A stretch of 64,000 nt of DNA from Nitrospirota bacterium (GTDB lineage Bacteria > Nitrospirota > Thermodesulfovibrionia > Thermodesulfovibrionales > SM23-35): positions 1 through 64,000 of the forward strand of contig JACAFF010000001.1 in assembly GCA_013388455.1 (NCBI GenBank). Reading direction: 5' to 3'. This document shows positions 1-64,000 of the stretch, in pieces (within the stretch, counting starts at the first letter, position 1; each line of letters starts with the position of its first letter). A model generated the notes under the pieces. It made no database searches. It was not told the origin of the DNA and saw only the letters and a program-made list of their open reading frames with translations. The translations under genes were made by a program, and so were the position numbers.

Positions 1-1697
1 CCAGCATTTGCACTTGAGCATGCTGGATTCATGCCCCATGCAAAAAAGCCTGTAAATTTTCCTTTGTACATTTCATCAAAAAGATTTAACCATGAAGCAT
101 CCTGTGTTTTGTCAAGTTTTGGAAGCCATGAATAGCAAAAATCATTTTCCTTTTTTGCATGTTCGCCATAGAAAGATTTCAAAAGACTTGCTAAATATTT
201 AGGTCTATTTTTCCACCAGTTAACACTTCTCGGATCTTTTGTTGAAGGAGTGGTTTTATTATAATCTTCCAGTGTCTGCCATTGTTCTCTTGGCGTCGGC
301 AAATATCCTGGAATAATGTGATAAAGCAATGCCTGGTCCGTGGAACCCTGAACATTGGATTCGCCTCTTAATGCATTTATACCGCCGCCTGCTATACCCA
401 TATTTCCAAGAAGACACTGAATAATAGACATTGCGCGGATATTTTGAACACCAACAGTATGTTGCGTCCACCCCATTGCATAAAGCTCTGTCCCTGCTTT
501 GTCAGGTTTTCCTGTGGAACTATAAACTTTATAGACTTTTTCAAGGTCTTCCTGAGGAGTCCCTGTTATCGCTGTTACCTTCTCAAGAGTATATCTTGAA
601 TAATGTTTTTTCAAAAGCTGGAATACACAACGTTCATGCTGTAAAGTCATATCTCTTTTTGGAATTCCATTTTCATCTTTTTCTAATGCCCAGGTGGATT
701 GATCATATGAACGTTTATTTGGGTCATATCCGGAAAAAAGTCCGTCATCAAAATTGTATTTAGGATTTACGATAAAAGATGCATTTGTATAGTTTTTTAC
801 ATAAAACTCATCATAGAGATTATTATCCAATATGTACTTAATCATACCGCCCAAAAAGGCAATGTCAGTTCCTGAACGTAAACGAACAAATATATCAGCT
901 TTTGTTGATGTACGAGTATAGCGGGGGTCAACATGAATGAAGATAGCACCTTTTTCACGTGCTGCCTGTATCCATTTAAATGAAACAGGATGGTTTTCTG
1001 CGACATTGCCACCCATGTTGAGAATGACGTCTGCATTGCGGAAGTCGATATAATGATTTGTCATTGCACCGCGTCCAAACGACTCTGCCAGAGCCGCAAC
1101 AGTGGCGCTATGTCATATACGTGCCTGATGTTCAATATAAACAAGGCCAAGTGATCTGAGGAATTTTTGGTAAAGCCAGCATTCTTCATTGTCCATTGCT
1201 GCACTGCCAACAGATGCAATGCCATCTGTTCGGTTGACGACTTTGCCGTCTTTGTTCTTTTCTACAAAGCTATTATCGCGACTTTTCTTAATGTTTGCTG
1301 CAATCTTATCAAGTGCCCAGTCCCAGCTAACCTCTTTCCATTTGTCACTGTAAGGTGCTCTATAGCGTACTTTTTTCAAACGATTCTCATTTACAGCAAT
1401 CTGATAACTCGAAGCTCCCTTTGCGCAAAGCGCACCCTCGCTGATAGGATGATCAGGATCACCTTCAGCATTAATTACCTTTCCTTTCTTGTCTGTTGAT
1501 ACCAAGATTCCGCAACCTACTGAACAATAACAGCAGATAGTCGGAGTTTCCTTGGCATCTTTGATCCGGAGTGATGTTCGAAGTTCTGCAGCATAGACTT
1601 CCGTGGGCGTGAGATCAAATCCGAGTTGACTTAGTGTAAGTCCAGCAGCAGCGACTCCAGAATACTTCAAGAAATCTCTCCTTGTAAGGACACTCAT
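1..1697 (-). CDS. fdhA: Formate dehydrogenase alpha subunit, selenocysteine-containing (3' part beyond window)
   Basis: Molybdopterin formate dehydrogenase catalytic subunit, oxidising formate to CO2, probably exported. It starts with a twin-arginine signal (TRRDFLKYSG, residues 5-14), then the 4Fe-4S site CCYCSVGCG at residues 55-63 and ALCAKG further on. Codon 195 is an in-frame UGA at 1113-1115 inside QARI-UGA-HSATV, the family signature for selenocysteine. Reading through it, the frame stays open to the window edge with typical FdnG text (AMGWTQHT, GNMGIAGGGINALRG). The start ATG at 1695-1697 has a strong Shine-Dalgarno, AAAGGAGG, at 1703-1710. The C-terminus and any beta or gamma subunit lie outside. 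The UGA must not be read as a truncation; a tool that stops there gives a false 194-residue product. Confidence 0.95.
1081..1115 (-). promoter_or_regulatory. Selenocysteine UGA codon and putative bacterial SECIS hairpin
   Basis: The UGA (1113-1115) is followed on the mRNA by a short hairpin, CUGUU/GGCAG (1098-1102 with 1085-1089), closing an apical loop that contains GGCUCU. This resembles the GGUCU loop of E. coli fdhF, at the usual distance of about 11-16 bases after the UGA. The UGA and flanking protein motif are seen directly; SelB binding is inferred. Confidence 0.7.
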
Positions 1698-1835
1698 GAA
1701 AACCTCCTTTCTTAAGGGTTAATAAAATGTTTAAAAGAGACCTTAACTAATATATTGAAGAATATTTGAAATGAAAAAAATTTTTCCCCCCGCACTTCAG
1801 AAATACATATAAACTTAATCATATTTTATAGATAA

Positions 1836-1863
1836 AATATAACACAAAAAATATAGTTGTCAA
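1836..1863 (-). promoter_or_regulatory. Sigma-70-type promoter for the formate dehydrogenase gene
   Basis: On the minus strand a perfect -35 TTGACA (1858-1863) is followed after 16 bases by TATATT (1836-1841). Transcription would begin near 1829 and leave a leader of about 130 bases before the ATG at 1697. No recognised riboswitch was seen in that leader. Confidence 0.55.
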
Positions 1864-1948
1864 GAAAATAAATGGTATTAAATATAATTATTTTATATAG
1901 ATTTTTAATATTTAAATATAATCAGAAATTATGATATTATTTTTTATC

Positions 1949-2941
1949 ATGTCTGAACTCCGATTGAATCTCATTACTCGTGAGTGGGTCATCATCTCAA
2001 CAGAGAGAACCAGAAAACCAAAGGATTTCATACAGAAAAGAGATAAAAAAATATTTCCTGAATTTGTTGATACATGTCCTTTCTGTCCTGGGAATGAACA
2101 TAAGACCCCTCCTGAAATCATGAGAATTCAACACAATAATAAATGGCTCATAAGGGTTATACCTAATAAATTTGCAGTACTTTCCCATGAAGGCGAGAAA
2201 TTTAGAACGAATGAAGGACTCAAGCATCTTGTAAATGGTGTGGGAAGACATGAGGTTATTATAGAAACACCCGTGCATAATACGATGATAGCCCTTATGT
2301 CTGTCGGAGATATATCAAATGTTCTCAGAGTTTATAAGGAGAGATTCATTGAATTAAGCAACAATCCTTCAGTCGAACATGTAATTATATTCAAAAATCA
2401 GGGGATAGCCTCAGGAACTTCTATGGTGCATCCACACTCTCAGATTATAGGCACCCCTGTCACACCACTTCAGGTGAGGGATAGAATATCTGAGGTCAGG
2501 AGACATTTTGATCTTACAGGTGAATGCCTTATGTGTGTTTCACTTAAGGATGAGCTGAATGATGGAAGAAGAATAATACTTAATTCAAACCATTTTGTTA
2601 CATTTATTCCATATGCAGCTTTATCGCCATTTCATATATGGATATTTCCTAAAAGACATCAATCTGCGTTTGGACATTTGCATGAAGAGGAAATAGCAGA
2701 TTTAGCATGTAACCTTAAAACGATATTATCTAAGTTGTATTTTGGTTTAAATAATCCGGATTATAATTTAGTTATACGTTCAGAAATCATTAAAAATTCT
2801 GGAAATGAGTATTTTCATTGGTACATAAGTATAGTCCCACGTCTTGTACAGGCATCAGGTTTTGAACTTGGCTCCGGGATTTACTATAATGCAGCCGTTC
2901 CTGAAGAAGTCGCTGAATTTATGAGGAATGTGAAAACGTAA
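1949..2941 (+). CDS. galT: Galactose-1-phosphate uridylyltransferase-like protein (HIT superfamily)
   Basis: GalT-type nucleotidyl transferase, which moves UMP between UDP-glucose and galactose-1-phosphate or another sugar phosphate. The zinc-site motif CPFCPGNE is near residue 45 and the active-site motif MVHPHSQIIGTP lies near residue 160; the second histidine would carry the uridylyl group. Length (330 residues) fits the family. The ATG at 1949 (MSELRLN) is preferred over the in-frame ATG at 1931, because homologues begin close to LNLITREWVI; neither has a good Shine-Dalgarno. There is no galactose operon nearby, so the true sugar may differ from galactose. It is divergent from the formate dehydrogenase gene. 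Confidence 0.85.
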   Translation: MSELRLNLITREWVIISTERTRKPKDFIQKRDKKIFPEFVDTCPFCPGNEHKTPPEIMRIQHNNKWLIRVIPNKFAVLSHEGEKFRTNEGLKHLVNGVGRHEVIIETPVHNTMIALMSVGDISNVLRVYKERFIELSNNPSVEHVIIFKNQGIASGTSMVHPHSQIIGTPVTPLQVRDRISEVRRHFDLTGECLMCVSLKDELNDGRRIILNSNHFVTFIPYAALSPFHIWIFPKRHQSAFGHLHEEEIADLACNLKTILSKLYFGLNNPDYNLVIRSEIIKNSGNEYFHWYISIVPRLVQASGFELGSGIYYNAAVPEEVAEFMRNVKT

Positions 2942-2956
2942 ATAGGTATGGCAAAT

Positions 2957-3724
2957 TTAAGGTATATTAAGTGCGTCGAGTATTTTGAAAAGAGTTATTA
3001 TAGCTGGTGAATTTTCTGGAACCTCAAATACCGCTTTTCCTTTAAGATCATAATTAAAAATTGTTTCATCATTTGGTATTAGACCTTCAATCTCCAATCC
3101 TAAACCATGTGCAAAATTTTTTAATTCCAATCCATCTTTTTCAGATACTTTATTAATTATTATTATGCGTTTTTCAATATCAAGCTGAAGTTCATCAATC
3201 AAAGAATTAATTCTCTTTGCTGTCTGGATACCCCTCAGAGAGGGATCGCTTACTATAAAAAGCAAATTGACTTTATGGGTTGTTCTCCTGCTTAGATGTT
3301 CCATCCCTGCTTCATTGTCAATAATGATATATGGATATGTTTCCGCAAGCTTATCTGTATATTTTCTTATTATATTATTTGCTGCACAATAGCATCCGGG
3401 GCCTTCAGGTCTTCCCATTACTATCAGATCAAAACCTTTTGATTCTGTAATAGACTGCTGTATCTGATAATCAAATATCTCTTCTAAAGACATACCCCCA
3501 GGCCTTTCAGAACCGCTTCTAATAACCTGAAGAGATTCTTCACGTAATTTTCCTATAGTTGTTAACACTTCTACACCTAGAGCTTCATTTAAACAGCTAT
3601 TTGGATCTGCATCAACAGCAAGTACAGGCATTTTCTTCTTTTCAATAATATATCGGATTGTGAGGGCAGCAAGACTTGTTTTTCCTGTCCCGCCCTTACC
3701 AGCCATAGCTATTATAAAAGACAT
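2957..3724 (-). CDS. CooC-like P-loop ATPase (first of two in the window)
   Basis: MinD/ArsA-type ATPase of the CooC family, known for nickel insertion into carbon monoxide dehydrogenase. The deviant Walker A AGKGGTGKTS is at residues 7-16 and VDADPN follows at about residue 39. GPGCYCAANN near residue 110 supplies the CxC pair that binds metal at the CooC dimer interface. No CODH/ACS gene is visible, so the client enzyme is unknown. It converges with the galT-like gene and is divergent from the cytochrome at 3787. A second paralogue lies at 59494. The family assignment is firm; the metallocentre it serves is inference. Confidence 0.85.
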   Translation of the reverse strand: MSFIIAMAGKGGTGKTSLAALTIRYIIEKKKMPVLAVDADPNSCLNEALGVEVLTTIGKLREESLQVIRSGSERPGGMSLEEIFDYQIQQSITESKGFDLIVMGRPEGPGCYCAANNIIRKYTDKLAETYPYIIIDNEAGMEHLSRRTTHKVNLLFIVSDPSLRGIQTAKRINSLIDELQLDIEKRIIIINKVSEKDGLELKNFAHGLGLEIEGLIPNDETIFNYDLKGKAVFEVPENSPAIITLFKILDALNIP

Positions 3725-3786
3725 GAATTATTATATAACAAGATTAGTTGAATTTTTTTAGATAATAAAAGAAAATAATATCTAAT

Positions 3787-4281
3787 ATGATACATTTTAT
3801 AAAAGTTCATACCAGACAATTCTTTATTATTTGGGCAGCTATTTTTTTAATCACATCAAATCCATCTTTAAACCTGGGAGAAAATAAAAAGGAAGTTCCC
3901 ATATATGTAGGTTCAGAAGCCTGTATGGAATGCCATAATAATGAATATCAGAGCTTTAAAACCTATGCAAAGAAGGCGACATCTTATAGGAGCATAGAGA
4001 GATTGAAAGATAAGTTGACTGAAGAGGAACTTAAAGGTTGTTATTTTTGCCATACTACCGGATATGGCAAGCCAGGTGGATTTATAAGTGTTGAAAAGAC
4101 ACCACATCTTAAAAATGCAGGCTGTGAGGTGTGTCATGGACCTGGAGAATTACAAATAAAAACAAAAAACCCTGATTATATAAAAAGACAGTTGACTATA
4201 AAAGATTGTGAAGTATGTCACACAGAGGAGAGAGTTAAAGCTTTTAGATACAAACCATTGATTCATGGAGGGGCGCATTAG
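3787..4281 (+). CDS. Tetrahaem cytochrome c family protein
   Basis: Small periplasmic multihaem cytochrome with four CxxCH sites (CMECH, CYFCH, CEVCH, CEVCH) in 164 residues and an N-terminal hydrophobic segment (about residues 10-28) acting as export signal or anchor. Spacing of the haem sites resembles the cytochrome c554/c' family. It probably carries electrons between membrane quinol oxidation and a periplasmic acceptor. Only 50 bases separate it from the haem-containing sensor kinase at 4332, so the two are likely co-transcribed; the cytochrome could be the redox partner or the target of that pathway. Its specific partner cannot be read from sequence. Confidence 0.85.
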   Translation: MIHFIKVHTRQFFIIWAAIFLITSNPSLNLGENKKEVPIYVGSEACMECHNNEYQSFKTYAKKATSYRSIERLKDKLTEEELKGCYFCHTTGYGKPGGFISVEKTPHLKNAGCEVCHGPGELQIKTKNPDYIKRQLTIKDCEVCHTEERVKAFRYKPLIHGGAH

Positions 4282-4331
4282 AAATTTAATTTCAATAAAT
4301 AATATTTTGTTAAAAAGAGTTCGGAAATAAA

Positions 4332-7028
4332 ATGTTTGGTTATATAAAAAAATCTCTGGGTAATAAGATAACATTTGCAATAGTCGTCATAATAATTTCT
4401 CTAATATTGGTCGAAATATATATGCGAATATATTTTGGAACAAAAGACAGAGTAGAGCTAATGACAATGCTCGCTAAAGAAACAGCGGTATCTACATATG
4501 CTGGAATTAAACATCCTATGAGAGTTGGCGATAAAGAAGGTGTTAAAAGAACTTTATTAGACATAAAAGAGCGTACTGACGAAATTGATGTTTTTATATG
4601 TGATTTTAATCAGAAAATAAGTTATTCTACCGATGAAGATATTGTTACAAAAAGGGTAGAAGAAGCGATTAAAAATAGGATTATACTTACAAATTTAAAA
4701 GAAATATTAGAAAGCGGTATCGAAAGTATGAGATCATTTGAGGATAAAGAAATTTCAGGAGAAAAATATCTTGTTACAATATTCCCTATTTTGAATCAAA
4801 AGGAATGCTATCATTGTCATGGTTCTTCAAGAAGTGTTATAGGAGGTATGATTGTAAGAGTTGGTGTTGAAAAGGTCTATGCTACTGTTGCTGCTCAGAG
4901 AAATAGGACAATTTTAATTACTTTATTCGGTTTAACTATTGCAATAATCTTAATTTATCTGATGTTAAATAAACTTGTAAGAAGACCCGTTGAGAATTTA
5001 GCGAAAAAGGCTAAAAAATTTGCAGATGGTGATATGAATGTATCAGTTCAGGTAAATACAGAAGATGAGATTGGAGTTCTGGGTAAAACATTTAACTATA
5101 TGGTTGAGAGTGTTTCATCTACTAACAGAAAACTGGAAGAAGAGATTAAGAGAAAGACGGACTTATTAAATGAAAGAACACGATTATTGACCCTTCTTGA
5201 AGCTGCCAATAAAGAATTGAGAGAGCTTGATAAGTTGAAATCTACTTTTTTGGCCAACATGTCTCATGAATTAAGAACACCTATGAATGCAATAATTGGT
5301 TATACAGATTTACTCCTTGATGGAGTCGATGGCCCTATCAATGAAGAACAGGAAAAGAGCCTTAAAAAGGTTGTAGCAAATGCAAGGCATCTTTTGCAGT
5401 TAATCAATGATGTTCTCGATATCTCAAAGATAGAGTCAGGTAAGATGAAGTTGTCTCCAAAGGAGATAGATATAAAATGGCTGATTGAGTCTGTTCTACC
5501 CACGTTTGAACCACTTATAGAACAAAAGAATCTATCTCTTACCATAAATATACCGAAAGACATGCCTCTTATTTATGGAGATGAAGATAAGATAAAACAG
5601 ATACTGATAAATCTCATTTCAAATGCTATTAAATTTACACATAAAGGTGGAATTAATATAAATGCAAAAATCTCGGAACGAGGAGTTAAACAGGGGGAGT
5701 CACCAATATTTGCTGAGATATGTATAGAAGATACTGGAATAGGGATTAAAGAAGAAGATTTAGGCAAGATTTTTGACAAATTTGTTCAAGTAGATCTTAC
5801 CACTGTTCGTCAATATGAAGGCACGGGTCTTGGTCTGAGTATTGCGAGAGGCTTGGTATCATTACATAAAGGTATGATCTGGGCGACAAGCAAGTTAGGC
5901 GAGGGGAGTAAATTCTGTTTCACAATTCCTATAAAAAAGGAAGTTCTTGAAAAACCTACTGAACCTATAATAGAGGAAAAGATGGCAGAAGGTCTTGCAG
6001 AGTATTTTGGATTACCGGTTGAGAAGTTTTTAAAAGAGCCTGAATATGCTGGGAAAAAGTTAAAATGCTGGGAATATGTGAGATGTGGACAGCCAAGTTG
6101 TCCAGCATATGGAAGTAAAGAAGGCAGATGTTGGATGATTTTTGGAACACATTGTGCTGGCATGAAGATAGCTTCCTATCCTGAAAAGGTAGATTTTTGC
6201 AAAGGGTGTGAGCTTATAAAAAATATTGTTGTTTGCCCGGAATCAGAATATGCTTTTGCAGAAATTGAAGTTCCTGAAAGATATCCTGAAAAAAAGACGA
6301 TTTTAGCTGTAGATGATAATCCTGAAGCAATAGATATTATAAGAAAATATCTGAGAAATGACTATAATGTGGTTGGAGTTCTTAGTGGAGAAGATGCACT
6401 TAAGAAGGCGAAGGAGATTAAGCCTCTTGCGATAACATTAGATATAATGATGCCAAAGAAAGATGGCTGGCAAGTTTTACGAGAGCTAAAAAGTCATCCG
6501 GAGACTCAAGATATTCCAGTAATCGTGCTTACTATTGTGGATGACAGAAAGCTAGGGTTCAGTCTTGGTGCTACTGAATATATAGTTAAGCCAATAGAAA
6601 AACAGATTTTTTTGAGAAAAATAAAAAATCTCGAGAAAACTGGAAATATAAAACGTGTGCTAATAGTTGATAATGATACGGAAACAGTTAGATTGATCGG
6701 AAGCCTTTTAAAAGAGGCAAATTATCAGGTTTCGAATACATATAATAGTAATGATGCTATTAACTCAATAAAAAATTTCATCCCAGATCTTATAGTACTG
6801 AACCCAACATCTCCTGATGTAGGATTTGATGTTATTGAATATTTAAAGAAAGAAGAAAATCTTAAGAATATACCTGTGATTATAATTACGAATAAAGATC
6901 TTACAGAAGAACAGATAGATGAACTTAATGGTAGAATACAGGGAATCCTGAACAAAGGCATGCTTACAAAAGAAGACCTTTTAATTGAACTCAGAGATAC
7001 CATAAGCAGGGTTGAAAGGTTACGATAA
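4332..7028 (+). CDS. Hybrid histidine kinase with periplasmic c-type haem sensor and two receivers
   Basis: Membrane sensor kinase of 898 residues. Order: TM1 (about 13-34); periplasmic sensor with a CYHCH haem c motif at residues 159-163; TM2 (about 195-215); HAMP; HisKA with the phosphorylated His in MSHELRTP near residue 312; HATPase with DTGIG and GTGLGLS; a cysteine-rich CW module (about 575-640, starting KCWEYVRC); receiver 1 (LDIMMPKKDGW, acceptor Asp near 704); and receiver 2, which is degenerate because the acceptor position reads LIVLNPTSPD. Haem c in the sensor suggests redox, O2 or NO sensing (inference). It is followed without a gap by two more signalling genes. The CW module recurs in the HD-GYP protein at 12202. 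Confidence 0.9.
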   Translation: MFGYIKKSLGNKITFAIVVIIISLILVEIYMRIYFGTKDRVELMTMLAKETAVSTYAGIKHPMRVGDKEGVKRTLLDIKERTDEIDVFICDFNQKISYSTDEDIVTKRVEEAIKNRIILTNLKEILESGIESMRSFEDKEISGEKYLVTIFPILNQKECYHCHGSSRSVIGGMIVRVGVEKVYATVAAQRNRTILITLFGLTIAIILIYLMLNKLVRRPVENLAKKAKKFADGDMNVSVQVNTEDEIGVLGKTFNYMVESVSSTNRKLEEEIKRKTDLLNERTRLLTLLEAANKELRELDKLKSTFLANMSHELRTPMNAIIGYTDLLLDGVDGPINEEQEKSLKKVVANARHLLQLINDVLDISKIESGKMKLSPKEIDIKWLIESVLPTFEPLIEQKNLSLTINIPKDMPLIYGDEDKIKQILINLISNAIKFTHKGGININAKISERGVKQGESPIFAEICIEDTGIGIKEEDLGKIFDKFVQVDLTTVRQYEGTGLGLSIARGLVSLHKGMIWATSKLGEGSKFCFTIPIKKEVLEKPTEPIIEEKMAEGLAEYFGLPVEKFLKEPEYAGKKLKCWEYVRCGQPSCPAYGSKEGRCWMIFGTHCAGMKIASYPEKVDFCKGCELIKNIVVCPESEYAFAEIEVPERYPEKKTILAVDDNPEAIDIIRKYLRNDYNVVGVLSGEDALKKAKEIKPLAITLDIMMPKKDGWQVLRELKSHPETQDIPVIVLTIVDDRKLGFSLGATEYIVKPIEKQIFLRKIKNLEKTGNIKRVLIVDNDTETVRLIGSLLKEANYQVSNTYNSNDAINSIKNFIPDLIVLNPTSPDVGFDVIEYLKKEENLKNIPVIIITNKDLTEEQIDELNGRIQGILNKGMLTKEDLLIELRDTISRVERLR

Positions 7029-7029
7029 A

Positions 7030-7452
7030 ATGGACGAGAATCTGCCGAGAATAGCCCGTAAGATATTGATTGTAGAAGACAATCTCGACAGTCGTGAATT
7101 AGTTGTAAAAATACTTAAAAACAAGGGATATCAAACTATTGAAGCTGAAGATGGGGAGGAAGCATTGGAGAAAGCAGTAACAGAAAAACCCCATTTAATA
7201 CTTATGGATATCTCTATACCAAAAATAGATGGATATGAAGTTACTAAAAGATTGAAGGAAATGGAGGAGTTTAAAAACATACCCATCGTTGCACTCACTG
7301 CTCATGCAATGAAAGGAGACAGGGAAAAATTTATATCAACAGGATTCGAAGGATATATTTCAAAGCCAATTAATATACATGAATTTCCTGAACAGATAAG
7401 GGCATATCTTAGAGGAAAATGGGAGAGTATATTAGGTGGCGAAGAAGAATAA
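7030..7452 (+). CDS. Single-domain response regulator (DivK/CheY-like)
   Basis: Stand-alone receiver of about 140 residues: ILIVEDN at the N-terminus, acceptor Asp in ILMDISIPKIDGYE, the switch threonine in ALTAHA and the invariant Lys in SKPINIHE. The ATG at 7030 begins one base after the stop of the hybrid kinase, so they are translationally coupled; an upstream TTG in the same frame at 7012 is less likely. No output domain, so it probably relays phosphate within the operon or binds a partner protein. Confidence 0.9.
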   Translation: MDENLPRIARKILIVEDNLDSRELVVKILKNKGYQTIEAEDGEEALEKAVTEKPHLILMDISIPKIDGYEVTKRLKEMEEFKNIPIVALTAHAMKGDREKFISTGFEGYISKPINIHEFPEQIRAYLRGKWESILGGEEE

Positions 7453-8512
7453 GATATTAATTGTTGATGATGCTATTGATACTGTTGAGTTATTAAAAAA
7501 AAGGTTCATTTCCGAAGGATATGAAACTGCTGAGGCATATAATGGAGAAGAAGGTTTACAGAAAGTAGCAGAATACAATCCTGATTTAATTGTTCTGGAT
7601 GTTATGATGCCGAAAATCGATGGCTATGAAGTCTGCCGAAAACTTAAATCTAATGAGAAAACAAAATATATTCCAATACTAATGCTAACCGCTAAAGGAG
7701 AGGTTGAAAGCAAAGTTAAAGGGCTCGATATTGGTGCAGATGACTATTTAGCCAAGCCTTTTGACTATAAGGAACTTTCTGCGAGAATTAGGTCACTGCT
7801 TTCTATTAAAGCATCTCACGAGAAATTGGTAGTAGAAGAAAAGAAAGGTGCACTTGAACAGATGATGGATCAGGTTGCTCACGAGATTAGAAACCCGCTT
7901 ACTTCCATAGGAGGTTTTGCACGAAAGGTTTATGGAAAGCTTCCGGAAGGTGATCCAAATAAGAAATATATGGAAATGATAATAGAAGATGTAGGGGTGC
8001 TGGAAAATATGATTAAACAGTTAATAGAATTAAAATCTTTATCTATTTCCATGAAACAGGAATCAAATATCAAAGATATTCTTCAGGAATCGTTAAAAGT
8101 TTTTGAGCAGGATTTTCAGCATAAAGCCATAACAGTAAAAACAGATATGAGTGATGAAATTTTACCTATTATAGCTGATAGAAAGCTCTTAAAAAGGGCT
8201 TTTTGCAATATAATAAAAAATTCCATTGAAGCAATGGAAAAAGAACCCAGGAAGTTAGAAATTGTCAGCAGATTGAATGAAGGAAAAGTGGAAGTGCTTA
8301 TTTCAGATACAGGTAAAGGTATCCCGAAAGATAAAATCAAGAATATCTTTGACCCTTTAGTTACCTCTAAAATTTACGGACCAGGTCTTGGACTTACTTT
8401 TGCTCTTAAAATTATCCAGGAACACAAAGGCACTGTATCAGTCGAGAGTGAAGAAAATAAAGGAACGACTATTTCAATAACTTTTCCGGCGAGTAATCAG
8501 TATAACATTTAG
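7436..8512 (+). CDS. Receiver-histidine kinase hybrid (soluble)
   Basis: Cytoplasmic kinase of 358 residues with an N-terminal receiver (ILIVDDA, acceptor in LDVMMPKIDGYE, KPFDYKE), then HisKA (QVAHEIRNPLTSIGG, His near residue 146) and HATPase (ISDTGKGIP, GPGLGLTFA). No membrane segments. The GTG at 7436 overlaps the preceding receiver gene by 17 bases, which indicates a third step in one phosphorelay operon with 4332 and 7030. Phosphate input from the haem kinase through the single receiver to this protein is inference. Confidence 0.9.
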   Translation: MAKKNKILIVDDAIDTVELLKKRFISEGYETAEAYNGEEGLQKVAEYNPDLIVLDVMMPKIDGYEVCRKLKSNEKTKYIPILMLTAKGEVESKVKGLDIGADDYLAKPFDYKELSARIRSLLSIKASHEKLVVEEKKGALEQMMDQVAHEIRNPLTSIGGFARKVYGKLPEGDPNKKYMEMIIEDVGVLENMIKQLIELKSLSISMKQESNIKDILQESLKVFEQDFQHKAITVKTDMSDEILPIIADRKLLKRAFCNIIKNSIEAMEKEPRKLEIVSRLNEGKVEVLISDTGKGIPKDKIKNIFDPLVTSKIYGPGLGLTFALKIIQEHKGTVSVESEENKGTTISITFPASNQYNI

Positions 8513-9225
8513 ACTTTTATTTGTCTTAATGTTCTTAATCTTGCAATTTCTTCCTGATATCCATAAATATGAGCTCCTGCGCTATATGCATAGATGGGGC
8601 CATTCTTCAGATTTGTCTCAGAAGCTATAAACTGCTTAAGAAGTTCTATCCCGCCTAAATTGGTAGGAAAGCCTGCCCACAGGTCCCATGACCTGAAATA
8701 TGCACTAACCGTTAGCACTAAGTGATTGTTTAAAGGTAAAACTTTAAAATCAAGAAGTCTTAAACAAGGAGGATCAAGTTTGCCATCTTTCCCATAACAA
8801 ACATCAAGGTCTTCAGGTGTTGCAATTTCGATAACAGCCTGATTTGTAAGAGGTGTTTCTTTCAATATTTGTATTATACGTTCAAGCTGTGTTCCGCCAT
8901 CAGGCATTTTATGTTGTATCCTGCTTGCATATGTATATGTTTCATTCTCTGCCAATTCTGGATTCATCAGGTAATTGACGAAATAATCATCAATGTACTG
9001 CCGTGTTGTTGGAGCTGGTATCCCCGAATTTGGTGGCATAATCGGTATCATGTCATCTGAAGGATGTTCAATAAATACAGCGATACCAGGATACTGAAGT
9101 CTATACTGCTCATTTTCAAAAGAACCTTTCTGAATTTTTTGAGAATATGCTTTATCAAAGAGATTATATATAATTTGAAACCATGCATCAGCGATTGTTT
9201 TAGCTATTAAACAAAATGGATACAC
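8509..9225 (-). CDS. Thymidylate synthase-like protein (ThyA fold, methanogen-type)
   Basis: A 238-residue ThyA-superfamily protein. The C-terminal half has the catalytic Cys in DPPCLRLL (residue 154), the phosphate and uracil ligands in YFRSWDLWAGFPTNLGG (R178, S179, D181, N189) and AGAHIYGYQEE near the end, matching the ThyA pattern PPC...RSxD...N...HxY. The N-terminal half lacks clear similarity to classical ThyA, as in the short archaeal (methanogen) type. The expected role is dUMP methylation to dTMP, or hydroxymethylation of a pyrimidine nucleotide. GTG start at 9223-9225 with AAGGAGA upstream. It converges with the 7436 kinase, overlapping by 4 bases. folE (63725) and a folate enzyme (62161) are elsewhere in the window. 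Confidence 0.72.
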   Translation of the reverse strand: MYPFCLIAKTIADAWFQIIYNLFDKAYSQKIQKGSFENEQYRLQYPGIAVFIEHPSDDMIPIMPPNSGIPAPTTRQYIDDYFVNYLMNPELAENETYTYASRIQHKMPDGGTQLERIIQILKETPLTNQAVIEIATPEDLDVCYGKDGKLDPPCLRLLDFKVLPLNNHLVLTVSAYFRSWDLWAGFPTNLGGIELLKQFIASETNLKNGPIYAYSAGAHIYGYQEEIARLRTLRQIKV

Positions 9226-9621
9226 TGTTGTCTCCTTATCTTTAAATGGTGTCTGTGTATAAATTCGTGTTTTGTTATTGTCTGTCTATTAGGCTATATC
9301 ACAATTAGCTTTTTATTATTTCTACCTATCCTATATTTAATATTTTAGACAAATTCATTCATAAATTTATAGGTACTTTACAGATTTTTAGAGTTTAAAT
9401 GAATTTTTAGGTTTACAAAATCGATATAAATCTGTAACATTATACACTGAAGTTATATAGGGTGTTCAATGGTGCTGTAAGAGAAAATTTTTATATTCTT
9501 GTAGAACCTTGATTTTTAGGGTATTGTGAGATATTTAAGATGCTCAAATCTATAATAGGGAGGTGAGAAGCAAGTTTATTAATTTTAAATATTTTATTTA
9601 AATATAAAGGAGGTGAAAAGC
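9226..9621. other. Intergenic region between divergent genes
   Basis: About 395 AT-rich bases between the thymidylate synthase-like gene and the CBS gene. The only clear structure is a near-duplicate of the Shine-Dalgarno region: GGAGGTGAGAAGCAAG (about 9560-9575) precedes the true GGAGGTGAAAAGCATG (9609-9624) by roughly 48 bases. No coding potential, tRNA or recognised riboswitch was seen. Confidence 0.5.
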
Positions 9622-10062
9622 ATGAAAGTAGCCGACATAATGACAAAAGAGGTTCGCACAATCGAACCTGACAAATCATTAAAAGAATGTATTTTAGCTA
9701 TGAACAAGTATCGTGCAAACGGGCTTGTTGTTATGAAGAATGAGAAAGTAGTAGGAGTTATTACAAAGGCTGATATTTTTAAAGCTGTACTTCCACGCTA
9801 CCCTGATATTATTGATGAAGAGAGATATATGACAGATCTCGAGTATATTGAAGAGCGTGCACATATGCTATATGAAATGAAAGTAAGCGATATAATGGGG
9901 GCACCTCCCATTACAGTTAGCAGTGATACTCCCATAGTAAAAGCCGGCTCAACCATGTTACTCCGCAGAATAAAACAGGTTCCGGTAGTAGACAAAAATA
10001 AGCTGGTCGGCATAATTACACTTACTGATATCATTAATTCTCTACTCAAAAAGATAAAATAG
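9622..10062 (+). CDS. Paired CBS-domain protein
   Basis: A 146-residue protein built from two CBS motifs: VADIMTKEVRTIEPDKSLKE to VVGVITKADIF, and VSDIMGAPPITVSSD to LVGIITLTDII. Tandem CBS pairs bind adenosyl ligands (AMP, ATP, SAM) and act as energy sensors; with no attached catalytic domain the partner is unknown. The ATG at 9622 has an excellent AAAGGAGGTG at 9606-9615; the in-frame GTG at 9613 lies inside that ribosome site and is not the start. A strong bidirectional terminator follows. Confidence 0.9.
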   Translation: MKVADIMTKEVRTIEPDKSLKECILAMNKYRANGLVVMKNEKVVGVITKADIFKAVLPRYPDIIDEERYMTDLEYIEERAHMLYEMKVSDIMGAPPITVSSDTPIVKAGSTMLLRRIKQVPVVDKNKLVGIITLTDIINSLLKKIK

Positions 10063-10081
10063 ATTGAAATGAAGTAAATAT

Positions 10082-10136
10082 TTAAACTAAGAGGACAGGC
10101 ATATATGAGTTTTAAGAACCTGTCCTCTTAGTTTAA
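10082..10136. terminator. Bidirectional intrinsic terminator
   Basis: Perfect 18-base inverted repeat (10082-10099 with 10119-10136) around a 19-base loop. The GC core GAGGACAGG/CCTGTCCTC is flanked by A/T tracts on both sides, so it can stop transcription from the CBS gene and from the convergent ABC exporter operon. Confidence 0.85.
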
Positions 10137-10901
10137 CTAATCTTTTCTTTCGAAAAGTATTCCTCCAAGTAGAACAAACAATATTGAAGTAATAAATATT
10201 ACCAACATGCTGACAATTATCGAAAAATCAGGGCTCATTATGCCAATCTTATGAGGAAAAATAGCATGTTTTAAGGCATCAATACCGTAGGTTAAAGGAT
10301 TCAATTTTGCAACAACCTTTAAAATATGAGGCAAGAGTTTTACAGGATACATAGCACCTGAAAGAAAGAACATTGGCATGATAATGAAGTTCATAATTAC
10401 ACTGAAACTTTCGTAACTGTCATAGAATGTTGCAATGACTATTCCGAAAGTTGAGATGCAGAAAGACAATGAAGCACAAATAAAGATAACTGTTATAATT
10501 TGCAAAAACCCAAGTTTGAGCCCAATAAAAGGAAACATTGCAAGTATGATGATTGCCTGAATAGTTGAAACAATGGTACTACTAAGAGCCTTACCAACAA
10601 CAATAGATAATCTCGAAACCGGGGCAACGAGAATTTCTTTCATGAATCCGAATTCTTTATCCCATATTATTGAAATGGAGGAGAAGATTGAGCTGAATAG
10701 AATTGTCATTCCTATAATACCGGGGAATATAAACTGAGAATAAGGAATACCAGTATCTCCTGGCACAAGCCGTGATATTCCTGCACCAACAATAAAAAGC
10801 CATAATAAAGGTCTTGCTATCGCAGAAAAAAGACGACTTTTTTCCCTTACAAACTTTTTCAATTCTCTTGCAACTAAAACGTAAATTGCATTAACTTCCA
10901 T
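10137..10901 (-). CDS. ABC-2 type transporter permease
   Basis: Integral membrane protein of 254 residues with about six hydrophobic helices and the ABC-2 signature region (ATFYDSYESFSVIMNF, then PMFFLSGAMYP). It forms the channel of a two-gene exporter with the ATPase at 10909; the genes are 7 bases apart. Related DrrB/NodJ systems export drugs or lipid-linked sugars. The substrate is not predictable here. Confidence 0.88.
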   Translation of the reverse strand: MEVNAIYVLVARELKKFVREKSRLFSAIARPLLWLFIVGAGISRLVPGDTGIPYSQFIFPGIIGMTILFSSIFSSISIIWDKEFGFMKEILVAPVSRLSIVVGKALSSTIVSTIQAIIILAMFPFIGLKLGFLQIITVIFICASLSFCISTFGIVIATFYDSYESFSVIMNFIIMPMFFLSGAMYPVKLLPHILKVVAKLNPLTYGIDALKHAIFPHKIGIMSPDFSIIVSMLVIFITSILFVLLGGILFERKD

Positions 10902-10908
10902 TTATCTC

Positions 10909-11886
10909 TTAATGTCTTCGCCTGTATGCACGAATTGACTCCTTTATAGAATCTTCGTCAGATGTTTCTTCTTCTCTTATGGTTTTTCCTGTTAATTTAA
11001 GAAAAACATCATTTAAAGTTGGCCTCTGAATCCTTACTGAAAGAACCTTGTCACTCAATGCCCTGATCATTTCAGGGATGCATGTATCTCCTATCGGGCA
11101 TGTCATAAACAATTCATCTTGTTTTTCTGATACATGGAGTCCGAATAAATTTTTTATTTCCTGCTTTGCATTCATATTATCACTTGTTTTGATATAGACA
11201 ATATCCCCACCAAGCATCTGTTTTAATTCTTCTGGGCTTCCAATTGAAATTATACTTCCATGGTCAATGATTGCAATCCTGTCACATACCTCTGCCTCTT
11301 CCATGTAGTGAGTGGTCATGAATATGGTTACTTGATACTTTTTGGGAAGCTCTGCAATAAATTCCCAGAGATTTGTTCTGCTCTGAGGGTCGAGGCCGAG
11401 TGTTGGTTCATCAAGGAACAGAACCCTCGGCTTATGAATAAGTCCACGTGCTACCTCAAGTTTGCGTTTCATCCCGCCTGAGAATTTTTTAACCATGTCA
11501 TCTTTGCGATCATACAATTCAACAAATTTCAGTGCTTCATTTACCCTATCTTTAATCTCTATCTTTGGTATGTCATATAAATATGAATGAAAGATCAAAT
11601 TTTCATATGCTGTTAAGTCCTTGTCAAGGGTTGTATCCTGAAATACTATACCGATTGCTTTTCTAACTTTTGATGGCTCTTTCATACAGTCATGACCTGC
11701 AATAAGTGCTCTTCCGGATGTTGGACTGAGCAATGTACATAGAATATTTATTGTAGTTGTTTTTCCTGCACCGTTTGGACCAAGAAATCCAAAAATAGAA
11801 CCTTCTTTAACTTCAAAGGATATATTATTAACAGCTGTAATATCCCCGAATTTTTTTACTAAGTTTTCTACCTGGATGATGTTCAT
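10909..11886 (-). CDS. ABC exporter ATP-binding protein (DrrA-like)
   Basis: ATPase of 325 residues with Walker A GPNGAGKTT (about residue 37), signature KFSGGMKRKLEVARG, Walker B VLFLDEPTLGLDPQ and the His switch MTTHYMEEAE. A C-terminal extension of about 100 residues is typical of DrrA-type importance for assembly with the permease. First gene of the pair with 10137. A daunorubicin-type annotation is common for such proteins but says nothing certain about substrate. Confidence 0.9.
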   Translation of the reverse strand: MNIIQVENLVKKFGDITAVNNISFEVKEGSIFGFLGPNGAGKTTTINILCTLLSPTSGRALIAGHDCMKEPSKVRKAIGIVFQDTTLDKDLTAYENLIFHSYLYDIPKIEIKDRVNEALKFVELYDRKDDMVKKFSGGMKRKLEVARGLIHKPRVLFLDEPTLGLDPQSRTNLWEFIAELPKKYQVTIFMTTHYMEEAEVCDRIAIIDHGSIISIGSPEELKQMLGGDIVYIKTSDNMNAKQEIKNLFGLHVSEKQDELFMTCPIGDTCIPEMIRALSDKVLSVRIQRPTLNDVFLKLTGKTIREEETSDEDSIKESIRAYRRRH

Positions 11887-12201
11887 TTTAAATAGTTTAT
11901 CATGTATTTTCTTTATCTTTAAGAAAATTTATGAAAGATTCTCATTTTCATAAAAATTTAGAATAGTTAATGTGAAATATTAAATTAATTCAGAGTTATG
12001 AAAATACATATCTTATTAAAATATATATAGAAAACCCGAAAAAGAATTCGAAAATGTTTTTGGATTAGTAAAGTGAATATATCTGGCATTACAATTGCTT
12101 AAATTTTGTATATTTAAAAAAAGACTTAAATTTGGAAGCCTTTTAAATTTTAATTTTATTTTAGAAACAATTAAAGCAAAAGCTATTAATTACAGTATAA
12201 T
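11887..12201. other. Intergenic region with a sigma-54 promoter
   Basis: About 315 very AT-rich bases between the divergent ABC exporter and HD-GYP genes. Apart from the sigma-54 promoter at 12084-12100 nothing was recognised. Confidence 0.5.
12084..12100 (+). promoter_or_regulatory. Sigma-54 (-24/-12) promoter for the HD-GYP gene
   Basis: TGGCATTACAATTGCTT has GG (12085-12086) and GC (12097-12098) separated by exactly ten bases, close to the consensus TGGCAC-N5-TTGCT. It leaves a leader of about 90 bases before the start at 12202. An NtrC-family activator exists at 35055, but no specific link is shown. Confidence 0.7.
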
Positions 12202-14799
12202 ATGAAAAGTGTAAATATAAAAGGAACTGACGGAGTTAAAGTGAAATGCTGGCAGGTACTTGAATGTATAAAAAAAGAATGTCCTGCTTATAAAACAGAA
12301 GATTTTAAATGCTGGTTGATCTCGGGAACCTACTGTTGGGGTAGTATTCAGGGAAATTGTCTGGATAAAATTGAGATATGCCTTAAATGTGATGTTCTAA
12401 TGTTAAATCTGGATACTTTCTCAATGAGAGAGACGTTGAGTGTTATAGATAAGCAATTTAAGGAATATAGAAAGATCGTTCAAAAACGTGATGAAGAGGT
12501 CGAAGGTATTGGTCTTGAATTAGCAATTGGCCTTTCCGAGGTATTTGAGGCATTAAGAAAAATCTCCTCAGGTGACCCTACCGTCAGAATATCAGAAAAA
12601 TCTAAAGTAGATTTGATTAGTAAATTAAAGCAGATAGTTAATAGTACAGCTCAGGAAATAGGTGAAATCGTTAATCTTTCACATGAGTTTGCCATTGTTC
12701 TCGCAGAACATTTTGATGTTTTGCACAGGGTGGCTAAGGGTGATCTTGATGCAAGGGTAATGGGCAAATCTAAAATAGAACTTCTTGAGTCATTAAAGTA
12801 TGTTACAAATGAAACTATAGAAAATATTTCTACGGAGATTAGAAGACGTATAAAAGCAGAAAAGGCACTTCATGAATCTGAAAAAAGATACCGAACCATT
12901 TTCGAAAATACAGGAACCCCTACAGTAATTATCCAGGAAGACATGATAATCTTTATGTCTAATAAAGAATTTGAAAAGTTTTCTGGATATTTTAAAAATG
13001 AGGTGGAATATAAGAAGTCATTTTTAGAGTTTATAATAAAAGATGACATAAACAAGTTTCTCGAATTTGCTGAATCACTTTCTACAACTAAAGATCATGA
13101 ACCTGCCTATTGTGAACTGAGAGCAATAAATAGAAAAGGCGAAATAAGGGATATTATTGCTGTTATGTCCTTGATTCCAGGGACTAAGATGAAAGTGGCC
13201 TCTTTTGTTGAGATTACACAAAGAAGATATCAGGAGATGGAAGCTATAGCTACCCTATCAACAGCCTTGAGGTCATCAACTACACGGACTGATATGTTGC
13301 CGATTATAGTTGGTCAAATAATGGAACTATTAAGAACAGATGGAGTTGCCCTTGCATTTCGTGACCCTCTACTTGAAGAAATCGTGTTCGAAATAGCAAG
13401 AGGAAAATGGTCTAATTGGGTAGGGGTTCGATTAAGAAGTGATGAGGGTATAAGTAGTTATGTTATGGGAAGTGGAAAGCCTTATCTCAATAATAATATT
13501 TTTGAAGATGAACGTTTTGCGCGGCCTGAATTACTTGGTGAATTACAATGTGTTGCTTGTGTTCCTCTTATCGCACATGGACAGACAATAGGAGCAATAT
13601 GGATTGGACGAAAATCTGTAATTGCTGATTACGAAGTGCGTCTGCTGTATGCAATTAGTGAAATTGCTGCAAATGCTATAAATAGAATAACACTATATGA
13701 ACAGACAGAACAGAGATTACAGCGTCTTTCTGCTCTTCACGCTATTGATATGGCAATCAGTTCAAGTTTAGATATCAGGGTAACACTTAATGTTCTTCTT
13801 GAACATGTTATTACCCAGCTTAACACAGATGCTGCTACAGTACTACTATTAAATCCTTTTACTCAAACTTTAGAATGTGCAGCAAGTCGTGGTTTTAGAT
13901 CTCGCTCTATTAATAAAACTCGCTTAAGGTTAGGCGAAGGACATGCAGGAAGGGCTGCTCTCGAACGGTGTATAATTAGTATTCCAAATGTACTGAAAAC
14001 AGATGATCCTTGTGTCCGTTCTCAGATATTGGCAGGAGAGGTATTTATTGCTCATCATGCTGTCCCGTTAATAGCAAAAGGACAGGTAAAAGGAGTACTT
14101 GAGGTATTCCATCGAACGCAACTTGTACCTGATCCTGAGTGGTTTGAATTTTTCGAAGCTCTTGCTGCACAAGCTGCAATAGCAATAGATAATGCTGATC
14201 TATTTAATAAATTGCAGAAATCAAATCTGGAATTGACAATCGCTTATGACGCTACCATCGAGGGATGGTCGCGTGCACTTGATATGCGTGACAAAGAGAC
14301 TGAAGGACATACACAGCGCGTTACCGAAATGTCTGTAAATCTGGCAAGGGCTCTGGGAGTTAATGAGAATGAAATTCTTCATATTAGGAGAGGAGCTCTT
14401 CTACATGATATTGGCAAGATGGGAATACCTGACAATATTCTACATAAATCAACCCCCCTAAACGAAGAAGAAAGAAGAATTATGCATCAACATCCTGTTT
14501 TTGCTTATGAATTACTCTGGCCAATTATTTTTCTGCGTCCTGCAATCAACATTCCTTACTGTCATCATGAAAGATGGGATGGAAAAGGATATCCGCGCGG
14601 ACTAAAGGGTGAACAGATTCCATTTGAGGCACGTATTTTTACAGTTGTAGATGTATGGGATGCTTTGAGATCTGATAGGCCATATCGAAAAGCATGGACT
14701 GAGGAAGATGCAAGGAACTATATTTTTCATCAGGCGGGTAAACATTTTGATCCAAGAATTGTTGAAGTTTTTTTCAAACTAATTGACAGGTTGATTTAA
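12202..14799 (+). CDS. HD-GYP cyclic-di-GMP phosphodiesterase with CW, PAS and GAF sensor modules
   Basis: Signalling protein of 865 residues without obvious membrane helices. Order: cysteine-rich CW module (KCWQVLEC to CLKCDVL, about 12-65, eight Cys); two HAMP-like helical segments (about 95-210); PAS (about 225-345); two GAF domains (about 355-500 and 510-670); HD-GYP domain with LLHDIGKMGIP (H735, D736) and HHERWDGKGYPRG (about 788-800), all metal ligands kept. HD-GYP proteins hydrolyse c-di-GMP. A sigma-54 promoter lies about 100 bases upstream. The stop overlaps that of the convergent gene by four bases. The same CW module appears in the kinase at 4332. Confidence 0.9.
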   Translation: MKSVNIKGTDGVKVKCWQVLECIKKECPAYKTEDFKCWLISGTYCWGSIQGNCLDKIEICLKCDVLMLNLDTFSMRETLSVIDKQFKEYRKIVQKRDEEVEGIGLELAIGLSEVFEALRKISSGDPTVRISEKSKVDLISKLKQIVNSTAQEIGEIVNLSHEFAIVLAEHFDVLHRVAKGDLDARVMGKSKIELLESLKYVTNETIENISTEIRRRIKAEKALHESEKRYRTIFENTGTPTVIIQEDMIIFMSNKEFEKFSGYFKNEVEYKKSFLEFIIKDDINKFLEFAESLSTTKDHEPAYCELRAINRKGEIRDIIAVMSLIPGTKMKVASFVEITQRRYQEMEAIATLSTALRSSTTRTDMLPIIVGQIMELLRTDGVALAFRDPLLEEIVFEIARGKWSNWVGVRLRSDEGISSYVMGSGKPYLNNNIFEDERFARPELLGELQCVACVPLIAHGQTIGAIWIGRKSVIADYEVRLLYAISEIAANAINRITLYEQTEQRLQRLSALHAIDMAISSSLDIRVTLNVLLEHVITQLNTDAATVLLLNPFTQTLECAASRGFRSRSINKTRLRLGEGHAGRAALERCIISIPNVLKTDDPCVRSQILAGEVFIAHHAVPLIAKGQVKGVLEVFHRTQLVPDPEWFEFFEALAAQAAIAIDNADLFNKLQKSNLELTIAYDATIEGWSRALDMRDKETEGHTQRVTEMSVNLARALGVNENEILHIRRGALLHDIGKMGIPDNILHKSTPLNEEERRIMHQHPVFAYELLWPIIFLRPAINIPYCHHERWDGKGYPRGLKGEQIPFEARIFTVVDVWDALRSDRPYRKAWTEEDARNYIFHQAGKHFDPRIVEVFFKLIDRLI

Positions 14800-16397
14800 C
14801 TATACCAATCAATATGGTTTTTTGGAACATACCAATGTATGAAATTGTGCCATATACCTATAGGTGCTTTTTCGACTCCCTTAAATCTTTTATGAATAAC
14901 TGGAAGGGCGTCAGGAACATAAAGAAATGTACATGGCTGTTCTTCTGATAGTATTTCGTGAATCCTGTGATATATTTTTTGCCTTTTTGAAAAATCAAAA
15001 GTCCGTCTTCCTTCAATGAGAAGTTTGTCAATTTCTTCATTTTTATAGGAAATGAAATTGAACTCACCCTCTTTTGTTTTTGAGGAGTGCCAGATATCAT
15101 ATATATCAGGGTCTCTTGAAAGAGCCCACCCCATAATAACAGCCTCAAATCGTTTTTTATCAATGAATTCATGAAGCATAGCCTGCCATTCAAGAACCTT
15201 TATTTTCATATCAATTCCAATTTTTTTCAGATTTTCCTTAATTATCTGTGCAGTTTTAAGTCTTGCTTCATTGCCCTGATTTACCAGAACTGTAAAAGAG
15301 AATGTTTCACCATGCTTTTGGAGTAATCCATTTTTGCCTTTTTTCCATCCTGCTTCAGTAAGTAACTCTATTGCCTTATCAGGATTATATTCGAGATCTT
15401 TAACCTGTGTATTATAAGCCCATGATTCTGAAGGAAATGGACCGGTGCATGGAATTCCATAACCAAGAAGGACACCAGCAATAATATCTTTCTTATTAAT
15501 TGCATGAGTTAATGCTTTTCTAACACGTTTATCAGCAAATCTTTGGTCAAGAAGATTATAACCGAGATAGGTATATCCAAAAGAAGGATATCTGAATTTT
15601 TGAAAATATCTATTGAATTTATCTTTATTTGCCTGTAACTTGTATTGTGGTGGAGTTAACCCCATGAAATCTATACCACCAGATTTAAGTTCAAGAAACA
15701 TAGTTGCTGTATCAGAGATAACTCTCACTATATAATGTTCTATTTTCGGTTTTCCTTCAAAATAATTATTAAATGCTTTAAGGACAATCTTCTGTCCAGT
15801 TATCCATTCTTTAATCATATAAGGTCCTGTACCTATCGGATTTCTGTTATAATATTCATCTGATATATCTTTTCCTTCAAGAATATGTTTAGGTAAAATA
15901 CCCATTCCCCATGACTCAAGTGCAGGAGCATATGGTTCTTTGTACAAAATTCTTACAGTATATTTATCTAAAGACTCGACCCTCTCAACAGGTCCATAAA
16001 TACTGCTGTAAGGAGTTGGAACTTTCGGATCAATCACTTTATTATAGGTGAAAATTACATCATCTGCTGTGAATTCAACACCGTCATGCCACAGGACGCC
16101 CTTTCTCAAATGAAAGATGATTTCAAGTCCATTGGATAAAATATCCCATGATTCTGCAAGATCACCGATTATTCTTATGTTTTTATCATATTTTGTAAGA
16201 CCATTAAAAATCCATCCGCTTATATCTCCAGAAGCACTGTCAGAGGCGAGTAAAGGAAGTAAACGTTTGGCATCTGCGAGTGAACCAATAGTTATTGAGT
16301 GAGGTGTTCTGATTTCTGGTTCTCTATCACATGAAATAGACAGCAGGACAATGATGAAGATCGATAGAATGCGAAAATATACTTTTACATTTAACAC
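14796..16397 (-). CDS. Peptide ABC transporter substrate-binding lipoprotein (SBP family 5)
   Basis: Extracytoplasmic solute-binding protein of 533 residues in the DppA/OppA family. A signal peptide ends in the lipobox LSIS-C at about residue 23. The family motif region GTGPYMIKEW and KGVLWHDGVEFTADDVIFTY are present. GTG start at 16395-16397. No permease or ATPase genes adjoin it, so it is an orphan binding protein that may use a transporter encoded elsewhere. Peptides are the usual ligand; nickel and other ligands occur in this family. Confidence 0.9.
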   Translation of the reverse strand: MLNVKVYFRILSIFIIVLLSISCDREPEIRTPHSITIGSLADAKRLLPLLASDSASGDISGWIFNGLTKYDKNIRIIGDLAESWDILSNGLEIIFHLRKGVLWHDGVEFTADDVIFTYNKVIDPKVPTPYSSIYGPVERVESLDKYTVRILYKEPYAPALESWGMGILPKHILEGKDISDEYYNRNPIGTGPYMIKEWITGQKIVLKAFNNYFEGKPKIEHYIVRVISDTATMFLELKSGGIDFMGLTPPQYKLQANKDKFNRYFQKFRYPSFGYTYLGYNLLDQRFADKRVRKALTHAINKKDIIAGVLLGYGIPCTGPFPSESWAYNTQVKDLEYNPDKAIELLTEAGWKKGKNGLLQKHGETFSFTVLVNQGNEARLKTAQIIKENLKKIGIDMKIKVLEWQAMLHEFIDKKRFEAVIMGWALSRDPDIYDIWHSSKTKEGEFNFISYKNEEIDKLLIEGRRTFDFSKRQKIYHRIHEILSEEQPCTFLYVPDALPVIHKRFKGVEKAPIGIWHNFIHWYVPKNHIDWYS

Positions 16398-16535
16398 TTT
16401 TTCTTAGAAGTGCCCGACTCCTTTTCGCCTGTCAAAAATTTTTGCTAAGTTGAATTTATTTTATCACATTCATAGTTTGCGTTTTTAGATTTTTAGGACT
16501 TTAAGACAAATATAAACAGTGTTATTATATAGCTG

Positions 16536-18329
16536 ATGAAGATTAATGAAAAAGACAGATTACTCGATATTCTATTAGCTGAGGGTATTCTCAGTGAGGA
16601 GCAGATACAGTTTATAAAGTCAAAAGAGTCTATACAAAGGTCAAAGATACTGAAGACAAAGACACAGAGATTACGTTATGACATTGCTGATCAATCCATG
16701 GTATCCCTCATTGATGTTATTGAATCTCTGAAACTTACTTCATCAAACGATGCTAATAAACTCATTACAGCCGAAATGATAATGGAAATAATCGCAAAAT
16801 ATCTGAATATGCCTTTTGTAAAGATTGATCCTTTAAAGCTGGATGTGGATGTTGTAACACAGTTGATATCCAGACCTTACGCAATAAAAAATCAACTTGT
16901 GCCTATAGAGCTCACAGATAATATACTTACAGTTGCAACAGCTAATCCTTTTGAAATAGAGGCAATAGACAGGATAGGAAGGATAACAGGCTATACGATA
17001 AAAGTTGTTGTTGCAACAAAGGCAGACATTATGAGGATAATTACAGAATTCTATGGTTTTAAATCTTCAATTGTATCAGCACATAAAGAGATCGATAGCA
17101 AAACAGATCTCGGAAATCTTGAACAGTATATTAAATTGAAGTCAATAGCAGAACTGGAGGCAACAGATCAGCATATTATAAATGCGGTTGAGTATCTTCT
17201 CCATTACGCTTATTCCAGCAGAGCATCAGACATACACATTGAGCCAAAGAGAGACTTCAGTCTAATAAGATTCAGAATTGATGGCATCCTGCATAATGTC
17301 TATAAGATTCCAAAAGCTGTGCACCCACCTATTATTTCGAGAATCAAGATGCTCTCGCGTATGGATATAGCAGAGAAAAGAAAGCCTCAGGATGGAAGAA
17401 TTAAGACAGATTACGAGGGAAAAGAAGTAGAATTGCGTGTATCGACACTTCCCGTTGCTTTCGGAGAAAAGGTTGTAATCAGGATATTCGATCCAGCAGT
17501 GCTTATGCAGGATATAGAAGATTTAGGATTTTTTACAAGAGAATTAAAACTTGTCAAGTCATTTATTGCTAATACCCATGGCCTGATTCTTGTTACCGGA
17601 CCAACTGGAAGTGGAAAGACAACTACTTTATATTCTCTCTTAAAAATACTTTCGACTTCAGAGGTTAATATATCCACGATTGAAGATCCAATAGAAATGA
17701 TATATGAAGGTTTCAATCAGACCGCGGTCCAGCCGCAAATAGACGGCACATTTGCAAATTATTTGAGGACATTATTGAGACAGGATCCTGACATAATTAT
17801 GGTGGGAGAAATAAGAGACCTCGAGACCGCAGAAAATGCTATACAAGCAGCTCTGACAGGGCACCTTGTTCTTTCGACTTTACATACCAATGATGCTCCA
17901 AGTTCTATAACACGGTTACTTGATCTGGGAGTTCAGCCTTTCCTAATAAATGCTATATTGCTGGGGGTTATTGCACAGAGACTTGTTAGGAAAGTATGCC
18001 CATATTGTAAAGAAAATTATAATTTATCAAAAGATGAATGCTATATATTGAAGATTGATTATGAGAAGGTAAAAAATTATCAGGTTGCTATTGGTAGAGG
18101 TTGCCCGGAATGTAGAGGCACAGGATATATAGGTCGAACCGGTATATTTGAAGTTATGGAAATAAATGATAAAGTTAGAGAACAAATAAACGAAAAAGCA
18201 TTGCCCACAACAATCAAAAAGATCGCATTGGGTCAGGGTATGATTACCCTACGGGAAAGTGCAATAAGAAAACTTCTACAGGGAATAACTACTGTAGATG
18301 AGATTATCAGAGTTACAGGCATTTCTTGA
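16536..18329 (+). CDS. pilB: Type IV pilus / type II secretion assembly ATPase (PilB/GspE)
   Basis: Cytoplasmic hexameric ATPase of 597 residues driving pilus extension or secretion. The N-terminal MshEN-like domain (about 1-170) precedes the ATPase core: Walker A GPTGSGKTTTLYSLL near residue 355, Asp box STIEDPIE, Walker B DPDIIMVGEIRD, His box TGHLVLSTLHTND, and a zinc tetracysteine, CPYC and CPEC, near the end. MshEN domains often bind c-di-GMP, which would connect it to the HD-GYP protein upstream; this is inference. It stands alone, without other pil genes in the window. Confidence 0.9.
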   Translation: MKINEKDRLLDILLAEGILSEEQIQFIKSKESIQRSKILKTKTQRLRYDIADQSMVSLIDVIESLKLTSSNDANKLITAEMIMEIIAKYLNMPFVKIDPLKLDVDVVTQLISRPYAIKNQLVPIELTDNILTVATANPFEIEAIDRIGRITGYTIKVVVATKADIMRIITEFYGFKSSIVSAHKEIDSKTDLGNLEQYIKLKSIAELEATDQHIINAVEYLLHYAYSSRASDIHIEPKRDFSLIRFRIDGILHNVYKIPKAVHPPIISRIKMLSRMDIAEKRKPQDGRIKTDYEGKEVELRVSTLPVAFGEKVVIRIFDPAVLMQDIEDLGFFTRELKLVKSFIANTHGLILVTGPTGSGKTTTLYSLLKILSTSEVNISTIEDPIEMIYEGFNQTAVQPQIDGTFANYLRTLLRQDPDIIMVGEIRDLETAENAIQAALTGHLVLSTLHTNDAPSSITRLLDLGVQPFLINAILLGVIAQRLVRKVCPYCKENYNLSKDECYILKIDYEKVKNYQVAIGRGCPECRGTGYIGRTGIFEVMEINDKVREQINEKALPTTIKKIALGQGMITLRESAIRKLLQGITTVDEIIRVTGIS

Positions 18330-18338
18330 ATATAAAAA

Positions 18339-18411
18339 CTAACCCGAAAAATGTAATTAAAATAATGCAAATTTTATGAGAAAATTTATTTTTCGATATT
18401 ATTTGGGTTAA
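18339..18411. repeat. TTAACCC-ended repeat, copy A (short, deleted form)
   Basis: A 73-base element between converging genes: starts CTAACCCGAAA and ends TTTGGGTTAA. Its middle (about 18363-18397) matches the left arm of copy B, sharing GAGAAAATTTATTTTTCGAT. The last bases supply the stop codon of the FKBP gene (18408-18410). It lacks the other arm seen in copies B and C. Confidence 0.75.
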
Positions 18412-19151
18412 GGATTCATCATCTGTTGCATCATCTGGTCAGTATGGTATTTCATACCTTTTTCAAAAGATATAAGTTCAACTTCAAAGATTAAAGTTGC
18501 ATTAGGCTCTATTATTTTACCAGCACCGCGTTCTCCATAACCAAGATTACCCGGGATAAAGATTTGCCATTTAGCTCCAGGTTTCATGAGTTGAAGAGCT
18601 TCAGAAAATCCAGGGATTACACTATTTACCCTAAAAACAGCAGGTTGTCCTCTTTTATATGAACTGTCGAATTCTGTTCCATCAATTAGTTTTCCGCTAT
18701 AATTAACAGTTACTGTATCTGATAATGAGGGAGACTCACCTGTTCCTTCAGTTATTACTTTATATTGAAGACCACTGGCAAGAGTAATGACGCCTTCTTT
18801 TTTCTTGTTTTCTTCAAGGAAAGCATCGCCCTCTTTTTTGTTCTTTTCAGCAAGCTCTTTTTGACGTTCCATCTGTTTAGCCATTAACTCTTTCTGAAGG
18901 GTAGCGAGAATATCGTTCATCTCTTGCTCACTCAATAATGTCTTTTTTTCTTCAATCGCATCATTTATGCCTTTTGCAAGGGCATCAGGATTAATATCAA
19001 GAGATTGGTTTTTCATATTTGCTCCGATATTTACTCCTATACTATAACTTATTCTATCTTTGTCATCTTTCAATTCAAACTTTTTATCTTCTGCAAAAAC
19101 CCCCTGAGCAACAAGAATGATACCCAAAATAAATACTATGTAAAATCTCAT
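18408..19151 (-). CDS. FKBP-type peptidyl-prolyl isomerase (FkpA-like)
   Basis: Exported proline isomerase of about 247 residues. A signal peptide (FYIVFILGIILVAQGVFA) is followed by the FkpA N-terminal dimerisation domain (ISYSIGVNIGANMKN), a charged helical linker (about 75-115) and the C-terminal FKBP domain (VTVNYSGKLIDGTEFDSSY, VIPGFSEALQLMKPG, LGYGERGAG). It folds proteins in the periplasm or at the membrane. The ATG at 19149-19151 is chosen for its AAAGGAG a few bases upstream. A short Met-rich tail (HTDQMMQQMMNP) may bind metal. Confidence 0.92.
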   Translation of the reverse strand: MRFYIVFILGIILVAQGVFAEDKKFELKDDKDRISYSIGVNIGANMKNQSLDINPDALAKGINDAIEEKKTLLSEQEMNDILATLQKELMAKQMERQKELAEKNKKEGDAFLEENKKKEGVITLASGLQYKVITEGTGESPSLSDTVTVNYSGKLIDGTEFDSSYKRGQPAVFRVNSVIPGFSEALQLMKPGAKWQIFIPGNLGYGERGAGKIIEPNATLIFEVELISFEKGMKYHTDQMMQQMMNP

Positions 19152-19210
19152 ATAATCTCCTTTCAAGAGTATTTTTTTATATTATAAAAATATAGAGGGA
19201 CTTTGTCTAT

Positions 19211-19666
19211 TCAGATTTCAAAGATAAACTCTATTTCAACTGTTGAATTCAGAGGGAGCACAGGTACACCTATTGCTGCGCGTGAATGCCTGCCAGCTTC
19301 GCCAAATATCTCGGCAATTAAATCGGAGGCAGCATTGAGGACTTTTGGATGCTCTATGAAATCAGGTGATGATGCAATATAACCGGTAATCTTTATACAT
19401 CTTTTGACCCTGTTAAGGGTTCCAAGATATTTTTTTAGAACCGAGAGAGCATTTATAGTAGCAATTCTGGCATCTTCCCTTGCCTCGTCCAGAGAAACAG
19501 ATTCATTAACCCGTCCTGTCCTTAACAATTTCCCGTTAATGAGAGGAAGTATACCGCTTAAAAAAATTAAATTTCCTGTTTGGATAAACGGAACATAAGA
19601 CCCAAGAGGCTGAGGGACTTCAGGTAAGTCTATGCCTAATTCCTTCAATTTTTTTTCAGGTGACAT
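19211..19666 (-). CDS. RidA family protein (YjgF/enamine deaminase)
   Basis: Small trimeric protein of 151 residues of the YjgF/YER057c/UK114 family, the larger subgroup of about 150 residues. Conserved segments include NLIFLSGILPL, VKRCIKITGYIASSPDF and RAAIGVPVLPLNSTVEIEF. RidA proteins clear reactive enamine and imine intermediates from amino-acid metabolism. Its start overlaps the leuC stop by one base (TAATG), so they are coupled; a link to branched-chain amino acid synthesis is reasonable. Confidence 0.9.
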   Translation of the reverse strand: MSPEKKLKELGIDLPEVPQPLGSYVPFIQTGNLIFLSGILPLINGKLLRTGRVNESVSLDEAREDARIATINALSVLKKYLGTLNRVKRCIKITGYIASSPDFIEHPKVLNAASDLIAEIFGEAGRHSRAAIGVPVLPLNSTVEIEFIFEI

Positions 19667-20925
19667 TACAATCCTAATTCCTCAGGTGTTCCTATTCTGC
19701 CAAGCACTGCAGATGCTGCTGCTACTGCAGGATTGGAGAGATAAACCTCACTCTCAGGATGCCCCATTCTCCCAATAAAATTTCTGTTTGTTGTAGCGAG
19801 CGCTCTTTCGCCTTTTGCAAGAATTCCCATATGCCCACCAAGACAAGGACCACATGTTGGAGTAGAGACAACTGCCTCTGCTTCAATAAAAATATCGAGG
19901 AGGCCTTCTTTCATAGCCTGGCGAAAAATTTGTTGTGTAGCAGGAATTACAATCATTCTTACATTTGGGTTCACCTTTCTCCCTTTTATTACAGATGCAG
20001 CCTCCCTTAAATCCTCAAGTCTTCCATTTGTACATGACCCAATTACAACCTGATCAAGATAGACTTCGAATAATTCTACTGCAGGTCTGGTATTAGATGG
20101 CAGGTGTGGACACGAGACAGTTAATGGAATTTTTGAACAGTCATATTCACGTACTTCAATATATTTAGCAGTTTTATCAGACTTATAATAAACCGGTCGT
20201 CTTTTTGCTCTTTTTCTCTCATAAGATTTTGTGATTCTATCCGGCACAATGATACCGCTCTTTCCACCAGCCTCTATTGCCATATTGCACATGGTAAGTC
20301 TTCCGTGCATAGGAAGATTTTTTATGGTTTCTCCTTCGAATTCCATTGCTCTATATAAAGCACCATCAACCCCTATATCACCGATTGTATGAAGTATCAG
20401 ATCCTTGCCGCTGACCCATTTGTTAAGTTTGCCATAATAAATAAATTTCATTGATTCAGGAACTTTGAACCAGCATTCGCCTGTTGCCATCGCTGCTGCT
20501 ACATCTGTTGAGCCAACACCAGTTGAAAAAGCTCCAAGTGCACCATATGTGCATGTATGGCTATCAGCACCTATTACAAGATCACCTGATACAACCAATC
20601 CTTCCTCAGGTAGAAGCGCATGTTCAATACCCATTCTACCTATCTCAAAATAAAGACCGAGATTATATTCCTTTGAAAAATCTCTGAGCATCTTGCACTG
20701 TTCTGCTGCTTTTATGTCTTTTTGTGGTGCAAAATGGTCAGGAATTAAAGCTATGCGGGTTTTGTTAAAAACATCTTTTGCCCCGATCTTTTTGAATTCT
20801 GATATTGCAATAGGAGCTGTTATGTCATTAGCTAAAATGAGATCCACCTTTGCGTTTATGAGCTCACCAGATGAGACGGTTTTTTTACCTGCATGGACAG
20901 ATAGAATCTTTTCTGTTATCGTCAT
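19666..20925 (-). CDS. leuC: 3-isopropylmalate dehydratase large subunit (LeuC/aconitase family)
   Basis: Aconitase-family 4Fe-4S hydro-lyase of 419 residues, the archaeal/thermophile-type length. Motifs: [33 protein letters not shown] and [13 protein letters not shown], which supply the three cluster cysteines. The large subunit needs a small LeuD partner, absent here. The reaction is isomerisation of isopropylmalate in leucine synthesis; homoaconitase or citramalate isomerase activity is possible in this clade. The ATG at 20923-20925 follows GGAGGA by a standard distance, preferred to an upstream in-frame codon at 20943. Confidence 0.87.
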
Positions 20926-21053
20926 ATGTATCCTCCGATTCAAAGTATTTATTATTATACCTGAGCTTAATGGACAACAGCTACCTTCTGAAATAGGATA
21001 ATTATTTTATGAATTGTTCAAGTTCACTGCTGACAGAAATAATTCTTTGTCTT

Positions 21054-21072
21054 GACAGGCGAGACGCCTGTC
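21054..21072. repeat. Short hairpin repeat (GACAGGCG/CGCCTGTC)
   Basis: Perfect 8-base stem with AGA loop in the region between leuC and the carboxylase. The text ACAGGCGAGACGCCTGTCCTAC is a common intergenic hairpin in many genomes; without a T tract it is not a normal terminator for either gene. Confidence 0.5.
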
Positions 21073-21195
21073 CTACGTTTGTTTGGTAACCTTTTTACTA
21101 TCCTCTCTCTTTTTAGCGGAATATTTGTTTTGGACAAGTATGACGCAAGTTATGTTAGAATATGAATTATTTTCGATAAATATTAAGGAATATCC

Positions 21196-22653
21196 ATGCA
21201 TAGGAAAATCAATAAGATACTAATTGCTAATCGTGGTGTTACTGCTGTAAGAATTATGCATACTTGCAGGGACAGAAAAATTCCGACTACTGCAGTTTAC
21301 AGCACGCCTGATCGTCTGGCACATCACGTATTTACGGCTGATTCAGCAATTCATATTGGTGAAGCCCCTCCATTGGAATCTTATTTAAATATGGAGAAGA
21401 TGATAGCGGCAGCTATTCAAAGCAAGTCAGATGCAATTCATCCTGGATGGGGCTTCCTTGCAGAGAATCCTGTTTTTGCTAAAATGGTTCAGGATGCTGG
21501 TCTTATCTGGATAGGTCCCTCTCCTGAAGTAATCAAGTCTCTCGGAGATAAAATTCAGGCAAAAAGACTCGCTCAAAAAGCAAATGTTCCAACTATCCCT
21601 GGTATCATAAATGTCACAAACACTGAGCAGATAAAGAAGTGGATGAAAAAAGAGAATATAAAGTATCCAATAATGATAAAGGCAGTAGCAGGCGGTGGTG
21701 GGAAAGGTATGGTGAAAGTTTCGAGTGAAGATGAATTAACTCGGGCTTTTCAACAAGCACGATCCGAAGCCCTTAAAGCATTTGGTGATGAAAGGGTTCT
21801 GGTAGAAAAGTATATAGAACTTGGGCGGCATATAGAAGTTCAGATAGTTGCAGATGAGTATGGCAATGTAGTCCATCTTTATGAAAGAGAGTGCACAATA
21901 CAGAGGCGCAATCAAAAGATTATAGAAGAAGCTCCGTCTCCATCAATTAATGAAGATCTTCGTAGAGAGATATGTTTTACAGCAGTGCGACTGATGCGGG
22001 AAATAGGTTATACATCTGCTGGAACTGTAGAATTTATTTTTGATTCATCAACAAGAAAATTCTATTTTCTTGAAGTAAATACAAGGCTTCAGGTTGAGCA
22101 TGGTATAACTGAACTCATAACAGGTCTGGATATTGTTGGAATTATGATTGATGTTGCAATGAAAAAGAAACTTGCTTTTAAACAATCGGATATTATGCCA
22201 AACAGATGGGCACTTGAGGTGCGAATGAATGCAGAAGATCCAAAAACCTTCAGTCCATCATTCGGAAAGATTACCAGATTACAGGTGCCGCAAGGTCCTG
22301 GCGTGAGAATCGCTACAGGCGTATACGAGGGTGCAGATATACCACCTTATTATGATTCACTTTTTATGTTAGTTATAACAGCAGGGGTAGACAGAGAGGA
22401 TGCAATACGCGTTATGGATCGAGCTCTCAGTAGAAACCTGCGTGTCGAGGGTGTTAAAACTCTTGCACCACTACTTTTAAGTATAATAAGGCATCCTGCT
22501 TTTATTGCTGGGGAGTACTCCACACGTTTTATTGAAGAACATATGGATGAACTCATCTCTATGTTTAAGGAAAAAGACAGTGAAGATGAAGTACTGAAGA
22601 TCGCAAGATATGTTGCTGAAATATCTGCTCTCGGACCTCAGAAATGGATGTAA
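21196..22653 (+). CDS. Biotin carboxylase subunit (pyruvate/2-oxoacid carboxylase subunit A or AccC-like)
   Basis: ATP-grasp biotin carboxylase of 485 residues that carboxylates the biotin of a partner subunit. Markers: KILIANRG start, AIHPGWGFLAENP, the glycine-rich ATP loop AVAGGGGKGM, HIEVQIVADEYGNV, ECTIQRRNQKIIEEAPS and FLEVNTRLQVEHG. The immediately following gene encodes carboxyltransferase plus biotin carrier domains, so the pair forms a two-subunit 2-oxoacid carboxylase (pyruvate or 2-oxoglutarate) rather than acetyl-CoA carboxylase. ATG at 21196 follows AAGGAATA. Confidence 0.9.
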   Translation: MHRKINKILIANRGVTAVRIMHTCRDRKIPTTAVYSTPDRLAHHVFTADSAIHIGEAPPLESYLNMEKMIAAAIQSKSDAIHPGWGFLAENPVFAKMVQDAGLIWIGPSPEVIKSLGDKIQAKRLAQKANVPTIPGIINVTNTEQIKKWMKKENIKYPIMIKAVAGGGGKGMVKVSSEDELTRAFQQARSEALKAFGDERVLVEKYIELGRHIEVQIVADEYGNVVHLYERECTIQRRNQKIIEEAPSPSINEDLRREICFTAVRLMREIGYTSAGTVEFIFDSSTRKFYFLEVNTRLQVEHGITELITGLDIVGIMIDVAMKKKLAFKQSDIMPNRWALEVRMNAEDPKTFSPSFGKITRLQVPQGPGVRIATGVYEGADIPPYYDSLFMLVITAGVDREDAIRVMDRALSRNLRVEGVKTLAPLLLSIIRHPAFIAGEYSTRFIEEHMDELISMFKEKDSEDEVLKIARYVAEISALGPQKWM

Positions 22654-22666
22654 AGGATTGTGTTTG

Positions 22667-24730
22667 ATGAATAACAAAAAAGCAAAAAAGAAAAAAATAG
22701 AAAAAGAGAATAAGAAAAATTATATATTCGTAAAACCAGGCATGTCACCTGTTGATATTGTTAGGACTGTGCGTTCTCTCAAGGGCGTTTGCTTTACATC
22801 GGTTGGTATGCGTGACGCAGGACAATCTGATTATAAGAACCGTCATCGTATTTATGACCTTTCAACTCTTGCACCCTATTACAATAGGATGGGCTTATTT
22901 AGTGCAGAATGCCATGGAGGTGCAAGGTGGCATGTTGGTGTCATGAACCGCAGGGAAAGTCCATTCGAAGAGTTAAACATCTTAAGAGAGACAATGCCAA
23001 ATGTGCTTTTGCAAACTCTTATACGTGAGACAAATCTATGGGGATATCGACCATATCCTAAGAATGTGATTGAATATGTTATCTCACGGGTTGACATCGA
23101 TGTCTGGAGGTGTTTCTCGTTTCTGAATGATGTTAGAAATATGCGAGCAGTTGCAGAAGTTGTAATGAACAGGGGAAAGCTTTTTGAACCTGCGATATCA
23201 TTTACAATGGCAGACTGGACAACAAATGAATATTATCTAAATGTTGTGAAAGAAATTGTTAATCTCTGCGGAGGCACAGATCAAATAATATTATGCATTA
23301 AGGATATGGCTGGGGTGGGTAGCATTAAAAGAATAGGGAATCTTATTGATGCAATAAAACAAAAATATCCTGAACTTGTAATTAATTATCACAGACATAT
23401 AACCGATGGTCTTGCAATGCCTGCCTTTCTATCTGCGGCTCGGGCAGGAGCTAAGATTTTTGATGTTGAAGAAGATTCTCTTGTCCGTTTTTACGGACAC
23501 TCACCCATATTAGGTGTTCATGCGTATTTTGAAGAGATGGGAATACACGTAAATCTTGATAGGAATGAGGCTGAGTCAGCAGTACAGAAGGTAAGGGAAT
23601 GGATAGGTTTTTATGATTGGGCTGAATCACCTTTTAAAGGTTTTGATCATACAGTTACTTATCATAAAATGCCAGGAGGTGCTTTCCCAAGTTCATTCGA
23701 ACAGGCTGATAAAGGGGGGTTCCTTCATTTAATGCCAGCAATCTTGAAAGTAATGTCTTTATATAACAAAATTATCCATTACTTTGATGTTACCCCAGGT
23801 TCTCAGATTACTTGGGTAACATGTAGTGGTATTGTAAACAGGTATGCAAAAGCAAAAGGGGAGGCCGGAGTCAGACATCTCATAGAGCTTCTCACAAAAT
23901 TTATTGAACAGAAATCATTGAATTTTAACGATATGGATAAAATTGAACAGGATGAGTTGCTTTATCTTTTCAAGAATGCACCAGGGGATTTCAAGAATCT
24001 TATTCTTGGCCATTATGGCAGGTTACCTATGGGATGGCCACCGGAATGGGTTTATAAAAGTACATTCGGTGATGAATGGGAGCAAAAGATAAAGGAAAGA
24101 ATAGAGCTTTCTCCGCTTGATTCATTACCCGATGATGATCTGGTTAGTCTAAGGCAGGAACTAACAGTCGCTATTAACAGAGAACCAACAGAGGAAGAGT
24201 TCATTCTATACCTGATGCATCCGAAAGATGCATTAGAGATGATTGAGTTTAGAGAAAAGTATGGAGAATCGCCTTTGGTATTACCAACACCTGTATGGAG
24301 AGAAGGTCTGAAAAGACCGGATGACAGAGTAGATTTTGAGCTGTGGGGAAAGCCTTATAGTATTGAACTTGTATCAGTTGGGGCTGAACATGAAGGCATA
24401 ATTCATGTTGTTATGCGTGTTAACAATAAGACAAGGGTTTATAGTGTAGAGACTCCAAGAGCAAAGAAGGTAGAGATTAGAATAGCTAAACGTCCAAATG
24501 AAATAGGAGCACCTATTAATGGCAATATCTGGAGGATTGGTAATCCTGAGAGAGGTAAACTCAAGGTTGGTGATATAGTTCACAAGGGTGAAGAGATAGC
24601 AAATCTTGAAGCAATGAAGATGGAAAACGCAATTGTTGCTCCTTTCGATGGGCAAATTACTGAAATATGTGTAAGACTGAACGACTTTGTTGTTGAAGGC
24701 CAGCTTTTATTTATCTTAGAAAAACAATAA
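22667..24730 (+). CDS. 2-oxoacid carboxylase carboxyltransferase/biotin subunit (PycB/OadA-like, divergent)
   Basis: Protein of about 687 residues: HMGL-like carboxyltransferase domain, PYC/OADA conserved domain, then a C-terminal biotinyl domain with EAMKMEN as biotin site. It retains the catalytic Lys in IKDMAG, both metal His and the Thr in NYHRHITDG, and Arg, Asp and Gln of RDAGQS. Two otherwise near-invariant motifs are changed: DAHQS reads DAGQS and GATFD reads GARWH. A lysine-rich N-terminal tail (NKKAKKKKIEK) is unusual. ATG at 22667 follows the biotin carboxylase stop by 13 bases. Substrate (pyruvate, 2-oxoglutarate or other) is not settled by sequence. Confidence 0.85.
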   Translation: MNNKKAKKKKIEKENKKNYIFVKPGMSPVDIVRTVRSLKGVCFTSVGMRDAGQSDYKNRHRIYDLSTLAPYYNRMGLFSAECHGGARWHVGVMNRRESPFEELNILRETMPNVLLQTLIRETNLWGYRPYPKNVIEYVISRVDIDVWRCFSFLNDVRNMRAVAEVVMNRGKLFEPAISFTMADWTTNEYYLNVVKEIVNLCGGTDQIILCIKDMAGVGSIKRIGNLIDAIKQKYPELVINYHRHITDGLAMPAFLSAARAGAKIFDVEEDSLVRFYGHSPILGVHAYFEEMGIHVNLDRNEAESAVQKVREWIGFYDWAESPFKGFDHTVTYHKMPGGAFPSSFEQADKGGFLHLMPAILKVMSLYNKIIHYFDVTPGSQITWVTCSGIVNRYAKAKGEAGVRHLIELLTKFIEQKSLNFNDMDKIEQDELLYLFKNAPGDFKNLILGHYGRLPMGWPPEWVYKSTFGDEWEQKIKERIELSPLDSLPDDDLVSLRQELTVAINREPTEEEFILYLMHPKDALEMIEFREKYGESPLVLPTPVWREGLKRPDDRVDFELWGKPYSIELVSVGAEHEGIIHVVMRVNNKTRVYSVETPRAKKVEIRIAKRPNEIGAPINGNIWRIGNPERGKLKVGDIVHKGEEIANLEAMKMENAIVAPFDGQITEICVRLNDFVVEGQLLFILEKQ

Positions 24731-24794
24731 TAAAAAATCAAAAATATATATTTGAAACAAGATAAACTGTACCAAAATATAGCATCAAAATTTA

Positions 24795-24824
24795 TTGACA
24801 GGAACAATAATTTTGTAGTAATTA
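24795..24824 (+). promoter_or_regulatory. Probable promoter for the riboswitch operon
   Basis: TTGACA (24795-24800) followed by TAATTA after 18 bases, directly before the riboswitch aptamer at 24832. The -35 is perfect, the -10 weak. Confidence 0.45.
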
Positions 24825-24831
24825 TTTTATA

Positions 24832-24962
24832 AAAGGGGAGTAGCTGAACAGTGGCTATCGTCAATACGTTCATATAAATGGGCCGGTACCACTGGTTAGT
24901 AAAACTAACAAGCGAGACCTTTACCACATATTTTTAAGAATATGAGGTGAAGGTCTTTTTTT
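24832..24962 (+). promoter_or_regulatory. yybP-ykoY manganese riboswitch with intrinsic terminator
   Basis: The leader contains the signature blocks of the Mn2+-sensing yybP-ykoY aptamer: AAAGGGGAGTAGC (24832-24844), CGTCAATACG (24859-24868), GCCGGTACCACTGG and AAGCGAGACCTTTACC (24910-24925). The P1 3' strand AGACCTTTACC (24915-24925) also pairs with GGTGAAGGTCT (24946-24956) just before seven T, an intrinsic terminator that excludes P1. In known cases Mn2+ stabilises the aptamer and lets transcription proceed. Downstream are a broken htpX and an intact P-type ATPase (25451), consistent with Mn2+/Ca2+ efflux control. Confidence 0.92.
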
Positions 24963-24975
24963 ATGAAAGGTGAAT

Positions 24976-25316
24976 ATGAACACTTTAAAAACAATGATAT
25001 TAACCTAAAAAAATGCATTTAGATTAATGCAGATTTGTGAGAAAATTTATTTTTCGATACCTTAGTGTACCTATAACTAATAGTTTTATGAATATTTTTA
25101 TCCATATAACAAATAAAAATAATTTAATAATTTCATCGAGTTAAAGAAATTTTCGAGCAATATCTGCATTATTTGGGTTAATAGTTACTTTGATACTCAT
25201 GCTTATAGGCGTTGGGGCTATTTATGGAGTAGAACTGTAAACTCTTTAGTACCCATCCTCCAATAGAAGAAAGGATAGCGAGACTTGAGGTTATGGTATA
25301 TGGTATTAGGTATTAA
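24976..25316 (+). pseudogene. htpX: Broken htpX (M48 membrane protease) remnant
   Basis: Three pieces of an HtpX zinc metalloprotease survive. MNTLKTMI (24976-24999, after ribosome site GAAAGGTG) is the family's N-terminus. Copy B of the repeat follows; the frame then resumes as VTLILMLIGVGAIYG (25184-25228), the first membrane helix. Finally LFSTHPPIEERIARLEV (from 25242) to the stop at 25314-25316 is the HtpX C-terminus. Excising the element with its flanking TA or TTAA duplication restores the N-terminal frame. The protease core, including HExxH, is deleted. Placed first after the riboswitch, so it was probably the original leading gene of the operon. Confidence 0.82.
25000..25181 (+). repeat. 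TTAACCC-ended repeat, copy B (182 bases, inside htpX)
   Basis: MITE-like element beginning TTAACCTAAAA and ending TTTGGGTTAA. The left arm holds GCAGATTTGTGAGAAAAT followed by TTATTTTTCGATACCTT; the right arm holds GAGTTAAAGAAATTTTCGAG and CTGCATTATTTGGGTTAA. No open reading frame. It sits between TA dinucleotides (24998-24999, 25182-25183) in the reading frame of htpX, which makes this the best view of its boundaries. Copy C matches both arms in the opposite orientation. Confidence 0.85.
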
Positions 25317-25450
25317 AGGGATGATGAGATGACAGATACAAAAACTAAAAACTTACTATTAAACCTGATTTTATTGCTGAGGATATTTTTGAAGTGGCTT
25401 AATGGATTATGCGTAAAATAAAAGTTGTTATAGAATAATAGCGAATAAAT
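25317..25450. other. Spacer between htpX remnant and P-type ATPase
   Basis: Contains a possible 30-residue reading frame from ATG at 25329 (MTDTKTKNLLLNL...), and in another frame the text KPDFIAEDIFEVA, which could be a decayed small gene. Neither is recognised. No terminator is visible here, so riboswitch-started transcripts can reach the ATPase. Confidence 0.3.
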
Positions 25451-28123
25451 ATGTATTGGCATCAGAAATCAATAGATGAGGTTATTGAAGAATTAAAAAC
25501 ATCCATTGAGGGTCTCTCCTCACAAAAGGCTGCAGAGCGTCTTAAAAAATATGGTCCCAATGAATTAAAAGAAAAAAAGAAAAAGACCCATCTCATGATG
25601 TTACTCGATCAATTCAAGGACTTTATGATCATTGTCCTTATTGCCGCAGCAATCATTTCTGGAATTATAGGCGAGCCTTCAGATACCATTGCCATCATAG
25701 TAATTGTAATTCTTAATGCCATTATCGGTTTTGTTCAGGAATATCGCGCAGAAAAGGCCATGGCTGCACTTAAAAAATTGGCTGCCCCAAGTGCAACTGT
25801 TATAAGAGATGGAAAACCCTCAGATATACCTGCTTCTAAGCTCGTCCCTGGCGATATTGTATTTTTAGAGGCAGGGAAAATTGTTCCTGCAGATATGAGA
25901 CTTATTGAAGGCATTCAATTAAAGGTTGAAGAGGCAGCCCTTACGGGTGAATCTGTTCCTGTAGAAAAGCATATCGATATTCTTCAAGATGAAATGATTC
26001 CTCTGGGTGACAGAAAAAACATGGTTTATAAAGGAACGGTTATTTCATATGGAAGGGGAAAAGGTGTAGTCGTTGCGACAGGTTTGAACACCGAACTCGG
26101 TAGAATCGCCAAGATGCTTCAAGAGGAAGAAGAGGTGAAAACACCTCTTCAGAAAAGACTGGCAGTGTTTGGGCAGAAACTTGCAGTAGCTGTCCTGATA
26201 ATCTGTGCTTTAATATTTATTATTGGAATCTTTAGAGGAGAATCCCCTCTTTTGATGCTTCTTACAGCTATATCACTTGCCGTTGCTGCAATACCTGAAG
26301 CACTTCCTGCTGTTATCACTATATCTCTTGCTATTGGTGCAAAAAAGATGGTAAAGCAAAATGCCCTCATAAGAAAACTTCCTGCGGTTGAGACCCTTGG
26401 GTCTGTGACTTATATTTGCTCAGATAAGACAGGAACTCTCACGCTAAATAGAATGACAGTAGAAGAGATATATGTGGATGAGGAGCTTATAAAGACAGAA
26501 GGCGAGAAGAAAAAAAATTATGAAGATAAGCAAAAAATCTCAACTTCTCAACCTCTTGCCTTGTTTATGACAGCAATGGCATTAAACAATGATGCATTTT
26601 TAGATAAAGAAGGCAGAGAGATAGGAGACCCAACAGAAACAGCTTTATATAAGATTGCTAAGGAAAAAGGGTTTGATAAAAATGAACTTGAAAAAATTTT
26701 TCCACGCATTGCAGAGATTCCATTTGACTCCAAAAGAAAATGTATGACTACCTTCCACAGTATTAATAAAGAAAAAACTAATCTATCTGACATTATGCAT
26801 GATGCATCTTTTTTTTCCTTTACCAAAGGGGCAGTAGATGTCTTGATCGAAAAAGCTGACAATATTTTGACTGCTCAAGGGTTAATCCCAATTGATAAGA
26901 AAAAGATTTCAGAAATTAACGACAAAATGGCTTCTGAAGGGTTACGCGTATTAGGTATAGCTATGAGATATTGGGACAATATACCACAGGATATCTCACC
27001 TGAGAATGTTGAGAAAAATTTTACTATCTTAGGCCTTGTTGGCATGATAGACCCACCAAGAGAAGAGGCAAAAGAGTCCGTAGCCTTGTGCAAAACCGCA
27101 GGAATAAAACCTGTTATGATTACAGGTGACCATCCACTCACAGCAAAAGCGATAGCAGAACGTCTTAAAATTCTTGAGGATGACTCAAGGTCGATCATTA
27201 CAGGTAAAGAGCTTGCTGAACTTCCCATAGAGGAATTTGAAGACCATGTCGAAAAGATTAAGGTCTATGCTAGAGTAGCTCCCGAACAAAAACTGAAGAT
27301 TGTTAAAGCACTCCAGGACAAAGGCCAATTTGTTGCTATGACAGGAGATGGAGTTAATGATGCACCAGCATTAAAAAGAGCAGATATAGGCGTAGCAATG
27401 GGTATTACAGGAACTGATGTTGCAAAAGAAGCTTCGCACATGATACTCCTTGATGACAACTTTGCAACCATTGTGAAAGCTGTAAAAGAAGGCAGAAGGA
27501 TATTTGACAACATCCGTAAGTTTATAAAATATACGATGACAAGTAATTCAGGTGAGATTTGGACTATTTTCCTCGCGCCATTTCTTGGGCTACCAATTCC
27601 TCTTCTGCCAATCCACATCCTGTGGATTAATCTTGTTACAGACGGACTTCCTGGTCTTGCCCTTGCAGCAGAGCCTGCTGAGAAAGAAATAATGAAAAGA
27701 CCACCTCGTCACCCGCAGGAGAGTATATTTGCACACGGCCTTGTTGCACATATCATCTGGGTAGGACTCCTCATGGGATTTGTATCTATATTTACACAGG
27801 CCTGGTCTATAAAGACAGGTCACGCTCACTGGCAGACAATGGTTTTTACAGTACTATGCCTCAGTCAGATGGGACATGTGCTTGCAATTCGTTCTGAAAA
27901 GGAGTCTCTCTTTTCTCAAGGACTCTTTTCTAATAAGCCTTTGTTTGGCGCGTTTATTCTGACCATCTTACTCCAATTGTCGACAATATATATGCCTTTT
28001 CTGAATCCAATATTTAAAACAAAACCTCTAACAATTAATGAATTATTAATATGTTTTGGCTTGTCCTCTATTGTTTTCTTTGCTGTTGAAATAGAAAAAA
28101 GTTGGATAAGGAAGATATATTAA
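25451..28123 (+). CDS. P-type cation ATPase (Ca2+/Mn2+ type, PMR1/SERCA-like)
   Basis: Membrane pump of 890 residues with an N-terminal cation-ATPase domain, actuator TGES (about residue 164), the phosphorylated Asp in SDKTGTLTLNRM (D325), the P-domain MTGDGVNDAPALKRA and about ten membrane helices including AAIPEALPAVITISLA (PEAL in M4, a Ca2+/Mn2+ site pattern of type II pumps). Location behind a Mn2+ riboswitch supports manganese (or calcium) export from the cytoplasm. The ATG is 490 bases beyond the riboswitch, the gap being filled by the htpX wreck and a repeat. Ion choice is inference from family and riboswitch. Confidence 0.9.
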   Translation: MYWHQKSIDEVIEELKTSIEGLSSQKAAERLKKYGPNELKEKKKKTHLMMLLDQFKDFMIIVLIAAAIISGIIGEPSDTIAIIVIVILNAIIGFVQEYRAEKAMAALKKLAAPSATVIRDGKPSDIPASKLVPGDIVFLEAGKIVPADMRLIEGIQLKVEEAALTGESVPVEKHIDILQDEMIPLGDRKNMVYKGTVISYGRGKGVVVATGLNTELGRIAKMLQEEEEVKTPLQKRLAVFGQKLAVAVLIICALIFIIGIFRGESPLLMLLTAISLAVAAIPEALPAVITISLAIGAKKMVKQNALIRKLPAVETLGSVTYICSDKTGTLTLNRMTVEEIYVDEELIKTEGEKKKNYEDKQKISTSQPLALFMTAMALNNDAFLDKEGREIGDPTETALYKIAKEKGFDKNELEKIFPRIAEIPFDSKRKCMTTFHSINKEKTNLSDIMHDASFFSFTKGAVDVLIEKADNILTAQGLIPIDKKKISEINDKMASEGLRVLGIAMRYWDNIPQDISPENVEKNFTILGLVGMIDPPREEAKESVALCKTAGIKPVMITGDHPLTAKAIAERLKILEDDSRSIITGKELAELPIEEFEDHVEKIKVYARVAPEQKLKIVKALQDKGQFVAMTGDGVNDAPALKRADIGVAMGITGTDVAKEASHMILLDDNFATIVKAVKEGRRIFDNIRKFIKYTMTSNSGEIWTIFLAPFLGLPIPLLPIHILWINLVTDGLPGLALAAEPAEKEIMKRPPRHPQESIFAHGLVAHIIWVGLLMGFVSIFTQAWSIKTGHAHWQTMVFTVLCLSQMGHVLAIRSEKESLFSQGLFSNKPLFGAFILTILLQLSTIYMPFLNPIFKTKPLTINELLICFGLSSIVFFAVEIEKSWIRKIY

Positions 28124-28410
28124 GAAGACTTTTTAAATAAAGCATCAAGTTTTTTCATAGCCTCTTCTTTTTCTTGCGATAAAGATATTGATGAAGATTC
28201 TCTAAAAATAAAATAGTCACAGAAGTTTGCCTTGTCCCTTGTTCTCTGAAATTCAGCCTTTGGTTCAATGCATTTATTGTGGCTTTTTTCCGAATAGAAT
28301 TTGCAATTTAGACAGACATGAAGATCACTTCCGCAAGTTGGACATATAGACTTCCTTGAAAAATATTTATCTATTTCGACTTTTTTGCCACAGAAAGCAC
28401 ATATTTTCAT
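28120..28410 (-). CDS. Small zinc-ribbon protein of unknown function
   Basis: 96 residues with three cysteine pairs (CAFCGKK, CPTCGSDLHVCLNC) plus later Cys in HNKCIEP and NFCDYF, then a charged helical tail. Probably binds zinc. Similar short proteins are found in anaerobic bacteria without known role; I do not recognise a specific family function. Its stop overlaps that of the convergent P-type ATPase by four bases. Confidence 0.75.
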   Translation of the reverse strand: MKICAFCGKKVEIDKYFSRKSICPTCGSDLHVCLNCKFYSEKSHNKCIEPKAEFQRTRDKANFCDYFIFRESSSISLSQEKEEAMKKLDALFKKSS

Positions 28411-28459
28411 ATGTTTCTTATTTGCTCCAAATTAGTTTGTTAATATATCGAACAGATTC

Positions 28460-28744
28460 TTATTTTATCTTCTTGATAAAATCCTCTATTGGTAAAGCTG
28501 CAAGAGTGAGAAGTTGGACAGATCCACGTGCTCCGAGTTCAACAGACATTTTCATAATAGTAGAATTATCAGGGGCTTCAACAATATTAACAAAATCATA
28601 CGGACCAAGAACTGCATATTGCTTTATTACCTTTACTCCCATCTTTTCTATTTCTTTGTTGACCTCGAGAATCCTCTTTGGATTCTCTTTTATTGTTTTA
28701 CGCCCTTCGTCAGTCAATGTGCTTAATATAACGTAGTATGCCAT
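28460..28744 (-). CDS. GYD domain protein
   Basis: 94-residue ferredoxin-fold protein of the GYD family: YYVILSTLTDEGRKTIKENP, GVKVIKQYAVLGPYDFVNIVEAP and the MSVELGARGSVQLLTLAA strand-helix end. The name motif reads GPYD here. No biochemical role is established. A ribosome site (GAAAGGAG) lies just upstream of ATG 28744. Confidence 0.88.
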   Translation of the reverse strand: MAYYVILSTLTDEGRKTIKENPKRILEVNKEIEKMGVKVIKQYAVLGPYDFVNIVEAPDNSTIMKMSVELGARGSVQLLTLAALPIEDFIKKIK

Positions 28745-28877
28745 TTCCTAACTCCTTTCATTATAAATCATTATGAATTGAAATTTATTTCAATCTAAAC
28801 CTGTGCATACATTTATAGACAATTATATTAATTTTGTCAAATTGACATTTTAATGAAAGCTTTGTTTAAATTATAAA

Positions 28878-29708
28878 ATGTGGGATTATACAGATAAAGT
28901 TAAGGAATTTTTCTTGAATCCAAAGAATATCGGAGAAATAGATAATCCTGATGCAGTTGGTGAAGTTGGAAGTATTATATGCGGTGATGCATTGAGGTTG
29001 ACACTCAAAGTAGATAAAGAGACGAATAGGATTATTGATGCAAGATTCCAGACATTCGGTTGTGCAAGTGCAATAGCAAGCTCATCAGCACTCACAGAAC
29101 TAATTAAAGGAAAAACACTCGATGAGGCTCTTCAGATATCAAATCAAGACATTGCTGATTTTCTCGGAGGCCTTCCAAAAGAAAAGATGCATTGCTCTGT
29201 TATGGGGAGAGAGGCTCTTGAAGCTGCGATAAATAATTATAAGGGGATCCCAACTGTAGTTGAGGAAGAGGGAAGAGTTGTCTGTCAGTGTTTTAATGTA
29301 ACTGAAGAAAAAATAAGAAAAGTGGCAATGGAAAATCATCTTACAACTGTTGATGATATAACAAATTATACAAAAGCTGGTGGTGGTTGTGGTGAATGCA
29401 AGAGTGAAATCGAAGCAATACTCAGGGATATATGGTTAATTAAAAAACCCGAGAAATTGACAAAACAAAAAAAGCTTACCAATTTACAAAAAATTGCACT
29501 TATACAGGAGATCATTGAAAAAGAAATCAGACCAGCATTGCAGTCCGATGGAGGCGATATAGAAATTATAGATATAGAAGGTAATAAAGTTGTTATTGCC
29601 ATGCGTGGAATGTGCACAGGTTGTGTTATGTCAGGTGTTACCATAGATAGCATACAGAATAAGCTAAGAGAATTCGTAGGTGAGGAGATAACAGTCGAAG
29701 TCCAGTGA
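28878..29708 (+). CDS. nifU: NifU-type iron-sulfur cluster scaffold
   Basis: Full three-domain NifU of 276 residues. IscU-like domain with Cys in IICGDALRL, FGCASAIASSSALTE and KMHCSVMG; BFD-type 2Fe-2S domain with CQCFNVTEEKIR and GGGCGECK; C-terminal Nfu domain with MRGMCTGCVMSG. It assembles Fe-S clusters with sulfur supplied by the cysteine desulfurase encoded next, whose start overlaps by four bases. No nitrogenase genes are visible, so here it may serve as the general scaffold, as in several anaerobes. Confidence 0.93.
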   Translation: MWDYTDKVKEFFLNPKNIGEIDNPDAVGEVGSIICGDALRLTLKVDKETNRIIDARFQTFGCASAIASSSALTELIKGKTLDEALQISNQDIADFLGGLPKEKMHCSVMGREALEAAINNYKGIPTVVEEEGRVVCQCFNVTEEKIRKVAMENHLTTVDDITNYTKAGGGCGECKSEIEAILRDIWLIKKPEKLTKQKKLTNLQKIALIQEIIEKEIRPALQSDGGDIEIIDIEGNKVVIAMRGMCTGCVMSGVTIDSIQNKLREFVGEEITVEVQ

Positions 29709-30880
29709 ATACCATATATCTTGATAATAATGCTACAACAAAGGTCGCCCCTGAAGTAATCGAAGAAATGATTCCTTATTTGAGTATTTTTTATGGGAAC
29801 CCATCGAGTATGCACACATTCGGAGGGCAACTTCTGAAAAAAATAGAAGAAGCAAGGGAGAAAGTAGCACTGCTTATAGGAGCTGACCCTGAGGAGATAA
29901 TATTTACAAGCGGTGGGACAGAAAGTGATAACACAGCTATATTTAGTGCTGCCGAATTATATCCAACAAAAAAGCACATAATTACTACCCGAGTAGAACA
30001 TCCTGCAGTAAGAAATTTTTGTAAACACCTTGCACGCAGGGGTTACAGAATAACTTTTCTGCCTGTTAACAATCAGGGTCAGCTGAATATAGATGATCTT
30101 TTGAAAGCTATAGATGATGATACCTTGCTTGTATCAGTTATGTTCGCTAACAATGAAGTGGGAAATATTTTTCCTATTCAAGAAATAGGTGAAATACTTC
30201 GAGAGAGACATATATTATTTCATACCGATGCTGTCCAGGCTGTAGGAAAGATTCCGATAGACCTCAAAAAACTACCTGTAGACATGCTATCTCTTTCAGG
30301 ACATAAATTGCATGCACCAAAAGGTATAGGCGTACTGTATATCAGAAAAGGAACACGGTTCTTTCCATACATTAGAGGTGGACATCAGGAAAAAGGAAGA
30401 AGGGCTGGTACCGAGAATGTCCCATCAATAATTGGACTTGGAAAAGCATGTGAACTTGCTATACAGAACATTAATATTGAGTATAATTATATTTCAAAAC
30501 TTCGTGATAAGCTTGAAACATCTCTTATCAAACTATGCCCAGATGTAAGGATAAACGGAGATCCTCAGAATAGATTGCCAAACACAACAAACCTGAGTTT
30601 TGAATATATTGAGGGAGAAGCGATACTTCTAAGGATGAACGAATATGGCATATGTGCTTCTTCTGGATCAGCATGCACTTCTGGTTCTCTCGAACCTTCT
30701 CATGTATTGAGGGCGATGGGGGTGCCTTTTACCGCAATTCACGGATCAATAAGATTCTCATTGAGCAGATATAATACTGAAGAAGAGATTGATAAGGTTA
30801 TAGAAATATTACCAGGTATAGTTAACGATCTTAGACTGCTTTCTCCATTTGGTAGAGATAGACTCATAAGAAAACACTAA
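29705..30880 (+). CDS. nifS: Cysteine desulfurase (NifS/IscS)
   Basis: PLP enzyme of 391 residues converting cysteine to alanine with persulfide transfer. Starts YLDNNATTKVAPEV; PLP Lys in SLSGHKLHAPKG; the mobile catalytic Cys loop is ASSGSACTSGSLEPSHVL. GTG start at 29705 overlaps the nifU stop (GTGA), so the two are coupled. The loop and length place it in the NifS/IscS class I group. Confidence 0.94.
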   Translation: MNTIYLDNNATTKVAPEVIEEMIPYLSIFYGNPSSMHTFGGQLLKKIEEAREKVALLIGADPEEIIFTSGGTESDNTAIFSAAELYPTKKHIITTRVEHPAVRNFCKHLARRGYRITFLPVNNQGQLNIDDLLKAIDDDTLLVSVMFANNEVGNIFPIQEIGEILRERHILFHTDAVQAVGKIPIDLKKLPVDMLSLSGHKLHAPKGIGVLYIRKGTRFFPYIRGGHQEKGRRAGTENVPSIIGLGKACELAIQNINIEYNYISKLRDKLETSLIKLCPDVRINGDPQNRLPNTTNLSFEYIEGEAILLRMNEYGICASSGSACTSGSLEPSHVLRAMGVPFTAIHGSIRFSLSRYNTEEEIDKVIEILPGIVNDLRLLSPFGRDRLIRKH

Positions 30881-30993
30881 AATCATAAATTATAATTTAA
30901 GAACATTTTTATACAATATGAATTATGAGCTTAAATTTTTGCTTTTAGATTAAATTATTAGTAGAAATATAATGTACAATTTCTGTTTATGCA

Positions 30994-31023
30994 TTGACAT
31001 ATTTTACTATCTTTTATTATTTT
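30994..31023 (+). promoter_or_regulatory. Sigma-70-type promoter upstream of the tonB leader
   Basis: Perfect TTGACA (30994-30999), 18-base spacer and TATTTT (31018-31023). Initiation near 31030 would make a leader ending at the hairpin and T tract near 31149. Confidence 0.5.
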
Positions 31024-31152
31024 AATTAAAACACAATCAAAATATATTGAACATAAAGTTCAGATTGTAATAAAACTTTTAGGAAGAAAAGGAACTTTAA
31101 GCCACGAAGGCTGAAGATGTCTTGAAGGCATTGCTTTCGCGGCTTTTTTATT
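31024..31152 (+). ncRNA. Structured leader or small RNA with terminator upstream of tonB
   Basis: A predicted hairpin ACAATC/GATTGT with inner GAAC/GTTC (about 31030-31070) is followed by AAGCCACGAA pairing with TTCGCGGCTT and then six T (about 31100-31149). AGCC-ACGAA-GGCT forms a small alternative hairpin that would exclude the terminator. This layout suggests a small RNA or an attenuator of the tonB operon. It does not match any riboswitch class I know. Pairing was done by eye. Confidence 0.45.
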
Positions 31153-31165
31153 TTCTGGAAAGTTT

Positions 31166-31223
31166 AATCAAGCCGAATAATGCAGACATTACTCAAAAAT
31201 TTATTTAACGCGATAATTTTATT
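31166..31223 (-). repeat. TTAACCC-ended repeat, copy E (one diverged arm)
   Basis: AATAATGCAGACATTACTCA followed by AAAATTTATTTAACGCGAT matches the right arm of copy B in reverse complement over about 45 bases, with several differences. The terminal TTAACCC is degraded to TCAAGCC. The other arm is missing. Confidence 0.65.
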
Positions 31224-31237
31224 TAGAAAGATATTTA

Positions 31238-31936
31238 TTGGAAATGTATAAAAAAATTCATAGTAAATCATCTTTAAACGTACACCATGGTTTATTTTTA
31301 TCATTATTTATTCATGTGTTGATTTTTTTGATACCAGTTTCATTGATTGTGAAAAAGCATATACAGGAAATTGAATTGTTTGTCACAATTGAAGATGCAT
31401 ATGAACGACAAGATCAGGTATTAAAAAGACAAGTGATTAAGAAACTGATTGTAGAAAAGAAAATGGAACCTGAAATAGTAAAAGAAATTATCAAACCTAT
31501 TGATATTCCAATTCCTGAGGATAAAAAAATTGAAATTGTCGAGCCGGCCAAGGAGATTGTGAACCTAAAGCCAATGGTGCAAGCTGAATCAAAACAAATA
31601 CATGTTGAACAAATTACACCTGTTTATGGTCAACCTGAAACGATTGATACTGAATTTGGATCTGCAGAGGCTCCATCGTTTCTGCACAAGGAAATGCCAG
31701 TTTATCCACTTCTCGCAAAGAAGCTCGGAAAAGAGGGAAAAGTTGTTCTAAGACTTACAATTGATGAAAGAGGTAGTCTACTGAAAGTAGAAGTTGTAGA
31801 TAAAGCTGGCTATGGTTTTACTGAGTCTGCTGTGAATGCGATAAAAAAGTCAACATTTCTACCGGCAAAAAAAGACGGCAAACCAGTATCATCGAGGGTT
31901 ATATTACCAATTAGATTTACTCTCAGGAGGGACTAA
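31238..31936 (+). CDS. tonB: TonB family energy transducer
   Basis: 232-residue protein with one N-terminal membrane helix (about 20-40), a charged/proline spacer (IKPIDIPIPEDKK and similar) and a C-terminal TonB domain (PVYPLLAKKLGKEGKVVLRL to SRVILPIRFTLRRD). It couples the inner-membrane proton gradient to outer-membrane transport with ExbB and ExbD encoded next, stops and starts overlapping. A TTG at 31238 or ATG at 31244 can start; AGAAAG upstream fits the TTG better. No TonB-dependent receptor is in view. Confidence 0.87.
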   Translation: MEMYKKIHSKSSLNVHHGLFLSLFIHVLIFLIPVSLIVKKHIQEIELFVTIEDAYERQDQVLKRQVIKKLIVEKKMEPEIVKEIIKPIDIPIPEDKKIEIVEPAKEIVNLKPMVQAESKQIHVEQITPVYGQPETIDTEFGSAEAPSFLHKEMPVYPLLAKKLGKEGKVVLRLTIDERGSLLKVEVVDKAGYGFTESAVNAIKKSTFLPAKKDGKPVSSRVILPIRFTLRRD

Positions 31937-32478
31937 TGATAGATTTTTTCTTAAAAGGCGGTTTATTAATGTATCCGATCCTGCTATGTTCTCTAACAGG
32001 GCTTACAATTTTAATAAATAAGTTTATTCAGTATAAAAGAATATTAAAAAGTGTCGGAAGGCCTCTACAAGAAATCTTAAAAGAACATTCTGATATTTTA
32101 GACCCTTTAGTAAAAGGGATTGAAAATGGTTATAACGAACAGGAGCTTTCTGTTACAGGTACAAAACAAATAAGAGAAATCGAGAAAGGATTGAGCTGGC
32201 TTGCACTTATTGCAACTATTGCACCACTTCTTGGCCTTACAGGGACAGTCACAGGGATGATTAAAGCTTTCATGGTGATTGCTGAAAGTTCAAGCGTAAA
32301 CCCTTCAATGCTTGCTGGAGGCATCTGGGAGGCGCTTATTACCACTGCTGCCGGTTTACTCGTTGCAATCCCAATTCATATTGGGCATCACTATCTCGAA
32401 AAACAGGCAGATGACATTGCTTTTATTTTGAAGGAGATTACAATTAGCCTTTATATGAAAAAGAGAAATGGATTTTAA
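31936..32478 (+). CDS. exbB: ExbB/TolQ/MotA proton channel protein
   Basis: 180-residue inner-membrane protein with three helices and the family motif WLALIATIAPLLGLTGTVTGMI, then EALITTAAGLLVAIP. Forms the pentameric proton channel that energises TonB. ATG overlaps the tonB stop (TAATG). Slightly shorter than E. coli ExbB (244). Confidence 0.92.
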   Translation: MIDFFLKGGLLMYPILLCSLTGLTILINKFIQYKRILKSVGRPLQEILKEHSDILDPLVKGIENGYNEQELSVTGTKQIREIEKGLSWLALIATIAPLLGLTGTVTGMIKAFMVIAESSSVNPSMLAGGIWEALITTAAGLLVAIPIHIGHHYLEKQADDIAFILKEITISLYMKKRNGF

Positions 32479-32878
32479 GAGAAGGAGACATAACCATGTT
32501 CATTTGAACATTGCACCACTTGTAGATGTTGTTTTTCTTCTGTTGCTTTTCTTTATGCTCACCTCACATCTGATTCAGGAACCCGCAATCAAAATAAAAC
32601 TCCCTGAATCAAAAACATCAGAAACACAGAATGAGCATTTGAGCACAATCTATATTACTAAAAACGCAGATATATATTTTATGGATAAAAGAGTAGATAT
32701 AGAGAACTTGCAAAGAGCTATTAAAGAATCTACATCTGAGGGAAAAAAGGAGTTTATTCGGATTAAAGTAGATAGAGAGGCAAATGTTGGATTATTAGTG
32801 AGAGTTATAGATGAAGTTAAAATTGCAGATATTACAAACTTCAGTATAGTTACAGAAAAGGGATACAGTGAGAAATGA
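32468..32878 (+). CDS. exbD: ExbD/TolR biopolymer transport protein
   Basis: 136 residues, single N-terminal helix with the critical Asp in LNIAPLVDVVFLLLLFFM, periplasmic C-terminal domain. Works with ExbB (overlap 11 bases) and TonB as the motor complex. Last gene of this operon; copy 1 of the GAGATT repeat follows. Confidence 0.92.
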   Translation: MDFKRRRHNHVHLNIAPLVDVVFLLLLFFMLTSHLIQEPAIKIKLPESKTSETQNEHLSTIYITKNADIYFMDKRVDIENLQRAIKESTSEGKKEFIRIKVDREANVGLLVRVIDEVKIADITNFSIVTEKGYSEK

Positions 32879-32903
32879 AGGTTGGACTTAATAGTATTAA
32901 CAG

Positions 32904-32953
32904 GTAATCTCACTGTAAGAAGCGAGATTACTTCGTTTCACTCGCAATGACGG
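32904..32953 (+). repeat. AATCTC/GAGATT intergenic hairpin repeat, copy 1
   Basis: TAATCTCACTGTAAGAAGCG and AGATTACTTCGTTTCACTCG then CAATGACG: an inverted AATCTC/GAGATT followed by a conserved tail. A second copy is at 52881. The tail CGCAATGACG is common in many bacterial genomes. It may end the tonB operon transcript. Confidence 0.6.
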
Positions 32954-32985
32954 TTTTTATCGCTGGATTTGGGTCATTTCGATAG

Positions 32986-33014
32986 TTGACAAATGAATTA
33001 ATTTATTATAATTT
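32986..33014 (+). promoter_or_regulatory. Strong sigma-70 promoter for rubredoxin
   Basis: TTGACA (32986-32991), a 17-base spacer and TAATTT (33009-33014), followed by AAGGAG (33032) and the ATG at 33046. Leader about 25 bases. Confidence 0.7.
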
Positions 33015-33045
33015 ATTTATTAAATAATATAATAAGGAGAAATTT

Positions 33046-33234
33046 ATGAAAAAATATGTTTGTTCAGCATGTGGTTATGTTTATGATCCTGAAAAAGGCG
33101 ATCCTGACAATGGAATTAAACCTGGCACACCATTTGAGAAATTGCCTGATGAGTGGGTATGTCCTGCCTGTGGCGCTCCTAAATCAATGTTTGTAGAAGA
33201 GGGTTCACCATATAAAGAGTATGGAGTAAGATAA
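33046..33234 (+). CDS. Rubredoxin
   Basis: Small iron protein of 62 residues with the two FeS4 knuckles [15 protein letters not shown] and [13 protein letters not shown]. One-electron carrier to oxygen- or peroxide-reducing proteins or alkane/other reductases in anaerobes. It has its own strong promoter; the glutaredoxin-like gene follows after 11 bases, suggesting joint use in redox defence. Confidence 0.95.
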
Positions 33235-33245
33235 AGAAGAAAACA

Positions 33246-33500
33246 ATGCAAAAACCTGTCAGAATTTATACACTAAGCACCTGTGGCCACTGCAAGGCTA
33301 CCAAGAAATTGCTTGACAGATTAGAAATAAAATATGAATTTATCGATGTAGATTTGTTACCTTTTGAGCAGCAGAATGCAGTTCTTGATGATGTTAAAAA
33401 GTATAATCCTCAATGTAGCTTTCCGACAATAATCATTGGTGATGGTGTTATTGTGGGGTATAATGAACAAGAAATCAGATCAGCACTCAGCCTGAAATAA
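33246..33500 (+). CDS. Glutaredoxin-like protein
   Basis: 84-residue thioredoxin fold with active site STCGHCKATKKLL, cis-Pro segment CSFPTIIIGDGVIVGYNEQE. The CGHC motif is thioredoxin-like rather than classical CPYC glutaredoxin. It probably reduces disulfides or is a NrdH/Grx-type donor. Co-transcribed with rubredoxin. Confidence 0.9.
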   Translation: MQKPVRIYTLSTCGHCKATKKLLDRLEIKYEFIDVDLLPFEQQNAVLDDVKKYNPQCSFPTIIIGDGVIVGYNEQEIRSALSLK

Positions 33501-33564
33501 AAAATTTAGAAGCAAAGTCCTTCATAATTAATTTAAAATAGTAAACACAGGCTGAAAGAGAATC

Positions 33565-33831
33565 ATGGAAAGGTTATCCAAAGCAAAGAGAGCTGCTAAA
33601 GCTGGTATAAGACATCTACTTAATGAAACCATCATTGGTATAAAAATAGATAAATCAATTTATACTGCTGAACGTCTTCAGGATGTTCTCGAAGAGATAG
33701 ATAAAACTATTAAAGAATATAATTTAAATGATGATTTTTTAAACGATTATGTTGATGAAGTTTATAGAGCATTATATAATGCAAGGCGCTATCTTGATGC
33801 TGCTGTTATTGCAAAAAAGTATAATCTCTGA
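33565..33831 (+). CDS. Hypothetical helical protein
   Basis: 88 residues, predicted mostly alpha-helical and rich in charged residues (RLQDVLEEIDKTIKEYN, DDFLNDYVDEVYRALYNARR). No cysteines and no membrane segment. I do not recognise the family. It follows glutaredoxin by 64 bases and its stop is two bases before repeat copy C. Codon use is like its neighbours, so probably a real gene. Confidence 0.65.
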   Translation: MERLSKAKRAAKAGIRHLLNETIIGIKIDKSIYTAERLQDVLEEIDKTIKEYNLNDDFLNDYVDEVYRALYNARRYLDAAVIAKKYNL

Positions 33832-33833
33832 GA

Positions 33834-33992
33834 TTAACCCAAATACTGCAGAAATTGTTCGAAAATTTCTCTAACTCAATACACCCACCTTAGTTCCCCC
33901 TTGGCAAGGGAGGAGTTAAAGGTGCACCAAGGTATCGAAAAATAAATTTTCTCACAACATCTGCATTATTCTACGTGTATTTTTCTGGTTAA
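33834..33992 (-). repeat. TTAACCC-ended repeat, copy C (159 bases)
   Basis: Starts TTAACCCAAATACTGCAGAA and ends CTGGTTAA. Both arms match copy B in reverse complement: TTCGAAAATTTCTCTAACTC on the left and AAGGTATCGAAAAATAAATT on the right. The middle differs from B and contains a hairpin around CCCCCTTGGCAAGGGAGG. It abuts the transposase relic. Confidence 0.82.
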
Positions 33993-34249
33993 TGGAAAAA
34001 AAAGAAATGTCGCAACTGTCCCTGTAAAATATCTTTACCATCTTATCAGTTACTTCTATATCAACTTCTTTGCCAATGTATTGAATTTGTCTTTCTTTCA
34101 TCTCTGGAGCTCCCTTCCCATTTTCAATATTTTTGATGACCTTACTTACTGTCTTCCAATCATGTCCCTGTCAATCGTGCAATCTCGCTCTTGCTTTTGC
34201 CAAGTTCTCTTAATGTCTTTATCGTTGTGTACATAGCCACCACTAACAT
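33993..34249 (-). pseudogene. IS21-family IstA transposase fragment (frameshifted)
   Basis: From ATG at 34247-34249, with ribosome site AAGGAGGG, the text runs MLVVAMYTTIKTLRELGKSK, SEIARLTG, then after an extra G (within 34166-34168) HDWKTVSKVIKNIENGKGAP. This is the helix-turn-helix N-terminus of IS21-type IstA. The DDE catalytic domain and istB are missing; the reading ends at repeat copy C. A dead fragment. Confidence 0.7.
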
Positions 34250-34748
34250 AGACCCTCCTTGATTGTTTTCAAGAAGGGAATTATTTAGTTTTTTGCTGTT
34301 TTTTGCCTATGGAATTTTCAGGGCCCTATGGAATTTATTGTACCTTTGAGGAAATTGATGTCTCGGTATGAGATGTAGAAGTTGATTATAAATTATGTTA
34401 TGATGGGACATAGCTTGAACCTCCTGTTTTTATTGATTTTGTAGGTGATATTCTATCACCTTTGATAGTGAGCTCAAGCCTTATGCTAATTTTTAGCGGA
34501 CATTACTAACTTTATATAAGAAAAACAAGGAGTGAATACAATATCACATGGGTGATACATAACCTGCATGATAATATTTTTGTTTGTGATGCTTTACCAT
34601 TAATTGTTGTTAATTATCAGTTTACTTTTAATAAATCATATGCTAATATTTAGTATATCTGATGGTTGACTAAAACTAATTTATAGACTGAGTGGTAAAG
34701 TAGTTATAGAAGAAGAATAAATTTTTATAATAGCTATTGACTGTTAAA
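34250..34748. other. Gene-poor region with small palindromes
   Basis: About 500 bases without a convincing gene. It holds a direct repeat CCTATGGAATTT (about 34307 and 34328) and a perfect hairpin GGTGATA-TTC-TATCACC (34444-34460) that overlaps a second palindrome CTATCA...TGATAG. The direct repeats next to the IstA start could be the end of the insertion sequence. No promoter is clear for the PilZ gene. Confidence 0.4.
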
Positions 34749-35045
34749 ATGGCTATCGAATTCAGGAGAAGATATAAGAGACAGTACTATGTTGTTTTCG
34801 TTAGGTATTATCTAAATGTCTTTGATGAGAATAGACTGAAGAAAGTTCAGGGAATAGGTGTATCTGTTGATATAAGTGCAAAAGGAATTGGTCTGATAAC
34901 ACAATATCCACTTGAGGTGGGTAGTTTTTTACTCTTTGAAGATGGGAATATAATAAACAACATTACAGCAAAGGCTTCTGTAGTTCGGTGGGCAGAAGAA
35001 ATTGAAGATAAAACATATCGGGTGGGATTAGAGTTTGTGGATTGA
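34749..35045 (+). CDS. PilZ domain protein (c-di-GMP receptor)
   Basis: About 98 residues, single PilZ domain. The c-di-GMP-binding elements are an N-terminal arginine cluster (FRRRYKRQYYV) and VDISAKGIGL, a D/NxSxxG-type motif. Stand-alone PilZ proteins convey c-di-GMP levels to motility or other machinery. ATG at 34749 chosen; an in-frame TTG at 34737 is possible. The stop is 10 bases from the convergent NtrC-type gene. Confidence 0.8.
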   Translation: MAIEFRRRYKRQYYVVFVRYYLNVFDENRLKKVQGIGVSVDISAKGIGLITQYPLEVGSFLLFEDGNIINNITAKASVVRWAEEIEDKTYRVGLEFVD

Positions 35046-35054
35046 CCTTTTTAT

Positions 35055-36416
35055 TTAATCTCCTTCAAGTCCATATTTCTTTAGCTTTCTCCACAAAGAA
35101 ACCCTGTCAATGTGCAGTATTTGTGCAGCGAGTGTTTTATTGCCTCCTGCCTCTTTTAAGACCCAATTAATATAGGACTTCTCCTGCTCCTCAAGGGTTG
35201 GAAATTTTCCCTCTTTTTTCCTGAAGGTTCTTATGCTTAATTGCCTGAGGTCTTCAGGAAGATGAGCAACCTCGATCGTATCTCCACTTGCAAGTGCTAC
35301 ACCTCTTTCAATGATATTCTCAAGCTCCCTTACATTTCCCGGAAAGTCATAGTTTACTAAAATAGCTATTACTTCAGGAGATATCTCTTTTATGTCTTTT
35401 TTCATGAGTAATGCATATTTTTTCAAAAAATAATAACCTAAGAGAGGTATATCATCCTTTCTTTCAGCGAGGGGTGGTATGTGTAATGATACCACATTTA
35501 ATCTGAAATAAAGGTCCTGTCTGAAACGACCACTTTTTACTGCATCCAGTATATCTCTATTAGTTGCAGCAATGAATCTTACATCAACCTTTATTGACTC
35601 TGTACCTCCTACTCTTAGGACCTCCTTTTCTTGAATAACCCTTAAAAGCTTTACCTGCATGGAGGAAGGCATTTCTGTTATCTCATCAAGAAAGAGGGTT
35701 CCTTTAGATGCAGTCTCTATTAAACCCTTTTTCATTGATATTGCACCAGTAAATGCACCTTTTTCATGTCCGAAGAGTTCACTTGATAAAAGCTCTTCTG
35801 TGAAGGCACCACAATTTATAGCAAAGAATGGTCCCCCAGCACGTTCACTATTAAAATGTATAAATTTTGCAAGAATTTCCTTACCTGTTCCGCTCTCACC
35901 ACTTATAAGGACATTACACTCAGTTGGAGCTATCTGCCTTGCAGTCTCAAGTAGCTTCTGTATCTTTGCATCCTGAGTGATAATCTTGACCTTTCCCTCA
36001 TATTTTTCTATCTGTTCCCTGAGTTCAATATTCTCCTTCTTTAATCTTACCTTTTCTAAAGCCTCTTTAACAACCTTTCTCACCTCATCAAGTTTAAAAG
36101 GTTTTGCGACATAATAAAATGCACCATGTTTCATTGTTTCAACAGCAGACTCAAGGGTTGCATAACCTGTTATTATTATTACCTCTGTATCAGGGTAGAG
36201 CTCACGGCATTTTTTAAGTATCTGCATTCCATCTACCTTTTCCATCTTTAAATCTGTAAGTACAACATCAAATTGTTGTTCTTCAATGAGTCTGAGTGCT
36301 GTAGGTCCGTTTTCTGTCCCTGTCACTTCATAGCCCTCTTTTCTCATAACATGTTCGAGGTTTTTAAGTGCTACCTTTTCGTCATCGACAATTAATATCT
36401 TTGCTGTTCCCTGCAT
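35055..36416 (-). CDS. NtrC-family sigma-54-dependent response regulator
   Basis: 453-residue activator with receiver (ILIVDDEKVALKNLEH, acceptor Asp in VLTDLKMEKVDG), AAA+ sigma-54 domain (Walker A GESGTGKE, the sigma-54 contact loop GAFTGA, ELFGHEKGAFT) and a C-terminal Fis-type helix-turn-helix (NKTLAAQILHIDRVSLWRKL). It is phosphorylated by the kinase encoded just upstream (one-base overlap). Likely targets are the sigma-54 promoters at 38195 and 40651. Its receiver closely resembles the one inside the Lon protein at 38438 (about 70 of 117 residues identical by hand). Confidence 0.93.
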   Translation of the reverse strand: MQGTAKILIVDDEKVALKNLEHVMRKEGYEVTGTENGPTALRLIEEQQFDVVLTDLKMEKVDGMQILKKCRELYPDTEVIIITGYATLESAVETMKHGAFYYVAKPFKLDEVRKVVKEALEKVRLKKENIELREQIEKYEGKVKIITQDAKIQKLLETARQIAPTECNVLISGESGTGKEILAKFIHFNSERAGGPFFAINCGAFTEELLSSELFGHEKGAFTGAISMKKGLIETASKGTLFLDEITEMPSSMQVKLLRVIQEKEVLRVGGTESIKVDVRFIAATNRDILDAVKSGRFRQDLYFRLNVVSLHIPPLAERKDDIPLLGYYFLKKYALLMKKDIKEISPEVIAILVNYDFPGNVRELENIIERGVALASGDTIEVAHLPEDLRQLSIRTFRKKEGKFPTLEEQEKSYINWVLKEAGGNKTLAAQILHIDRVSLWRKLKKYGLEGD

Positions 36417-38017
36417 TATTTCTCCTTTTTCATTGGTAATCTTATCAAGAACGATGTTCCTTTACCAACTTCGCTATAGACTCCGATACAGCCATTATTT
36501 TCTTCAATAATCTCCTCAACAACATAGAGTCCCAGTCCAGAACCTTTCCGGATGTCAATCCTTGATACAGAATCCTTTTCAGAATCTTTTGTTGTAAAGA
36601 AAGGTTCGAATATTTTCGGTAGAATCTCAGGGGGTATTCCTTCACCTGTATCTTTTATTTCGATGTCTATTGTGTCCTTGCCAATAGGACATTCACCCGT
36701 ACATACGTAACGGTATTTTTGATATTTACAGACATTTTCCCCATCTACATCTACTTCTACTTCTTCTTTTTCAATATGTTTCTTCGCCATAATAAATATT
36801 TTTCCCTCATCAGTTATGGATTCAACAGCATTTTTTAATAGATTTAAAAATGCCTGCTGAATCCTCTGTTTATCAGCATAAATTGACATATCATCTGCTA
36901 TATCAACATTGATTTCTATCCCTGCTGGTATTTCACCCTTGATAAAGAAAATCGTCTCTTCAAAAAGTTTTTTAAGATGAAGACTCTCTTTTTTGAATTC
37001 CTTATGTCTTGAGAATTCCAATAAAGATCGCACAATATCACGTGCCCTATCAGTTTGTGTAGAAATCTGTGAAAGCAGTTCTCTCTTATACTCTATATCA
37101 GCTTCTTCAAGCTCTTCATTGAGTATCTGGCAGGATGATGATATATTTGATAATGGATTATTCAATTCATGTGCGACCCCAGAAAGTAGAGTTCCAAGTG
37201 AAGCAAGTTTTTCCCTCTGTATTAGGCGTTTCTGTCTTAGTTCAAGTTCATTTAACATTTTATTGAATGCATCTATTAAAGAAACTATCTCACGGTCCTT
37301 TGAATTAATCGATACAGTTCTTAGTTTTCCTTCTTCTACTAATTTCATCTGTTCTTCTAAGGATCGAAGAGGTTTTCCAACCATGCTTGATAGAATATGA
37401 CCTATTATAATTCCTACAAGTGATAAGGAAATAATCAAGAATACAAGTGTCCTCTGAGTTTTTATGAGTAATTCTTGAAATCTCTTTCTTTCAGTCTTTG
37501 AGACATCTTCAGAAACTGACACTATCTCCTTGCCTTTTTGTCTTATTGACTTTTCGAGAACCATGCGTTTATCGAGATTATTTTCATTCGTTGCAGCGAA
37601 TTCAGTCATCAATGTTTTATATTCACTTAAAGCCTTTTTTATAAAATCAAGCTGTGGTGCAATAGAAAGCCTTTTATATTCCCTGATATTTCGATCGAGT
37701 ATTCCCTGAACCTTGCTAACATAATTAATATTTTCCTGATAATCCTCATATCTATTGTATAAAAAGAAATTCTTTTCGAACCGCCTCATCTCGAGAGTGC
37801 TATCAAATAATTCAGAGATGACCTCCCCGAATTGAACCTTTCTCTCCATATAACAGAGTTCTGATAGAGTAAAGGCAGTAATCAAGATGAGTACTACTAT
37901 CCCGCCATAATAACCGACCATAATCTTTTGTCTTATACTTGATGGAAACTTAAACATACATTTAATTTTAAAAAATATTATTGCAAAAAGCAATATTTGC
38001 TCATTTCTTTGCAACAT
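36416..38017 (-). CDS. Sensor histidine kinase with cysteine-bearing insert in the ATPase domain
   Basis: 533 residues: TM1 (about 33-52), a helical extracytoplasmic sensor of about 135 residues, TM2 (about 190-212), HAMP, HisKA (LLSGVAHELNNPLSNISSS) and HATPase (IKDTGEGIPPEI, GSGLGLYVVEE). Within HATPase, before the DTGEG box, is an insert of about 30 residues with NVCKYQKYRYVCTGEC (C-x8-C-x3-C), absent from ordinary kinases. An alternative start is the Met at 37957. It is the partner of the NtrC-type regulator and probably also phosphorylates the receiver in the Lon fusion (inference). Confidence 0.88.
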   Translation of the reverse strand: MLQRNEQILLFAIIFFKIKCMFKFPSSIRQKIMVGYYGGIVVLILITAFTLSELCYMERKVQFGEVISELFDSTLEMRRFEKNFFLYNRYEDYQENINYVSKVQGILDRNIREYKRLSIAPQLDFIKKALSEYKTLMTEFAATNENNLDKRMVLEKSIRQKGKEIVSVSEDVSKTERKRFQELLIKTQRTLVFLIISLSLVGIIIGHILSSMVGKPLRSLEEQMKLVEEGKLRTVSINSKDREIVSLIDAFNKMLNELELRQKRLIQREKLASLGTLLSGVAHELNNPLSNISSSCQILNEELEEADIEYKRELLSQISTQTDRARDIVRSLLEFSRHKEFKKESLHLKKLFEETIFFIKGEIPAGIEINVDIADDMSIYADKQRIQQAFLNLLKNAVESITDEGKIFIMAKKHIEKEEVEVDVDGENVCKYQKYRYVCTGECPIGKDTIDIEIKDTGEGIPPEILPKIFEPFFTTKDSEKDSVSRIDIRKGSGLGLYVVEEIIEENNGCIGVYSEVGKGTSFLIRLPMKKEK

Positions 38018-38194
38018 AAAACAACAAACAGTCGGTAATCTTTACCTCAATCAGTTTTTGTTTACACCACATAATTTTAGATAATTAAGGATTTAATTAT
38101 ACGTTGAATTATGCATCAATTTAAAGTTCCCACTACGTACTTTATGTTTTCTAAAAATATTGAAAAAACAGGGTTTTATAAAGATATCGGTTTC

Positions 38195-38210
38195 TGGCAT
38201 GAAATATGCT
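38195..38210 (+). promoter_or_regulatory. Sigma-54 promoter for the REC-Lon operon
   Basis: TGGCATGAAATATGCT: GG (38196-38197) and GC (38208-38209) with ten bases between, matching the sigma-54 -24/-12 pattern. It is 34 bases before the small gene at 38243 and divergent from the kinase/NtrC pair. Confidence 0.72.
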
Positions 38211-38242
38211 CTAAATAAATATAAAAAGGAGGTGTTAATACG

Positions 38243-38422
38243 ATGAAAAAGCTCGCAAAAAAATTAGAAAAGCTATTTTCAGCAATAGCCTTTGCAGAGG
38301 CTGGTGAATATGATACTGCAAGAGAGATATTACGAGAAGAAGAAAGAGAACAGAAAAGAGAAATAATAGCCCCAACACTAAGACCAAGGAAAGAGCTAAG
38401 AGCACCAGGAATAAAAAGGTAA
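38243..38422 (+). CDS. Small 59-residue protein with the AFAEAGE/TAREIL motif
   Basis: Short gene starting at ATG 38243 with an excellent AAAGGAGGTG (38226-38235). It encodes MKKLAKKLEKLFSAIAFAEA followed by GEYDTAREILREEERE and a basic tail. The same AFAEAGE-TAREIL segment occurs at the N-terminus of the Usp-like protein at 40682. It directly precedes the Lon fusion gene (15 bases) under a sigma-54 promoter. Function unknown; a degron, adaptor or stress-signal peptide for the neighbouring protease is possible. No membrane segment. Confidence 0.8.
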   Translation: MKKLAKKLEKLFSAIAFAEAGEYDTAREILREEEREQKREIIAPTLRPRKELRAPGIKR

Positions 38423-38437
38423 AACTAACTGAACACA

Positions 38438-40555
38438 ATGAATATCTTTAAGAAATCAGTAGAAAAGCTACAGGCTGCAACGATAGAGGAGATAGGGCAA
38501 ATGATTGCCTCATCAAAGATGCCCCTATATGTGCAGCAAGTCGCAAAAAAGGAGCTTGAAGTACTATCAAAAACAAGTCCTACCGTAGCGGAATATGCGA
38601 TAGGACTTGCCTATATTGAATATCTTGTTAGCTTACCATGGGATAAGAAGACTGAGGATAACCTTGATCTTGAGAGGGCAGAGAGGATTTTGAATGAGAA
38701 GCACTATGGACTTGAGAAGGTCAAAGAGAGGATATTAGAACACCTGTCAGTCAAGATTTTGATAGCGAACAAAAAACCAAGAATACTGATAGTAGATGAC
38801 GAAGAGGTTGCAAGGAAGAACTTAGAACATATATTGAAGAAAGAGAATTACACAGTCGTTACAGCAGAAAATGGTGCAGATGCTATTCGAAAGATGAGCG
38901 CATCAAATTTTGACGTGATTCTTACTGATATCAGAATGGAGAAGGTGAATGGGATTGAGGTTCTCGAAAGGGCTAAAAACATTTGCCCCGAAACTAAGGT
39001 CATTATGATTACAGGTTATGCGTCAATAGATTCGGCTGTTGAAACCATGAAGAAAGGTGCATTTCATTATGTTGAGAAGCCTTTTAAAGTTGATACCGTT
39101 CGCTCTGTTGTTAAGAATGCAATTGAGAAAAAGATATCTACTATTTCTACGAAAGGTTCTGTTCTCTGTTTTGCAGGTCCACCAGGAACAGGAAAGACAT
39201 CTCTTGGAAAATCTATCGCTGAAGCGCTGGGAAGAAAGTTTGCAAGAATTTCTCTTGCAGGGATGAAGGATGAAGCTGAGATTAGAGGGCATAGGAGAAC
39301 ATATGCTGGTGCAATGCCGGGTCGTATTATTGAGGAGATTCGACGTGCAGAATCTTCCAATCCTGTTTTTATGCTCGATGAGATTGATAAGATAGGACAG
39401 GATTTCAAGGGTGATTCTGCATCTGCATTGCTTGAAGTTCTTGACCCAGAACAGAATCAGAATTTTCTTGACCACTATCTTGATGTACCATTTGACATTT
39501 CAAGCGTTATGTTTATTGTAACCGCTAATATCGCTGATAATATTCATGAAGCACTCAGAGACCGGATGGAGATAATAGAACTCTCGGGTTATACAGAGGA
39601 TGAAAAGATAAAAATAGGTTTGCAGTATCTTGTTCCAAAACAGATTCGTGAACAGGGATTATCAGATTATCCACCCGAATTTACCCCTGACGCTATATTA
39701 AAGATAATTCAAGAATATACTCGTGAGGCAGGTATCAGAAATCTTGAAAGACAGATTGCAAACATTTGCAGAAAGATAGCCACAGAATATGTCCTGCATA
39801 AAAAGACTATTCAGAATGTCAAAGTAACACCTCAGGAGGTTGAGAGGTATCTTGGAACGAGAAAATATTATCGCGAAATTGCTGATGAGAAAAATAGGAT
39901 TGGTGTTACAACAGGTCTTGTATGGACAGAAACAGGAGGGGAGATCATCTTTGTAGAGGCAGCAAAGATGAAAGGAAATAAACAACTAATCCTTACTGGT
40001 TCACTTGGGAATGTGATGTGTGAGTCAGCACATGCAGCCTTAAGTTATATAAGAAGTAATTCATCACTGTTTAAAATTCCTGAGAATTTCTTTGAAAATC
40101 ACGATATACACATTCATGTTCCTGCTGGGGCTATACCAAAAGATGGTCCTTCTTCAGGTACTACGATTGCACTCGCCCTTATTTCACTTTTGACTGGAAC
40201 ACCTGCAAAAAGAGATGTAGCTATATCAGGGGAGATAACATTGAGTGGAAGGATTCTTCCTGTTGGAGGCATCAAAGAGAAGTTGCTGGCTGCTCGCAGA
40301 GCAGGAGTAAAGACAGTAATCCTCCCTGTTAAGAATAAGGTAGATATAGAAAGTCTTCCTGAAGATGTAAAAAGAGGTTTGGATATTAGACTTGTAGATA
40401 GAATTGAGGAAATAGTCTCCATTGTGCTCATGGATAAATCATTGTTAGATGTGCAGGAAAAGACAGTGGCAAAATCTTATAATTCAAAAGAAGTTGCAAT
40501 TTGTAACATCAATGCCTTTCCATGTAGCAGTATAGAAAAGCCTGAAAGAATTTGA
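38438..40555 (+). CDS. Lon-type ATP-dependent protease with inserted receiver domain
   Basis: 705 residues. The usual N-terminal substrate-binding domain of Lon (about 240 residues) is missing; the protein opens with Lon's helical segment (YIEYLVSLPWDKK, KHYGLEKVKERILEHLSVK). A complete receiver follows (about 112-232; ILIVDDEEVARKNLEH, acceptor D164 in LTDIRMEKVNG). Then comes the AAA+ domain (Walker A GPPGTGKTS, 247-255; EIRGHRRTYAGAMPG; FMLDEIDKIG). The protease domain keeps the Ser-Lys dyad (S572 in KDGPSSG, K615 in KEKLLAA) with the spacing of E. coli Lon. The insertion sits exactly between helical segment and Walker A, so phosphorylation could gate the ATPase. First large gene after a sigma-54 promoter. 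Confidence 0.93.
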   Translation: MNIFKKSVEKLQAATIEEIGQMIASSKMPLYVQQVAKKELEVLSKTSPTVAEYAIGLAYIEYLVSLPWDKKTEDNLDLERAERILNEKHYGLEKVKERILEHLSVKILIANKKPRILIVDDEEVARKNLEHILKKENYTVVTAENGADAIRKMSASNFDVILTDIRMEKVNGIEVLERAKNICPETKVIMITGYASIDSAVETMKKGAFHYVEKPFKVDTVRSVVKNAIEKKISTISTKGSVLCFAGPPGTGKTSLGKSIAEALGRKFARISLAGMKDEAEIRGHRRTYAGAMPGRIIEEIRRAESSNPVFMLDEIDKIGQDFKGDSASALLEVLDPEQNQNFLDHYLDVPFDISSVMFIVTANIADNIHEALRDRMEIIELSGYTEDEKIKIGLQYLVPKQIREQGLSDYPPEFTPDAILKIIQEYTREAGIRNLERQIANICRKIATEYVLHKKTIQNVKVTPQEVERYLGTRKYYREIADEKNRIGVTTGLVWTETGGEIIFVEAAKMKGNKQLILTGSLGNVMCESAHAALSYIRSNSSLFKIPENFFENHDIHIHVPAGAIPKDGPSSGTTIALALISLLTGTPAKRDVAISGEITLSGRILPVGGIKEKLLAARRAGVKTVILPVKNKVDIESLPEDVKRGLDIRLVDRIEEIVSIVLMDKSLLDVQEKTVAKSYNSKEVAICNINAFPCSSIEKPERI

Positions 40556-40650
40556 AAAATAGCTGGATTAGATAAGGAATGTTGCAAAATTAAATATGGA
40601 GATTATCCCTTAATTAATAAGAAACTAATAAAAATTAAGTAGTTATTAAT

Positions 40651-40666
40651 TGGCACAAAGATTGTT
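40651..40666 (+). promoter_or_regulatory. Probable sigma-54 promoter for the Usp/TauE genes
   Basis: TGGCACAAAGATTGTT has a perfect -24 box and a -12 box with GT in place of GC at the correct ten-base spacing. It lies 31 bases from the ATG at 40682 and 67 from the alternative ATG at 40718. ATGTTGCAAA about 70 bases upstream also occurs near 38010 and could be an activator site. Confidence 0.5.
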
Positions 40667-40681
40667 AAATCAAACAACTTG

Positions 40682-41194
40682 ATGGATCTGACGGAAAGTG
40701 AAAAGATTAAAGAAGTTATGAAAAAGGATAATTTAGAAAAATTGATAAAAAAGTTAGAAGATATGATGACTGCCTCTACTTTTGCAGAGGCAGGTGAGTT
40801 TGAAACTGCAAGGGAAATACTGAGAGGTGAAAGAAGGGTTCTACTTGCAATGCGAGAAGGAGAGGTTGAGAAGAAAGTCCTCAAATATGCTTTGAATACC
40901 TGCAAGAGAATTCGAGCTGACATGGATATCTTATATCTTTCAACAACTGATGCAGGTGAAAATCCAATGCTGAATGATTTTTTTTTAGAACTTCAAAAAG
41001 AGGGAATAAATTATCAAGTGATCCAAAAGATTGGTCTATTAAGAGAAGAGATTAAGAAATACACAGACTGTGAGAGTAATATTGATTTCGTTGTTGTGGA
41101 GTCTCCTGCTGTTGAACGCTGGGATAGAGAGGAGGGGCTCTCTAAGATAGTGGAAAAGATTAAGTGCCCGTTAGTAGTTGTAGATGTCCCCTAA
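40682..41194 (+). CDS. Usp-like protein with N-terminal AFAEAGE/TAREIL module
   Basis: About 170 residues. The N-terminal 60 hold a helical module (KKLEDMMTASTFAEAGEFET, AREILRGERR) homologous to the 59-residue protein at 38243. The C-terminal part (LKYALNTCKRIRADMDILYL to KIKCPLVVVDVP) resembles a universal stress protein, but lacks the ATP-binding G-x2-G-x9-GS motif. The ATG at 40718 may be the true start if transcription begins at the sigma-54 promoter near 40677, since 40682 has no ribosome site and would be almost leaderless. It precedes the TauE/SafE permease genes. Confidence 0.75.
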   Translation: MDLTESEKIKEVMKKDNLEKLIKKLEDMMTASTFAEAGEFETAREILRGERRVLLAMREGEVEKKVLKYALNTCKRIRADMDILYLSTTDAGENPMLNDFFLELQKEGINYQVIQKIGLLREEIKKYTDCESNIDFVVVESPAVERWDREEGLSKIVEKIKCPLVVVDVP

Positions 41195-41255
41195 AAATAA
41201 AAGTCTGTTCAAATAAATTAGAGGAAAAAAATAATAAAATGAGAAGGAGGTAATA

Positions 41256-41507
41256 ATGGCAAAGGAAAGTGTTAAGAAAAAGAAACCTGTTGGAACGATG
41301 CTCTTAACAGGAGTTATTACAGTAGTATTGTATGCATTTTTGCTACTGAAGCAGGACATGATTAATAATTATTTTGTGCGAGGAGGATTCTATGCTCTGC
41401 TACCTATAGCAACGGCATTCATATTCTCTTTTTTTCACGGAAATTTTACGAGTTGTTTTTGGACAGTAATTGGAGTAGAGGCAAAAAAGAAGAAGGAGGT
41501 GAAATAA
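41256..41507 (+). CDS. Small membrane protein next to TauE/SafE permease
   Basis: 83 residues with two predicted membrane helices (about 13-32 and 42-62) and lysine-rich ends (ESVKKKKP, EAKKKKEVK), so both termini are probably cytoplasmic. Strong ribosome site GAAGGAGG. The next gene starts one base after its stop. Likely an accessory subunit of the TauE/SafE permease; the family is not known to me. Confidence 0.75.
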   Translation: MAKESVKKKKPVGTMLLTGVITVVLYAFLLLKQDMINNYFVRGGFYALLPIATAFIFSFFHGNFTSCFWTVIGVEAKKKKEVK

Positions 41508-41508
41508 G

Positions 41509-42603
41509 ATGCATGATGTTGTAAGTCAGGTCAGTAATTTTATTGACCTAACATCGATGAACATGCTGTATCTGTTCTTTGTTGGGTTTGTCGGAGGTCT
41601 TGTGAGCGGTTTTATCGGTTCTGGAGGCGCCTTTGTTCTCACACCGGGGATGATGAGCCTCGGGGTCCCTGGTCTTGTTGCAGTTGCAAGCAACATGTGC
41701 CATAAATTTCCAAAGGCACTTGTTGGTGCTTTAAAACGGGCTAAATATGGTCAGGTAGATGTTAAGCTTGGATTGATCATGGGTGCATCAGCAGAGGCAG
41801 GGGTTCTTTATGGAGCGCATATACAGGAAAGTATAAAGAGGGCATGGGGAGATGCAGGCTCAAACCTCTATGTAAGCGTAGCATTTGTTGTTGTCCTGGC
41901 AATAGTTGGAGGTTATGTATTACGTGATGCTTTCAAAACCCAGAAGGCAGGAAACAGCCAGGAAGAAGAGAAGGTAACTAAGATTGCTCGCTGGGTGCAG
42001 TCTCTCCATATCCCTGGAACAATGGTCTATTTTAAAAGCCTCAAGGCAAAGGTATCAGTTCTGTTAACTATACCTTTAGGTTTTGCAACTGGTATGCTCG
42101 CTGCAACTATAGCAGTAGGAGGCTTTATAGGCGTACCGGCAATGATTTACGTCCTCGGAGCACCAAGTTTGATGGCATCTGCGACAGAGTTAGTGATAGC
42201 ATTTGTTATGGGTATGGGAGGTTCATTTAAGTATGCATTGCACGGGTTTGTTGATATCCGTCTTTCGATGATTATCCTTGCAGGCTCTCTCTTTGGGATT
42301 CAATTAGGCGCAATTGGAACAACATATGTAAAACCATTTATGATAAAGCTCGTAATGGGGCTTATAATGGTTATAGTACTTTTCAGCCGTGGTTTGATGG
42401 TTCCTGTATATCTATCGCAACTTGGAATAATTCAGGCATTGAGTGAGACTACAACTAAATTGTTGAAGACCACAAGTTTTGCTATAATGATTATAGCTTT
42501 ACTTACAGGGGCTATTGTTGTTTTGACTGCATTATGGAAGGGCATAAAGGAAGAGAAGTTACAACACTCTACAAAAGAGGTTTTAGAACATGGGAAAATA
42601 TAG
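41509..42603 (+). CDS. Sulfite exporter TauE/SafE family permease
   Basis: 364-residue membrane protein with about eight or nine helices. Family markers: GFVGGLVSGFIGSGGAFVLT and the repeat GFATGMLAATIAVGGFIGVP. These permeases export sulfite, sulfoacetate or other sulfur anions. A central hydrophilic loop (AFKTQKAGNSQEEEKVTKIA) extends it beyond the usual 260 residues. Placement with Usp proteins and a sigma-54 regulator suggests a stress-related sulfur export; the substrate is inference. Ribosome site AAGGAGGTG; the next gene overlaps by 14 bases. Confidence 0.88.
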   Translation: MHDVVSQVSNFIDLTSMNMLYLFFVGFVGGLVSGFIGSGGAFVLTPGMMSLGVPGLVAVASNMCHKFPKALVGALKRAKYGQVDVKLGLIMGASAEAGVLYGAHIQESIKRAWGDAGSNLYVSVAFVVVLAIVGGYVLRDAFKTQKAGNSQEEEKVTKIARWVQSLHIPGTMVYFKSLKAKVSVLLTIPLGFATGMLAATIAVGGFIGVPAMIYVLGAPSLMASATELVIAFVMGMGGSFKYALHGFVDIRLSMIILAGSLFGIQLGAIGTTYVKPFMIKLVMGLIMVIVLFSRGLMVPVYLSQLGIIQALSETTTKLLKTTSFAIMIIALLTGAIVVLTALWKGIKEEKLQHSTKEVLEHGKI

Positions 42604-43444
42604 AAAGATTCTTGTTGCAATAGATGGCTCTGAATCGAGTAAGAATGCACTTAGACAGGCGATAAAGCTGGCAAATAGTGAAAAGTGCTGGATTACTGTT
42701 GTTTCAGTAATCCCGTCATACACAGGAGACCTTTCAGCTACATTTATCGGGGATATGAGAAAGGCTATGGCTGAGCCATGTGAAAAGGCACTTTCTGAAG
42801 CGCAAAATATAGCAAAATCTGAAAGGGTTTTAATAAAAACAGTTTGTGAAGAAGGAGAGATATACGAAAGGATTGTTGACCTTGCAGACGCAGAGAATTG
42901 CGATTTGATAGTACTTGGGAGAAAAGGTCTGTCAAAAATAGAAAGGGCCTTCATGGGAAGTGTAACAGCAAGGGTTATCGGACACAGCCAGAGAGATGTC
43001 CTTGTTGTTCCAGGGGGTTCTGCTATAGGATGGAAAACTATATTTCTCAACACCGATGGTTCGAAATATAGTGAAGCCGCAACAGAAAGTGCAATAAACT
43101 TTGCAAAGTCTTATGGCGGAGATTTAATGGTCCTTTCAGTAGTTGATGTAACCGAAGAGTTCATAACGCGTGCCCCTGGAATGCTTGAGGAACTGGTTAA
43201 GAAAGCAAAGGGATTTGTAGAAGACGTGAGAAAGAGGGCTGAGGAGTCTAATATTAAGACCACAACATATGTGAGAGAAGGTGAGGCTTACAGGGTAATA
43301 ACAGACCTTGCAAAGGAGAAAAAGGCTGATATTATCTTAATGGGAAGTCATGGAAGAACAGGTCTTAAAAGACTTCTCATGGGAAGTGTTACTGCAAAGG
43401 TTATAGGATATTCACCATGCCCTGTGCTTGTGGTTAAACCGTAG
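42590..43444 (+). CDS. Tandem universal stress protein (UspA x2)
   Basis: 284 residues in two Usp domains (KILVAIDGSESSKNALRQA and TIFLNTDGSKYSEAATES). Both keep the ATP-binding loop: GRKGLSKIERAFMGSV and GSHGRTGLKRLLMGSVTAKV. Tandem Usp proteins bind ATP and modulate stress survival. Overlaps the TauE gene end; last gene of the cluster, followed by a good terminator. Confidence 0.92.
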   Translation: MGKYRKILVAIDGSESSKNALRQAIKLANSEKCWITVVSVIPSYTGDLSATFIGDMRKAMAEPCEKALSEAQNIAKSERVLIKTVCEEGEIYERIVDLADAENCDLIVLGRKGLSKIERAFMGSVTARVIGHSQRDVLVVPGGSAIGWKTIFLNTDGSKYSEAATESAINFAKSYGGDLMVLSVVDVTEEFITRAPGMLEELVKKAKGFVEDVRKRAEESNIKTTTYVREGEAYRVITDLAKEKKADIILMGSHGRTGLKRLLMGSVTAKVIGYSPCPVLVVKP

Positions 43445-43465
43445 AGTTTTAATTATGAAACCTTT

Positions 43466-43497
43466 AAGCCCCTGAAAATCTATCAGGGGCTTTTTAT
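43466..43497 (+). terminator. Intrinsic terminator after the UspA gene
   Basis: AAGCCCCTGA (43466-43475) pairs perfectly with TCAGGGGCTT (43483-43492), seven-base loop, then TTTTTATTTT. Confidence 0.9.
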
Positions 43498-43644
43498 TTT
43501 GAAAAATTTTTTGGTTCTTCTTCCAAAAAGTTGATAAAAAATCGATATAAGTAGTAGGCATCGCTATCTTTTTTGGATAAAGTATTTTAGCTATCAAAAA
43601 AAAATATAGAGGAGGATAAGCAATGTCTTAGATACGTTTATTTC

Positions 43645-44070
43645 TCATAATTTTGAATTAGCAATGTCTTCAATTAATTTTTTTACCCTATCTTTTATTT
43701 CATCGCGTGCACGTCTAAATTCGTGCATTATATATTCTTCAGTCCCTAATGTCCCAACAGGGTCTTTGATAGGCCAATGAATTCTTTTAATATTAGGAGG
43801 AGTTGAAGGGCAATATTCTTCTGCATGAACGCAGAGTGTCACAATAATATCCATCTGATTTAGAAGTGAAACATCAATTGACTTTGATTTTTGTTTTGAT
43901 ATATCAATGTCAATTTCATTCATAACTGCCACTGCCCTTTTGTGAACGCCTGCTGATATCAGGCCAGCACTATAAACATCAATAGAACCTTTGCCGAATT
44001 CCTTTGCAAAGCCTTCTGCCATCTGACTCCTGCAAGAATTTGCTGTACAGAGAAACATTACTTTTTTCAT
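43645..44070 (-). CDS. arsC: Arsenate reductase, thioredoxin-coupled (ArsC/LMW phosphatase fold)
   Basis: 141 residues: active-site loop FLCTANSCRSQMAEG, resolving cysteines in VTLCVHAEEYCPSTPP, followed by HWPIKDPVG. This three-cysteine pattern marks thioredoxin-linked arsenate reductases of the low-molecular-weight phosphatase fold. It reduces arsenate to arsenite; no ArsB or ArsR is adjacent. A DsbD-type reductase gene lies 18 bases upstream and may share the operon. Confidence 0.9.
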   Translation of the reverse strand: MKKVMFLCTANSCRSQMAEGFAKEFGKGSIDVYSAGLISAGVHKRAVAVMNEIDIDISKQKSKSIDVSLLNQMDIIVTLCVHAEEYCPSTPPNIKRIHWPIKDPVGTLGTEEYIMHEFRRARDEIKDRVKKLIEDIANSKL

Positions 44071-44088
44071 AAGTGTAACAAGTAATGA

Positions 44089-45576
44089 TTATTTAAAATA
44101 TTTTAGTCTTTTTGTTAAAAAAACAATTATAACTGAAACAATTAGGGTCCCGAAAAGCAACATAATTGAAGCAGTCATGCTATTTAAAATTGAAGGATTT
44201 ATTAATAATATTCCCCCCAGACCTAACATCATGGTGCCGGATACAAGTTTTAAAATTCTTCCTTGCCATTCACTTAAATTTTTCCTACCGAGAGTGAGTG
44301 TTAATATAATAACGATGCTTAATAAAGGAACAATATAGATGGAGTTATAAAGAACAAGATAAGCATAATACAAGGGAATTGACAATTGATTTAATGTAAG
44401 TATTCTTGTAAAAACCATGGGGAATCCCGCAGTACAAAGTAATTCATATGAATTTGCTGCAATGGCAAGAATGGAAGCTCCTATTAGTATTGAAACAAGA
44501 GAGGATGACTTCAGTAATTTTCTCATACGATCAAAAAGTTTTGGTTTTGCAGTATCAGGTATGGTTAAAGATATGCCTTTTTTAAATAAGAAGAAGTCTT
44601 TTATATTGACTATTGCTATTAAAATTGCTGTAATTCCTGCTATTTTTGTGATAATACCTACTTGTCCCATGACAAGAAAAAGGTTCAGCCAGGCTGCCAT
44701 AAAGAGAAAGTATGTAAATCCGGAAAAAAAGACGAATATGCATCCTATTAAAAACATTTTTGCACGGGATTTCGCATGTATCAGAATTCCGAGAAGTGCA
44801 AAAAGCACGAAGAATGCACATGGATTAAAACTGTCAAGACCTGCTATTACAATAGTTATGACCGGAAGTGACATTTCTGTGATATTAAGATTACCCAGCC
44901 ATGGGATATAGACTGTTTTGCTGGTCTCTTTACATTCTAATTCTGTAGATTCACTTACTATGTCTGATTTTTCCACCCCTTTATTATGTTTTTTTATAGA
45001 TTCTTTTCCAGAGAGTATGACAGATGGCTCTACACATGGTTTTGATAAACAATTTTCAATAGCTTTAGCAATTTCTTTTTTAGACTGTTCGGAAAACCCG
45101 ACAAATGCCTTTTCACCAATGAATGTGACTGGGACCCCTGATGCCTGAAGGTAATACGCCTCAGCCATTTTTTTCAAGAGTGAGGCGTTTTTCTGACTAT
45201 ACCAGACCTCATAGTCTTTTATTTCAAGAGAAGGATATTTTTTTTTCATTTCATTGAGAAAGATTTTTTCAACTTTGCAATGAGGGCATCCGTCTCCCCA
45301 GAAAAAATAAAGTACTATTTTCCCTTGATTTGTAAGAATTGTATTAGGTATCTTTATTTTGCCTATATCTTTTTTCTCAAGAGGTTGTTTAGTAACATTT
45401 TGGGATGAGCTTTCTGATGTTATATGTGCCTCTATACATTCCTGAGATGTTTCTTCATCCTGTGAACAGACACCTTCCTGTTTAAAAATATCCAATGCTT
45501 GAAGAGGCGATTGAAACAGAAAAATTTGTAATATAAAGAAAAATAAAAAAGCTTTTAAGAATATATCTTTTATCAA
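44089..45576 (-). CDS. Thioredoxin domain fused to DsbD/CcdA-type membrane domain
   Basis: 495 residues. N-terminal signal/anchor helix, an extracytoplasmic thioredoxin-like domain with active site GDGCPHCKVEK and VPVTFIGEKAFVGF, a linker with extra cysteines (NCLSKPC), then a polytopic DsbD-like domain (FNPCAFFVLFALLG; ELLCTAGFPMVFT) carrying the paired membrane cysteines. It moves electrons from the cytoplasmic thioredoxin pool outward, for disulfide reduction or haem maturation, which suits the nearby c-type cytochromes. The order thioredoxin-then-membrane is the reverse of classical DsbD's C-terminal thioredoxin. Confidence 0.83.
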   Translation of the reverse strand: MIKDIFLKAFLFFFILQIFLFQSPLQALDIFKQEGVCSQDEETSQECIEAHITSESSSQNVTKQPLEKKDIGKIKIPNTILTNQGKIVLYFFWGDGCPHCKVEKIFLNEMKKKYPSLEIKDYEVWYSQKNASLLKKMAEAYYLQASGVPVTFIGEKAFVGFSEQSKKEIAKAIENCLSKPCVEPSVILSGKESIKKHNKGVEKSDIVSESTELECKETSKTVYIPWLGNLNITEMSLPVITIVIAGLDSFNPCAFFVLFALLGILIHAKSRAKMFLIGCIFVFFSGFTYFLFMAAWLNLFLVMGQVGIITKIAGITAILIAIVNIKDFFLFKKGISLTIPDTAKPKLFDRMRKLLKSSSLVSILIGASILAIAANSYELLCTAGFPMVFTRILTLNQLSIPLYYAYLVLYNSIYIVPLLSIVIILTLTLGRKNLSEWQGRILKLVSGTMMLGLGGILLINPSILNSMTASIMLLFGTLIVSVIIVFLTKRLKYFK

Positions 45577-45783
45577 TCGTATATCCTGAATTATTATAAA
45601 AAGATAGATTTACAATACTTAAAGGGAATTTTTCTCAGTATTTTTCTACAATAGTTAATTTAACATATTTAAATTTTTTTTGTAATTCTCAAGTTTTGGC
45701 TTTATTAATATTATTTAATAAATAAAAACTTGAATAAATTTTTCTATTTTATTATTATTAAATAAAAATCTGGAGGTTTGAAA

Positions 45784-46002
45784 GTGAAGGAAAAGGTAGA
45801 AGAAGTTCTCAAAAAGATAAGGGTGGGATTAGCAAGAGATGGTGGAGATATAGAGCTTGTTGAAATAAAAGACAAAGTTGTTTATGTAAAACTTAAAGGG
45901 GCATGTGGTTCATGCCCAATGTCAACATATACATTAAAAAACTGGGTAGAGGCTTATTTACGTAAAGAAATACCAGAAATTGTTTCAGTACAAGCTGTTT
46001 AA
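45784..46002 (+). CDS. NifU C-terminal domain protein (Nfu)
   Basis: 73-residue Nfu-type Fe-S carrier with LARDGGDIELVEIKDK and the cluster site GACGSCPMSTYTLKN. GTG at 45784 fits GGAGG (45772-45776); an in-frame TTG at 45778 overlaps the ribosome site. It delivers 4Fe-4S clusters. A long AT-rich region precedes it. Confidence 0.9.
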   Translation: MKEKVEEVLKKIRVGLARDGGDIELVEIKDKVVYVKLKGACGSCPMSTYTLKNWVEAYLRKEIPEIVSVQAV

Positions 46003-46033
46003 ATTAAAGAAAAAGAGGTTTGGAGAACAAAAT

Positions 46034-47191
46034 TTGTTTTTAAACCTCAAAAGAATTTATTTTATATTCTGTTTTTTTGTTTTATTGTCTTGTTATGTAT
46101 CTGTTTATACAGAAGCTTCCACTTATGTAAAAATAGAGAATATCCGATACTGGTCATCTTCTGATTACACGAGAGTAGTTATTGACCTTTCAGGAAATAT
46201 TGAGTTTTCACAAAATCGGATTTCTGACCCTGAAAGGCTTTATTTTGACTTCGCAAATACTGATATTGTAAAGGGTCTCAGAACTACATTTCAAATTGGA
46301 GACGGAGTTTTGAAAACGGTTAGAATAGGAAAGTTTAATCAAAATACCACAAGAGTAGTTCTTGATCTGGAGGAATTTAGAGATTTTAATGTTTTTGTTC
46401 TCGATAATCCTGTAAGGCTTGTTATTGATATTTATGGTAATGAAAAGGATGATGAACGTGTATTTGCTGTAAAAAGAAAAATTGTAATTGATCCCGGACA
46501 TGGAGGTCATGACCCAGGTGCGATTGGTCCTAACGGGCTTTATGAAAAGGATGTTGTTCTTGATATTGCATTTAGAATCAAAAAAATTCTTATGCAGGAC
46601 CCCATAAATGAAGTTTATCTTACCAGAGAAAACGATAAATATCTGTCGCTTGAAGAAAGGACAGCATTTGCAAACAAAAAGGGAGCTGATCTGTTCGTAT
46701 CCGTTCATGCAAATGCCAGCTCAAACAGACAGGCGAAAGGTATTGAGACATATTTACTCAACTGGACAGATGATGAAGAAGCAATGAAGGTTGCTGCGAG
46801 GGAAAATGCCATATCATTGAAAAAAATGAAGTCAATGTATAAGCAGATGGATACCGTGAAAGTAATTACCGATGACCTGATGAGGCAGAATAAGAGGGAT
46901 GAGTCGATAAAGCTTGCTCATTATATTCAAAAATCTCTCATAACAAATCTGGATGAAAGGCATAATCTCGGGGTTAAGCAGGCATTGTTTTATGTGCTTT
47001 TTGGTGCAAGAATGCCATCTGTCCTTGTTGAAGTTTCCTTTATCAGTAATATAGAAGAAGAAAAATTACTTTCGCAAGATTCATACAGAATGGAAATTGC
47101 TAAATCAATTTCTGAAGGTATTTTAACTTATTTCACGTCAATACCTGCAACACAAAAGGTTGCTGGATTGAAAAATAATAAACAAATTTAA
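46034..47191 (+). CDS. N-acetylmuramoyl-L-alanine amidase with AMIN domain (AmiC-like)
   Basis: Exported zinc amidase of about 385 residues. Signal helix (YFIFCFFVLLSCYVSVYTEA), AMIN domain (about 30-130) for septal targeting, and Amidase_3 catalytic domain with zinc ligands in VIDPGHGGHDPGA, GLYEKDVVLDIA and FVSVHANAS. It cleaves the stem peptide from peptidoglycan during division. The TTG at 46034 has GGAG eight bases upstream and gives a normal signal peptide; in-frame codons back to 45980 would overlap the Nfu gene. Confidence 0.88.
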   Translation: MFLNLKRIYFIFCFFVLLSCYVSVYTEASTYVKIENIRYWSSSDYTRVVIDLSGNIEFSQNRISDPERLYFDFANTDIVKGLRTTFQIGDGVLKTVRIGKFNQNTTRVVLDLEEFRDFNVFVLDNPVRLVIDIYGNEKDDERVFAVKRKIVIDPGHGGHDPGAIGPNGLYEKDVVLDIAFRIKKILMQDPINEVYLTRENDKYLSLEERTAFANKKGADLFVSVHANASSNRQAKGIETYLLNWTDDEEAMKVAARENAISLKKMKSMYKQMDTVKVITDDLMRQNKRDESIKLAHYIQKSLITNLDERHNLGVKQALFYVLFGARMPSVLVEVSFISNIEEEKLLSQDSYRMEIAKSISEGILTYFTSIPATQKVAGLKNNKQI

Positions 47192-47201
47192 AGGTAATTA
47201 A

Positions 47202-47774
47202 TTGCCTCTTGAAATAAAGATTTTTCTGTATGCTGTTCTTACTGTATATTTATTTTTAAATGATAATCTTATAATCTTTACAGTTATTTTTGTTGTCATG
47301 TCATTTTTTCTTATCAGAATTCCTTATCAGTATCTTAAGAAAGGATGGGTTCCAATTACACTTTTTCTTTCATTCACATTTTTAAGCAACATATTTTTTC
47401 AGAAAGGCAGAATTTTATACAAAATCGGCTCTTTCGTTATTACAGATGAAGGTTTACAGATGGCTTATATCAGGACAGTGAGGATCTTTATTATGATAGC
47501 AGGAGCAAAGATATTAACTTCAACAACACAACCTGAAGATTTTGTTAATGCTCTGGGAAATATATTTAAGCCTCTTGAGCGAATAGGGGTGCCTGTTCGA
47601 AAATTTTTCTTAACAATGGGACTCACAATTAAATATTTACCAATCATAAAAGATCAAATCGCAGAAAATTACCGAAAAAAAATAAAAAATGAACGTGTAG
47701 AGAGCTTCTGGAATCGTGCAAAGGTTTATCAAACATTTTATTGCCTTTTTTATAACAAGCATACAGAACCCTGA
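47202..47774 (+). CDS. ECF transporter T component (CbiQ/EcfT-like), probably frameshifted
   Basis: 190-residue membrane protein with about five helices: IKIFLYAVLTVYLFL, TAP region TSTTQPEDFVNALGNIFKPL and KFFLTMGLTIKYLPIIKDQI. EcfT proteins couple vitamin- or metal-binding S components to ECF ATPases, none visible here. The C-terminus after about residue 167 (KVYQTFYCLF...) does not look like the family. In another frame the text RASGIVQRFIKHFIAFFITS followed by IQNPERFYND fits the expected final helix and runs to TGA at 47816-47818. A one-base indel near 47700 is likely, natural or from assembly. Confidence 0.72.
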   Translation: MPLEIKIFLYAVLTVYLFLNDNLIIFTVIFVVMSFFLIRIPYQYLKKGWVPITLFLSFTFLSNIFFQKGRILYKIGSFVITDEGLQMAYIRTVRIFIMIAGAKILTSTTQPEDFVNALGNIFKPLERIGVPVRKFFLTMGLTIKYLPIIKDQIAENYRKKIKNERVESFWNRAKVYQTFYCLFYNKHTEP

Positions 47775-47785
47775 GAGATTTTACA

Positions 47786-49408
47786 ATGATAGAAAGACAG
47801 ATAAAAAAGAGAATTGATCTTCTTATTCATGGAGGTTTGATCTATGATGGAACAAACTCTGAACCTTATGAAGGAGATATTGGTATTTCAGAAGATACAA
47901 TTGTTTTTGTAAATAAGAAATCAAGAAAGAAAAATTTCATATCCAAATTCAATTGTTCTCAAACAATATACGCAAAAAATTATGTAGTATCTCCAGGTTT
48001 TATAGATACCCACGGGCATTCAGAATTTACCCTTCTCGCTGATCCACGTGCAGAAGGAAAACTGTGTCAGGGTGTCACAACCGAGATAAACGGTAATTGC
48101 GGTCTTTCTGCTGCTCCACTTTATGGAGAAGCCATAAAACAAAGAGAACATGACTTGAAAGAATTTGATATTAAGGAACGATGGTTAGATTTACGAGAGT
48201 ATCTTAATCTCCTCGAAAGAAGGAAAATACCTCTGAATTTTGCAACTCTCGTAGGTCATGGCAATATAAGGGCTAGCGTAATTGGGTATAAAGACAGGAA
48301 ACCTCTAAATAATGAATTAGAAAAAATGAAAACGCTTTTAAAAAAGACAATTTCGGAAGGTGCAATTGGTATTTCTACAGGACTTATCTATCCACCCGGG
48401 GTTTATGCAGATACTGAAGAATTAATAGAACTAACTAAATCCTGTAGAAATCACATATATACGACGCATATGAGAAGCGAGGGCGATAAATTGCTTGAAT
48501 CTATTCAGGAGACAATTCGCATAGGGCAGGAATCCATGATTAAGGTTCATATTTCACATATAAAGACTAGTGGAAGAAAGAATTGGCACAAAATAGACAG
48601 GATGATTGAAATTATAGAGGAAGGACGACAAAAGCAAATAAAGATAAGCTGTGACAGATATCCATATATCGCTTCATCTACTGATCTTGACTCAATTCTA
48701 CCTTCATGGGTTTTTGAAGGAGGTTTTGAAAAAGAACTTGAAAGACTGAAGAGTTCAGATATAAGAAATAAGATAAAAAAACAACTGACAACAGCCGATA
48801 ATAGTGATGTATTTTGGAAGAATATATATATTTCGAGTGTGTCAAAAGGAAAAAACAAATGGATGGAGGGTAAAAGTCTTTATTCAATTGCAAAGCACAG
48901 AAGTTTTGACCCTGTAGACATGTTATTTGAATTACTCATAGATGAGAAACTTAAGGTTGGTGCGATATTTTTCTCAATGGATGAGGCTAATCTTATAAGA
49001 TTACTTTCATTACCATATCTTACATTAGGAACAGATAGCTCTTCACGTTCAACTGATGGAATAACACGTAAAGGAAATCCTCATCCAAGGGGATTTGGTA
49101 CTTTTCCGAAGTTTCTGGGAAAGTATGTAAGAGACGAATCAATTATGAGCCTTAGTGAAGCCATCCATAAAATAACTCTATTACCTGCCCTGATATTCAA
49201 AATACACAAAAGGGGTATTTTGAAGAAAGGTGCATATGCAGATATAGTTATATTTGATGCCATGAAGATAAAAGACCGGGCAACTTTCGAAAAACCTTTC
49301 TTAAAACCAGAAGGAATTTATTATGTTATTGTTAACGGAGTTCCTGCTGTAAAAGATGGTGAAATAACAGGGAGTAGATCAGGAAGAATACTGAGAAACG
49401 GGAAATGA
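47786..49408 (+). CDS. N-acyl-D-amino-acid deacylase family amidohydrolase
   Basis: 540-residue zinc amidohydrolase: metal motif FIDTHGHSEF, the family motif INGNCGLSAAP, AIGISTGLIYPPG, THMRSEG, and the late Asp in LGTDSSSRST. D-aminoacylases hydrolyse N-acyl-D-amino acids or dipeptides. Here it fits with peptidoglycan turnover, given the amidase upstream and the C26 peptidase overlapping its stop by four bases (ATGA). Confidence 0.9.
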   Translation: MIERQIKKRIDLLIHGGLIYDGTNSEPYEGDIGISEDTIVFVNKKSRKKNFISKFNCSQTIYAKNYVVSPGFIDTHGHSEFTLLADPRAEGKLCQGVTTEINGNCGLSAAPLYGEAIKQREHDLKEFDIKERWLDLREYLNLLERRKIPLNFATLVGHGNIRASVIGYKDRKPLNNELEKMKTLLKKTISEGAIGISTGLIYPPGVYADTEELIELTKSCRNHIYTTHMRSEGDKLLESIQETIRIGQESMIKVHISHIKTSGRKNWHKIDRMIEIIEEGRQKQIKISCDRYPYIASSTDLDSILPSWVFEGGFEKELERLKSSDIRNKIKKQLTTADNSDVFWKNIYISSVSKGKNKWMEGKSLYSIAKHRSFDPVDMLFELLIDEKLKVGAIFFSMDEANLIRLLSLPYLTLGTDSSSRSTDGITRKGNPHPRGFGTFPKFLGKYVRDESIMSLSEAIHKITLLPALIFKIHKRGILKKGAYADIVIFDAMKIKDRATFEKPFLKPEGIYYVIVNGVPAVKDGEITGSRSGRILRNGK

Positions 49409-50085
49409 GATTAAACAGTGAAAGAAAACCTTTTATCGGAATTATAATAGAAAGCAGAACTGGTTATTATAGAATAAAAAATGATTATGCAGAAGCTATA
49501 ACAATGAATGGAGGAATTCCACTTTACCTGCCTCCAGTCAAAAAACCATCTCAGTATGCAGAAATCATAAGTGGCCTTATGATTCCCGGAGGTTATGATA
49601 TAGACCCTTTCTATTATCATGAGCCAACAATGACTGAAATGAAAGTTGTCTCAAGAGTAAGGAGTGATTTCGAAATTTCACTAATAAAGCAAATGATAGT
49701 TCTCGGTAAACCAATACTTGGAATTTGCTATGGTATGCAAATGCTCAATATATTCTTTGGAGGGACACTTTATCAGGATATTTCTTTTATGGATGGAGTA
49801 GAAATTAATCATAAAAAAGGGTATCATAATATTGTGATCACAGAAAACAGGTTTTTACAAAAAGGAATGTTTTCTGTAAACAGCACACATCATCAAGCAG
49901 TTAAAGACCTCGGAAAAGGTCTTATATCTTTTGCATATTCTCTTGATAATGTGATAGAAGCATTATATAAAAAAGACTATTCATTTCTTGTAGGAGTTCA
50001 ATGGCATCCAGAACGTCTTAAAAATAGCGACCTTTCACTTCAATTATTTCAAACTTTTATTGCGGCGGCTTATGACAGTAAATAG
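49405..50085 (+). CDS. Gamma-glutamyl hydrolase / class I glutamine amidotransferase (peptidase C26)
   Basis: 226 residues with the catalytic nucleophile in LGICYGMQMLN, oxyanion region MIPGGYDIDP and His-Glu in VGVQWHPERL. PuuD-like enzymes cleave gamma-glutamyl bonds. Clustered with an amidase and D-aminoacylase, so it probably degrades gamma-glutamyl cell-wall peptides; this is inferred. Confidence 0.88.
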   Translation: MRLNSERKPFIGIIIESRTGYYRIKNDYAEAITMNGGIPLYLPPVKKPSQYAEIISGLMIPGGYDIDPFYYHEPTMTEMKVVSRVRSDFEISLIKQMIVLGKPILGICYGMQMLNIFFGGTLYQDISFMDGVEINHKKGYHNIVITENRFLQKGMFSVNSTHHQAVKDLGKGLISFAYSLDNVIEALYKKDYSFLVGVQWHPERLKNSDLSLQLFQTFIAAAYDSK

Positions 50086-51121
50086 ATTTTATACAATTAC
50101 ATCTATTTTTTTAGTAACACTACTTGGATATCTGACATACAAAATACTTGACCCTTTTCTTAACTCAATCGCATGGGCTATTGTTTTTGCAATAGTATTT
50201 TATCCATTATACATATCTCTACTTAAATATATGAAATACAAATCACTTGCATCAGCAATGACTGTTTCAATAATAATTTTGATCATACTTGGTCCTTTTA
50301 CATATTTATCTTTTCTTCTTGTGGATGATATACGAAACTTTCTGGAAGGTTTAAATTCCGGAACGTTTGAATCTCTCAAAAACATCTTAACTAATTCAAA
50401 AATATCTCAGATTGTAGACGGGATACAGAGTAATCTTGGGATGGAAGGTGTTGATTTTGGCAAGATTATCACAGAGAACATTAAAAAAATAGGGCATGAA
50501 ATCGTAATGAGATTATCATCAAGTCTGAAAAATGTTACTATAGTCTTCCTGAATTTTATCTTCATGCTTTTTGCAGTATTTTTTTTCCTAAGAGACGGAC
50601 CGGGCTTTTTGTCGAGAATCAGGGATTACCTACCTTTTCCTGATGAGGACAAGAACAGGTTGATATCAAAGGTAAAGGACATGATTATATCTACTGTTTA
50701 TGGCGGGGTTGTTGTTGCTCTTGTTCAGGGCTTAATAGGTGGTATAACGTTTTATTTGCTCGGAATCCCATCTGCTGTCCTCTGGGGGGCAGCTATTTCT
50801 GTGATGTCCTTTTTACCGATGCTTGGAACATTTTCAGTATGGGGTCCAATGACAGGATATCTATTTATTCAAGGTCTTTATGGGAAAGGTATTATACTTT
50901 TAATAGTAGGTTCTCTTGGGATCAGCATGGTAGACAATATATTAAAACCTATTATTATAAGTGGAAGAACAAAAATGCCTACTCTTGCTGTCTTTTTCAG
51001 TGTGCTTGGAGGTATCAAAATTTTTGGTTTCATAGGTTTTATTATGGGCCCTTTAGTTCTTGCCCTTTTTATTTCTGTCTTTGAAATATTCAGACATATA
51101 GAAGGAGGGGAAAATGCTTAG
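50072..51121 (+). CDS. AI-2E family transporter (PerM/YdiK-like)
   Basis: Membrane protein of about 349 residues with the family's N-terminal helices (KILDPFLNSIAWAIVFAIVF), a large loop and a C-terminal block of helices (GVVVALVQGLIGGITFYLLG, ATLAVFFSVLGGIKIFGF-like segment). Members export AI-2, sodium/proton or unknown solutes. ATG at 50072 (MTVNRFY) preferred; overlaps the upstream gene end by 14 bases and the next start by 8. Confidence 0.88.
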   Translation: MTVNRFYTITSIFLVTLLGYLTYKILDPFLNSIAWAIVFAIVFYPLYISLLKYMKYKSLASAMTVSIIILIILGPFTYLSFLLVDDIRNFLEGLNSGTFESLKNILTNSKISQIVDGIQSNLGMEGVDFGKIITENIKKIGHEIVMRLSSSLKNVTIVFLNFIFMLFAVFFFLRDGPGFLSRIRDYLPFPDEDKNRLISKVKDMIISTVYGGVVVALVQGLIGGITFYLLGIPSAVLWGAAISVMSFLPMLGTFSVWGPMTGYLFIQGLYGKGIILLIVGSLGISMVDNILKPIIISGRTKMPTLAVFFSVLGGIKIFGFIGFIMGPLVLALFISVFEIFRHIEGGENA

Positions 51122-52235
51122 TCGAGAAGAACTAAAAGAAATGGCAAAGATACATACTGATGGATCAATGTTTGTGAGTCTTTATTTAAATGTAAACCCT
51201 GCAATGAATATAAAGAATGACTACATGATTCATGTAAAAAATATGTTAAAAAAAACGTCTGAAACTTTAGATAAATCAATTTTGAAAAAGATAGGCAATG
51301 ATCTTGGAAAGATTGAGTCATATATAAAAAACAATAAAAAAATATTTAAAAACGGGCTCGCTCTTATCAGTTGCCATGAAAGAGGTTTCTGGAAAGAATT
51401 TCATCTTGCAGTTCCTGTAAAAAATGAAATTATTATTGATAAAACACCTTATATAAAACCGCTTCTTGACATCCTTGATAATCATCAGAGATATGCAATA
51501 CTGCTTGTTGGAAGGGATGTCGCAAGATTTTTTGTTATACATCTTGGGGAGATAGAAGAATATTCAGAATTATATACTAAAGATGTTCCAGGAAGACACA
51601 AAAAAGGTGGATGGTTTGCTCTCTCAGAAAAGAGTTATGAAAGGCATATCGATTACCATGTCAATCTGCACCTGAAGGATGTGCTAAAACAGATGGAAAC
51701 ATTCCTTTCACGGGAATACGTGGGAAGATTGATTATCGGAGGATCGGAAGAGGCGGTTACAAAAGTTAAAACAATGCTTCCATCGAATATAGCAGAAAAA
51801 TTGATAGGTACTTTTCAGGCTGATATGCAGGCAGGAACTAAAGATATATTAAAAAAAGTTAAACCCATTCTTCAGAAAGTAGAAGAAAAGAAAGAAGATG
51901 CGGATGTTGAAGAGTTACTTACAAAAGCTATGAAGAATGAAAATGCGGTAATAGGGATAGAAGATGTTTTGCTCGCATTGCAGGAAGGTAGGATTATGAA
52001 ACTCATAGTTCTTAAAGATTTCAAACATTCAGGTAAGTCTTGTAAAGAATGCGGATATCTAACGATTCAATCTGTTGCTTCATGTCCTTATTGTAAAGGA
52101 GAAATAGATGAAGTAAATTATATTGTTGATCTAATTGCTCAGAAATCTATAGAACAGGGTGCGATTGTAGAAGTTATATCAAAAAACAGGAAACTTCAAG
52201 ATGCGGGTAATATCGGAGCATTTCTGAGATTTTAA
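51114..52235 (+). CDS. Bacterial archaeo-eukaryotic release factor-like protein (baeRF)
   Basis: 373 residues similar to eRF1/Pelota/Vms1-type proteins found in bacteria. The middle domain has AILLVGRDVARFFVIHLGEI and YHVNLHLKDVLKQMETF; the C-terminal domain has EDVLLALQEGRIMKLIVLKD and a zinc ribbon (CKECGYLTIQSVASCPYCKG), ending VEVISKNRKLQDAGNIGAFL, as in the third eRF1 domain. The GGQ loop region is not canonical; GRHKKGGW lies near it. The role is unknown, possibly ribosome rescue. The start overlaps the transporter stop by eight bases. Confidence 0.8.
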   Translation: MLSREELKEMAKIHTDGSMFVSLYLNVNPAMNIKNDYMIHVKNMLKKTSETLDKSILKKIGNDLGKIESYIKNNKKIFKNGLALISCHERGFWKEFHLAVPVKNEIIIDKTPYIKPLLDILDNHQRYAILLVGRDVARFFVIHLGEIEEYSELYTKDVPGRHKKGGWFALSEKSYERHIDYHVNLHLKDVLKQMETFLSREYVGRLIIGGSEEAVTKVKTMLPSNIAEKLIGTFQADMQAGTKDILKKVKPILQKVEEKKEDADVEELLTKAMKNENAVIGIEDVLLALQEGRIMKLIVLKDFKHSGKSCKECGYLTIQSVASCPYCKGEIDEVNYIVDLIAQKSIEQGAIVEVISKNRKLQDAGNIGAFLRF

Positions 52236-52291
52236 TCAGATTTATGTGATAAATATGAACTTAAGATGAGAGGATAATACTGATAGAAAAT

Positions 52292-52741
52292 TTATACTTC
52301 CATCAGTTTTTCTTCCTCTTCCTGTAAGGTTTTGCATTCTATACACATAGTGGTAACAGGTCTTGCATCAAGTCTTCTAATATCAATCTCCTGTCCACAC
52401 TTATCGCATATACCAAAGGTGCCAAGTTTTATTCTATCTAAAGCTTCTTCTATTTTTTTGAGAAGTTTACGTTCTCTACCTCTAAGCCTTAGCATAAAAT
52501 TTCTATCTATTTCTGCAGATGCCTGATCTCCAAGATCAGGATAAACAGTCTTTTCAGGGAGTTCATTAAGTGCAGCTATTGCTTCTGCTAAAAGGGCTTT
52601 TCGTTGTGCTAAAAGTTTTTTCTTTATTTCACCTATTTTCTTTTCTCTGATAGTCAAAATTTTTTTCTTTTTAGTTGGTTTTGTTGATTTTTTTACTGGA
52701 GCAACTTTTTTCAGTTTTTCTTTAGTTTTTTTCATTTTCAC
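52292..52741 (-). CDS. TraR/DksA family zinc-finger transcription regulator
   Basis: 149 residues: a lysine-rich N-terminus (KKVAPVKKSTKPTKKKK), a coiled coil of about 70 residues and a C4 zinc finger (GICDKCGQEI, TTMCIECKT). Such proteins enter the RNA polymerase secondary channel and mediate stringent response or act in sporulation-like stress. The tail EEEEKLMEV is short. Single gene. Confidence 0.9.
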   Translation of the reverse strand: MKMKKTKEKLKKVAPVKKSTKPTKKKKILTIREKKIGEIKKKLLAQRKALLAEAIAALNELPEKTVYPDLGDQASAEIDRNFMLRLRGRERKLLKKIEEALDRIKLGTFGICDKCGQEIDIRRLDARPVTTMCIECKTLQEEEEKLMEV

Positions 52742-52880
52742 TAGGACTCCTAAAAATAATTTTTTAAATTAACAAAATTTAAACCTTTTAGTCAATTAAA
52801 AAAGATGACCAAACTTAGCGATAAAAAGTTATAAGCCTGTGAAATCAATATCATTACGGGCCTAACTTTATTCAGGAGTG

Positions 52881-52930
52881 GCAATCTCATATAGGAAAAG
52901 CGAGATTGTTACGTCGCAGTTGTAATGAAG
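52881..52930 (+). repeat. AATCTC/GAGATT intergenic hairpin repeat, copy 2
   Basis: GCAATCTCATATAGGAAAAG then CGAGATTGTTACGTCGCAGT and TGTAATGAAG. It matches copy 1 at 32904 in the inverted AATCTC/GAGATT and the tail. A further stem GCCTGT/ACGGGC lies about 20 bases upstream. Confidence 0.6.
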
Positions 52931-53009
52931 TTCATTAATTAACCTATCCAGACAGTCTTTTTGGAATCTTTTATTTCTTCAATAATGTAGATTAGTTTAA
53001 AATATAAAA

Positions 53010-53792
53010 ATGAAGGATTTACAAGACGCTCTTAATTTAGCTTGTAGCGCAAGCGAAGAGGAATTAAACAAGTTTTTATATCATTCATCTATTAGAGTGC
53101 TTCAGCGGATTTTGATAAATCCCAATCTCACAGAGGATCACGTACTGATTCTTTCTGGCAGAAGAAATCTCCCCTTTGAAATAATTGAATCTATCTATGC
53201 AGATAATCGGTGGAAGGACAGTTACCGCATTAAATTAGCTCTCTGTAAAAACCCGAAAACTCCGCAAAGGATTTCTTTATCACTAATAAAATCTTTGAAA
53301 ATATTAGATCTTGCGGATCTTACAAGGAATAAAAATATTCCTATAAATGTAAGAGCAAAAGCTGAGGCACATATTATTGAGAAAATAATATCGCTGCCGT
53401 TAGGAATCAAAATGACTCTTGCAAGAAGGGCAAGTAATAATGTACTGCTAAGGCTTATCGAAGATGGCATGAAAGAAGTTGTTGACATATGTCTTGAAAG
53501 TCCATATATAACAGAAGGAGATATATGCAAGATTATAAGTATGAAGAAAATAACATCACAAGTTATTCGACAGATAGCAAATCATCCAAAATGGTCGGTT
53601 AGATATACAGTCCAGTTGTCGCTAATTATGAATAATCATACTCCTCTTTCACGAATTGTTTATTTTCTTAGTAATATAAAGACATCTGACCTGAGAGAAT
53701 TATACAATTTTCCTTCACTCCCGATTAGTACAAAACCATTTGTCTACAGGGAATTGTCAAATAGAGAGGAAAATAAACATGAATTAGAATAG
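53010..53792 (+). CDS. Hypothetical alpha-helical repeat protein (HEAT/LRV-like)
   Basis: 260 residues, nearly all helix, with repeating phrases of the type ALCKNPKTP, ILINPNLTEDHVL and IANHPKWSVRY, resembling leucine-rich-repeat-variant or HEAT-like solenoids (DUF2336-like proteins have such repeats). Probably a protein-interaction module. No cysteine motif or membrane helix. I cannot name a function. Flanked by a repeat upstream and the convergent YchF gene 12 bases away. Confidence 0.7.
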   Translation: MKDLQDALNLACSASEEELNKFLYHSSIRVLQRILINPNLTEDHVLILSGRRNLPFEIIESIYADNRWKDSYRIKLALCKNPKTPQRISLSLIKSLKILDLADLTRNKNIPINVRAKAEAHIIEKIISLPLGIKMTLARRASNNVLLRLIEDGMKEVVDICLESPYITEGDICKIISMKKITSQVIRQIANHPKWSVRYTVQLSLIMNNHTPLSRIVYFLSNIKTSDLRELYNFPSLPISTKPFVYRELSNREENKHELE

Positions 53793-53804
53793 GGTATGTA
53801 GAAT

Positions 53805-54899
53805 TCATATATTGAACCTGAAATAGATTATATCTCCATCCTTCACCTCGTATGTCTTTCCTTCAAGTCGTAGCAATCCTTTATCACGCGCAGCATGTAT
53901 ATTGCCTACTTTTATAAAATCTTCATAGGAAATAACCTCTGCCCGTATAAATCCTCTTTCAATATCAGAATGAATTTTTCCAGCAGATTCTTGAGCTGTA
54001 GCTCCTTTTCTAATACTCCATGCTCTTAATTCGTTTCCTGTGTATGTGAAGAATGATATAAGATCGAGAATATAATAACTCATACGAACTAATTTGTTCA
54101 GAGCAGGTTCTTTTATCCCTAAATCATTAAAAAACAATTGGGCTTCTTCAGGAAGTAATTGGGAAAGTTCCATCTCTAATTTACCGCAAATAGATAAAAT
54201 AGATACTTTTTTTCTGTTCTTATTTTCAAGATATTTTTTAATATGTTCTTCAAGCTTTTTTATCTTATCAGTATTTAAATAATCTTCACTAATATTTAAT
54301 ACTATTATTTCAGACTTTAGAGATAAGAACTGTAAATGCTTCATGGTCATCTTTTCTTCTTTACTGAATTGGATTTCACTGAGAGGTATTTCTTTTTCAA
54401 GAAAATTTTTGCATTTAAGAAGAAGTTTTTTTTCGGATTCATCAGGTTTTTTACCGCGCTTTATATCGTAGTCAATTTTATTAAGCCGTTTTTCTATAAG
54501 TTCAAGATCACCGAATATTAATTCAAAATCGACAGTTTCAATATCCCTTAATGCATCAATATTACCAAAAGGATGGAAAACTTTATCGTCTTTAAATACC
54601 CTGACAACTTGAAGCAAAGCATCAGCATCTTTTATAACATCAAATACCTTTTTGTTTTGATCTATTTCACCCTTGGTTAAGCCGATGAAGTCAATATATT
54701 CTATAGTGGCATTAGTAGTTTTTTTTGGTTTGAATATCTCAGAGAGTTTATTGAGCCTCATGTCAGGGACTTTCACTACTCCTTTATGAGGTTCTCCAGA
54801 AAGTGAGGGATAAGGATGAGTTTCAATATTCAATCCTGTCAGCGCGTTGAAAACCGTTGTTTTTCCTGAATTTGACAGTCCTATTATTGCAATATTCAT
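53805..54899 (-). CDS. ychF: YchF/OLA1-like GTP/ATP-binding translation factor
   Basis: 364 residues. P-loop GLSNSGKTTVFNAL (the usual GLPNVGKS form altered), switch region TIEYIDFIGLTKGE, the YchF NxxE motif as LNISED in place of NKxD, a coiled-coil insertion and the C-terminal TGS domain (RAWSIRKGATAQESAGKIHS, FIRAEVISYEDF, GDIIYFRFN). It belongs to the Obg-related YchF family with ATP preference, ribosome-associated. Slightly divergent from the core bacterial YchF, so a paralogue is possible. Confidence 0.87.
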   Translation of the reverse strand: MNIAIIGLSNSGKTTVFNALTGLNIETHPYPSLSGEPHKGVVKVPDMRLNKLSEIFKPKKTTNATIEYIDFIGLTKGEIDQNKKVFDVIKDADALLQVVRVFKDDKVFHPFGNIDALRDIETVDFELIFGDLELIEKRLNKIDYDIKRGKKPDESEKKLLLKCKNFLEKEIPLSEIQFSKEEKMTMKHLQFLSLKSEIIVLNISEDYLNTDKIKKLEEHIKKYLENKNRKKVSILSICGKLEMELSQLLPEEAQLFFNDLGIKEPALNKLVRMSYYILDLISFFTYTGNELRAWSIRKGATAQESAGKIHSDIERGFIRAEVISYEDFIKVGNIHAARDKGLLRLEGKTYEVKDGDIIYFRFNI

Positions 54900-54985
54900 T
54901 TGTTTAATTCATTTAATCATACTTTTAAACTTATATTATCAAAAGTGTTATATTAAATATACAAACATTTTATTCAGGAGGAACC

Positions 54986-56443
54986 ATGAATTACAAACTG
55001 GAAAAGGAAACTTTGCTTTATTCTCTTAAAGTAGTTCTGATATCTGCTATTCTTTGTTTTTTAATTGCTGATTTAGGTTCATATGCCTATTCAAATGAAT
55101 TAAAAAGTTCAGAGAAATCAATAAATGTTTTAAGCAGGATCGGAGAAGCGACTGCTGAAATTGTTGAAGCTGTCAGGCCTGCTGTTGTAAATATTTCAAC
55201 AACGCGAACAATAAAGGTGAGAGAGAAAATTAATCCTTTTTTCGATGATCCTTTTTTTAGAAGATTTTTTGGAGACCAGTTTAGAACTCCAAAGGAAAGA
55301 AAGGCTGCAAATCTTGGGTCAGGTGTTATTATTGATTCCAGAGGCTATATTTTAACAGCAAATCATGTTATTCAAGGAGCAGAAGAAATAAGAGTAACTC
55401 TGTCAGATAAAAGGGAATTCAAAGGCAAGATTATTGGGACAGATGCGATGACTGATATAGGGGTTATAAAGATAGAAGCAGAAAATCTACCTACAATAAA
55501 GTTGGGTGATTCGGAAAAACTTAGAGTTGGAGAGACTGTTCTTGCTATTGGTAGTCCCTATGGATTAAGCCAGACAGTTACTATGGGTATTGTTAGTGCA
55601 GTGGGAAGAGCTAATGTCGGGATAGCTGATTATGAAGATTTTATTCAGACAGATGCAGCAATAAACCCTGGAAATTCCGGTGGAGCATTAGTCAACGTGA
55701 AGGGCGAACTTGTGGGAATCAATACCGCTATCTTCAGTACAAGCGGAGGGTATCAGGGTATAGGTTTTGCCGTTCCAATAAATATGGCAAGGACAGTAAT
55801 GGATAGTCTTATTAAAGAAGGTAAGGTTATAAGGGGATGGCTTGGTATTACTATTCAGAGCCTAACTCCAGAACTCGCCGAGCAGTTCAATATAAAAGAT
55901 GATTGGGGAGTCCTTGTTGGTGATGTAGTAGAAGGCAGTCCAGCAGAAAAGGCCGGTCTTGAACGAGGTGACGTCATCATTGAGTATAATGGTAAGAAAG
56001 TAGAAGAGCCTAATCAGTTAAGAAATATGGTGGCAAATACCTTACCAGGTAAAGAGGTTGAAATAAAAATTATTCGGGATAATCATAAGTATACAAAGAA
56101 GATTGTTATTACTGAACTGCCTTCAGATATGCAAAAACTGTCAAAGGGTGAATATAACAATCTTTTAAATGGTGTAACAGTAAGTGATCTTACCCCTGAT
56201 ATATACAGTAACTATAATATTCCTAAAAAAATCAAAGGGGTTATAATAACACAAATTGAAGCTGACAGCCCTGCTGATGCAGTTTTGAATGAGGGAGATA
56301 TTATAAGGGAAATAAACAGAAATCCTGTAACAAATACAAAAGAATATGAATTAATAGTATCAAAAATAAAACCTGGAGATGACATTATGCTTCTTATATT
56401 CAGAGGCGGCACATCTTCATTTGTTATTCTCTCGAATAAATAA
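54986..56443 (+). CDS. HtrA/DegP-type periplasmic serine protease
   Basis: 485 residues with N-terminal membrane/signal helix (about 12-33), trypsin-like domain with catalytic H127 (TANHVIQG), D157 (AMTDIGVI) and S231 (NPGNSGGALV), then two PDZ domains (GWLGITIQS, KIKGVIITQIEADSP). It degrades or chaperones misfolded envelope proteins. Ribosome site AGGAGG before ATG 54986. Confidence 0.93.
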   Translation: MNYKLEKETLLYSLKVVLISAILCFLIADLGSYAYSNELKSSEKSINVLSRIGEATAEIVEAVRPAVVNISTTRTIKVREKINPFFDDPFFRRFFGDQFRTPKERKAANLGSGVIIDSRGYILTANHVIQGAEEIRVTLSDKREFKGKIIGTDAMTDIGVIKIEAENLPTIKLGDSEKLRVGETVLAIGSPYGLSQTVTMGIVSAVGRANVGIADYEDFIQTDAAINPGNSGGALVNVKGELVGINTAIFSTSGGYQGIGFAVPINMARTVMDSLIKEGKVIRGWLGITIQSLTPELAEQFNIKDDWGVLVGDVVEGSPAEKAGLERGDVIIEYNGKKVEEPNQLRNMVANTLPGKEVEIKIIRDNHKYTKKIVITELPSDMQKLSKGEYNNLLNGVTVSDLTPDIYSNYNIPKKIKGVIITQIEADSPADAVLNEGDIIREINRNPVTNTKEYELIVSKIKPGDDIMLLIFRGGTSSFVILSNK

Positions 56444-56450
56444 AAATTGA

Positions 56451-57626
56451 TTATGTAATTTTTCTCATTACTGAAATAAGAGGGACATTAAATTTATCTG
56501 CAATTTTTTTGCAGTCCTCATATTCAGGTGTTATTTTTTTTAGATTTTTGTTGAGCTTTGAGGATTTTACTTTTACTTTACCCCACTTTGTATCTATTGT
56601 TCTTATTTGCCTTTCAAGGATTCTCCTTTTAGTTTCATAAAATCTCAAGCCAATTGTAGAGGTCTCTCGAAGTATTATCTCTATTAGGTTATCTCTCTGT
56701 TCTATCCGTGAAAGTATGGTCATCAATATGCCAGGTCTTCCCTTCTTCATGATTACCTGAGTGAGATAGACATCAAGAGCACCTGCTTTGTAAAGCTTCT
56801 CTATAACATGTTCAAAAATCTGAGGATTCATATCATCGATATTAGTCTCGATTACCGTGATAATTTCATTTTCAAAAAAAGTGTTTTTATCTGTAGTTTC
56901 ACCAATAAAAATCCTCAATACATTTGGCCAGTTTTGAAATTTATTTTCTCCTGCACCTATTCCAATCTTATTGATTTTCATTATCGGAACATCACCAAAA
57001 GCTGACGAAATTTCTCTAATGATTGCTGCTCCAGTTGGAGTAGTTAACTCAGAAGACACTCCTCCTGAATAAACAGGGACATTCTTAAGTATTTCAGCAG
57101 TTGCTGGAGCAGGGACAGGAATTTTACCATGTTTTGTTTGGATGACGCCGCTTCCAAGATTTATTGGGGATGAATAGACTTTATCTATGCCCATAAGGTT
57201 TAAACCAATGATTGTTCCAAATATATCAATTATACAGTCGACAGCGCTGAGCTCATGTAGATGGACTTTATCAAATGAAATACCATGAACGCGTGCTTCA
57301 GCATCAAAAATTCTCTTCAGCGTTCTAAGTCCTTGCTCTTTAATAACTGATGAAAGTGAAGATGAATTGATTAATTTTTCAGCATCTTTCCATCTTCTTA
57401 TAGCTTTATCAGCTTTCACTGAAGGTATTTGAGAAATTTTAATAGTGACTTTCTTTGCAGAAAGAAATGAACGTTTAACTTTTTGAACATGTAGTTTATA
57501 TCCTTCAATATGGATCTTTTTTATCTCTCTTTCCAATTTTTTATACGAAAGTCCTGCATCAATAAGAGCACCAAGACTCATGTCACCGCTTATTCCTGAA
57601 AAACAATCAAAATATGCAATTTTCAC
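56451..57626 (-). CDS. larC: LarC nickel-pincer cofactor insertion protein
   Basis: 391 residues starting KIAYFDCFSGISGDMSLGAL, with HLHELSAVDCIIDIFGT and METNIDDMNPQIFEHV-type text (TNIDDMNPQIFE), all signatures of LarC, the CTP-dependent nickel chelatase that finishes the pyridinium bisthiocarboxylate mononucleotide cofactor of lactate racemase. Here one continuous frame, unlike the programmed frameshift of L. plantarum. LarB, LarE and LarA are not in the window. GTG start at 57624-57626. Confidence 0.92.
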   Translation of the reverse strand: MKIAYFDCFSGISGDMSLGALIDAGLSYKKLEREIKKIHIEGYKLHVQKVKRSFLSAKKVTIKISQIPSVKADKAIRRWKDAEKLINSSSLSSVIKEQGLRTLKRIFDAEARVHGISFDKVHLHELSAVDCIIDIFGTIIGLNLMGIDKVYSSPINLGSGVIQTKHGKIPVPAPATAEILKNVPVYSGGVSSELTTPTGAAIIREISSAFGDVPIMKINKIGIGAGENKFQNWPNVLRIFIGETTDKNTFFENEIITVIETNIDDMNPQIFEHVIEKLYKAGALDVYLTQVIMKKGRPGILMTILSRIEQRDNLIEIILRETSTIGLRFYETKRRILERQIRTIDTKWGKVKVKSSKLNKNLKKITPEYEDCKKIADKFNVPLISVMRKIT

Positions 57627-57787
57627 AGTAATTTCTCCTCAGATAAGAATTATTTTACCACACAAGAAGATAATTAAAGGACGATCAATTGCATGCTGTA
57701 TTACAAAGTTTCTTTGGAAGAATTTTAAAGAGAATCTTCTTAGTTTTCAACGTTACTTTGAATAAGTTATGGTATAATTCACTTGGA

Positions 57788-58834
57788 ATGAATATTAAAG
57801 ACATTGTTAAAACCAATATTTTGTCATTATCTGCATATAATGCAAAGGAGATTAATTGTAAGGTCAAGCTTGATGCTAATGAAAGCCCATACGGTTTTAA
57901 AGGTTTGCAAAAGTTTTTAAAATCTATAAAGACTAATAGATATCCAGATCCAGAAGCTAAAGATCTTAAAAGACTCCTTTCAAGAGATTTAAAATTAAAA
58001 CCCGAAAATATACTTCAGGGAAATGGGTCAGATGAATTAATTTATTATCTTATTACAACTTTTGGAGGCCCTGTTCTTTATCCAGTGCCTACATTCTCGA
58101 TGTATGGGATCATTTCGCAAGCTATAGGTGAGAAAAGGATTGAAATTCCTCTGGGGAATGAATTTGACCTCGATATAAAAGGCACTTTATACGCTATCAG
58201 AAAAGAGAAACCCAGGTTAATCTTTCTTAGCTCTCCTAATAACCCGACAGGAAATTGTTTTTCTAAAGACAAAATTTTAAGAATAATAGATGCTACCCAA
58301 AATAAAGCTATTGTTGTAGTTGATGAAGCATACCAGCCTTTTGCGAGTGATAGAGGGTTTATTCCTTTACTTAGCGACTATGAAAATCTTGTTATTTTAA
58401 GGACGTTAAGTAAAATAGGACTGGCAGCAATGAGGGTAGGGTTTCTTATCGCGGATAAAGAGATCATCAATGAAGTGAATAAGGTCAGACTGCCATATAA
58501 TCTCAATTCTATTTCTCAGGCAATAGCCTGTGCAGTTCTTAAAGATAAATCTATCAGGACAGGAATCATAAAATCAATCGTTTCAGAAAGGAAAAGACTT
58601 CACGATGAGCTTTCAAAGATAGAGAATATAAAGCCCTATCCATCAGAAGCAAATTTTATATTATTCAAAGTTAAAAATCCTGATTTTATTTATAAAAAAC
58701 TTTTTAAAAAAGGTGTGCTTGTGAGAAATATGAAAGGTGTCGTAGATGGATGCTTAAGGGTGACGGTAGGGACACCAGAGGAAAATAGAATTTTTCTGAA
58801 GGCATTAAAGGAGGTTGCGTGTATAAAGAGTTGA
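57788..58834 (+). CDS. hisC: Histidinol-phosphate aminotransferase
   Basis: 348-residue fold-type I PLP enzyme: LDANESPYGF, LQGNGSDELIYYLI, SSPNNPTGN, VVDEAYQPF and the PLP Lys in RTLSKIGLAAMRVGF. It converts imidazole-acetol phosphate and glutamate to histidinol phosphate. ATG at 57788 (MNIKDIV) chosen; upstream in-frame codons from 57689 give an unlikely extension. HisB follows after 13 bases. Confidence 0.93.
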   Translation: MNIKDIVKTNILSLSAYNAKEINCKVKLDANESPYGFKGLQKFLKSIKTNRYPDPEAKDLKRLLSRDLKLKPENILQGNGSDELIYYLITTFGGPVLYPVPTFSMYGIISQAIGEKRIEIPLGNEFDLDIKGTLYAIRKEKPRLIFLSSPNNPTGNCFSKDKILRIIDATQNKAIVVVDEAYQPFASDRGFIPLLSDYENLVILRTLSKIGLAAMRVGFLIADKEIINEVNKVRLPYNLNSISQAIACAVLKDKSIRTGIIKSIVSERKRLHDELSKIENIKPYPSEANFILFKVKNPDFIYKKLFKKGVLVRNMKGVVDGCLRVTVGTPEENRIFLKALKEVACIKS

Positions 58835-58847
58835 ATAGGAGAAGAAT

Positions 58848-59438
58848 ATGAGGACAGCAACAATTGAGAGGAAAACAAAGGAGACGGATATAAAAGTTAA
58901 AGTCAATCTTGACGGTAAAGGAAATTATACAATCGATACCTCAATTCCGTTCTTTGATCATATGCTTTCACTTATGTGTAAGCATGGGCTTTTTGATATG
59001 AAGATAAAAGCAAAAGGTGATACCGAGATTGACGATCATCATACAGTAGAAGATATAGGAATAGTGCTGGGCAAAGCAATAAAACAAGCCCTTAGAAAAA
59101 AGGAAGGTATATCAAGATACGGTCAGGCATCTGTGCCAATGGATGAAGCGCTTGCTCTGGTTAGCCTTGATATCAGTGGAAGGCCTTACCTTGTATACAG
59201 GGTTCAGTTTTCGAAGAAGAGTAAATTAAAGAACTTCGACCCTGATCTTATCGAGGATTTTTTGCTTGCATTTGTGAGCAACAGTGGAATTACCCTTCAT
59301 ATAGAATCTCAGTATGGGAGGAATACTCACCATATAATTGAGGCTATATTCAAAGCCCTGGGTAGAGCACTAAAGCAAGCTGTAACTATCGATCCGAGGA
59401 TTAAGGGTGTGCCTTCAACAAAGAAATGTTTAGACTGA
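58848..59438 (+). CDS. hisB: Imidazoleglycerol-phosphate dehydratase
   Basis: 196 residues: [37 protein letters not shown]-type motif here as [14 protein letters not shown]. Manganese-binding histidine synthesis enzyme, single-domain (no phosphatase fusion). Ribosome site AGGAGAAG. Coupled to hisC. Confidence 0.95.
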
Positions 59439-59493
59439 TTAATAAATTTTTTCAGGAAAATACACCCCTTCAACCATCTCAAGAGGGGAAGTT

Positions 59494-60276
59494 ATGAAAA
59501 TAGCAATAACAGGAAAAGGTGGAGTAGGTAAGACCACTCTTGCATCTTTATTGAGTCAACTTTTTTCAGCAGATGGCAAAAGAGTAATTGCTGTTGATGC
59601 AGATCCGGATGCAAATCTTGCATCTGCCCTTGGTGTTCCAAAAGAAAAAGCAGAAAAGATAAAACCAATATCAGATATGCAAGAGCTTATAGAGGAGAGA
59701 ACAGGAACGAAAAGAGGCAGGATGGGAGGAATATTTAAATTAAATCCTAAAGTTGATGATTTACCAGATGAAATCGGGTATCGAATAAACGATATTACAC
59801 TCATGACTATTGGGAAATTGAAGGCAGCAGCATCCGGATGTTACTGTCCTGAAAATGTGCTTCTCAGAAATTTGCTTAAACACTTGATTTTGCAACGTAG
59901 TGAAGTTGTTATTGTTGATATGGAAGCAGGGATAGAGCATTTGACGAGAGGAACAGCAGAGTCTGTTGATGCATTTATAGTTGTTGTTGAACCAGGACAG
60001 AGAAGTATACAGACAGCAAGAGCAGTTAAAGAGTTAGCAAAAGGTCTTGGTGTCAAAAATGTTTTTGTTGTAGCAAATAAAATAAGGGATTCCAAAGATT
60101 TAGATTTTATAAAAGAAAACATAGAAAATATGCAATTTATAGGAGCTATTGCATTTAACAATGCTGTTATGGAAGCGGATATTCGGGGATTATCGCCATA
60201 TAAATTATCACCAGAAACAGTTAAGGATGTAGAAGAAATAAAAAATAGATTAGAAAAATTATATTTGAAAAAATGA
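59494..60276 (+). CDS. CooC-like P-loop ATPase (second of two)
   Basis: 260 residues: deviant Walker A TGKGGVGKTTLASLL, VDADPDANLASALG, and SGCYCPENVLL carrying the CxC pair. Closest in style to CODH/ACS-type CooC. Unrelated in position to CODH genes; it heads a run with UspA, an ion exchanger and a folate enzyme, starts and stops overlapping. A hairpin CCCCTT/GAGGGG (59465-59488) overlaps its ribosome site AGGGGAAG. Confidence 0.87.
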   Translation: MKIAITGKGGVGKTTLASLLSQLFSADGKRVIAVDADPDANLASALGVPKEKAEKIKPISDMQELIEERTGTKRGRMGGIFKLNPKVDDLPDEIGYRINDITLMTIGKLKAAASGCYCPENVLLRNLLKHLILQRSEVVIVDMEAGIEHLTRGTAESVDAFIVVVEPGQRSIQTARAVKELAKGLGVKNVFVVANKIRDSKDLDFIKENIENMQFIGAIAFNNAVMEADIRGLSPYKLSPETVKDVEEIKNRLEKLYLKK

Positions 60277-61139
60277 AAATTGAAAAAATTCTTATAGGAA
60301 TCGATTTCGGCCCAAAGACAGATAGTATTATCAGTTATGCATCGTATTTTGCTGATAAATTAAGAGCTTCTTTGCATCTTCTTTATGTTATTGATTACAT
60401 CGTAACTCCTCCAGCTTATTTAATCCCTTATATCGAAGAAGAAAAGAAGAACGCAGAAAAAAATTTTGAAGCAGTAAAAAAACTATTTAGTAGTGCTAAC
60501 ATTATTAATATAGAAACCGAAGTTATCATTGGAAGGCTTCAAGAATCTTTTCACGCAACTCTTAAAAGAATAAATGCTGATATGCTGATTCTTGGATTTA
60601 TGACACATACCTTTAGACGTAGCAGTTCAGAAAAATTGATCAAAGGACTTCAGATACCGATGCTTGTTGTAAGGGGTAAGAAATCTAATTCTACAAGTAT
60701 TAAAAGTTTAAAGATAAACAAAATTCTTTGTCCTGTTGATTTTTCCTATCAATCAAAAAAGGCTCTAAATGTTGCATTGCAATTGAAGGATATTTTTTCA
60801 GCAAAATTAGAGATTCTGCACGTTTCTCAGGATTATTTAATAAAAAGAATAAAGAGATTGCAAGGACAAGAAAAAGAGAAAGATAGAGCATTAAATGAGT
60901 TAAAAGAAAAGACAAGAGAAACTCTCAATTCATTTTTAGAAAATTTATCATTAAAAGAGCAGGGATTTATTTATGAGGGTGATCCTGTAAAAAAAATAAT
61001 CTCATTTGTAGAAGAGAGAGATATGGATCTGGTTGTAATGGGTGCAAAAGGACTGGGTCTGATCAAAGGAATGCTTATAGGAAGTGTTACTGATGCTGTC
61101 TTGAAAACCTCTCCCTGTCCAGTCCTCGTAATAAGCTAA
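60273..61139 (+). CDS. Tandem universal stress protein
   Basis: 288 residues, two Usp domains (KILIGIDFGPKTDSIISYAS; KILCPVDFSYQSKKALNVAL). The second keeps the ATP loop GAKGLGLIKGMLIGSVTDAV; in the first it is degraded (GFMTHTFRRSSSEKLIKG), so only one nucleotide site is likely. ATG overlaps the CooC stop by four bases. Confidence 0.88.
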   Translation: MKIEKILIGIDFGPKTDSIISYASYFADKLRASLHLLYVIDYIVTPPAYLIPYIEEEKKNAEKNFEAVKKLFSSANIINIETEVIIGRLQESFHATLKRINADMLILGFMTHTFRRSSSEKLIKGLQIPMLVVRGKKSNSTSIKSLKINKILCPVDFSYQSKKALNVALQLKDIFSAKLEILHVSQDYLIKRIKRLQGQEKEKDRALNELKEKTRETLNSFLENLSLKEQGFIYEGDPVKKIISFVEERDMDLVVMGAKGLGLIKGMLIGSVTDAVLKTSPCPVLVIS

Positions 61140-62164
61140 TGATTGGTGATATACTCTTATTATTTTTTGGACTTTTTTTGATATTGATATCTGCTGAAAG
61201 TTTTACAAATGGAATTGAAACTCTGGGGAGAAAATTTTCACTATCTCAGGCGGTAGTAGGAAGCCTCCTTGCTGCAGTTGGTACTGCATTGCCTGAGACA
61301 ATACTTCCTGTAGTTGCAATATTTTTTTATAAAGGTGAATCAGCAAAAGATATAGGAATGGGTGCAATTCTTGGAGCACCATTCATGTTATCAACACTCG
61401 CTTTTTTCGTTGTCGGGCTAACGGTTATAATCTCTTATTTGAGGAAAAAGAGAAACTTCAAATTTCAAGTTGAAATAAGTTCAATAAAGAGAGATCTTTT
61501 ATTCTTTCTGCCAATGTATACAATGGCTATATCATTACCATTTATTACAGGGAGGTCATTCACAGTACTGATTGCTGTAACGCTAATTACAGGATATATT
61601 TTATATGCATATAAAACTCTAAGATGTGAAAGCGCTGATTTAGAGCATTCAGAAGGAATGTATTTGTGTAGATTACTTGGAAAGGCTGGATTGACTGAAT
61701 CAAAAAACCCTCATTTCTTCCTGATATTCTTACAGATCACAGGTGCTCTTGCAATTATGATTACAGGGGCTCATACTTTTGTTAAACACCTTGAGCACAT
61801 CTCTATACGATTTGGAATGAGCCCAATGCTTTTTGCACTGATCCTTGCACCCATTGCAACAGAACTGCCTGAAAAGTTTAACAGCATAACATGGACATGG
61901 AAAGGTCGTGATACACTTGCAATGGGGAATATAACAGGTGCTATGGTTTTTCAATCTACTTTCCCAGTTTCCATTGGCATTCTTTTTACTGATTGGAAAT
62001 TAACAGGTATGGCACTTTTCTCTGCAATAATAGCAATTTTATCTTCCATTATTGTGCTTATGGAATTGACTATCAGAAAAAGGATTTCACCTTTTACAAT
62101 TCTTTTCGGAGGCGCCCTTTATTTTTTATATGCTATCGTTTTAATTACAGGCAAAATATTATGA
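61139..62164 (+). CDS. Sodium/calcium exchanger family protein (CaCA)
   Basis: 341-residue membrane antiporter with the two inverted alpha repeats: VGSLLAAVGTALPETILPVV and LILAPIATELPEKFNS, each with the acidic residue of ion coordination. About ten helices. It exchanges Na+ or H+ for Ca2+ or a related cation. TAATG overlap with the Usp gene. Confidence 0.9.
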   Translation: MIGDILLLFFGLFLILISAESFTNGIETLGRKFSLSQAVVGSLLAAVGTALPETILPVVAIFFYKGESAKDIGMGAILGAPFMLSTLAFFVVGLTVIISYLRKKRNFKFQVEISSIKRDLLFFLPMYTMAISLPFITGRSFTVLIAVTLITGYILYAYKTLRCESADLEHSEGMYLCRLLGKAGLTESKNPHFFLIFLQITGALAIMITGAHTFVKHLEHISIRFGMSPMLFALILAPIATELPEKFNSITWTWKGRDTLAMGNITGAMVFQSTFPVSIGILFTDWKLTGMALFSAIIAILSSIIVLMELTIRKRISPFTILFGGALYFLYAIVLITGKIL

Positions 62165-62724
62165 AGAAAAATATCAGAAGTATCGTGTTGAGAAAAAGAG
62201 ATGAAATCCCAAAAATTATAAGAGATGTGAAAAATTCTCTCATAAAGGAAAAAGTATTTTTGATTCCTGAATTCCGAGAAGCTGACATAATATTTTTTTA
62301 TGCTTCTTTCAGATCAGAGGTTGAGACATTAAGCTTAATAAAAGAGTCAATAAACATGGGCAAAAGGGTTATTCTTCCAAAGGTGGATATAAAAAATCAG
62401 GCTCTAATTTTATATGAAATAAAGGATTTAAACGAATTGAAGTCAGGTTATATGGGTATCCCTGAACCTTATATATTTGAAAACAGGTTATTTAAACTTG
62501 AAGATATTGATCTTATTATAGCACCCGGTGTAGCTTTTGATTGTTCAGGTAATAGATTAGGTTACGGTGGAGGATATTATGACATTCTTTTAGCAAGTAT
62601 GAAGAAAAAGATACCAATTATTGGATTAGCATATGAAGAACAGATCGTAGATTCAGTACCATCAGAATTACACGATGTAAAGGTTGATATGATAATTACT
62701 GACAAAAGGATAATAAAGCTATAG
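62161..62724 (+). CDS. 5-formyltetrahydrofolate cyclo-ligase
   Basis: 187 residues: KNIRSIVLRKRDEIP, FFYASFRSEVETLSLI, RVILPKVD, APGVAFDCSGNRLGYGGGYYD. ATP-dependent formation of 5,10-methenyl-THF from 5-formyl-THF. The ATG at 62161 overlaps the exchanger stop (ATGA), preferred to an in-frame codon at 61993 that would lie deep in the exchanger. Part of folate metabolism together with folE at 63725. Confidence 0.9.
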   Translation: MKKNIRSIVLRKRDEIPKIIRDVKNSLIKEKVFLIPEFREADIIFFYASFRSEVETLSLIKESINMGKRVILPKVDIKNQALILYEIKDLNELKSGYMGIPEPYIFENRLFKLEDIDLIIAPGVAFDCSGNRLGYGGGYYDILLASMKKKIPIIGLAYEEQIVDSVPSELHDVKVDMIITDKRIIKL

Positions 62725-62748
62725 AAAATATTATATATTTAATGAATT

Positions 62749-63564
62749 ATGCTTGAAAAAGGACAAAGTGTATTTTTGAAAACTGCAGTAGAGGCAGCAC
62801 ATCATGCTGGTAAGTACATTGTTGATAACATTGGAAAAATTACTGAAAAAGATGTTGTATGCAAACAGTTATCAGATTTTGTTACACGTATAGATAAAGA
62901 ATCAGAAAAAATCATTATAGAGATAATCAAAAAGAAATTCCCTGATCACCTTTTTCTTGCAGAAGAGTCTGTGGTGGCAGCAGATACAGGTATATATAAA
63001 TGGATAATAGACCCACTTGATGGTACTACAAACTTTATTCATGGATATCCTGTTTTTTCTGTATCTATAGCACTTAAATATTATGAAGAAATACTTCTGG
63101 GTATTGTTTTTGACCCGACAAGGGAAGAACTATTTACTGCTGAAAAGGGGAAAGGGGCTTTTTTAAATGAAAAACCTATAAGTGTATCATCGATGAGAAA
63201 GTTCAGTTATAGTCTTATTGCAACCGGCTTCCCTTTTCGGAAAAAAGAACTTATAGACTCTTATATTAAGGTATTTAAGGGCATTTTTTCGCGAGTAAGC
63301 GATATAAGGAGGGCAGGGTCTGCTGCTCTTGACCTTGCTTACCTTGCGTGTGGGAGATGTGATGGGTTTTTTGAGATAGGATTAAGTCCATGGGATATAG
63401 CAGCAGGAGCAATTCTTATAAAAGAGGCAGGTGGTGTTATTACAGATTTTGGAGGTGATAGTGATTATCTTGAAACAGGAAATGTTGTGGCAGGAATTCC
63501 TTCAGTGCATAATGAATTACTGAATGAAGTAAGAAGAGTATTTTCAGGAATCATTGATAAATAA
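62749..63564 (+). CDS. suhB: Inositol monophosphatase family protein (SuhB-like)
   Basis: 271 residues: metal motifs LAEESV, WIIDPLDGTTNFIHGYP, RAGSAALDLAYLACGRCDGF and LSPWDIAAGAILIKEAGG. Mg2+-dependent sugar phosphatase (inositol-1-phosphate, fructose-1,6-bisphosphate or NADP). 24 bases after the cyclo-ligase. Confidence 0.92.
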   Translation: MLEKGQSVFLKTAVEAAHHAGKYIVDNIGKITEKDVVCKQLSDFVTRIDKESEKIIIEIIKKKFPDHLFLAEESVVAADTGIYKWIIDPLDGTTNFIHGYPVFSVSIALKYYEEILLGIVFDPTREELFTAEKGKGAFLNEKPISVSSMRKFSYSLIATGFPFRKKELIDSYIKVFKGIFSRVSDIRRAGSAALDLAYLACGRCDGFFEIGLSPWDIAAGAILIKEAGGVITDFGGDSDYLETGNVVAGIPSVHNELLNEVRRVFSGIIDK

Positions 63565-63629
63565 AAATATAATGTATCCTTGATTTTGCTTCATAAATTA
63601 AGCCATATAGTTTATTATAGACCTGTGCA

Positions 63630-63660
63630 TATTAGCTCGAAAATGCAATATTTGGGTTAA
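63630..63660 (-). repeat. TTAACCC-ended repeat, copy D (terminus only)
   Basis: In reverse complement: TTAACCCAAATATTGCATTT then TCGAGC. Only the end of the family is recognisable; the rest is diverged or missing. Confidence 0.5.
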
Positions 63661-63724
63661 TAATTTTGACATCAGGTCATTACAAGTGCTAAAATTTGCC
63701 TATTAATCGCAGTATTGAGTTGTC

Positions 63725-64000
63725 ATGGACTTAAAGAAGATAGAAAAGGGTGTCAGATTAATCCTCGAAGGTATTGGCGAAGATCCTGATAGATCAGGAT
63801 TGAAAGACACCCCAGAACGTGTTGCAAGAATGTATCAAGAGATATTTGCAGGACTTGAAACACACACCGAAGAAATTCTGAAAGCAATTGAAGGTGAAAG
63901 TCACGATGAACTGGTGCTTCTTAAAGATATTCCTTTCTATTCTGTATGTGAACATCATCTCCTACCATTTATTGGAAAAGCCCACGTTGCCTATATCCCA
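63725..64000 (+). CDS. folE: GTP cyclohydrolase I (3' part beyond window)
   Basis: First 92 residues of Fol[20 protein letters not shown] and the zinc/active-site motif [20 protein letters not shown]. Converts GTP to dihydroneopterin triphosphate at the head of folate or queuosine synthesis. The gene runs off the right edge. ATG at 63725. Confidence 0.93.

Follow-up and report, generated by a model that had tools for sequence, protein, structure and literature searches.

Behind a leader RNA in the genome of a Nitrospirota bacterium lie the remains of htpX, a membrane protease gene of which two ends persist and the core is gone. The window is the whole 64,000-nucleotide stretch of DNA that was analysed, and the remnant occupies its positions 24976-25316, where the first 25 and the last 25 codons of htpX are found together with a 182-bp TTAA-ended element inserted after codon 8. 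It is very likely that this wreck once headed an operon under riboswitch control and that the leader, very probably a riboswitch of the Mn2+ type with Mn2+ as its predicted ligand, is now set before the gene of a P-type ATPase. The features of the locus are as follows.

21196-22653: pycA, a synteny anchor upstream of pycB; the same pycA-pycB-leader order occurs in relatives
22610-24730, + strand: pycB-type carboxylase subunit, the upstream synteny anchor; pycA-pycB-leader order also at the relatives' loci L138, L140, L143 and L144
24826-24959, + strand: leader RNA, very probably of a divergent yybP-ykoY (Mn2+) type, comprising an aptamer with a three-way junction (24828-24926) and an overlapping intrinsic terminator (24914-24957); from covariation (alignments A1 and A2), model R1 and the terminator fold
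24976-24999, + strand: htpX codons 1-8 (MNTLKTMI), with the ATG at 24976; aligns with MNGLKTMV of relatives
25000-25181, + strand: MITE of 182 bp, counting the TTAA at each end, with imperfect terminal inverted repeats TTAACC.AAA..AATGCAGAT; multicopy in this genome and in genera of the same family, with a 4-bp direct target duplication
25178-25228, + strand: htpX codons about 9-25 (LIVTLILMLIGVGAIYG), the first transmembrane helix; positions 1-25 of an HMM of leader-linked HtpX once joined to codons 1-8
25229-25238, + strand: breakpoint of the internal deletion, which removed about 234 codons (about 700 bp); flanked by profile coordinates 25 and 260
25239-25316, + strand: htpX C-terminus KLFSTHPPIEERIARLEVMVYGIRY and stop; NCBIfam HtpX E = 2.6e-6, HMM 27.1 bits
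25451-28123, + strand: PMR1-type cation P-ATPase of 890 aa, intact; no other intact gene now separates it from the leader; TIGR01522, 749.6 bits

A first-pass annotation, made from the sequence alone, had described both ends of the remnant as HtpX-like, and profile searches bear this out. The C-terminal 25 residues match the NCBIfam HtpX models at profile positions 266-286, while the N-terminal 25 residues match them at positions 2-26 with an E-value of 0.34 only. With an HMM derived from the leader-linked HtpX proteins of 11 relatives, the C-terminal piece is recognised at positions 260-280 and the N-terminal piece at positions 1-25 (21.0 bits), so that both pieces match HtpX profiles at the corresponding ends, in the correct order and on the correct strand. 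The frame that opens with MNTLKTMI resumes at the right-hand TTAA (25178) as L-I-VTLILMLIGVGAIYG-VEL-stop, reading LIVTLILMLIGVGAIYGVEL from the second TTAA to its stop; the C-terminal piece lies in a different frame, from 25239 to the stop at 25316. Removal of the element with one TTAA copy restores the N-terminal frame, as the annotation had also proposed, and the joined N-terminus MNTLKTMILIVTLILMLIGVGAIYG aligns residue for residue with MNGLKTMVLMVTLTLMLVFIGGLLG of the relatives, for which reason a single TTAA is taken to be the empty site. The protease core is indeed missing: codons 26-259 in HMM coordinates, the HExxH zinc site included, are absent. Thus, the remnant retains the N-terminal helix and the C-terminal LFSTHPPxEERIxRL motif of HtpX (peptidase family M48; NCBIfam NF002826 / PRK03001), whereas the catalytic core and the middle transmembrane part are deleted and protease function is impossible. 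The intact HtpX copy of one relative clears the NF002826 cut-off (413 versus 369 bits).

The element within htpX, bounded at this locus by TTAACC and GGGTTAA, had been described as a small TTAA-ended insertion, and it proves to be a multicopy MITE. It is no chance feature of the locus: the 2.1-Mb genome matches it at 66 places, and about 16 of these matches cover all or nearly all of its length. The closest sister copy in the genome is 96% identical, and further copies are present outside the genus, both within the family and, elsewhere in the order, in certain other families. Three copies outside TTAA sites are flanked on both sides by the same 4-mer in direct orientation (TTTA/TTTA at L011, ATAA/ATAA at L015 and TAAA/TAAA at L042), indicating that the target duplication is 4 bp long and mostly TTAA. 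The element is like bacterial MITEs in its length of less than 200 bp, its terminal inverted repeats, its many copies, its lack of coding capacity and its 4-bp duplication; it differs from them in that no autonomous partner or transposase was found in the genome or, as judged by end pattern, in relatives. No transposase-bearing partner was recognisable among the ORFs read by eye at 20 single-ended sites in the genome, whose draft assembly may lack such a partner, and an end-pattern search of 31 genomes yielded no pair of MITE ends 0.8-3 kb apart. The first 200 or so bases of contigs C8 and C22 of genome G000 (L003 and L004) consist of a nearly identical MITE copy and identical flank, and the MITE probably breaks the assembly at the starts of these two contigs.

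Loss of htpX beneath a retained leader is not confined to the window. In the relative G001 (L140:5925-5998), the frame behind the leader reads MNSLKTM-GTHPPIEDRIERLKAIN-stop, and a carbonic anhydrase gene comes next. Here an in-frame internal deletion, with break points other than those in the window and with no element, leaves a 24-codon frame (MNSLKTMGTHPPIEDRIERLKAIN); this loss is independent of that in the window, and no HtpX was found elsewhere in the 95% complete genome. In G007 (L137:5524-5800), the leader precedes RVARLESMRRG, a truncated GDT1-family fragment (18.2 bits) and an intact TerC gene. RVARLESMRRG resembles the htpX tail and scores 1.2 bits only, and this locus is suggestive of a third case of leader-linked loss. 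Leader-linked htpX has therefore disappeared on at least two occasions, each time with the leader retained.

The ancestor of the window would have possessed pycA-pycB, a transcriptional ON riboswitch of the Mn2+ type, htpX and, directly or after a few genes, the PMR1-type P-ATPase gene. A TTAA-targeting MITE would have split htpX between codons 8 and 9, and a deletion would have removed about 234 codons of its core, the two events in either order. A second, intact and leaderless htpX at C3:87592-88425 of the same genome, a point that the first-pass annotation had missed, probably made the loss tolerable through presumed redundancy. The annotation had held that the element struck a living gene which decayed afterwards; insertion and deletion are both confirmed, and the order is one of two possible ones, since an eight-codon N-terminus survives either order and G001 lost its core without the element. 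The converse, that an already dispensable htpX first lost its core and that the MITE then landed in a dead gene, its TTAA being incidental, has a little less than an even chance. It gains from the element-free deletion in G001, from the retention of at most the htpX tail in G007, from the second htpX of the genome, and from the intact MITE ends and the 96% identical sister copy, which suggest a fairly recent insertion. Set against it is the N-terminal frame, which, once the insertion site is joined, still encodes the HtpX helix with no stop; this fits a living gene but does not require one.

The leader that precedes these genes is a well-defined structure. About 40 columns are invariant across the 20 to 21 aligned leaders. 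Their shared fold is a three-way junction, in which 13 pairs have changed on both sides compared with 5.1 in shuffles, and 96.6% of cells are paired compared with 24-49% when the alignment is slid. Model R1 gives the window leader 94.5 bits, the sole match in the genome at E <= 0.001, and the terminator fold has a z of -7.9. The outer helix (P1) of the window leader contains five pairs rather than the usual seven, which counts against the overall reading, and its 3' strand, CCUUUAC, doubles as part of the 5' arm of the terminator. Because this segment is common to both, the two helices are mutually exclusive and the layout is that of an ON switch. In the Mn2+ riboswitch of L. lactis, Mn2+ stabilises the equivalent helix and termination is prevented (PMC11087558).

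The class of the leader is less readily read from Rfam. No Rfam family reaches its threshold on the window leader, where RF00080 (yybP-ykoY) is absent both at gathering level and at E <= 5, and the gathering score of 45 bits is attained neither in the window nor in relatives. On those leaders of relatives that match, RF00080 gives 9.8-22.6 bits, with the highest score in G029, and its best matches in G029 and G031 coincide with leaders of the same class. Model R1, derived solely from these leaders and thus free of E. coli sequence, detects the Mn2+ riboswitch of E. coli mntP at 22.6 bits (E = 3.6e-5, a rough value from a shortened calibration; the next match in the 3.1 kb searched scores 8.6 bits), a covariance-level similarity to a characterised Mn2+ riboswitch. 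This match lies at the same place as that of RF00080, with which the mntP control itself scores 41.6 bits, under the gathering score. The leader is like RF00080 in its GGGGAGUAGC and GUCA segments, in a switch helix that overlaps the terminator, and in its TerC, GDT1 and P-ATPase targets. Unlike RF00080, it is a compact three-way junction that scores under the gathering level, and it precedes htpX, carbonic anhydrase and SPFH genes, a setting unreported for yybP-ykoY in the papers found. A bglG-cis-reg identity was rejected, the score being 24.6 bits against the 80 needed and the match reflecting the terminator hairpin alone.

It is improbable that the leader responds to a cue other than Mn2+, such as a different divalent ion or some general signal of membrane or metal stress. 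Such a cue would be in keeping with a leader below the Rfam threshold and with the carbonic anhydrase, HflK and large membrane protein genes behind some leaders, which are no classical Mn genes; it fits poorly with the cross-match of the leader model to E. coli mntP, with the sub-threshold RF00080 matches that fall on these leaders in G029 and G031, and with TerC, GDT1 and the PMR1-type ATPase as neighbours. The tie that the first-pass annotation had drawn between htpX and an ancestral Mn2+ regulon is very probably correct, as argued by gene context and the mntP cross-match, though no Rfam family is at threshold.

Model R1 finds the leader in 26 of 61 genomes, and it is present in 42 of 246 sampled Nitrospirota genomes. 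An intact htpX lies directly behind it in 11 of the 26 (G002, G004, G013, G016, where it is cut at a contig end, G030, G031, G035, G041, G050, G051 and G059; the leaders of G041 and G050 were found by the model and missed by a simple pattern). Among the leader loci read, the next gene is htpX in 15 and carbonic anhydrase in five; several others have a small Zn-ribbon protein gene there, with TerC or the P-ATPase after it, several more have the P-ATPase directly, and TerC and an HflK/SPFH gene occur once each. Pfam confirms TerC, GDT1, carbonic anhydrase, Band_7 and Zn-ribbon among the leader-linked genes, and at L056 and L071 the run of genes with leader-htpX also includes a GDT1-family gene. 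Such neighbours are what one would expect in a Mn2+ regulon. The order in relatives is leader-htpX with the P-ATPase directly behind or a few genes on, and the riboswitch-htpX-ATPase arrangement that had been expected of close relatives is thereby found in L144, L136, L147 and others. L144 has it after pycA-pycB, and L136, L142 and L147 have most of these elements. One locus, L072, carries two leaders of the same class (3248-3508 and 4458-4600), before htpX and before the P-ATPase. At L177 (G059), leader-htpX is followed by a gene that by eye looks like ftsH; the two membrane proteases may form a pair under Mn2+ control.

The P-ATPase gene is now the next intact gene in the window. Its best NCBIfam match is the PMR1-type Ca2+/Mn2+ P-ATPase (TIGR01522), at a score just under the equivalog cut-off of 798.3 bits, and its substrate is predicted from this family match. 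Its closest named relatives are mostly labelled Nitrospirae or Thermodesulfovibrionales, and in many relatives it stands behind the same leader, directly or within the operon. A scan revealed no further terminator-like site between leader and P-ATPase, with loop and stem limits that also miss the leader's own long terminator, and no remnant of a small Zn-ribbon gene was recognised by eye in 25317-25450. Since htpX is dead and the P-ATPase follows, the switch probably drives this metal pump gene. To judge from the sequence, the present role of the leader is most likely the control of the PMR1-type P-ATPase by readthrough, with the htpX wreck as a spacer. At high Mn2+ the intact leader would let RNA polymerase through to the P-ATPase, and the htpX remnant and MITE would form untranslated leader.

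Two other accounts of the remnant fare badly. That the truncated htpX is an artefact of the assembly, a draft of 2.1 Mb in 44 contigs, is very unlikely: the element is repetitive and some contigs start in the MITE, but the copy in htpX lies mid-contig with unique flanks, and the separately assembled G001 genome has a comparable loss. In a tree of HtpX (a quick tree with weak to moderate support), the leaderless lineage includes the genome's own intact copy and no leader-linked copy, and eight of the 11 leader-linked copies form a second group, with three unplaced; G004, G016 and G035 carry both kinds. In DNA identity the remnant is about equally close to both, and the HMM scores compared are 21.0 versus 17.5 bits; we place it in the leader-linked lineage on its position and on this small difference. 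An origin as a partial duplication of the htpX at C3:87592-88425, with no resident gene, is rejected on DNA identity as most improbable, for despite a common peptide (KLFSTHPPIEERIARL) the identity to that copy is just 45/72 (N-terminal) and 43/60 (C-terminal), no higher than to other species, and the place behind the leader and pycB is the ancestral site of leader-linked htpX.

If the assignment is true, a Mn2+-type riboswitch before htpX ties metal excess to membrane-protein quality control. HtpX co-purifies with the TerC-family proteins MeeF and MeeY in Bacillus subtilis, which hints at a tie between metals and proteostasis (PMC10550928). A regulatory link between a Mn2+ riboswitch and htpX is not reported among the papers found. 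The recurrent deletion of htpX beneath a persisting leader would also show how a riboswitch can come to control the following gene through nothing more than a deletion. On balance, we favour a general picture for Nitrospirota in which a divergent Mn2+ riboswitch governs a membrane-proteostasis set (htpX and, in single genomes, ftsH or HflK/SPFH) together with Mn exporters (TerC, GDT1 and the PMR1-type ATPase), and in which the first gene, htpX, has been repeatedly deleted and the next gene brought directly under the retained riboswitch.

Three leaders, L142, L146 and L145 (in G004, G016 and G005), contain an insert of about 55-110 nt in the aptamer, where it sits in the GUUAG/CUAAC hairpin loop. 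Its ends, CCCCGTTAGAA...TTCTAACGGGG or a close variant, are inverted, and it is apparently another small element tolerated by the riboswitch.
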